Positions 1 through 26,519 of a stretch of DNA of 26,519 bases are shown here, piece by piece (position 1 is the first letter of the stretch; every line of letters starts with the position of its first letter). The notes beneath the pieces were generated by a model, which saw nothing but the letters and a program-made list of their open reading frames with translations, made no database searches and was not told the origin of the DNA. Source of the stretch: a virus. The DNA lies in IMG/VR virus record IMGVR_UViG_3300010413_000143, positions 1 through 26,519 of that record; one strand, 5' to 3'. The translations under genes were made by a program, and so were the position numbers.

Positions 1-11
1 CAACGGATTTA

Positions 12-18
12 TTTTTTT
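12..18 (+). other. Isolated T7 tract near left edge
   Basis: A run of seven T at 12-18 is preceded by ATTTA-like sequence and followed by GC-rich DNA. It is the only long T tract I saw in intergenic DNA of the window. It could be the U-tract of a terminator whose stem lies left of base 1, but no stem is visible in the seven bases before it, so this stays a guess. Confidence 0.25.
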
Positions 19-78
19 CGGCCCCGGGGGTCATCCGACGATCGGGGGGGGACTAGGATTGACCCCGGGCGGCCGCCG

Positions 79-92
79 GCCGGGCGCCCGGC
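79..92. repeat. 14-bp perfect GC palindrome upstream of first gene
   Basis: A perfect self-complementary block (core CCGGGCGCCCGG at 80-91 plus one flanking pair) lies about 22 bases before the ATG of the first gene, inside very GC-rich DNA. Near it are a TTGACC at 59-64 and a GATATC/TGATAT at about 100-106, but these are some 35 bases apart, too far for a normal promoter. It could be an operator or a hairpin, or just GC-rich sequence. Confidence 0.3.
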
Positions 93-114
93 GGCGCTGT
101 GATATCCTGACACC

Positions 115-1143
115 ATGGCTCTATTTGACCTCCAGGAGCTGGACGACGCGGCCGCGCTCGATCCAGAGTCACCGCCGGACAACCGCGCGCTGGCAGTGGA
201 GACCACGCACGCCGGCCTGATCTCCACGGAGCAACTGGCGGCGCGACTTGAGGAGCTCCTACCGCTCGAACGGATCAGGCCTGGCCAGAGCTACCATGTG
301 ATCTCAACAGCCAACTGGAATAGCTACGACCTGTTGAGCCACCTGGTGAAAGCGACCGGCCCGGCTGACTTTGCCATGTGTATCTGGTCAATCTCCAACC
401 GCGGGGTCCAGCGCCTGGTGGACTTGCGCCAAGCTGGGAGCCTGCTTTCGCTAACCTCCGTGGTGGACCCCAAAACCATGAGCATGAAACCGGCCGCCGG
501 CGCCATGTTGCGCGATGCCTCCGACCGCTTCGGTGTGTACCCAACACACGCCAAAGTCTACGTGATGATCGGCGAGCGCATGAGCGCCAGCGTAGTGACC
601 AGCGCCAACTTGACCAGCAACCCAAGAATGGAGGGATGCACGATCACGATCGACCGCCGGATCGGGGAGTTTCACCGCTCCTGGATCCAGGCCGCGCTGG
701 ATCGTGCTGCCCCGTTTGAATACCAGGAGGCGATCACCATGACACCAACAGACCTGACCACGATCAAGCGGCTCTACCTGGTGCGAGGATTGCCTGGCAC
801 CGGCAAGACGACCCTGGCAAGGATGATCGCGCCAGCCGCAACTTTCAGCGCTGACGACTACTTCGAAAACGGCGCGGAGTATTCCTTCGACCCAACCCAG
901 ATCAGAAAAGCTCTAGAAACCTGCGAAGCCAGAACGCGCCGCGCCATGGAGTTGGGAGTTGACCGTCTGGCCGTGGCCAACACTTTCAGCCGCCGCCACG
1001 AGCTCCAGCCATATCGGGAGCTCGCGGAGCGCTTCGGCTACCAGGTGGCCGTGGTGGAGTGTCAAACGATCTTCGGCAACGTCCACGGAGTCAGCGAGGA
1101 AGCGATCGAAGCAATGCGGAACAGGTGGGAGCCGGCAGAATGA
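115..1143 (+). CDS. PLD-like domain fused to N4BP2/PNK-like P-loop kinase
   Basis: The 342-aa protein has two parts. Residues about 30-205 look like a phospholipase D-like nuclease/transferase fold: H145-x-K147 is followed by a TSANLT stretch matching the GSxN part of the HKD motif, then NPR. The Asp of the canonical HxKx4D motif is not present, so activity is uncertain. Residues about 215-342 form a P-loop domain with G225-LPGTGKT-T232, then SADDYF and later VANTFSRRHELQPY. That order is typical of N4BP2-like/polynucleotide-kinase-like ATPases that phosphorylate nucleic-acid ends. Related PLD-like proteins are common beside phage terminases. No good Shine-Dalgarno (SD) sequence precedes ATG 115. 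A strong internal SD and ATG at 739 could yield the kinase part alone. The 3' end overlaps the next gene by ATGA. Role inferred: nucleic-acid end processing or repair, or counter-defence. Confidence 0.7.
   Translation: MALFDLQELDDAAALDPESPPDNRALAVETTHAGLISTEQLAARLEELLPLERIRPGQSYHVISTANWNSYDLLSHLVKATGPADFAMCIWSISNRGVQRLVDLRQAGSLLSLTSVVDPKTMSMKPAAGAMLRDASDRFGVYPTHAKVYVMIGERMSASVVTSANLTSNPRMEGCTITIDRRIGEFHRSWIQAALDRAAPFEYQEAITMTPTDLTTIKRLYLVRGLPGTGKTTLARMIAPAATFSADDYFENGAEYSFDPTQIRKALETCEARTRRAMELGVDRLAVANTFSRRHELQPYRELAERFGYQVAVVECQTIFGNVHGVSEEAIEAMRNRWEPAE
724..741 (+). promoter_or_regulatory. Internal SD and ATG for a nested kinase-only product
   Basis: Within the first gene, CAGGAGG (724-730) lies 8 bases before an in-frame ATG at 739. 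This is a better initiation signal than the one at the gene's own start. Initiation here would give a 134-aa protein beginning MTPTDL and holding the whole P-loop domain (P-loop about 17 residues in), but none of the PLD-like domain. The start sits exactly in the linker between the domains, which is what a functional nested start would look like. Not proven. Confidence 0.45.
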
Positions 1144-1478
1144 CAGACCGGAAGCCAGAGGAGCCGGCGCTGGCTCCAGAGCAGCGCCTGAAAATCGAGG
1201 AGCTCGCGGAGCTCCAGTTCAACCTGGACGAGATAGCGCTGATCCTCGAGATGGACGTGGAAGTGGCCCAGCTCCCGGACGTGGCCCTGGCCTACAGGGT
1301 GGGAACCCTCCGCGGGGAGGCCGAAGTCCGAAAGGCGATCAAGCGCATGGCAAAGCAGGGATCCGGGCCGGCGCAAAAGCAATACCTGGACATGATCGAG
1401 AACCGGCAACGGAGAGACAACGCCGCAGCGAGGGAAGCCAATGGCAGAGGGAAAAAACGACGCGCCAGCCGGCGCTGA
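1140..1478 (+). CDS. Small helical protein upstream of terminase
   Basis: A 112-aa protein whose ATG at 1140 overlaps the preceding TGA (ATGA), pointing to translational coupling. An upstream in-frame ATG at 1059 would lie inside the previous gene and is less likely. The sequence is charged and helical. Residues about 16-40 (QRLKIEELAELQFNLDEIAL) read like the start of a helix-turn-helix of the kind in small DNA-binding phage proteins, and the C-terminus is Arg/Lys-rich (GRGKKRRASRR). It overlaps the terminase small subunit-like gene by 38 bases. A DNA-binding accessory packaging protein is plausible, but I do not recognise a named family. Confidence 0.6.
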   Translation: MTDRKPEEPALAPEQRLKIEELAELQFNLDEIALILEMDVEVAQLPDVALAYRVGTLRGEAEVRKAIKRMAKQGSGPAQKQYLDMIENRQRRDNAAAREANGRGKKRRASRR

Positions 1479-2181
1479 CGCCATAGAGCGAAAGCCCAAG
1501 GCCTGGGATCGCATGGTTGGGGTAGAGACCCCCTATAGCTATAGCGCTTTCGCCGAATACCTGGCCCTGGGACCAGCCCGATCGCTTCGAGCTCTAGCCG
1601 GGATACTCGTCAAACCACCGGGATATGTTCGGCAGCTCGAGCACTGGAGCTCACAGCACAACTGGCAGGCCCGGGCCGCTGAATATGACCAGCACACCAT
1701 CGCCGAAGCGCTCCGCTTGCAGCCGGCGATCCGCGAGGATGCGATCAGACTACTGGCGCAGCACGCCGCCTCCGCCAGCCAGGTGATCGTGGATCTTGTC
1801 TACGGCCAGATCGGCGAGGATTGCGACATGGTGGACATTCTGGACAAGCGCCAGAACGTGGTGGGGGAGCGCCCGGCCGTTGCACCGTCCACCAGGCTAC
1901 AGGCAGCGATCCGGCTCCACGAAAGCCTGGGAATCGTGCCACCGAAGCGCATAGAGCACAGCGGACCTGACGGCGAGGCCATAGCCCTGGCCACCGCCTA
2001 CGCCAACGCCATGGATCAGGCCATGCTGGCAGACCTGCGAAGAGTGGCAGCGAAGCACGCCCCGACGCCGGAGGAAATCGCGGCCGCAACGCGCAAGCTG
2101 GACGACCAGGCGGACGAGCTCGAGGAGCCGGACGACCAGGCGGACGAGCTCGAGGAGCTGGACGACCAGGCGGACGAGTGA
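1441..2181 (+). CDS. Terminase small subunit-like protein
   Basis: A 246-aa protein starting at ATG 1441, with GAGGGA 6-11 bases upstream. Residues about 30-80 contain the pattern AFAEYLALGPARSL, then KPPGYVRQLEHWSSQHNW and RAAEYD. This helix-turn-helix style N-terminus is common in proteins encoded just before large terminases, where they recognise phage DNA and load the packaging motor. The middle is helical. The C-terminus is an acidic tandem repeat of a 10-residue unit (LDDQADELEE). It overlaps the large terminase by GTGA, so the two are almost certainly translated together. The small-subunit call rests on position and the N-terminal pattern, not on a full family match. Confidence 0.65.
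   Translation: MAEGKNDAPAGADAIERKPKAWDRMVGVETPYSYSAFAEYLALGPARSLRALAGILVKPPGYVRQLEHWSSQHNWQARAAEYDQHTIAEALRLQPAIREDAIRLLAQHAASASQVIVDLVYGQIGEDCDMVDILDKRQNVVGERPAVAPSTRLQAAIRLHESLGIVPPKRIEHSGPDGEAIALATAYANAMDQAMLADLRRVAAKHAPTPEEIAAATRKLDDQADELEEPDDQADELEELDDQADE
2098..2180 (+). repeat. 30-bp in-frame tandem repeat, about 2.8 copies
   Basis: The unit beginning CTGGACGACCAGGCGGACGA is 30 bp long. It is present twice in full (one copy starts CCG for CTG) and once partly, ending at the stop codon. It encodes the acidic peptide LDDQADELEE and makes the acidic tail of the terminase small subunit-like protein. In-frame 30-bp units let copy number vary by slippage or recombination without frameshift. 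Confidence 0.85.
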
Positions 2182-3695
2182 CACCGGAGCAGATCAGAGC
2201 TTTCGCCGCGCTTCCACCGGCCACCCTCCGGCGAGTCCTGGACGCCGCGGCCTACCGCCAGAGCCTCGCGGAGTTCTGTCAAGGCGCCTGGCCAGTCCAC
2301 CACCAGCGAACCCCGCTCAAGTGGACCTGGTACCACGGCGCGATCTGTGAACACCTGGAAGCAGTGACCGCCGGCCAAATCCAATTCCTACTGGTCACCC
2401 AGCCGCCGCGGACGCTCAAGTCCACGATCATCTCCGTGGACTGGCCGGCCTGGGAATGGCTCAGGGAACCGGGATATCAGTATCTATGCGTGAGCGCCAT
2501 TGACCTGGTGGTCTTCCGCGACGCGCGCCGCAATCGGGAGCTGATTCTTTCGGACTGGTACCAGCGCCACTTTGCGCCTGACTGGCAGCTCCAGCGCGGC
2601 CGCGAGGGTCAGAAAGCCAAGGGTAACTTTGTCAACAGCTCCGGCGGTCAGCGAGTCAGCAAAACCACCGGCCAGCAGCTCACAGGCTCAGACGCTGACC
2701 GGATCATCGTGGACGACGCGCTGGACGCGCGGCACGCTTTCAGCGACAAGAAACAGCTGGCCGAACACGTCCGCTGGTACGACTCCACCCTGACCACCAG
2801 AGTCAATGACGAGAACGAAAGCGCGATCATCATCACCGCCCAGCGCCTCCACGCGCGAGACCTGCCCGGGCATGTTCTGGAGCTGGGCGGATTCGTCCAC
2901 TTGAACCTCCCCGCGGAGTACCCGGGGAAAACCACCACCACCCTGATCGGCTGGGAGGATCCGCGGAAAGAGCAAGGCGAGCTCCTGGACCCGGAGCGCC
3001 TGGGCGCCAACGTGCTGGCCCGAAAAAAGCGCCAGCTCGGATCGCGCCACTTCGAGGCCCAATACAACCAGAATCCGACCCCGGAGGGTGGTACGCTCTT
3101 CGAGGAAAAATATATCTGCTACTGGCTCCCAGGCGCGCTTCCGGCCTTTGACTATCTGATCTCCTCCTGGGATTGCACGTTCCGCCGGAGCAATGACAGC
3201 GACTTCGTGGTGGGACAGGTGTGGGGGGTCTGCGGCGCCCAGCGCTACCTCCTGGATCAGGAGCGTGGAAAAATGAATTTCGGCGAGACCCTCGCCGCGA
3301 TCCGACGCCTTAACAAGGCCTGGGAGTCCACCCGCAAGGTGGCCGCCACAGTGGTGGAGCTCAAAGCCAACGGCCGCAAAGTGATCGCAACGCTCCACAA
3401 GGAAATCCCGGGGCTCCAGGGATGGGACCCGCAGGGGAGCTCCAAAGAAGAGCGAGCAAATGCTATCCTCCCGATCTGGGAATCGGAGCAAGTCTACATA
3501 CCGCACCCGGACGCCAAGCCCTGGGTGCGGGAGGCCTGGAAGCCCGAGATCCTTGCTTTCCCGGCCGCCCGGAAGGATGATCAAGTGGATGCCATGACCC
3601 AGGCGCTACTTTGGATCCGCGAGAAAGGCCCGCGGAAGCCGTGGATCAGTAACCTGGGAAGCCGGCGCCGGAGCCGCGCCACACGGAGCAGATAA
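2178..3695 (+). CDS. Phage terminase large subunit (TerL)
   Basis: A 505-aa packaging ATPase/nuclease that pumps DNA into the prohead and cuts it. It begins at GTG 2178, overlapping the previous stop. The ATPase motor has a non-classical Walker A at residues 75-83 (QPPRTLKST), of the kind lacking a classical GKT/S that many TerL families use. Walker B is RIIVDDALD at 175-183, with the acidic pair at 179-180. The RNase H-like nuclease domain shows the expected acidic residues: D332 in SSWDCTF, E394 in VVELKANG, and D467, D468 and D471 in KDDQVDA. Length is normal for the family. The stop TAA shares one base with the portal ATG. Confidence 0.95.
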   Translation: MTPEQIRAFAALPPATLRRVLDAAAYRQSLAEFCQGAWPVHHQRTPLKWTWYHGAICEHLEAVTAGQIQFLLVTQPPRTLKSTIISVDWPAWEWLREPGYQYLCVSAIDLVVFRDARRNRELILSDWYQRHFAPDWQLQRGREGQKAKGNFVNSSGGQRVSKTTGQQLTGSDADRIIVDDALDARHAFSDKKQLAEHVRWYDSTLTTRVNDENESAIIITAQRLHARDLPGHVLELGGFVHLNLPAEYPGKTTTTLIGWEDPRKEQGELLDPERLGANVLARKKRQLGSRHFEAQYNQNPTPEGGTLFEEKYICYWLPGALPAFDYLISSWDCTFRRSNDSDFVVGQVWGVCGAQRYLLDQERGKMNFGETLAAIRRLNKAWESTRKVAATVVELKANGRKVIATLHKEIPGLQGWDPQGSSKEERANAILPIWESEQVYIPHPDAKPWVREAWKPEILAFPAARKDDQVDAMTQALLWIREKGPRKPWISNLGSRRRSRATRSR

Positions 3696-5014
3696 TGGGA
3701 ATCCTGGACAAGCTCAAAGCACGCCCGCAGCCCCGCGCCAGCCTGCCCCGCAAGGCCTCCGGCGCCAAGCACTACACGATCACGGTCCAACAGGACGCGG
3801 ACGGATTTATCCCCGCGCTCCAGTTCACGGGGAGCAACCTGGAGATCCTCTTGACCCGCGCGATCTGGGCCTACGTGTGCATCACACGGATCGCGGAGGA
3901 TATCGCCGGAATGCCGGCAGTGATCCAGGTGAAGGACGGAAAGGACTGGCGCACGGATCCAGACCACCCGTTGACTGAGCTCCTGATCAGGCCTTTCGGC
4001 CCGCAGGCCCCGAACGGCCGGACGCTGCCCAAGTGGAGCTGGCGCCAAGTGCTGGAGGTGATCAGCATCCACAAGCACATGACCGGAAACGCCTACCTGC
4101 TACAGGTGAAGCCAACCGGAAACGCGCGCCGCCTGATCGCGCTCCAGCTCTTCGGCAACCCACACGCCATGAAAGTGGACCCGGACCCGGACACCAAAGC
4201 CGCCGCGCTCTACCGCTACGGCGGAGTGGAGTATCAGCCGGAGCAGATCGTCAACATCATGACCCCCACCCCCTCGAGCTTCTACAAGGGGATCAGCCCG
4301 CTGGAGGCCGCAAACAAGGCGATCAGCATCGACTACCAGGCCCAGGAGCGGATCCAAGCGGACCTGACGCAACGGATCGCGCCCGGGCTGATTGTGACGG
4401 TTGACGGGCTCTGGGGGGCTGACCCTGACCAGCGCGCGGAGATCGAGGATATCCTGATCGAGAACTTCGGCACCGCGGAAAAGTCCGGGCTCCCCTACGT
4501 GGTGGGCGATGGGACCAAAGTGGAGAAGAGCCCCGCGCCGGACTACCTGAAAGATCTACCGGAGCACCGGAAGCAGGCCGCCAAGGAAATGTGGGCGATC
4601 TTCAAAATTCCGCCCCCAGTGGCCGGCGATATGGACGCGGCGACGCTCCAAAACGCTCAAGTCGCGCTCCGGCTCTACTGGATGCAAGCGCTACAGCCAC
4701 AGATCGGCCGGATCCTGGACCAGATCAACACCCAGGCAGTTTATCCAACCTACGGCTACAAGACGCGGATCGGCTACGAGCTGGGCGACAACGAGCTGGG
4801 CCTGGCCGTGGTGAAGGAACGCGCCACGATCGCCAAGACGCTGACGGATATTGGATTCAGCGCCAACGATTCGGCCGCCCGGGTGTCCCTCGGAATGGAC
4901 CCCCGCCCGGAGCTTGACCAGGCCAACACGCGCCAAGTGGTGGCCGGCCGGGGGACTGATCAGAGCTCCAGCGAGGAGAGCCCCCCCCAGCCCGCCAGCT
5001 CCGCGACTGCTTGA
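3695..5014 (+). CDS. HK97-type portal protein
   Basis: A 439-aa protein with the layout of HK97-family portals, the dodecameric ring at the capsid vertex through which DNA passes. Supporting features are an N-terminal WAYVCITRIAEDIAGMPAVIQ stretch, the central HMTGNAYLLQVKP and SFYKGISPLEAA region (clip and stem area), and the C-terminal IFKIPPPVAGDMD and LDQINTQ region. Its place directly after TerL and before the protease fits. The last about 25 residues are Ser/Pro/Ala-rich and probably flexible. The start ATG overlaps the TerL stop. The stop TGA overlaps the TTG start proposed for the protease. Confidence 0.92.
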   Translation: MGILDKLKARPQPRASLPRKASGAKHYTITVQQDADGFIPALQFTGSNLEILLTRAIWAYVCITRIAEDIAGMPAVIQVKDGKDWRTDPDHPLTELLIRPFGPQAPNGRTLPKWSWRQVLEVISIHKHMTGNAYLLQVKPTGNARRLIALQLFGNPHAMKVDPDPDTKAAALYRYGGVEYQPEQIVNIMTPTPSSFYKGISPLEAANKAISIDYQAQERIQADLTQRIAPGLIVTVDGLWGADPDQRAEIEDILIENFGTAEKSGLPYVVGDGTKVEKSPAPDYLKDLPEHRKQAAKEMWAIFKIPPPVAGDMDAATLQNAQVALRLYWMQALQPQIGRILDQINTQAVYPTYGYKTRIGYELGDNELGLAVVKERATIAKTLTDIGFSANDSAARVSLGMDPRPELDQANTRQVVAGRGTDQSSSEESPPQPASSATA

Positions 5015-5505
5015 CACTCCAGCAAAGATCCGCCTACCCTTGGGACATGGGACTCCTGATAGCAGGACGTTTCGCCGCTTTCGGCAACGTGGACAGCATG
5101 GGACAGATCGTGGATCCCGGTGCATTTTCCATGTGGCTGGAGCGCAACGAAACCACCAGTCTCCCGATCTTCTGGGCTCACGATCACCTGGACGACCGGA
5201 CGGCCAGACCGATCGGCAAATCCACAGGGATCATTCAGCGCCCGGACGGCGCCTACTTCACCGGCGAGCTCGCGGACACGCCAAAGGCAGCGGAGATCGC
5301 GGCGCTGGTGACGAGCGGAGCAGCTCGCGGCGCGAGCTTCGCCTATCGAGAGATCTGGACCTCCATTGACGAGGAAGGCCTGGAGCACCTGGTGATCCTG
5401 GAGCCCGTGGAGATCACGATCGCAACCTGGGGGGCGAATGACAAAGCCTTCGTGGAGCCCCTGGAGATTCAACCAGACCCAAGCGCAGAGGAGCAGGCAG
5501 CATGA
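5011..5505 (+). CDS. HK97-type prohead protease
   Basis: This serine protease would cleave the capsid protein's scaffold region during head maturation. The 164-aa product shows the family order: FAAFGNVDSMGQIVDPGAF near the N-terminus, a candidate catalytic His in FWAHDH, a candidate catalytic Ser in GAARGASFAY, and then LVILEPVEITI. The start is uncertain. TTG at 5011 overlaps the portal stop (TTGA) and gives MTLQQRSAYPWDMGLL. ATG at 5047 gives a product 12 residues shorter that starts right at the conserved domain. Neither has a strong SD, so translation is probably coupled to portal. The stop overlaps the capsid gene by ATGA. Confidence 0.9.
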   Translation: MTLQQRSAYPWDMGLLIAGRFAAFGNVDSMGQIVDPGAFSMWLERNETTSLPIFWAHDHLDDRTARPIGKSTGIIQRPDGAYFTGELADTPKAAEIAALVTSGAARGASFAYREIWTSIDEEGLEHLVILEPVEITIATWGANDKAFVEPLEIQPDPSAEEQAA

Positions 5506-7157
5506 ACGCACAGGCCACCCAGTTGGGCCGGATCGACGGCTACAAGACCGCGGACGGCGGAGCCAAAAACGTGGACGAGATCAAGACCAAGACCCCCCCG
5601 GGGGACGCCGCCGGCCAGCCGGGCGCCAAAACCCCGACCCTTTCGGAGGTGAAAGGCGGGCTTGACGCCGTCCACACGAAGCTCGAGGAGCTCGCCGCGC
5701 GCACGGAGTCCAACCAGGCGCTGACCGCCCAGCTGGACGGGGTGAAGACCGCGATCTCCAGCTTCGAGCGCAACCTGGAGCGCTTCGTGGCGGACGGCCC
5801 GCCCGCCGACTGGAGCGCCAACCTGGAGGCGATCGGCTCGCGCCTGGACGCGATCGAGGCCGGAGCCGCGATGCCAGGCGGCGCCCGGGCGGACGGGGTG
5901 AAGACCACGGGCCAGATCATCCACGGCGCCAAGGGGTGGAAGAGCTACCAGCCGGCGGACGCGGAGCCGCTGGTGATCCCCAAGGGTCGTTTCGGCGAGA
6001 AGCTGGCGATCCCCAGCATGATCCCGCAGGCCCACGGCTACAAGACCGGCGAAGTCATGACCGGCTACGCCTACGGGCTCGCCCCCAACCCCGTCCAAGT
6101 CCGCCCGGGGGTGATCACGCCCTCGCTGGAGGCCATGGATCTGGCCAGCCGGATCATGTACGTGCCCGCGCCCGGCGCGATCTCCTGGCTCAGCGCCCGG
6201 GAGACGGACATTTCCGTCCACGGCAATGTGACCACCACGCTGACCGTGGCGGTGACCAACCCCTCCACCACCTGCACCGTGCAGAGCGCCGAAGGATTCC
6301 TCCCGGGCACCATCGCCCGCTTCTGGGACGACACCGCCGGCCTCCTGAAAAAGGTGGAGATCGTGAGCGTGGACTACGACACGAACGTGATCACGTTCGG
6401 CGCCGGCGCGCTCGATTTCGTGGCCAGCATCGGCTGGCGCGTCACCTGCGACAACTTCGGCGCCGTCAGCCAGGGGGTGCGGAAGCACTTCTCCCACCTG
6501 GACATCGAACAGGTGGAGCAGAGCTTCAAGACCATCCCCACCATGCTGGCTGTCACGGAGCAGATGATCAACACCGCTCCGGCGCTGACCGCCTGGATCG
6601 AACAGCGGCTCCAGTTCCGCGCCCGGCGCAACCTGTCCCACCACCTCCTCCACGGCGACGGTACCAAGCCGCGCCAGCTCGCTGGCTTGGACAACTTCGC
6701 CGGCGCCCTGTCCTACCTCTGGAGCTCCGGGGTTTCCGGCGACACCATGGTGGACGCCGTGCTCCGCGCCATCGCCATGATCCCGTGGAGTGGCCAGATC
6801 ACCGTGGTGCTGAATAAGCTGGACCTGATGAAGATCGGCACGTCCAAGGGAACGGACGGCCACTACATCAAAACCACCGTGTTCGGCGACCTCCAGATCC
6901 AGGCGGCCGCCGGGCGTATGTTCCTGGGACCGTGGGAGATCATCCTGGACGACAGCTGCCCGGAGGGTGACTTCTACGTGATCAACCTCAGCGAGGCCAG
7001 CGAGCTGGTGGACCAGCAGCGCAGCATGATCGCTTTCGGCTACGTGGACGGCCAGTTCGCCGAGAACGCGATCACCGCCCGCTACGAGGATCACCTGATC
7101 CACAGCATCAACCTCCCGGCCTTCGTGCTGGGCGAGTTTGACGGCCCCGTGCCGTAG
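5502..7157 (+). CDS. Major capsid protein with N-terminal scaffold region (HK97 fold)
   Basis: A 551-aa protein that forms the icosahedral shell. Residues about 45-130 are a charged, predicted coiled coil (HTKLEELAARTESNQ, then FERNLERFV). This matches the delta/scaffold region that HK97-type proheads remove with the protease encoded just upstream, so cleavage somewhere around residues 120-150 is expected. The rest has capsid-like features: PSLEAMDLASRI, QVEQSFKTIPTMLAVTEQMI, an RRNLSHHLLHGDGT stretch, and a C-terminal VDGQFAENAITARYEDHLI. The SD is AGAGGAG, 8-14 bases before ATG. Codon usage is more strongly C/G-ended than in its neighbours, as expected for the most highly expressed gene. 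It contains an 18-bp palindrome at 6382-6399. Confidence 0.93.
   Translation: MNAQATQLGRIDGYKTADGGAKNVDEIKTKTPPGDAAGQPGAKTPTLSEVKGGLDAVHTKLEELAARTESNQALTAQLDGVKTAISSFERNLERFVADGPPADWSANLEAIGSRLDAIEAGAAMPGGARADGVKTTGQIIHGAKGWKSYQPADAEPLVIPKGRFGEKLAIPSMIPQAHGYKTGEVMTGYAYGLAPNPVQVRPGVITPSLEAMDLASRIMYVPAPGAISWLSARETDISVHGNVTTTLTVAVTNPSTTCTVQSAEGFLPGTIARFWDDTAGLLKKVEIVSVDYDTNVITFGAGALDFVASIGWRVTCDNFGAVSQGVRKHFSHLDIEQVEQSFKTIPTMLAVTEQMINTAPALTAWIEQRLQFRARRNLSHHLLHGDGTKPRQLAGLDNFAGALSYLWSSGVSGDTMVDAVLRAIAMIPWSGQITVVLNKLDLMKIGTSKGTDGHYIKTTVFGDLQIQAAAGRMFLGPWEIILDDSCPEGDFYVINLSEASELVDQQRSMIAFGYVDGQFAENAITARYEDHLIHSINLPAFVLGEFDGPVP
6382..6399. repeat. 18-bp perfect palindrome inside capsid gene
   Basis: CGAACGTGATCACGTTCG is exactly self-complementary. 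It encodes TNVITF in the capsid frame. It could be coincidence of codon choice, or a binding or RNA-structure site. Confidence 0.5.
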
Positions 7158-7280
7158 CGCATAGCCGGATCCCCGGCCGGGAGCCGTGGAGCGGACGGGC
7201 TCGATCCTCGCTTCCCACGGGGTAGTCGCCAAGTTCGATCCTCGCGCCCCCAAGCTCCCCGACGCCCGGCCGGGTGTCCC

Positions 7281-7300
7281 TTTCGGCCACCAGGCCGAAA
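7281..7300 (+). repeat. Perfect 8-bp hairpin with ACCA loop (copy A)
   Basis: TTTCGGCC and GGCCGAAA enclose loop ACCA in the 187-base gap after the capsid gene. No T tract follows, so it is not a standard terminator. A second ACCA-loop hairpin follows 12 bases later. Confidence 0.75.
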
Positions 7301-7312
7301 CAGAGAAACCCC

Positions 7313-7328
7313 GCCACCACCAGGTGGC
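7313..7328 (+). repeat. Perfect 6-bp hairpin with ACCA loop (copy B)
   Basis: GCCACC and GGTGGC enclose the same ACCA loop as the hairpin at 7281-7300, with a different stem. It ends just before the SD (AGAGGAG) of the gene starting at 7345. The pair could protect or separate the abundant capsid mRNA, or tune translation downstream. Confidence 0.7.
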
Positions 7329-7344
7329 ACCAGAGGAGCGAACC

Positions 7345-7818
7345 ATGGCCATGCTGATCCGACTCAAGACCCACGCCAAAGTGAACGGGGGGATCTGCAT
7401 CCCCAACACCGTGGCGCGAGTGGCAGACCGCCACGCCAACGCGCTGATCAACGCCAAGCGAGCGGAGCCGGCGGACGCGGCCGCAAAAAAAGCCTGGGCG
7501 GAGCAGAACCCGGAGCAGGCCAAGCGCCTGGCCAAGCTCGAGGAGGCCCGCAAGAACGCACCGGCCTACCGGGTGAAGCAGCGCAAGGAGCAGCTGGACT
7601 CCGCGGAGGCCGCCGCCAAGCGCGCTGACGCCGACGCCGCCAAGGCCGCCAAGGCCGCCAAGGACGCCAAAGGCGCCGCCAACGAAAAGGCAGCCAAGGA
7701 CGCGGCCGCGCTGGCGAAGAAATCCGCGGAGCTCGCCGCGGACGACGTGAAGGCCGCGGCCGCCGCTCTGGCGGAGGCCGAGAAAGTCAAAGCCGCGCTG
7801 GACGCGCCGGCCGAGTAG
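7345..7818 (+). CDS. Ala/Lys-rich coiled-coil protein after capsid, unknown
   Basis: A 157-aa protein. ATG 7345 is chosen because AGAGGAG lies about 8 bases upstream. An in-frame upstream start at 7186 would read through the two hairpins and is rejected. The N-terminal 45 residues (MLIRLKTHAKVNGGICIPN) look like a small folded piece. From about residue 50 on it is almost entirely Ala, Lys, Glu and Asp and predicted to be a long helix or coiled coil (AAKAAKAAKDAKGAANEKAA). Its position between capsid and connector is where phages often place decoration, head-fibre or head-assembly proteins. I do not recognise a family. Confidence 0.7.
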   Translation: MAMLIRLKTHAKVNGGICIPNTVARVADRHANALINAKRAEPADAAAKKAWAEQNPEQAKRLAKLEEARKNAPAYRVKQRKEQLDSAEAAAKRADADAAKAAKAAKDAKGAANEKAAKDAAALAKKSAELAADDVKAAAAALAEAEKVKAALDAPAE

Positions 7819-7848
7819 CCGGCAGCCGGAGGCCGCCAGCGACCCCCA

Positions 7849-7868
7849 CCACCAGCTCCACCTGGTGG
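7849..7868 (+). repeat. Intergenic CCACCAG/CTGGTGG hairpin
   Basis: A seven-base perfect stem (7849-7855 with 7862-7868) with loop CTCCAC, preceded by a C run. The same stem occurs at 25578-25595. It lies in the 83-base gap between the Ala/Lys-rich gene and the connector gene, and no T tract follows. Confidence 0.65.
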
Positions 7869-7874
7869 CCGGCG

Positions 7875-7895
7875 CCCTCCGCTTGTCATGGAGGG
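7875..7895 (+). promoter_or_regulatory. Hairpin that would hide the SD of the connector gene
   Basis: CCCTCC (7875-7880) pairs perfectly with GGAGGG (7890-7895), which is the Shine-Dalgarno for the GTG start at 7902. If formed, the 6-bp stem with a 9-base loop would mask the ribosome site and lower expression of the connector relative to the genes before it. Direct pairing is seen; regulation is inferred. Confidence 0.5.
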
Positions 7896-7901
7896 TAGAA
7901 C

Positions 7902-8297
7902 GTGGCCACGACCCTGACCGAAGAGGTGACCTGGACAAACTACGGAGCCAAGCTCCAGGTTTTGATCGGCGAGTCCCCCACCGGGGACGCGCTCGAGCTC
8001 CTGAAAGACTACCTGACCATGGGAGCGGAGCTGGGGGACCGCTATCTGGGCCGGAGCTTCGTGGACCCCCCGGGAGTCCCGAAAAATGCAAGCTATGGCG
8101 CCATGGCCTACGCAAAAGCGCTATGGGAATGGAGCCAGCGCCCAAACGGGCTCAAGTCAGTGAAAACCGGGCAGCTCGCCGAAAGCTACGCAGACCCGGG
8201 CACCGAAGCCGCGGAGGGAGCCGCGCTGGCGGCCGCCGTCCCCTACTGGAAGCCCTACAAAAAGGACTTGAGCCTGGCCGGCGCGCTCAGAAAGTAG
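7902..8297 (+). CDS. Head-tail connector (adaptor), gp6-like
   Basis: A 131-aa mostly helical protein starting at GTG 7902 behind GGAGGG. The region LLKDYLTMGAELGDRYLGRSF, then AYAKALWEW, resembles the helical adaptor proteins (HK97 gp6/SPP1 gp15 type) that bind beneath the portal ring. Gene order supports this: capsid, small protein, adaptor, then stopper and terminator. The C-terminal third (YADPGTEAAEGAALAAAVPYWKPYKK) is less typical. The call is by position plus helical pattern, not a clear family signature. Confidence 0.55.
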   Translation: MATTLTEEVTWTNYGAKLQVLIGESPTGDALELLKDYLTMGAELGDRYLGRSFVDPPGVPKNASYGAMAYAKALWEWSQRPNGLKSVKTGQLAESYADPGTEAAEGAALAAAVPYWKPYKKDLSLAGALRK

Positions 8298-8301
8298 CCC
8301 G

Positions 8302-8742
8302 ATGCCCGCAAAGGACAACGAAGTCCAGGACAAGGATCACGGCTGGCGCGCGATCCAGCTCCGGCTCCTGGACGCGGACGGCATGGAGACCAAAGTGGGC
8401 TGGCTGACCGGCCGCCCGCGGTATCCGAAGAGCCGCGGGGGGACCGCCGTGGCCAAGGTGGCAGGGATCCAGGTAGCAGTCCGCCACCTGGGGGAGGCCT
8501 TCGATCGAGTGGAGTCCAAAATCGACGCCCGCCTGGTCAAAGCCGCCCAGGACGCCCTGGACGGAAAGCGCAGCCGCCACGCGCTGGCGCAAGCCGCCCA
8601 GATCCTCCAGCGCGCTTTCCAGGACCTGATCGAGGAGCGTGGACTGGTGAAAAAGGGGATCCTCCGCGAAAATATCCGCTTCATTGTCACAGAGCGCACA
8701 GGCGGCCGCGGCCGCCCGCGCCGGATCGCCGGGGACCTGTAG
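8302..8742 (+). CDS. Neck/head completion protein, unassigned
   Basis: A 146-aa basic protein. ATG 8302 lies a few bases after the connector stop, with no clear SD, so coupling is likely. It begins with a charged stretch, then a short strand-rich part (WRAIQLRLLDADGMETKVGWLTG) and a long helical middle (DALDGKRSRHALAQAAQILQRAFQDLIEE). It ends in a very basic GGRGRPRRIAGDL tail. The helical middle followed by a basic tail and the place between connector and stopper recall minor head or tail completion proteins that touch DNA, but I cannot name the family. Confidence 0.55.
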   Translation: MPAKDNEVQDKDHGWRAIQLRLLDADGMETKVGWLTGRPRYPKSRGGTAVAKVAGIQVAVRHLGEAFDRVESKIDARLVKAAQDALDGKRSRHALAQAAQILQRAFQDLIEERGLVKKGILRENIRFIVTERTGGRGRPRRIAGDL

Positions 8743-8743
8743 C

Positions 8744-9106
8744 ATGTTGGGACTCAAGACCGTGGAGATCCGGCGCTATCAGGTGAGCTGGGACGCCTAC
8801 GGCCAACCCGTGATCGGCGCCGCAGTCTCCACCCAGCAAATCCAGGCAAGCGTCCAGCCGCTGACGTGGCGCCAGCGCCAAGCGCTGGAGGAAGGATCCA
8901 GGCTGTCAGCTCGATTCGTCATGTACGTTCGGGGAAACCCAGATATCCGCCCGGGCGGCCGGGATGAAAACCAGCCCGCTGACTTCGCCGTCTGGAAGGG
9001 TGAAGAGTACGAGATCGAAGCTGACCAGGATTGGACGGAGCACACGCGCGGCCTCCCCCACCGCTCCTATATCCTCCTGGAAGTGGCGCACGGGGAACAG
9101 CCATGA
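8744..9106 (+). CDS. Head-closure (stopper)-like protein
   Basis: A 120-aa protein. ATG 8744 starts just after the previous stop (TAGCATG). An in-frame upstream start at 8684 would overlap the previous gene by 59 bases and is less likely. The pattern is a beta-rich domain: IRRYQVSWDAYG, then SARFVMYVRGNPDIRP and WKGEEYEIEADQDW, ending with HRSYILLEVAHGE. This resembles head-closure or stopper proteins that plug the connector after packaging. It overlaps the next gene by ATGA. Confidence 0.55.
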   Translation: MLGLKTVEIRRYQVSWDAYGQPVIGAAVSTQQIQASVQPLTWRQRQALEEGSRLSARFVMYVRGNPDIRPGGRDENQPADFAVWKGEEYEIEADQDWTEHTRGLPHRSYILLEVAHGEQP

Positions 9107-9714
9107 CAAAGCGCGAGCTCTACGGAAAGGTGAAGGCCTGGATCGAAGCCGCGCTCCCAGTGGGCGACCGAGTGATCCAGGCCAAGCCCCGCGAGCAAGG
9201 CCGCGAGCGCCCGGCCGTGAACGTGCCGCAGCGCAAAAGACCCTACGTGACCATGGAGATCACGGTCACCAGTAGCCTGGCCGCCACGGCGCTAGAGCGC
9301 ACAACGGACAAATTTCTGGGATCAGACCCGGAAACAGAAAACCGCTTCGAGCACCTGATCCAGCGCCGGCGGTATTGCACCATGCACCTCGAGATCTACG
9401 GCGAGGGAGCGCTGGACATGGCGGAGCAGCTGATCGACTCCCGCCGCATCCCCACGATCCACGCCCAGCTCCGCGCCGCGGAGATCACGGCGATGCCCCT
9501 GACGGACCCGATCGACATATCGGAGCAGACGGGGACCGCCTGGGACGAACGCGCGGCGCTGGACTTCCGAATCCACTACCTGTTGACCACCAGCACGGAA
9601 GCCCCGATAATTGAGACCGCAGGGATCACGCTGAAAACGTGGCCGCAAGGCCAGAGCCCAGACGATGAGCCGCCAACACCGCCAGAGCATGAGGACACCT
9701 TCACAGTCCCCTAG
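9103..9714 (+). CDS. Neck/tail terminator protein, gp12-like (LIC_12616 family)
   Basis: A 203-aa protein. ATG 9103 overlaps the previous TGA. An upstream in-frame ATG at 9031 is inside the previous gene and is rejected. The body reads like the family of neck terminator proteins found before contractile sheath genes: RPYVTMEITV, RRYCTMHLEIYG, ALDMAEQLIDSRR, and a C-terminal WDERAALDFRIHYLL followed by IIETAGITLK. These proteins join the completed tail to the head. The last about 25 residues are a Pro/Glu/Asp-rich tail. Its place directly before the sheath gene strongly supports the call. Confidence 0.7.
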   Translation: MTKRELYGKVKAWIEAALPVGDRVIQAKPREQGRERPAVNVPQRKRPYVTMEITVTSSLAATALERTTDKFLGSDPETENRFEHLIQRRRYCTMHLEIYGEGALDMAEQLIDSRRIPTIHAQLRAAEITAMPLTDPIDISEQTGTAWDERAALDFRIHYLLTTSTEAPIIETAGITLKTWPQGQSPDDEPPTPPEHEDTFTVP

Positions 9715-9738
9715 CGCGGCAACCGAGGAGCGCCAAGA

Positions 9739-10803
9739 ATGAGCCAGTACACCCATGACAACTACATCGAGGTGAACATTTACGGGGACGCCCAGCCCGT
9801 CAACCGTAAGAGCTTCGGCCTGATCAACATGGGAACGGACGAGCTGGAGGTGGGCTTCACCACGCCCCGGATCTACTACTCGCCCACCGACGTCAGCGGC
9901 GACGCGGACCTGAAAGCCGCGGCCAAGTCGGAGGCCGCGGGATTCTTCAACCAGAATCCGCGGCCGCCGAAGATCATGATCAGCAAACAGGATTTCAGCA
10001 CCGGCCCGCTCCTGGTGGGAACGCTGGACGCCGCGCTGGCCTATTCGGACGAGTGGTTCGCCCTGCATATCCAGGACCGGACCCAGACCGCGATCGAGGC
10101 CGCCGCCGGCTGGGCGCTGACCAATCAACGGCTCTTCGGTTTCCAGACCTCCGACGCCGCCGTGAAGGCTGGCACCCCCGCCAACGTGATGCTGACGATC
10201 CAGGCGCTGGCCAACGGCTACACGTTCGGCAACTGGCACGGGGTGGACGCGGAGCCGCTGGCCCTGGGCTACCTGGCCGCCGGGCTCTGGCCCGACCCCG
10301 ATCAGAAGTCCGGGGGCTGGTACCACAAGCCGCTGATCGGTTTCAGCGGCAACACCCTGACGCCCACCGAAGGCCAGGCCGTGCTGGACGCCGGAGGAAA
10401 CATCTTCGGCCCGCTCCTGGGGGTCAACAACATGAATCCCGGGCTACTCTTCGACGAGAGCCCGATCGAGTCCCTGATCATCCGGGAGTGGTTCAAAGCG
10501 CGCCTCCGCGAGGATATCGCCCAGCTCCAGCTGGACTATTCCAAGCGCGGCGAGCGGATCCCGTTCGACAACCGCGGCCTGGCCCTGATCGGCGGCCGCT
10601 GCTACGCCGTGGGAACCCGCGGCGAGCGGATCGGCCACTTCCGCCCGGGCTCCGTTCGGGTGACCGTGCCCGATATCGCCGACGTGGCGCCGGCGGACGT
10701 GGTGGAGCGCCACGCCACGCTGACCGTGGAAGCCGTCGAGAGCCGCGGGATCCAAAAGATCACGCTCAACGTGGGGGTGCTGGCCAACGAGCCGGCCAGC
10801 TGA
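9739..10803 (+). CDS. Contractile tail sheath protein (DUF3383-like)
   Basis: A 354-aa protein that would polymerise around the tail tube and contract on infection. It fits the DUF3383 group of short sheath proteins. The N-terminus has VNIYGDAQPVNRKSFGLINMG, the middle ALAYSDEWFALHIQDRTQ. Later come AALGYLAAGL-like segments and a C-terminal ARLREDIAQLQLDYSKRGERIPFDNRGLALI, typical of the conserved sheath core. It is clearly shorter than T4-type sheaths, consistent with a simplified contractile tail. A GAGGAG SD lies before ATG 9739. The tube gene follows. Confidence 0.85.
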   Translation: MSQYTHDNYIEVNIYGDAQPVNRKSFGLINMGTDELEVGFTTPRIYYSPTDVSGDADLKAAAKSEAAGFFNQNPRPPKIMISKQDFSTGPLLVGTLDAALAYSDEWFALHIQDRTQTAIEAAAGWALTNQRLFGFQTSDAAVKAGTPANVMLTIQALANGYTFGNWHGVDAEPLALGYLAAGLWPDPDQKSGGWYHKPLIGFSGNTLTPTEGQAVLDAGGNIFGPLLGVNNMNPGLLFDESPIESLIIREWFKARLREDIAQLQLDYSKRGERIPFDNRGLALIGGRCYAVGTRGERIGHFRPGSVRVTVPDIADVAPADVVERHATLTVEAVESRGIQKITLNVGVLANEPAS

Positions 10804-10829
10804 TCCGCCACCAGCATGTAGCACCGCCG

Positions 10830-10843
10830 GCGGCGCGAGCCGC
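10830..10843 (+). repeat. Hairpin with GCGA (GNRA-type) loop between sheath and tube
   Basis: GCGGC and GCCGC enclose GCGA in the 65-base sheath-tube gap, just upstream of the tube gene's AGGAGGAG SD. GNRA loops make stable RNA hairpins. It may help set the sheath:tube expression ratio. Chance is possible in such GC-rich DNA. Confidence 0.45.
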
Positions 10844-10868
10844 TGGCTGACAGGAGGAGCGCCAGACC

Positions 10869-11300
10869 ATGACCCGCCACTACAACTTCGAAGACGTGGT
10901 TTGCATGATCGCGGGGATTTCGATCACGGAGTTCGCCGAGGGGGACGCGATCGAGATCACGCGGCCGCAAAAGAAAAAGTACGAGAAGACCCAGGGCTCC
11001 CACGGCTCCGTGATGCGATCCAAGCAGTTCACGAACCTGGCAGAGATCAAGGTCATGCTCATGCAGGGGAGCCCGATCCACACCCAGCTCCAGGAGCTCG
11101 CCGACCGCGACGAGGAGACCGGCCAGGGTACCGGCGAGTTCTACGTGAAGGACACCAACGGAACCACCCAGGCCGTGGCCCCCGTGTGCTGGATCGAGGA
11201 AGAGCCGGACATGAAGTTCGCCAACACCGCGGGGACCATTGAATGGCTCTTCGGTGCTGGTAATCTCAAGTTCACCCAGGGAGAGAACCGCCTGGCCTAG
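10869..11300 (+). CDS. Tail tube protein (DUF3277-like)
   Basis: A 143-aa protein with the usual length and look of myovirus tube proteins. It begins MTRHYNFEDVVCMIAGISITEFAEGDAIEI, then QGSHGSVMRSKQFTNLAEIKVMLMQGSP, and ends with ANTAGTIEWLFGAGNL. The repeating beta-strand pattern matches the DUF3277 tube family that stacks as hexamers inside the sheath. AGGAGGAG lies 10-17 bases before ATG 10869. Directly after the sheath gene, as is usual. Confidence 0.85.
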   Translation: MTRHYNFEDVVCMIAGISITEFAEGDAIEITRPQKKKYEKTQGSHGSVMRSKQFTNLAEIKVMLMQGSPIHTQLQELADRDEETGQGTGEFYVKDTNGTTQAVAPVCWIEEEPDMKFANTAGTIEWLFGAGNLKFTQGENRLA

Positions 11301-11308
11301 CACCAGGC
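11290..11308 (+). repeat. Hairpin spanning tube stop codon
   Basis: GCCTGG (11290-11295) pairs with CCAGGC (11303-11308); the loop contains the TAG stop. A second hairpin follows at 11339-11354. Neither has a T tract. Confidence 0.4.
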
Positions 11309-11338
11309 CCGTCCCTGCCCTACCTGACCCCGTGGGAA

Positions 11339-11354
11339 GCGCTGGACACAGCGC
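11339..11354 (+). repeat. Hairpin before tail assembly chaperone gene
   Basis: GCGCTG and CAGCGC enclose GACA, 24 bases before ATG 11379. With the hairpin over the tube stop it makes a paired arrangement between a highly expressed tube gene and a low-need chaperone. It could dampen read-through, or stabilise the tube mRNA 3' end. Confidence 0.5.
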
Positions 11355-11378
11355 GCACAACAGAGGAGAGGATCGACA

Positions 11379-11987
11379 ATGTCCCAGCACGCAATCACCA
11401 CCACCATCAAATCCGTGTGGCCCTCCGGCGAGGAGCACACCTACACCACGATCCCGCTGGGCTTTGACGAGTCCGGCGAGCTCGCCTTGAAGCTGGGCAA
11501 AATCACCGCCGGCCCGCTGGGCGACGTGTTCGGCTCCGTGATGCGCCACCTTTCAGTGGCCGACACCGTAAAGCTGGCAGAGGCAAAGGAGGCCGGCGAG
11601 CTCGAGGAGCTCGCGGCCGCGGCCGCGGAATCGGAGGACATTCTGGACGGGGTGGACGCCGGCGCCGTGCTGGACCGCCTGGTCAGCGGAATCATCGAAG
11701 CCGGAGGCATGGAGCTGATCGCAGAGATCCTCCACAACACGATCCGCAACACGGAAGCCACTGGCAAGCGCGCGGCGCAAAAGCTCCGCCTGAAAGACAA
11801 GACCGCCAGGGATCAGGCCTACGCTGGAGGCAACCAGGGGGAGGCAGCCAAGGCCGTGGCCTGGGTGCTGGCCGTGAACTACGCCCCTTTTTTGATGGGA
11901 CGTTCCTGGAGCTTCGGCGACGCCTGGTCATTCTTGCGAACCGCATTAAACGAGGCCCGCCAGGACAGCGCACCGATCGAGAAGTAG
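11379..11987 (+). CDS. Tail assembly chaperone, short (unshifted) form
   Basis: A 202-aa protein starting at ATG 11379 behind GAGGAGAGG. The N-terminal 60 residues form a small beta-rich domain (TTTIKSVWPSGEEHTYTTIPLGF), followed by an acidic helical region (ELEELAAAAAESEDILDGVDAGAVLDRLV). It sits between tail tube and tape measure. This is the standard place for tail assembly chaperones, which coat the tape measure during tail assembly and are absent from the virion. A slippery heptamer at 11888-11894 lets part of the ribosomes shift to the -1 frame, giving a longer second product. The zero-frame product ends with a Ser/Ala/Pro/Lys tail, NEARQDSAPIEK. Confidence 0.8.
   Translation: MSQHAITTTIKSVWPSGEEHTYTTIPLGFDESGELALKLGKITAGPLGDVFGSVMRHLSVADTVKLAEAKEAGELEELAAAAAESEDILDGVDAGAVLDRLVSGIIEAGGMELIAEILHNTIRNTEATGKRAAQKLRLKDKTARDQAYAGGNQGEAAKAVAWVLAVNYAPFLMGRSWSFGDAWSFLRTALNEARQDSAPIEK
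11888..11894 (+). promoter_or_regulatory. -1 programmed ribosomal frameshift site
   Basis: The sequence T TTT TTG in the zero frame (codons CCT TTT TTG ATG) is a perfect X XXY YYZ slippery heptamer: both tRNAs can re-pair one base back on TTT TTT. From the next codon, GAT at 11894, the -1 frame is open through to a stop at 12200-12202. This is the G/GT arrangement known from many tail assembly chaperone genes. Confidence 0.85.
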
Positions 11988-12202
11988 CCGCGGAGCTCGA
12001 GGCGGAGCAGGCCTGGCGCGATCAAGTTCTGGACGAAATCGCCGAAGCAGTCCCCAGCAAGCACTGGAGAGGGTGGGAGTTTTGGAGGGTGACCACCCAA
12101 GGCGGAGCAGACCCCCGCGAGGTGGCCCGGGAGTGGAGCTTGATAGAAGTGTGGCTCCACTCCTATAATCTGGAGCTACAGGCGCTGATCGCGGCGCTGT
12201 AG
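11894..12202 (+). CDS. Tail assembly chaperone -1 frameshift extension
   Basis: These 102 codons are read only after the -1 shift, giving a fusion of about 274 residues (172 from the short form plus 102). The extension begins DGTFLELRRRLVILAN and continues with acidic helical sequence (REVAAELEAEQAWRDQVLDEIAEA), a Trp-rich patch (HWRGWEFWRV), and EWSLIEVWLHSYNLELQAL. It has no in-frame ATG and no SD of its own, and it exactly fills the otherwise empty interval between the short form's stop (11987) and the tape measure start (12215). In lambda-type systems the extension recruits the tail tube or tape measure; the same is inferred here. Confidence 0.82.
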   Translation, partial: DGTFLELRRRLVILANRIKRGPPGQRTDREVAAELEAEQAWRDQVLDEIAEAVPSKHWRGWEFWRVTTQGGADPREVAREWSLIEVWLHSYNLELQALIAAL

Positions 12203-12214
12203 GAACACCACACC

Positions 12215-14425
12215 ATGGGCCTGGTCAGATCACTCTTCGCTCGCATCACCACCCGCGTGGATGCCGCCGGCCTGAAACGGTACAACACCAACATAGGCCG
12301 GACCAAAAAGGAGATGACCTTTGCGGCCAGGGAGGCGAAGCGCGCCCGCCGGCAGTTCAACCAGCTTGCCTTTGCGGCCAAGGCCGCGGCCGGCGCCTGG
12401 GTGGGCTCCACGCTTGTCCGCACCTTCACAACGGACTTTGCAAAGCAGGCTGACGCGGCCGCCAAGTATTCCAAGTCGTTGGGAGTCTCTACGAAGTTCT
12501 ACACCGGACTACAGCACGGGATCGAAGGCCTGGGAATCGACGGCGAGGAGACCTCGCAGATCATCGCTGACGTGGCGGAGCGCATGTTTGACGCCAGCGA
12601 AGGGTCCAAGGCGCTGGCGGACGATTTCAAGCTGATCGGGCTGGAAAAGAAGCAGCTAAAAGAGCTGGCCAAGGCAGGCCCGGAAGCCCAGATCATGGCG
12701 CTGGCTGACGCGATCCAGCGGGCCGGCGCGAGCTCCAAGCGGACCTTTGTGGCAATGTCCGGCCTGGGCGACGTTGGAAAGCGCTTGCTCCCGCTCCTCG
12801 AGCAAGGATCAGCCGGGCTCCGCGCCCAGTTCAAGGAAGCCGAAAAGCTGGGGGTGGTCTACGACGAAACCGCGGCCAAGATGGGCCAGGATTTCAACCG
12901 CGAGCTCTTCAAGGCGCGCCAGCTGGCCAAGGGGGTACGCAACCAGATCGCCATGAGGTTGCTACCCTCGCTGATCAAGCTCCTCAAGCGCTTCGGCCAG
13001 TGGGCAAAGGAGGGGAACAACGTAGAACGCGCCCTCACCAGAATGAAGATCGCCGCGGCCGCGCTGATCCCCGTGCTGGCGATCGTGGCCAGCGCCAAGG
13101 TGGTGGCCGCTTTCGTGGCCGTGAAGGGAGCGATCATCGCCGCCGTGGCAGCGCTCAAAGCCATGGGAACGGCCGCGCTCTTCGCACAAGCAAAGCTCAT
13201 GCTGATCCCGGCGGCGCTGGCTCTAATGGTGCTCCTCCTGGAGGATATCTGGGTTTTCGCCCAGGGAGGGGACAGCCTGGTGGGTAAGCTCTTCGGCGAC
13301 TCCAAGGAAGCCCAGATCTTCCTGGACGTGCTACGGGAGATCGGGAAGCTCATGGGGGAGATCGGCGCGGAGCTCGCGCCGGTCTTCCAAGAGCTGGGCC
13401 AGCTCCTGGAAAAGCCGTTCCGCGAGCTCTGGAAGCTGATCCGGCCCCTTGGCCCCTTCATTGGAAAGTCGCTACGCTGGGCGCTGATCGGGGTGGCCGC
13501 CGTGATCTGGCTGATCCTCAAAGTCGTGATCTGGGTGATCAAGGGGATCAAGGCTATAGCGAAGTGGACGGCCGGCGACGCCACCAGCGCAGTCAAAAAC
13601 GGGCTCCTGGCCGCCTGGGAGTTCCTGGGCAAGGTGGTGACCGGAATCTGGGACGGCATCAAAGCCGCCGGAGCTGGCGCCGCCTGGGCAGTGGGCAAGG
13701 CCTGGGACGGGATCGTGTGGTTCCTCAAGACGATCCTGGACGGGATCAAATGGCTCTGGGACCAGATCGCCGGAGCTGGCAAGGCCGCCGGGGAGGCGAT
13801 CGGTTTCCTCTGGCGCGCCCAGCTCGCCGCGATCGGGGTGATTATCGCCGGGCTCCGCGCCGCCTGGGAAGGAATCAAGGCCGCCGGGAGCTGGGCAGCG
13901 GACGCGGCGCGCTCCGCCTGGAGCACCGCCACCGGCGCGATCAGAAAAGGCCTGGACACCCTCAGCAGTTGGGAGAAAACGAAGAGCGCAGCCACGGCGG
14001 CCGCGAGCTGGGTTAAAACCAAGTTCCTGGAGGCCGCCAAGGCAATCCGCGGCGCTTTCGCTTCGGTTGCCAGCAAGATCGCGGACACCCTGAAAAGCGC
14101 CGGGGGAAAGATCAAGAGCGCTGCCCGCGCTGGCGCCACCCTCGCCTCCGACCTGGTGAGCGGTAGCCAGTCAGTGGTGGCCGGCCTTGCACCGCTGCCC
14201 GCGCTGGCGCCAGAACGCGCCGCGGCCGGCGGCGCCGGCGGAGCTGGGCCTACCAATGTGACGATCCAGGCCCCGATCCGGGTGGACGGCAGTGTCAACA
14301 TGGACAGCGAGGAAGCCGCGGCGAAGCTCCAGGCCGCGGCATCCCGGGCGCTTCAAAGCGCCGTCGCTGAGAATTTCGCCGACAGAAAGCCGCTGGTGAA
14401 GCCCAAGCCAACGGCCAGCCAGTGA
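12215..14425 (+). CDS. Tail tape measure protein
   Basis: A 736-aa protein that would fix tail length and occupy the tube lumen. It is Ala/Lys-rich and largely helical. The N-terminal third resembles tape measure N-domains (FAKQADAAAKYSKSLGVSTKFYTGLQHGIEGLG, then SGLGDVGKRLLPLL). It has a hydrophobic stretch at about residues 277-350 and another at about 420-455 (WALIGVAAVIWLILKVVIWVIKGI), as is common in tape measures that insert into the host membrane. Trp/Lys/Ala repeats follow, then a Gly/Ala-rich end and a beta-like VTIQAPIRVDG. At about 1.5 angstrom per residue the tail would be roughly 110 nm. It lies right after the chaperone frameshift pair. Confidence 0.9.
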   Translation: MGLVRSLFARITTRVDAAGLKRYNTNIGRTKKEMTFAAREAKRARRQFNQLAFAAKAAAGAWVGSTLVRTFTTDFAKQADAAAKYSKSLGVSTKFYTGLQHGIEGLGIDGEETSQIIADVAERMFDASEGSKALADDFKLIGLEKKQLKELAKAGPEAQIMALADAIQRAGASSKRTFVAMSGLGDVGKRLLPLLEQGSAGLRAQFKEAEKLGVVYDETAAKMGQDFNRELFKARQLAKGVRNQIAMRLLPSLIKLLKRFGQWAKEGNNVERALTRMKIAAAALIPVLAIVASAKVVAAFVAVKGAIIAAVAALKAMGTAALFAQAKLMLIPAALALMVLLLEDIWVFAQGGDSLVGKLFGDSKEAQIFLDVLREIGKLMGEIGAELAPVFQELGQLLEKPFRELWKLIRPLGPFIGKSLRWALIGVAAVIWLILKVVIWVIKGIKAIAKWTAGDATSAVKNGLLAAWEFLGKVVTGIWDGIKAAGAGAAWAVGKAWDGIVWFLKTILDGIKWLWDQIAGAGKAAGEAIGFLWRAQLAAIGVIIAGLRAAWEGIKAAGSWAADAARSAWSTATGAIRKGLDTLSSWEKTKSAATAAASWVKTKFLEAAKAIRGAFASVASKIADTLKSAGGKIKSAARAGATLASDLVSGSQSVVAGLAPLPALAPERAAAGGAGGAGPTNVTIQAPIRVDGSVNMDSEEAAAKLQAAASRALQSAVAENFADRKPLVKPKPTASQ

Positions 14426-14436
14426 GGGGGTGAGCC

Positions 14437-14994
14437 GTGATCACCATTCACGACCCCAAGACCTTTGACGCGATCTGGGAGTTCGACTGCGAAACGGAGG
14501 AAGGCTACCAGACGATCATCGACTGGACAGAGCACCCGATCGAGACCGGCGCGATCGTCAGTGACTATGGAGTCACGAAGCCGGACCAGTTCAACGTGGC
14601 CGGCCTGGTCACCGCTACACCGTTCGGCCAGCAGATCGACCACGCGCGCCTCGAGAACATGGATCGCCAGCTCCGCGACTTGGCCCGAAAGAAGCAGCCG
14701 ATCCAACTCTCCGCGGGGTTCTACGCTGCCCAGGCCGTGATCGGAACCGTTGGAGCTCGCCGCGGCCAGGATACCGGCGAGAAGCTCCCGATCACGCTGA
14801 CGCTCAAATCCATTTTCATCACCACCCCCCGCCTGGTCACCATGCCCAAGGCGCGGATCAAGCCGAAGAAGAAGCCCCGCACCTCAGCCAAAGCGACCGG
14901 AGGCAAGGCCACCGGCCAGACGCCCTCCGGCCCCAGCGCGGCGCGCCGCCGCAGCATGTTGATCAAGCTGGGGGGCGCCATTTCAGGAGGCTAG
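14437..14994 (+). CDS. Dit-like baseplate/tail protein
   Basis: A 185-aa protein starting at GTG 14437, with GAGGGGGTGAG upstream. The N-terminal 130 residues match the Dit-like N-domain pattern of simplified contractile tails: DWTEHPIETGAIVSDYGVTKPDQFNVAGLVT, then PIQLSAGFYAAQAVIGTVGARRG and ITLTLKSIFI. This ring sits below the tube and connects it to the baseplate. The C-terminal about 45 residues are a very basic low-complexity tail (ARIKPKKKPRTSAKATGGKATG). It follows the tape measure with an 11-base gap. Confidence 0.75.
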   Translation: MITIHDPKTFDAIWEFDCETEEGYQTIIDWTEHPIETGAIVSDYGVTKPDQFNVAGLVTATPFGQQIDHARLENMDRQLRDLARKKQPIQLSAGFYAAQAVIGTVGARRGQDTGEKLPITLTLKSIFITTPRLVTMPKARIKPKKKPRTSAKATGGKATGQTPSGPSAARRRSMLIKLGGAISGG

Positions 14995-14995
14995 A

Positions 14996-15499
14996 ATGGT
15001 TGCGATCTCTCAGCTCCCATACAACGATCTGATCATCCCCCCGCAGGACCAGGAGGATCAAAACCCCGTCTGGGACTACACCGTGGACCTGGGAGACCGC
15101 GAGTTTCGGATCGTGCTCCGCTACAACTCGAGGATGGCAGCCTGGTATTTCGACCTCTACACCGCGGAAGACGAGCCGCTGATCAGAGGCAAGCGCCTGG
15201 TGGTTCAGGACTGGAGCCAGATCTGGAAGCCGCTGACCCAAGACCCGCGCTGGACGATCCAGACCCTGCCGGACCAGGGGGTGGAGTTCGAGGACAGCGC
15301 CGGGCGCCGGCTCCTGATCTTGATGGACGTGGACGCCACGGAGCAGGAGCCGGAATATGAAGCCCTTGGCCGGTCACACCTGATCTGGTACGCAACCCAG
15401 GCCGATCTCCTCGTCCACCTGGTGATCAACGAAGCGCTCCAGCCCGGTTTCGATTTCGACGGGATCCGGGTGTCAAGCGTCGAGATTGTGACACCGTGA
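14996..15499 (+). CDS. Pam3 gp18-like baseplate plug protein (DUF6983-type)
   Basis: A 167-aa protein. ATG 14996 follows the previous stop within two bases, and TCAGGAGG lies a few bases upstream. The core DYTVDLGDREFRIVLRYNSRMAAWYFDLYTAEDEPLIRGKRLVV is the signature of the small plug or hub-cap proteins seen in cyanophage Pam3-like simplified baseplates. The pattern LRYNxRxxxWxxDLxxxxGxPLxxGxxL is common in these phages. The C-terminus (LVHLVINEALQP and VSSVEIVTP) is beta-rich. Neighbours (Dit-like, hub, spike) agree. Confidence 0.75.
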   Translation: MVAISQLPYNDLIIPPQDQEDQNPVWDYTVDLGDREFRIVLRYNSRMAAWYFDLYTAEDEPLIRGKRLVVQDWSQIWKPLTQDPRWTIQTLPDQGVEFEDSAGRRLLILMDVDATEQEPEYEALGRSHLIWYATQADLLVHLVINEALQPGFDFDGIRVSSVEIVTP

Positions 15500-15502
15500 A
15501 CC

Positions 15503-16318
15503 ATGCCGAATGTTCCGGTCATAGCCGAAAGGGTCAGCGATATCAGGGTGGGACCCTCCGCGAGCCAGGGAACCAGCTTTCGGGACCTGGATTACACCTT
15601 CGACGTGGAGAACACGACAGGCAAAAGCCCGAATAAGGCCCAAGTCACGATCTACAACCTGTCAGACGCCAGCAAAGCGAAGCTGGAGAAGCCCAACCAG
15701 CTGCTACAGATCATCGCCGGGGAGGGGACCGCCGGCCAGCTATTCCTGGGCGACATTTCCCGAAAGGAAGTGAAGCACAGCTATCAGCCCCCCAACTGGC
15801 AGACCGAGATCAAGGCCGCGGACGGCCGGCGACTTTTCAGGGAGTCCCGCTTCATTCAGAGTTACCCAGCCCGCACGCCCAGAAGCCTGATCCTTTCGGA
15901 CGTGATCAGCACCATGGGAGCCAAGCGGGGATTTATCGACCCTTCGATCCCGGAGCGAGTCTACCCGGCGGCGCTGAATTTCGCGCGCCCGTGCCGCAAG
16001 GTGCTATCCTGGCTCCTGGCCCCGGACGGCGCCACCTGGAGCTTGCAGTCAGGCGCCGTCCAGATCCTCGCCGCTGGCACCCCGAAGCGCGGCCAGAGCC
16101 TACTGATCAGCGCCGACACTGGCATGGTGGGATCGCCCACGAAGACCTCCAAAGGGGTAGAGTTCGAAATGCTACTCTCCCCAAGCGTCCAGCCGGGCGC
16201 CGTGGTAGTTTTCGACGCGCGCAAGCTCAAAGGCGGCTACAAGATCACGAAGGCCAAGCACAGCGGCTCCAGGGTGGGACAGCCGTGGCGCACCAAAGGC
16301 TTGGCCGTGGAGTATTGA
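15503..16318 (+). CDS. Baseplate hub protein (gp27/gp44-like)
   Basis: A 271-aa protein of hub type. It has an N-terminal beta barrel with FRDLDYTFDVENTTGKSPNKAQVTIYNLS, a pattern seen in many hub proteins. RRLFRESRFIQSYPARTPRSLILSDVI follows, and a C-terminal barrel (VEFEMLLSPSVQPGAVVVF) ends with KGGYKITKAKHSGS. Hubs of this type form a trimer that links the tube or Dit ring to the spike. It lies between plug and spike. The start is chosen as the ATG four bases after the previous stop; there is no strong SD. Confidence 0.78.
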   Translation: MPNVPVIAERVSDIRVGPSASQGTSFRDLDYTFDVENTTGKSPNKAQVTIYNLSDASKAKLEKPNQLLQIIAGEGTAGQLFLGDISRKEVKHSYQPPNWQTEIKAADGRRLFRESRFIQSYPARTPRSLILSDVISTMGAKRGFIDPSIPERVYPAALNFARPCRKVLSWLLAPDGATWSLQSGAVQILAAGTPKRGQSLLISADTGMVGSPTKTSKGVEFEMLLSPSVQPGAVVVFDARKLKGGYKITKAKHSGSRVGQPWRTKGLAVEY

Positions 16319-16322
16319 ACGC

Positions 16323-16997
16323 ATGGCGGACGACTACGCAGAGGGAGCACCAGGGCTCCCAGACCTGATCCGGGCCATGGTGGAGGGTGGAGCGGAGGAA
16401 ATGTTCGGCCCGATGCCCGCCAAGGTGGTGAAGTACGACGCCGCCAAGCAACTGGCAGAGCTCCAGCCGCTGACCATGGTGGTGATAGATGGCAAGGCCT
16501 CAAAGCTGGACACGGCCAAGGATATCCCCGTCCAATGGCTGTCAGCTCAGAGCTTCGCCCTGACCGCTCCGCTGGTGCGCGGGGACCTTGGCTGGATCTT
16601 CCCAGCTGGCGCAGACATTGGCGCATGGATCGCCGGCGCCGTGGAAAACAACCCGGAGCCAGACCACTGGGGGCGCTTCGACTTGTCGGATCTGATCTTC
16701 GTGCCCGGCGGCCGCCCGATCCCGCTGGCGCTTCCGGCGGAGGCCTACAGCGATCAAGGCCCCGTGCTCTGGGCTCAGTCTGTCCTTTTCCTGGGCGACT
16801 CCACCGCCCAGCACTTTGTGGCCCTGGGCTCCCCGGTATGGGACGAGCTTGTCAAAGTGGACGGCCACACGCACGACGCCGGCGGACTGGTGGCGCCGTC
16901 AGGTGGTGGCGCAGTGACCGGCGCCACCGGCGCCTCGAGCTACACCGCGCCGGGGAGCGCCGACGATATCCAGGCCGCAAAGGTGAAGGCCAAGTAA
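16323..16997 (+). CDS. Baseplate spike protein, Gp138/GpV-like
   Basis: A 224-aa spike that would puncture the outer membrane. The N-terminal region (residues about 27-125) follows the Gp138-type OB-fold pattern: MPAKVVKYDAAKQLAELQPL, LVRGDLGWIFPAGADIGAWI, HWGRFDLSDLIFVPGG. The C-terminus has GHTHDAGGLVAP with H182-x-H184. In P2 gpV and phi92 gp138, an HxH motif near the C-terminal beta-helix tip binds an iron ion. A Gly/Ala/Thr-rich tail follows (GAVTGATGASSYTAPGSADD). Position between hub and gp25-like wedge supports the call. Confidence 0.85.
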   Translation: MADDYAEGAPGLPDLIRAMVEGGAEEMFGPMPAKVVKYDAAKQLAELQPLTMVVIDGKASKLDTAKDIPVQWLSAQSFALTAPLVRGDLGWIFPAGADIGAWIAGAVENNPEPDHWGRFDLSDLIFVPGGRPIPLALPAEAYSDQGPVLWAQSVLFLGDSTAQHFVALGSPVWDELVKVDGHTHDAGGLVAPSGGGAVTGATGASSYTAPGSADDIQAAKVKAK

Positions 16998-17012
16998 AAG
17001 CGAGGTGACACC

Positions 17013-17366
17013 ATGCCCCGGGATATCAAGCTGGACCCAGTGACGCACGACATTGTGATCGAGGAAGGCCGGATCAGCTACGTGGAAGGCCCCGAACGGC
17101 TACTCCAGGCCGCGCGGATCCGCTGCCGGACTGGCTTGGGGGAGTGGCCCTTCGATCTGGACGCGGGGGTGGGCTACACCCAGACGATCCTGACCATGCC
17201 AGCCCAGCTCCAGGCAGCAACCGGCGAGGTGGCCCGCGTGCTGCTACAGGACCCAGAGATCACCAGGATCGTGGAGCTGGTGCCTGACTTCGACCCGGAG
17301 ACCCGCCACCTGACGATCAACGGCACCCTGGCCACCATTTACGGGGAGCTGGCCTTCAATCTATAA
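17013..17366 (+). CDS. Baseplate wedge protein, gp25/GpW-like sheath initiator
   Basis: A 117-aa protein with the gp25-like layout: an N-terminal DIKLDPVTHDIVIEEGRISYVEGPERLLQAARIRCRTGLGEWPFDLDAGVGY, then a helical middle and ITRIVELVPDFDPETRHLTINGTLATIYGEL. This small fold provides the handshake strand that starts sheath assembly. AGCGAGGTGA lies before ATG 17013. The length is usual for the family. Confidence 0.85.
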   Translation: MPRDIKLDPVTHDIVIEEGRISYVEGPERLLQAARIRCRTGLGEWPFDLDAGVGYTQTILTMPAQLQAATGEVARVLLQDPEITRIVELVPDFDPETRHLTINGTLATIYGELAFNL

Positions 17367-17388
17367 TCCCAAGTGAGGAGCTCGCCCG

Positions 17389-18597
17389 ATGCCACTGCAT
17401 ACCCCAGTTTTTGACGCCACCGGCCTGGTCACTCTCCGAAGCGTCCAGGTGATCGAGAACATGGTGGACGACCTCAAAAGCAAGCCCGCGTGGGGGTCCG
17501 CCACTCAGGCAGAATCGGACGATGCACTGGCCCAGCTCCTCGCGCCCACCGGCGACGCGATCGGGCTGTGCTACGAGCTCCTACAGGCGATCTGGGATGC
17601 CTGGGACCCGGACGCCGCGATCGGAACCTATCAGGATAACCTCTACTGGATCCTAGGCCTGATCCGCGAGCCGGCGGCGCCCAGCTTCACCCAGCTGGAA
17701 ATCACAGGCGGCCAGGCCTCTGGCACCGTGCCCGCGGGGAAGCGCTGCCGAGTCCCTGACGGCCCGTTCTGGGTGCTACAAAACGACGCGGTTTTGGACC
17801 CCGCCGGCGACGGGGTGGTGGATATCGAATCCGTGGACGTGGGACCCGTCCAGGCAACCAACGGAACCATCACCGAGATCGTGGACTCCGATCCGGCCTG
17901 GGACGGCGCCACGATCTCCAACCCAAACGACGCGGAGCTGGGACAGCTCGAGGAGACCGCCGCGGCATTCCGCGCCCGGCGCCTGCTTTCGATCTCGAGG
18001 GTGGGTAACTGTACTGACCAGGCCCACCGCGGCCAGCTCGAGGCCCTGGACGACGTGACCCGCGCCGTGGTGATCAGCAACCGAACGCTGGCCACCGTTG
18101 ACGGGATCCCGGGCAAGGCCTACGAGCCGGTTTTGTGGCCGGACCCGGCCGCGGACGAGGAAGCCGTGGCGGAGGTACTCTGGGCGAATCTGCCCGGGGG
18201 GATCAATATCCACGGGGACGTGGAGGCGATCGTCACCGACTCCCAGGGATTCCAGCAAACCGTCCGCTGGAGCTACGCCGATCCCGTGCTGATCTACTGG
18301 GAGGTGGACGTTACAACCAAGGAAGGCTACCCGGCTGACGGGGACGACCAGGTGGCCGCCGCCGTGCTGGCCTACGGCAACAGCCTGGCCGTAGGCGAGG
18401 GGGTGGAGCCCGTGGGAGCCGTGGACCGGATCAGAATCGGCGAGGGTGACGCGGAAGGGGTGCCAGGTGTCAAGCACCTGGTGGTGAGAGTGAAGGCCGG
18501 CAGCGCCCCGGGCGCCGGCGACACCATCCCCGTGGACATTTCCCAGCGCGAAGTGAGCGATCACGACTTGGCGCGGATCACAGTGAACCAGGTATGA
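17389..18597 (+). CDS. Baseplate J-like protein (Mu gp47-like)
   Basis: A 402-aa wedge protein. After a helical N-terminus come family features: LRSVQVIENMVDDLKS, then FTQLEITGGQASGTVPAGKRC and DGVVDIESVDVGPVQATNGTI. Next is ELGQLEETAAAFRARRLLSISRVGNCTDQ, the conserved ETDxxxRxR-like core in a variant form. The C-terminus has a VKAGSAPGAGDTIPVDISQREV strand region. It forms the long arms of the baseplate with the next protein. ATG 17389 is behind GAGGAG. The stop overlaps the next gene by ATGA. Confidence 0.85.
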   Translation: MPLHTPVFDATGLVTLRSVQVIENMVDDLKSKPAWGSATQAESDDALAQLLAPTGDAIGLCYELLQAIWDAWDPDAAIGTYQDNLYWILGLIREPAAPSFTQLEITGGQASGTVPAGKRCRVPDGPFWVLQNDAVLDPAGDGVVDIESVDVGPVQATNGTITEIVDSDPAWDGATISNPNDAELGQLEETAAAFRARRLLSISRVGNCTDQAHRGQLEALDDVTRAVVISNRTLATVDGIPGKAYEPVLWPDPAADEEAVAEVLWANLPGGINIHGDVEAIVTDSQGFQQTVRWSYADPVLIYWEVDVTTKEGYPADGDDQVAAAVLAYGNSLAVGEGVEPVGAVDRIRIGEGDAEGVPGVKHLVVRVKAGSAPGAGDTIPVDISQREVSDHDLARITVNQV

Positions 18598-19175
18598 CAA
18601 CCGAGCCAACCAAGATCACTGACCACCAGGCGCTGGGCGATGAAGACCGCCTCAGCCAGTTCGACAACAGCCAGGCGCTCCGCGAGCTCCTCGAGGTGAA
18701 GCTGGCCCAAGTCCAGCTCCTGGAAAACGTGATCTGGGACGTGCTGCAAGGCCGCGACTTCGAGGACGCCGTGGGGGAAGCCCTCAGCCGCGCCGGCCGG
18801 ATCGTGGGCTGGCCGCGCCACGGAGTCACTGACGACGACGAATACAGGCGCCTGGTGAGGGTGGGAGCCCAGATCAACAGAGCGCAGGGGACGGCGCCGG
18901 AGATCATTCTGATCGTCAGCCAGCTGCTATCCGCCACGCTCCCAGCCGTCCGCTACATCCACAGGCATATGGCCCACTACGGGCTCCAGTGGGAGCTGAC
19001 GCCGCAATCAGACGACGACTGGATCCGGGTGATCCTCCAACAGATGCCACGGATCACCGTTTGCGGGGTATCCTGGGACATGATCGAAGGCCCGGAGGAT
19101 TCCGCTTTTACCCTGGACGATGACGATCTAGGCCTGGACGCCGGCGAGCTGGCGAGGAGAGTTGATACCCTATGA
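18594..19175 (+). CDS. Baseplate wedge/tail protein (gpI/DUF2612-like)
   Basis: A 193-aa protein that pairs with the J-like protein and usually links the wedge to the fibres. The pattern VKLAQVQLLENVIWDVLQGRDFEDAVGEALSRAGRIVGWPRHGVTDDDEYRRLVRVGAQINRAQGT is characteristic of DUF2612-type wedge proteins, where the DxxYRxLI/VxxxIxxNxSxGT motif is conserved (here DDEYRRLVRVGAQINRAQGT). The C-terminus is acidic (DDDDLGLDAGELARRV). It overlaps both neighbours by ATGA. Confidence 0.78.
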   Translation: MTTEPTKITDHQALGDEDRLSQFDNSQALRELLEVKLAQVQLLENVIWDVLQGRDFEDAVGEALSRAGRIVGWPRHGVTDDDEYRRLVRVGAQINRAQGTAPEIILIVSQLLSATLPAVRYIHRHMAHYGLQWELTPQSDDDWIRVILQQMPRITVCGVSWDMIEGPEDSAFTLDDDDLGLDAGELARRVDTL

Positions 19176-20494
19176 GCGAACGAGTACCGATCCCGGTTGA
19201 TCACACCAAGGTGGGCTGGCGCACGGACCCGGGCGGAAACACGATCACGGAGCCGCCGGCCGCAAAGCGCGCGGACGGCTACGCCTACAAAGAAAAGGTT
19301 CCCCATGATGAGCTAAATTGGGAAATGAAGCTCTGGGGGGAGCTCCTCGAGTGGCTCCGCGACTTCTGCCCGCGAGAGTGGCGCGAGCTCAAAGACGGGA
19401 TCGACAACAGCACCGCCCCCCAGCGCTTCGTGGCCACCAGGCCGGACGCCGGAAACCTCTACCGCCAATACCCGATCATCAACCAGGTGACCCAGTCCAC
19501 CTATGCGCCGATCACCGTCAAGACTGACGGCCGGCGGATCTACTACATCGACGCCAACGCCGCAGTGGAAGGCCAGAACGTGGTGGCGATGGACCCGGAA
19601 GACGGATCGCAGCTCTGGAGCGTGGCCAAAGGCTACACCCAGATCGTGGGCCTGACCTGCGACGGCGATCGAGTCTACAAAAGCGAGCAAGGCGCCAACG
19701 GAGTCCAGGTTTTGAACCCTGCGACCGGCGCCGCGATCGGCGCCGGCGGAACCCAGGGGGAGCTCCGCAACATGACCACCAATGGGTGGTTTTTGATCGG
19801 GACCTACAGCCAGAGCCTCTACTTTTTGAACAACCTGACTGGCACGATCGCGGAGACCGGCTCCGTGTCCTACGGCGCCGGGATCAACGCCACGGCGATC
19901 GACAATGCCCGCGCCTACATCGGAGGCGACGCGGCCAGTAATGTGCTCCGCGCCTATGACCTCCTGACACGGAACCTGGTTTGGCAAACTGACCCCCCGA
20001 CCACCAGTGTCCCCAGTGTGCTGGCCCTCGCTTGTGATAACCTCTACCTCTACGTAGGGATCGAACGGACGGCGCTGACCGCCGGCGGATTCTGCAACCT
20101 GCTGGTTTATGACCGGCTACGCGGCAACCTGATCCAGGCCATTGACCTGGACGCCGCGGAGTACATCTTCCACCTGGCCGTGGATCAGCGATTCCTCTAC
20201 GCCTCCGCCTACTATTCGACGCCGGCCGTCCACCAGGAGCTCCACACGCTGGACAAGCACATGGGACTCCACACGGCTACCACCCCCTACAGCCTGACCA
20301 ACCGATCGACCGCCCATGATCGCCTGGTCTACGCTTGCGACGGGGTGAGCGTGATCATGGTGGACCTGGCCCCGGCGGACCCGGAGATCCGCCGCGAGCT
20401 CATGCACCCGGCCCCGGTGATGTTCCAGCGATGCCTGGCAACGGACTACAACCGGGAGCCGTTCTACAACTGCGCGATCCCGCTGGAGTGGTAG
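19172..20494 (+). CDS. Tail fibre with PQQ-like beta-propeller domain
   Basis: A 440-aa protein. Residues about 10-65 match the attachment domain common to tail-fibre proteins: AAKRADGYAYKEKVPHDELNWEMKLWGELLEWL, the xxGxxxxxxxPxxxxNWxxxxxxxWL pattern. The rest reads as a six- to seven-bladed propeller of the PQQ/WD kind, with repeated blade signatures NVVAMDPEDGSQLWSVAKG, GVQVLNPATGAAIGAGG, LYFLNNLTGTIAE, VLRAYDLLTRNLVWQ and LLVYDRLRGNLIQAI. A propeller at the tip of a fibre would be the receptor-binding head. It overlaps the wedge gene by ATGA. The propeller call rests on repeat pattern only. Confidence 0.72.
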   Translation: MSERVPIPVDHTKVGWRTDPGGNTITEPPAAKRADGYAYKEKVPHDELNWEMKLWGELLEWLRDFCPREWRELKDGIDNSTAPQRFVATRPDAGNLYRQYPIINQVTQSTYAPITVKTDGRRIYYIDANAAVEGQNVVAMDPEDGSQLWSVAKGYTQIVGLTCDGDRVYKSEQGANGVQVLNPATGAAIGAGGTQGELRNMTTNGWFLIGTYSQSLYFLNNLTGTIAETGSVSYGAGINATAIDNARAYIGGDAASNVLRAYDLLTRNLVWQTDPPTTSVPSVLALACDNLYLYVGIERTALTAGGFCNLLVYDRLRGNLIQAIDLDAAEYIFHLAVDQRFLYASAYYSTPAVHQELHTLDKHMGLHTATTPYSLTNRSTAHDRLVYACDGVSVIMVDLAPADPEIRRELMHPAPVMFQRCLATDYNREPFYNCAIPLEW

Positions 20495-20511
20495 GAGGGA
20501 GCGCAGCGACC

Positions 20512-20531
20512 AGGCGCCCCACAAGGCGCCT
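20512..20531 (+). repeat. Hairpin with CCACAA loop (first of tandem pair)
   Basis: AGGCGCC and GGCGCCT make a perfect 7-bp stem around CCACAA in the 78-base gap after the propeller gene. Partner at 20540-20559. Confidence 0.75.
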
Positions 20532-20539
20532 CACCAGCA

Positions 20540-20559
20540 GGCCGCCCCACAAGGCGGCC
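20540..20559 (+). repeat. Hairpin with CCACAA loop (second of tandem pair)
   Basis: GGCCGCC and GGCGGCC make a perfect 7-bp stem around the same CCACAA loop. Stems differ between the two copies but each is fully paired, and the loop is unchanged. It ends immediately before the GGAGGG SD (20560-20565) of the next gene. Confidence 0.75.
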
Positions 20560-20572
20560 GGAGGGTAACCCC

Positions 20573-20971
20573 ATGGCGATCGAAACGCGCAACATGAGAG
20601 ACCCTGTCACCCCCCTGCCCTACTTCGAGATCACCGCGGACGTGGGGGCGCCGGCAGCCAAGACCGATCCGAACGTCTACACCGTGGCGCCGGCGGACGG
20701 CAGCGAGGAAGTGGAGGAGCAATGGCAGATCCTGGGCCTGGCCGTGGGAGCCTCCAATATGGAGGTGATCGTCACGCTATGGCCCTACATCGAAAAGGCC
20801 GGGCTTTTCTTCCCCATGGCCCAGCTCGAGGTGGTTGGGGTGGACAAGCTCAGCAAGTCAGTGGGCAACGTGATCGACATGCCGGGGATCCTCGGATGCT
20901 CCGCCATGGGGGTCCAGGTGGACGGCCTGGCCGGGGGAGAATCGATCCGCCTGGTCCACACGCACAGGTGA
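20573..20971 (+). CDS. Small structural protein between two fibre genes, unknown
   Basis: A 132-aa protein starting at ATG 20573 with GGAGGG 7-12 bases upstream. It is beta-rich with alternating hydrophobics: EEQWQILGLAVGASNMEVIVTLWPYIEKAGLFFPMAQLEVVGVDKL, then GVQVDGLAGGESIRLVHTHR. No signal peptide or membrane segment. Its position between two receptor-facing proteins, with a compact beta-sandwich look, suggests a fibre-associated or tip domain, perhaps encoded as a separate chain. Unknown family. Confidence 0.65.
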   Translation: MAIETRNMRDPVTPLPYFEITADVGAPAAKTDPNVYTVAPADGSEEVEEQWQILGLAVGASNMEVIVTLWPYIEKAGLFFPMAQLEVVGVDKLSKSVGNVIDMPGILGCSAMGVQVDGLAGGESIRLVHTHR

Positions 20972-20975
20972 TCAA

Positions 20976-22313
20976 ATGAGACGCCCTTACCAAGTTCTAG
21001 GAGGCAACCCGGCGGAGGCCGCGAGCGCCGCCCAGGCGACGGCGGACGCCGCCGCGGCGCTGGCGGAAAGCCGGGCGCCGACTTCCGTGGTGGTGAACCG
21101 CGACCAGCCGGCGAGTTATAACAGCTTTACCAGCTTCGCTGACGCTTTCGCCGCAGTCGCCAAGGGAGCCAGCCTCTTGGCGCGGATCGGAGTCATGGAG
21201 CTTGACGTTGTGGTGATCGCAACTCACGACGGGGGGGACAGCTCCGCCAGCCTGTCAGACTCCACCCAGGCCTGGGGGGTGGACGAGCTGGTGGGCCGCT
21301 TCGTGTGGAATCAGTCTGACGGCTCCTGGGGGAAGATCACCGCAAACACGGCTACCACTGTGACCGTGGCCATGGTGGGCGGAGATACCCGTCTTTTTGA
21401 CGACGGCGACAGCTGTGTGATCACCTCCAGCGCGGAGGTTCCGGCCGGCGCCTGGGATCTGACAGGGATCGAGCTCCACTCCCTAACCCCGCTGCTGGGC
21501 GCTTTCGACTTCCAGCAAGGCGCGAGCCTGACGGCGCTGCCCGCGCTGGTGGGCGAGGGAGTCCACCTCCGCAACAGCGGAAACGCCGCGCTTCACACTT
21601 GCTCCAATCCATTCGGCGACACCCTCCGGCTGGCTTACCAGTCCAACCTGGTAGGCAGCCACTTGGCGCCCGTGGTGACCGTGCCCAATGGCTTCCAGCT
21701 GATCGTCCACGCGCTCCCGGGCTCCGTGATCGGGCTTGGCTCCGGCAACTTCAATCCAGCGCTCCACGTAGCTGGTGGTGGAGACTTGCGGATCTTCCTC
21801 TGGGGGAACGCCCAGATCAAAAGCAACGCCCTTTCTGGAGACTCCGGCAACGATTGCAAGATCTACCGGATGCACGCTCAGGCGCAGCTGGACCCGACCC
21901 AGAATTTTGCCGCTGGAGCTCCAGAGGACAACGATCTGACCGGAATCTCCACCACGCCGCCCACCAGCAAGGAATCCTCAGGTACAGGACCGATCTTCGT
22001 GGACGATAGCAACACCGATCTGACCAGTCTGACAGCGCCAGAGGACGGCGCCTACTGGGTGACGTTCTGCGCCAGCATCACAGGCCTGGCCAATGGAACC
22101 GCGATTTTCGAGCTACAGCGCGGAGGATCCACGGAGTCCGTACAGATCGAGCGCCAAGTGGTAAGTGGTCAGCCTGGGAGTGTCAGCGTGCAATGTCACA
22201 CCATCGCCGGCCTGGGAGAGACCATCAAAGCCGTGGGGGTCTGTAGCAATGCCACGGGGTTCAATGTCAACGGCCATTGCCTGGTGGTAACGCGGATCAC
22301 CTCCGCGGTCTAG
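20976..22313 (+). CDS. Tail fibre/receptor-binding protein with C1q/TNF-like end
   Basis: A 445-aa protein starting at ATG 20976 behind AGGTG, four bases after the previous stop. An N-terminal Ala-rich helix (AASAAQATADAAAALAESRA) could trimerise. The middle (residues about 60-320) is strand-rich and repetitive, like a beta-helix or beta-prism fibre shaft. The last 110 residues (APEDGAYWVTFCASITGLANGTAIFELQRGG, then SVQCHTIAGLGETIKAVGVCSNAT and CLVVTRI) follow the C1q/TNF-like jelly-roll pattern often found at receptor-binding fibre tips. Several Cys in the tip could form disulphides. Host recognition is inferred. Confidence 0.65.
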   Translation: MRRPYQVLGGNPAEAASAAQATADAAAALAESRAPTSVVVNRDQPASYNSFTSFADAFAAVAKGASLLARIGVMELDVVVIATHDGGDSSASLSDSTQAWGVDELVGRFVWNQSDGSWGKITANTATTVTVAMVGGDTRLFDDGDSCVITSSAEVPAGAWDLTGIELHSLTPLLGAFDFQQGASLTALPALVGEGVHLRNSGNAALHTCSNPFGDTLRLAYQSNLVGSHLAPVVTVPNGFQLIVHALPGSVIGLGSGNFNPALHVAGGGDLRIFLWGNAQIKSNALSGDSGNDCKIYRMHAQAQLDPTQNFAAGAPEDNDLTGISTTPPTSKESSGTGPIFVDDSNTDLTSLTAPEDGAYWVTFCASITGLANGTAIFELQRGGSTESVQIERQVVSGQPGSVSVQCHTIAGLGETIKAVGVCSNATGFNVNGHCLVVTRITSAV

Positions 22314-22336
22314 CAGCCCTGCCCCTCGAGCTCGCG

Positions 22337-22355
22337 CGCCGGCCAGGCGCCGGCG
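22337..22355 (+). repeat. Hairpin between fibre and lysis modules
   Basis: CGCCGG and CCGGCG flank a 7-base loop in the 114-base gap between the second fibre gene and the membrane-protein gene. There is no T tract. A TTGACC at 22358-22363 lies just after it, but no matching -10 box is clear, so a promoter cannot be supported. Confidence 0.4.
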
Positions 22356-22427
22356 ACTTGACCCGCGCCACCCGATCAGCGATCCTGACTCCAGATCGGA
22401 CCCCAACCGAGGAGAAAGGATCGAACC

Positions 22428-23198
22428 ATGCCAGACGAAAACCAGAACGGAATCCCTGACAGCTGGGATCGCCCACTGGGCGCCGTGCTCACCCTCGCCG
22501 GGATCGTGTTCGCCGGCCTAGCCGTCCACCTGGACCCCGCGCCGTGGTGGCTGGCTTTCGCGGCCGGCCTGACCACGGCGATCGGCGGCGCTTTCAAGAT
22601 CGGGATCGCGGCGCCCCGCTGGAGCTCCACGCCGGCGCTGGTGCTGGGCCTGGCCCTGGCCGCGGCCGCCGGCGGCGCCGGATGCGGCTATACCCTCGCC
22701 GCAAAAATCACCCTGGGCGCGAGGGAAGCAGGGGACGCCGTCGCCAAGGGGATGGCAGCTCAGACCCGCAAGGTGACCGCGGATTGCCTGCAAAAGTGCA
22801 AGCTGACGGAAGCCAAGGCAACGGCCGCCGCCGCCCAGGCAGCCGCCGCGAGGCCGGGCGCCGGCGGCGCCGCCAAGGCCAGCGCCGCGGCCGCGGCCAA
22901 GGCGCTGGAGCTAGCCCGGGCCTGCTACGCCAAATGTGTGGCCCCGTGGAAAGTTCACCGCGAGCGCTTCCGGCTCTACGCCGCGCCCGCAATCTCTAGC
23001 ACCGTGGCCGGCGGATACATGGCGATCAAGCTCGCAAAGGAAGCAGAGAAGGGGGGACAGGCCGCGATCGACCTGGCCATGGGGGTGGCTTGTGCCGTGG
23101 CCCTGGTGCTGAAACCCTATTTGCCACTGGTGGGCGAGAGCTGGCGCGCCGCCGCCGCCACCGGGCTGGGCATCGCAGAAAGGCTGACCTGCAAATGA
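22428..23198 (+). CDS. Membrane protein with Ca-loop-like N-terminus and twin CX3C
   Basis: A 256-aa protein at the head of the lysis cluster; GAGGAGAAAGG precedes ATG 22428. Residues 3-13 read D-E-N-Q-N-G-I-P-D-S-W, like the Ca-binding DxNxNGxxDxW loop of thrombospondin-type-3 repeats. Hydrophobic segments lie at about 17-33, 41-60 and 69-90, the last ending in a lipobox-like AGGAGC (C86). A long Ala-rich helical part then carries C120-LQK-C124 and C166-YAK-C170, a twin CX3C pattern typical of disulphide-stapled helical hairpins. A further hydrophobic segment lies at about 212-234. It could be a holin-, spanin- or exclusion-type protein, but I do not recognise a family. It overlaps the next gene by ATGA. 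Confidence 0.65.
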   Translation: MPDENQNGIPDSWDRPLGAVLTLAGIVFAGLAVHLDPAPWWLAFAAGLTTAIGGAFKIGIAAPRWSSTPALVLGLALAAAAGGAGCGYTLAAKITLGAREAGDAVAKGMAAQTRKVTADCLQKCKLTEAKATAAAAQAAAARPGAGGAAKASAAAAAKALELARACYAKCVAPWKVHRERFRLYAAPAISSTVAGGYMAIKLAKEAEKGGQAAIDLAMGVACAVALVLKPYLPLVGESWRAAAATGLGIAERLTCK

Positions 23199-23377
23199 GC
23201 ACCCCCATAGACGCCGCTGGCATCGTTTCCGCGCTCTTCGGGCTGGGAAAGACCCTGGCCGACCTCGCAAACATTCCCTTCGAATCGGTCATGGCCAAGC
23301 TGGCGGAGCGTACATCGCTCGAGCTCGCGGAGCTGGACAAGGCCGCCGCGGAGCAGGACAGCCACCTGGAGGACTGA
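23195..23377 (+). CDS. Small acidic amphipathic protein, unknown
   Basis: A 60-aa protein. ATG 23195 overlaps the previous TGA (ATGA); an in-frame upstream start at 23090 lies inside the previous gene and is rejected. It has an amphipathic helix with hydrophobic face (AAGIVSALFGLGKTLADLANIPFESVMAKL) and ends in an acidic, Glu-rich helix (SLELAELDKAAAEQDSHLED). No clear membrane-spanning segment. Lying among lysis genes, it may be a lysis accessory, antiholin or coat-associated protein; nothing specific can be claimed. Confidence 0.55.
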   Translation: MSTPIDAAGIVSALFGLGKTLADLANIPFESVMAKLAERTSLELAELDKAAAEQDSHLED

Positions 23378-23382
23378 TCGCC

Positions 23383-23622
23383 ATGGAGCCATTGTTCGCT
23401 GACAGCGCCGCGCCCACCCTCGCCCTGGGCGATTTCCTGATCATCCTCAGCATGGTGGTGGGCTCCGCCGTTTTCGTGATCTGGCGCCTGGCCACCGTGG
23501 ACACGCGGATCGAGAAAACGCGCCGCCGCCATGAGGAGCACTGCGCCAACTACTCACCGGCGAAGCCCGGCGCCACGAATCCGCGCGGAGTCCGGGCGCT
23601 GGATACCCTGGAGGATCTCTGA
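23383..23622 (+). CDS. Single-TM small protein, candidate holin
   Basis: A 79-aa protein with one strong membrane segment at about residues 16-35 (LGDFLIILSMVVGSAVFVIW). A short acidic N-terminus precedes it and a basic, charged helix follows (DTRIEKTRRRHEEH), ending in a soluble tail. This fits class III-like one-TM holins and similar small lysis membrane proteins. Its place two bases before the endolysin candidate supports a holin role. The topology predicted by charge is N-out, C-in. No sequence signature of a named holin family was seen. Confidence 0.6.
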   Translation: MEPLFADSAAPTLALGDFLIILSMVVGSAVFVIWRLATVDTRIEKTRRRHEEHCANYSPAKPGATNPRGVRALDTLEDL

Positions 23623-23624
23623 CC

Positions 23625-24311
23625 ATGCAGGCAATCAACTGCCCGCGCCGGGCTGGATTCGACACCCCAGGCGCCCTGACCATCGAAGCCGCGCGGAAGT
23701 TCAAGGCCGCCGGCTACGCTTTCGGGATTCGCTACCTGACGCGCTGGCCCGTCAAGCACTGCAAGCCCACCGCCGACATTGGGGGATGGTTCTACGCCCT
23801 CAGCCGTCAGGAGCTCGCAGATTGCATGACCGCGGAGCTCCCGATCGGAATCGTCCAGGCCGCGGACACGAAAGACGACCCCGGCAACCCCTGGGACGAC
23901 ATCACGCCGGACGGCGGCCGCCGGCTGGCGGAGTCCGCCCTAGAGCAACTGGAATGGCTGGAAGTCCCAAAGGGGATCACCGTGTTTTTCGCCGCGGAAT
24001 CCAGCCCGATCCCCGTCGCTTCCATGCTGATCGGCGCCATCGAAGCCTGGGGGGAGCTCCTGGTCAAAGGTGGCTTTCAGGCTGGCATGTACTTCGGCCC
24101 TGGCACCGGGCTGACGGCGGAGCAGGCCTGGGATCTCCGCTGGATCAACCGCTACTGGCGGAGCGCTTCGGCCGTCCCCTTCCCCTCTAACAGGGGGGTG
24201 AACATGCAGCAGGGGACGGAAATGGAGCTCTTCGGCTACGATATCGACCAGAATCTAGCTTGCATCGACGGCCACCACACCATGGGCAGGATCAGAGTGA
24301 TCGCGCCGTAG
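23625..24311 (+). CDS. DUF1906 glycoside hydrolase-like endolysin candidate
   Basis: A 228-aa protein with the DUF1906 (Rv2525c-like, TIM-barrel glycoside hydrolase-like) order: GFDTPGALTIEAARKFKAAGYAFGIRYLT at the N-terminus, then GIVQAAD. FFAAESS follows with an acidic residue E125 at the barrel position, then an AGMYFGPGTGLTAE segment with WINRYW, and a final GYDIDQN. Proteins of this fold are thought to act on cell-wall glycans. No signal peptide is present, so release would need the nearby holin. ATG 23625 follows the previous stop by two bases. Substrate and activity are inferred from fold only. Confidence 0.75.
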   Translation: MQAINCPRRAGFDTPGALTIEAARKFKAAGYAFGIRYLTRWPVKHCKPTADIGGWFYALSRQELADCMTAELPIGIVQAADTKDDPGNPWDDITPDGGRRLAESALEQLEWLEVPKGITVFFAAESSPIPVASMLIGAIEAWGELLVKGGFQAGMYFGPGTGLTAEQAWDLRWINRYWRSASAVPFPSNRGVNMQQGTEMELFGYDIDQNLACIDGHHTMGRIRVIAP

Positions 24312-24328
24312 AGCTCGCCGGCGAGCTC
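24311..24328. repeat. 18-bp perfect palindrome at end of endolysin gene
   Basis: GAGCTCGCCGGCGAGCTC is fully self-complementary. Its first base is the last base of the TAG stop. In RNA it would form a stem of about 7 bp with a small loop. It is not followed by T. Possibly an RNA processing or stability element between the two muralytic genes. Confidence 0.55.
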
Positions 24329-24419
24329 GCGGCCGCGGCGCTGCCGGGCGCCAGCCCGTTCCGGGTGGAGTCCCTACGCCTGGCCATTCTGTCCCAGATC
24401 ATCCAACACAGGAGAGCCC

Positions 24420-25175
24420 ATGCTATCCACCTGGACCACTGCGACCTTGATCCACCTGGTGCTGGCCAGCCCTCCGGCCAGGCAGGCGCCGGCGGCGCCC
24501 CGGCCGGCGCCCCGGCGCCTGACGGCGCCGCCCGCCCACCGGCTGGCAGCATGGATCACGAAGATCAACCCCCGCGCCTCGAGCTGGGCGCCAACGCTGG
24601 CCGCCCGGATCATGCTGGAGGCCAAGCGCCACTCCGTTCCGCCTCGAGCTCTGGCGGCCATTGCCTGGATTGAAAGCGACTTCCGCCGAAACCTCCGCGG
24701 CCGCTTCGGGGAGCTGGGAATCTGGCAGCTCCTGGACAGTGACAGCCACCTGGCCAGAGGGTGGGATTTCGTCAGGCGCCGCCCGGGAGAGTTCCCGATC
24801 GCTGCAAAGGTTGGGACAGCCTCGAGCTGGCGCCGCTTGCCTCGAGCTCGCCGCGACTTGCTACGGCTGGACCTGGTGAGCTACACCTATCTGGCCGCGC
24901 TCGAAATATCGGAGGCCCGCTGGCTCTGCTACCGGATGCGAAACAAGCCGCACCGCTACGGCCGGCGCTGGATTCAACGATCATACTGGTACGCCCACCA
25001 GCGCCCCGGCTACCGCCTGGACCCGTTCGCCCACTACAACAGCGGCACCAGGCCGCCCCGCCCCGTCTACGTTCGGAAGCTCCGCCGGCGCGCTTGCCTG
25101 ATCGGCGCCTACCTGGACGGCGCGCGGCGCGACTGCCCGCGCGAGTCACCGCGCCTGCTACCGCGGCCGCTGTAG
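24420..25175 (+). CDS. SLT-type lytic transglycosylase-like protein, exported
   Basis: A 251-aa protein with ACAGGAGAG before ATG 24420. The first about 20 residues (MLSTWTTATLIHLVLASPPA) look like a short signal or signal-arrest segment. A Pro/Ala/Arg linker follows, then an SLT-like domain: ALAAIAWIESDF with catalytic-type E85, FGELGIWQL (residues 96-104; the G-xx-GxxQ signature), and HYNSGT at 205-210, the AxYNxG-like motif. It would cleave murein glycan strands. The C-terminus is very Arg/Tyr-rich. It may be a second lysis enzyme or a murein enzyme needed at DNA entry. Location after the endolysin favours lysis. Confidence 0.7.
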   Translation: MLSTWTTATLIHLVLASPPARQAPAAPRPAPRRLTAPPAHRLAAWITKINPRASSWAPTLAARIMLEAKRHSVPPRALAAIAWIESDFRRNLRGRFGELGIWQLLDSDSHLARGWDFVRRRPGEFPIAAKVGTASSWRRLPRARRDLLRLDLVSYTYLAALEISEARWLCYRMRNKPHRYGRRWIQRSYWYAHQRPGYRLDPFAHYNSGTRPPRPVYVRKLRRRACLIGAYLDGARRDCPRESPRLLPRPL

Positions 25176-25218
25176 GCGGCGCACTCCTACCACCAGCCCC
25201 CGACAAGTTCTGTCACCC

Positions 25219-25235
25219 CCACCAGGCCGTGGTGG
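25219..25235 (+). repeat. Intergenic CCACCA/TGGTGG hairpin
   Basis: A six-base stem with loop GGCCG, preceded by a C run. It is similar in stem and C-rich lead to the hairpins at 7849-7868 and 25578-25595. It immediately precedes a much stronger hairpin. Confidence 0.6.
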
Positions 25236-25236
25236 A

Positions 25237-25264
25237 CCCGGCGGCGCCCCGGCGCGCCGCCGGG
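25237..25264 (+). terminator. Strong 10-bp GC hairpin ending the late region
   Basis: CCCGGCGGCG (25237-25246) pairs perfectly with CGCCGCCGGG (25255-25264) around an 8-base loop. It is the strongest stem seen in the window. It sits between the end of the lysis genes and the promoter of the repressor gene, where late transcription should stop. No T tract follows, so an intrinsic terminator of the usual type is not shown. Terminator-like function is inferred from position and strength. Confidence 0.45.
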
Positions 25265-25298
25265 TGGAGACCACCAGGCGCCCCGCTACTGACGTTAC

Positions 25299-25328
25299 TT
25301 GACAAGGCGCCGCGCGCCCGCGTACATT
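25299..25328 (+). promoter_or_regulatory. Sigma70-type promoter for repressor gene
   Basis: TTGACA (25299-25304, perfect -35) is followed after 18 bases by TACATT (25323-25328, 4 of 6 to TATAAT). The initiation point expected about 7 bases after the -10 box falls at or next to ATG 25336, so the transcript would have no leader. There is also no SD before this ATG. Confidence 0.65.
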
Positions 25329-25335
25329 GTACGCG
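25319..25335. promoter_or_regulatory. Operator-like palindrome over -10 box
   Basis: CGCGTAC and GTACGCG are perfect inverted repeats around ATT. The 17-bp site covers the -10 box and ends at the base before the ATG. It has the size and symmetry of a Cro/C1-type operator, so the repressor encoded directly after it probably autoregulates here. Confidence 0.65.
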
Positions 25336-25539
25336 ATGACACCGTGGGAAATAGCACAGGCAAGGATCAAGCACAGCGGGGACGATCGCGCCGCTTTCGC
25401 GGCCGCGCTGGGGGTCTCAGCGCACACCGTCCAAAGCTGGGAGATTGGCCGGCGGACACCAAAGGCGCCCACCGTGGCAGCTATCAGGGCTCTGGCAGCC
25501 CAGGCTGACCACAAGGCGCCGGACACGTCCGCCCGGTAG
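25336..25539 (+). CDS. Cro/C1-type helix-turn-helix repressor
   Basis: A 67-aa DNA-binding protein with a single XRE/HTH_3 domain: RAAFAAALGVSAHTVQSWEIGRRTPKAPTVAAIRALA. The recognition helix is in SAHTVQSWEIG and the WExGxxxP motif is intact. ATG 25336 is chosen; a TTG at 25327 is in frame but lies in the promoter and operator. Its size and lack of a dimerisation domain fit a Cro-like or small repressor. It probably binds the palindrome over its own promoter. No partner repressor or divergent gene is seen in the window. Confidence 0.85.
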   Translation: MTPWEIAQARIKHSGDDRAAFAAALGVSAHTVQSWEIGRRTPKAPTVAAIRALAAQADHKAPDTSAR

Positions 25540-25577
25540 CTCCGGGCATCCTAGCCGCCGCAGTGAGGCCGCCGCCC

Positions 25578-25595
25578 CCACCAGCAAGCTGGTGG
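25578..25595 (+). repeat. Intergenic CCACCAG/CTGGTGG hairpin (second copy of stem)
   Basis: The seven-base stem is identical to that at 7849-7868, with loop CAAG. It lies in the gap between the repressor gene and the next small gene and is preceded by a C run. Confidence 0.65.
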
Positions 25596-25623
25596 AGTCC
25601 GGCCCTGACTGCCTGGAGAGGCA

Positions 25624-25857
25624 ATGGGAAGACGAAAGCAGCACCAGATCACCGTAATAGAGCCGGCCACCGGCGCCGCCGGCGCGCGCCACCACCAGAT
25701 CGAGATCAGCCTGGAGCTTCCACCGGGCAGCCCGTTGGCAATCCTGGAGGGGATAGCCCTGGGGGTGGCCCTCGAGCTCGCCGATCAGCTCCCCAAGGCC
25801 GCCGCCGCCTGGACGCGCGCCGCGGAGCAGATCGCCGCGCTGGTGGCGGACAAGTGA
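25624..25857 (+). CDS. Small protein downstream of repressor, unknown
   Basis: A 77-aa protein starting at ATG 25624 after GGAGAGG. The N-terminus is basic and strand-like (GRRKQHQITVIEPATG), with HHQIEISLELPPGSP next. The rest is helical (AILEGIALGVALELADQLPKAAAAWTRAAEQIAALVADK). It overlaps the next gene by GTGA and so belongs to the small operon after the repressor. No family recognised. Confidence 0.55.
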   Translation: MGRRKQHQITVIEPATGAAGARHHQIEISLELPPGSPLAILEGIALGVALELADQLPKAAAAWTRAAEQIAALVADK

Positions 25858-26063
25858 GCGCCGGCCGGCCCCACCAGCTCCGCGCCGCCGGGCTCCGCAC
25901 CTGGCCGGCTCTGCCGGAGTTCCTGGACGTAGTGGCCAGCGCCCTGGAGGCCTGGAGCTCCGGGCAGCTCGAGGAGCTCGACAGCCACCTGGACGCCGCC
26001 CACCAGCTCCTGGCCAAGCTACACGAAGCCCAGCGCCAAGGGAGGCCACCGTGGGACGAATGA
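25854..26063 (+). CDS. Small helical protein, unknown
   Basis: A 69-aa protein starting at GTG 25854, which overlaps the previous TGA (GTGA). Other in-frame starts upstream would lie within the previous gene. It is mostly helical: LPEFLDVVASALEAWSSGQLEELDSHLDAAHQLLAKLHEAQRQ. It ends GRPPWDE, and the stop overlaps the ribbon-helix-helix (RHH) gene start by ATGA. The coupled arrangement with a DNA-binding RHH protein hints at a small control operon. Function unknown. Confidence 0.55.
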   Translation: MSAGRPHQLRAAGLRTWPALPEFLDVVASALEAWSSGQLEELDSHLDAAHQLLAKLHEAQRQGRPPWDE

Positions 26064-26519
26064 AGCGCCGCGAGATCCTCCTGGACAAGGCGACGGCGGA
26101 CGCGCTGGACGCGGCCGCGGCCGCCCAGGACCGCTCCGCCGGGTGGCTGGTCAGGCGCCTGATCAACACCTACCTGACACCGGATCCGCACTGGTGCCAC
26201 ACCGTGGCGACACCGGAGCAGCACCTACACGCTCCTACAATGCCGCCACCGGCTCAGGCCGCGGCGCCTATTAATGACGCGCACGCGCCCGCGGCGCCCT
26301 CAGAAGAAAAAGGAATAAAGACAATAGATCACACAAGCGCGCACGCGCCCGCGCGCCCGCGCGAGACTATGGGCCAGGGTATAGGGGGGAGCGACCGGCC
26401 GGCGGAGCCGGCGCCCCCCACCCCGCGCGGGGAGGATCGTGTGGGAGCTCCTGGTGGAGCTCCGGGGGATCGGGGGGGGGCGCCTGGTGGCGCCCCGGGG
26501 GATTGTGTGGCGCGCGCGG
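26060..26519 (+). CDS. Ribbon-helix-helix protein, 3' end beyond window
   Basis: ATG 26060 overlaps the previous stop (ATGA), and the frame stays open to the last base (at least 153 residues). Residues 2-39 (KRREILLDKATADALDAAAAAQDRSAGWLVRRLINTYL) follow the RHH/CopG-type pattern: a beta strand with alternating residues, then helix A, a turn and helix B ending in INTYL. After residue 40 the protein is Pro/Ala/Gly/His-rich, with AHAPA repeats and a region encoded by GC-rich inverted repeats (APGGAPGD). That tail is unlike any RHH protein I know and may be disordered. Likely a regulator, perhaps with the small genes before it. A frameshifted or read-through end cannot be excluded. Confidence 0.6.
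   Translation, partial: MKRREILLDKATADALDAAAAAQDRSAGWLVRRLINTYLTPDPHWCHTVATPEQHLHAPTMPPPAQAAAPINDAHAPAAPSEEKGIKTIDHTSAHAPARPRETMGQGIGGSDRPAEPAPPTPRGEDRVGAPGGAPGDRGGAPGGAPGDCVARA
26278..26353 (+). repeat. 16-bp direct repeat exactly 60 bases apart
   Basis: CGCGCACGCGCCCGCG occurs at 26278-26293 and 26338-26353. Between them is an AT-rich island (about 26301-26337), unusual in this GC-rich window. It encodes AHAPA twice in the RHH frame. Possibly an iteron-like or origin-like arrangement, or simple tail repetition. Confidence 0.6.
26444..26463 (+). repeat. Tandem hairpin unit 1 (TGGT loop)
   Basis: Two GGAGCTCC blocks enclose TGGT and fold into a perfect 8-bp stem. CGGGGGAT follows. Unit 2 begins 13 bases later. 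Confidence 0.75.
26477..26496 (+). repeat. Tandem hairpin unit 2 (TGGT loop)
   Basis: GGGGCGCC and GGCGCCCC enclose the same TGGT loop; GGGGGAT follows as in unit 1. Stems differ but pairing is complete. It lies inside the RHH frame. Confidence 0.75.

Follow-up and report, generated by a model that had tools for sequence, protein, structure and literature searches.

In phage lambda, a short chaperone, G, and a rare -1 fusion, GT, are encoded between the major tail protein and the tape measure protein; the partner of the short form is the tape measure protein, and that of the domain added in the -1 frame is the tube subunit (PMC5009743). In phage P2, the products E and E+E' involve a shift at TTTTTTG, with no downstream hairpin found (PMC3091744). 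The general -1 device of tail assembly chaperone (TAC) genes is known already, as is a conserved -1 TAC frameshift in the Vandenendeviridae and Andersonviridae, described in 2025 (PMC12846349; Pseudomonas phage Adele).

The sequence analysed here (the window) is a complete 26,519-base IMG/VR virus record from an uncultivated phage. Comparison with related sequences makes it highly probable (about 0.93) that a programmed -1 ribosomal frameshift in this phage yields a short chaperone, TAC-N, and a longer one, TAC-NC, as a sequence-only reading of the window had proposed. A short chaperone and a rare -1 fusion, placed between the major tail protein and the tape measure protein, would be shared with lambda, but the lambda tail is non-contractile. 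P2 and P2-like phages resemble the window in the TTTTTTG heptamer, in gene order and in having no downstream hairpin, but by Pfam match the P2 chaperone belongs to another family (that of the window is Phage_TAC_15), and the P2 fusion is 142 aa long. The slippery sequence of lambda G/GT differs from that of the window.

Tail genes and the short chaperone

The tail genes of the window follow a myovirus order of sheath, tube, TAC and tape measure, followed by a Dit-like protein and the baseplate hub. Pfam and PHROG assignments of the neighbouring genes place the chaperone gene between those for the tube and the tape measure. The features of the region are as follows.

9739–10803, + strand: tail sheath protein (PHROG 205 tail sheath, E 4.5e-43)
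10869–11300, + strand: tail tube protein (PHROG 280, E 1.3e-32; KPP10_Orf10, E 1.2e-10)
11379–11987, + strand: TAC-N, short-form tail assembly chaperone, 202 aa (Pfam PF21822 Phage_TAC_15, E 1.3e-5, residues 19–173)
11885–11891, + strand: C CCT TTT, the clade-conserved slippery heptamer C CCT TTY (6/6 clade members, despite CCT being rare for Pro in each)
11888–11894, + strand: T TTT TTG, an overlapping second register, also that of P2 (from the sequence; T TTT TTR in 2/6 clade members)
11888–12202, + strand: predicted -1 frame extension of TAC-NC, stop included, with 104 codons ahead of the stop (the only frame with gene-like codon usage past 11987; homologous sequence in five related phages)
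12215–14425, + strand: tape measure protein (PHROG 8125 tail length tape measure, E 1e-27)

The match of TAC-N to Phage_TAC_15 scores 26.2 bits against a curated cut-off of 22, and all five other members of the clade described below also match this family (best E 4.9e-11). In the window, the match stops right at the proposed slip point. An AlphaFold2 model of TAC-N, modest overall (mean pLDDT 62), shows a drop in confidence at residues 170–177, which correspond to the slip point and lie just past a helix ending at residue 168. Standard gene calling leaves a gap of 227 bases between the called TAC and tape measure genes, in agreement with the sequence-only reading.

Elsewhere in the window, a 342-aa protein encoded upstream of the terminase (115–1143) includes an AAA_33 kinase-like domain at residues 220–318, and a repeat of DDQADELEE units (2100–2181) forms the C-terminus of the product of the ORF at 1441–2181. 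A tail-region protein (19172–20494) has a weak match to PQQ_2, a BamB-like beta-propeller, which is unusual beside baseplate genes. Two adjoining genes (23625–24311 and 24420–25175) encode likely cell-wall enzymes, with an Rv2525c-like glycoside hydrolase domain and an SLT transglycosylase domain.

The -1 frame extension and its homologues

The -1 frame is open for 102 codons after T TTT TTG, ending with TAG at 12202, 12 bases before the tape measure ATG at 12215, exactly as had been read from the sequence. However, openness by itself is weak evidence because a contig of 65.6% GC is full of long spurious frames, and it was therefore set aside. Beyond the TAC stop at 11987, the -1 frame has a codon score of +0.21 per codon, against -0.10 to -0.59 for the other five frames, and a GC3 of 0.78.

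Relatives were found using terminase (TerL), tube, hub and extension queries. The clade set consisted of the window and five IMG/VR phages (L011, L016, L019, L043 and L045), all with the same tail order; L011 is the same locus as L018, and L017 is a second, near-identical contig. Several loci with hub matches (among L023–L042) were left out, as they carry other tail genes or other TAC types. In three phages from the hub search, a different TAC type includes an in-frame GGGTTTTTTG, GGGTTTT or TTTTTTG (L032:3172–3181; L033:2836–2842; L040:2412–2418), its -1 extension also reaches the tape measure gene, and in L032, too, two heptamers overlap. Scanning viral contigs with TAC-N, the Dit-like protein or the tube protein as a single query gave no match. 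A tblastn search of named phages using TAC-N was likewise negative, and a search of a genome collection found no usable relative.

The extension is homologous in the five distant IMG/VR phages (27–40% identity), and in each it is joined to the TAC gene at the same point. The portion past the TAC stop matches four relatives when used alone (E 2e-12 to 3.5e-6), with only weak matches found for other frames. L045 was recovered with the extension query, and TAC-N and the slip site were then seen upstream, providing an independent check. Alongside codon usage and the codon resampling described below, conservation of the extension is the decisive evidence that the arrangement is not due to chance.

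Separate genes are annotated at the place of the extension in phages PAK_P3, psageK4, phAPEC8, rV5 (gp50) and PVP-SE1 (gp57), and, as far as the sequence goes, translation of the extension from an unusual start codon is possible. However, the -1 frame includes no ATG, GTG or TTG between 11468 and 12088, bearing out the earlier claim that the extension has no start codon of its own. The first, a GTG at 12089, is within the conserved part, and a start there would leave only the last third of the conserved extension, whereas homology among the relatives already begins at the slip site itself, with Pro-Phe. A separate gene, translated from a start of its own, is therefore a very unlikely explanation of the extension.

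A frame break could also arise from an assembly error or a broken gene, the true gene being one continuous frame, and some sequencing data are prone to errors in homopolymer runs. However, the same frame relation is found at the same place in five other metagenomic contigs and in many cultured phage genomes. No match to L011, L016, L019 or L043 was found when the window was searched against them using blastn; this is therefore not one error copied between assemblies, and independent recurrence would be needed, making this explanation the least credible of those considered. As each of the five near relatives (5/5) has an open and homologous -1 frame that joins the TAC gene at one and the same position, the programmed -1 shift proposed in the sequence-only reading stands.

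That reading had also suggested aligning the extension with chaperone T-regions; comparison with known T-domain families, folds and profiles gave no secure match. Fold searches with a model of the extension (mean pLDDT 74.6) returned nothing below E 0.6. It is position alone that points to a putative tube-binding role for the extension.

The probable slip site and its register

The TAC frame around the site is TAC GCC CCT TTT TTG ATG. Both C CCT TTT and T TTT TTG, which overlap by four bases, are in the X XXY YYZ register, so that the T TTT TTG heptamer reported earlier is indeed in the right frame. Among 28 genes tested, there is a single in-frame T TTT TTN and a single in-frame C CCT TTT, both at the TAC site. 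When the protein was held fixed, codons were resampled from contig usage and the last 60 TAC codons were scored, 0.1% of trials yielded T TTT TTN and 2.9% yielded C CCT TTN.

The codons at the site, each set preceded by C, are CCT TTT TTG in the window, CCT TTT TCG in L011, CCT TTT TGG in L016, CCT TTC GAT in L019, CCT TTT TCT in L043 and CCT TTT TTA in L045. Hence, C CCT TTY is present at the same TAC position in 6/6 clade phages, and T TTT TTR in 2/6 (the window and L045). CCT is a minority Pro codon in each, making up 5.3% of Pro codons in the window, 10.6% in L011, 13.7% in L016, 20.4% in L019, 11.3% in L043 and 10.1% in L045. The product of the six frequencies is ~2e-6, a figure that overstates independence given the kinship of the phages; L016 and L045, with 69% nucleotide identity, are the closest pair. 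Since C CCT TTY is found in all six phages, T TTT TTR in two of them, and CCT is a minority Pro codon, the signal selected in this clade appears best placed at 11885–11891 (C CCT TTT); in the window, T TTT TTG would be a second register that overlaps it.

The sequence-only reading had named stops in the -1 frame of relatives, or a lost heptamer, as findings that would count against it. No stops were found, the frame being open in 5/5 relatives, but the T TTT TTG register is lost in L011, L016, L019 and L043. Its expectation of a slippery site conserved in relatives holds for C CCT TTY, which is never lost, but not for T TTT TTR, and as T TTT TTG is lost in four of the five relatives, the exact register needs to be moved three bases earlier.

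Polymerase slippage on T runs is a known phenomenon, and the window includes six consecutive T, consistent with a change of frame during transcription rather than on the ribosome. However, the site in L019 is only CCCTTTC, those in L011, L016 and L043 include only five T, and slippage of this kind would not need a conserved CCT codon. Because L019 has no long T run, a transcriptional origin is extremely improbable, and ribosomal slippage remains the preferred reading.

Among animal viruses, CCCUUUU serves as a slippery site in those of Japanese encephalitis and West Nile (PMC3835772). No phage slip site named as CCCTTTT or CCCTTTC was found in a limited search of open-access papers, with most subscription papers outside it. 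A search for a downstream RNA stimulator that covered structures other than pseudoknots found none beating shuffled sequence (z -0.25 and +0.83 in the window; best z in a relative -1.92), and Rfam gave no match in the window. An internal Shine-Dalgarno sequence was considered as a shared stimulator and rejected; AAGGAG in L016 and GGAGG in phAPEC8 lie upstream of the site, with weaker or no matches in the others and none in the window.

Cultured phages and the two predicted chaperones

The Vandenendeviridae and Andersonviridae share with the window a related tail module, a -1 shift near the end of TAC-N and an open extension of >200 bp up to the tape measure gene. In PAK_P3, psageK4 and Ab1, the site is at the same place, at an N-[YF]-G motif, but is GGTTTTT, unlike that in the window. 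The extension of the window and that of the Vandenendeviridae/Andersonviridae type are not securely related (hhalign probability 8.4%, E 0.004, 49 columns).

In the Stephanstirmvirinae (phAPEC8, alia and KP13-26), C CCT TTT TTC is found at the same TAC position as in the window, with both registers present in 4/4, and the same sequence is present in phage PsgM04F. The last base is C rather than the G of the window, and these are large phages of 145–150 kb. No similarity to the extension of the window was detectable in this group using tblastn. The Vequintavirinae (rV5, PVP-SE1, Hena1, KNP2, CR9, UPEC06 and 19-1-2) have the same TAC position and a -1 extension but, unlike the window, only the T TTT TTC register, with no CCC. 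T TTT TTC is also found in phage ENT3 and in the Rosemountvirus type (BP63 and ES2-BCU-3).

Near the end of the TAC gene, the slip site lies at an N-[YF]-G motif in all cultured groups except the Rosemountvirus type, which has QFADFF. All of these groups have a -1 frame that stays open until close to the tape measure gene; in CR9, 226 bases separate its end from the annotated start. An open -1 frame is also present in Psychrobacter phage pOW20-A and Vibrio phage 496E54-1, which are without a clear slip site. In rV5 (L053:951–1319), PVP-SE1 (L054:1089–1355) and PAK_P3 (L002:3985–4206), the annotation gives the -1 extension as a hypothetical gene of its own, and in rV5 the called start of this gene falls inside the slip site.

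We infer that slippage occurs, at a rate such that most ribosomes would stop at 11987 to give TAC-N (202 aa). At the end of the TAC domain, a minority would slip one base back on CCCTTTTTTG and continue in the -1 frame as far as 12202, giving TAC-NC (~274 aa). Slippage of tRNA-Pro and tRNA-Phe on C CCT TTT would produce ...Ala-Pro-Phe-Phe-Asp-Gly, and slippage of tRNA-Phe and tRNA-Leu on T TTT TTG would produce ...Ala-Pro-Phe-Leu-Asp-Gly. Both registers enter the same frame, and the products differ in one residue (Phe or Leu). There is about an even chance that C CCT TTY is the working signal in the clade and the phAPEC8 group, with the window and phAPEC8-type phages carrying a double site. 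If so, the ribosome would have two successive chances to slip, one on each of the overlapping heptamers, and either would lead it into the same new frame. Assembly roles can be proposed by analogy with lambda G/GT and P2 E/E+E': TAC-N may coat the tape measure protein, and tube subunits may be recruited by the extension of TAC-NC to start the tail.

The extension is missed or mis-called by gene callers, both in the window and in the well-studied phages rV5, PVP-SE1 and PAK_P3. The phages in which -1 frameshifting yields two tail chaperones would come to include a clade of uncultivated myoviruses, and slip signals of differing register are placed at nearly one point of the chaperone across distant phage groups.
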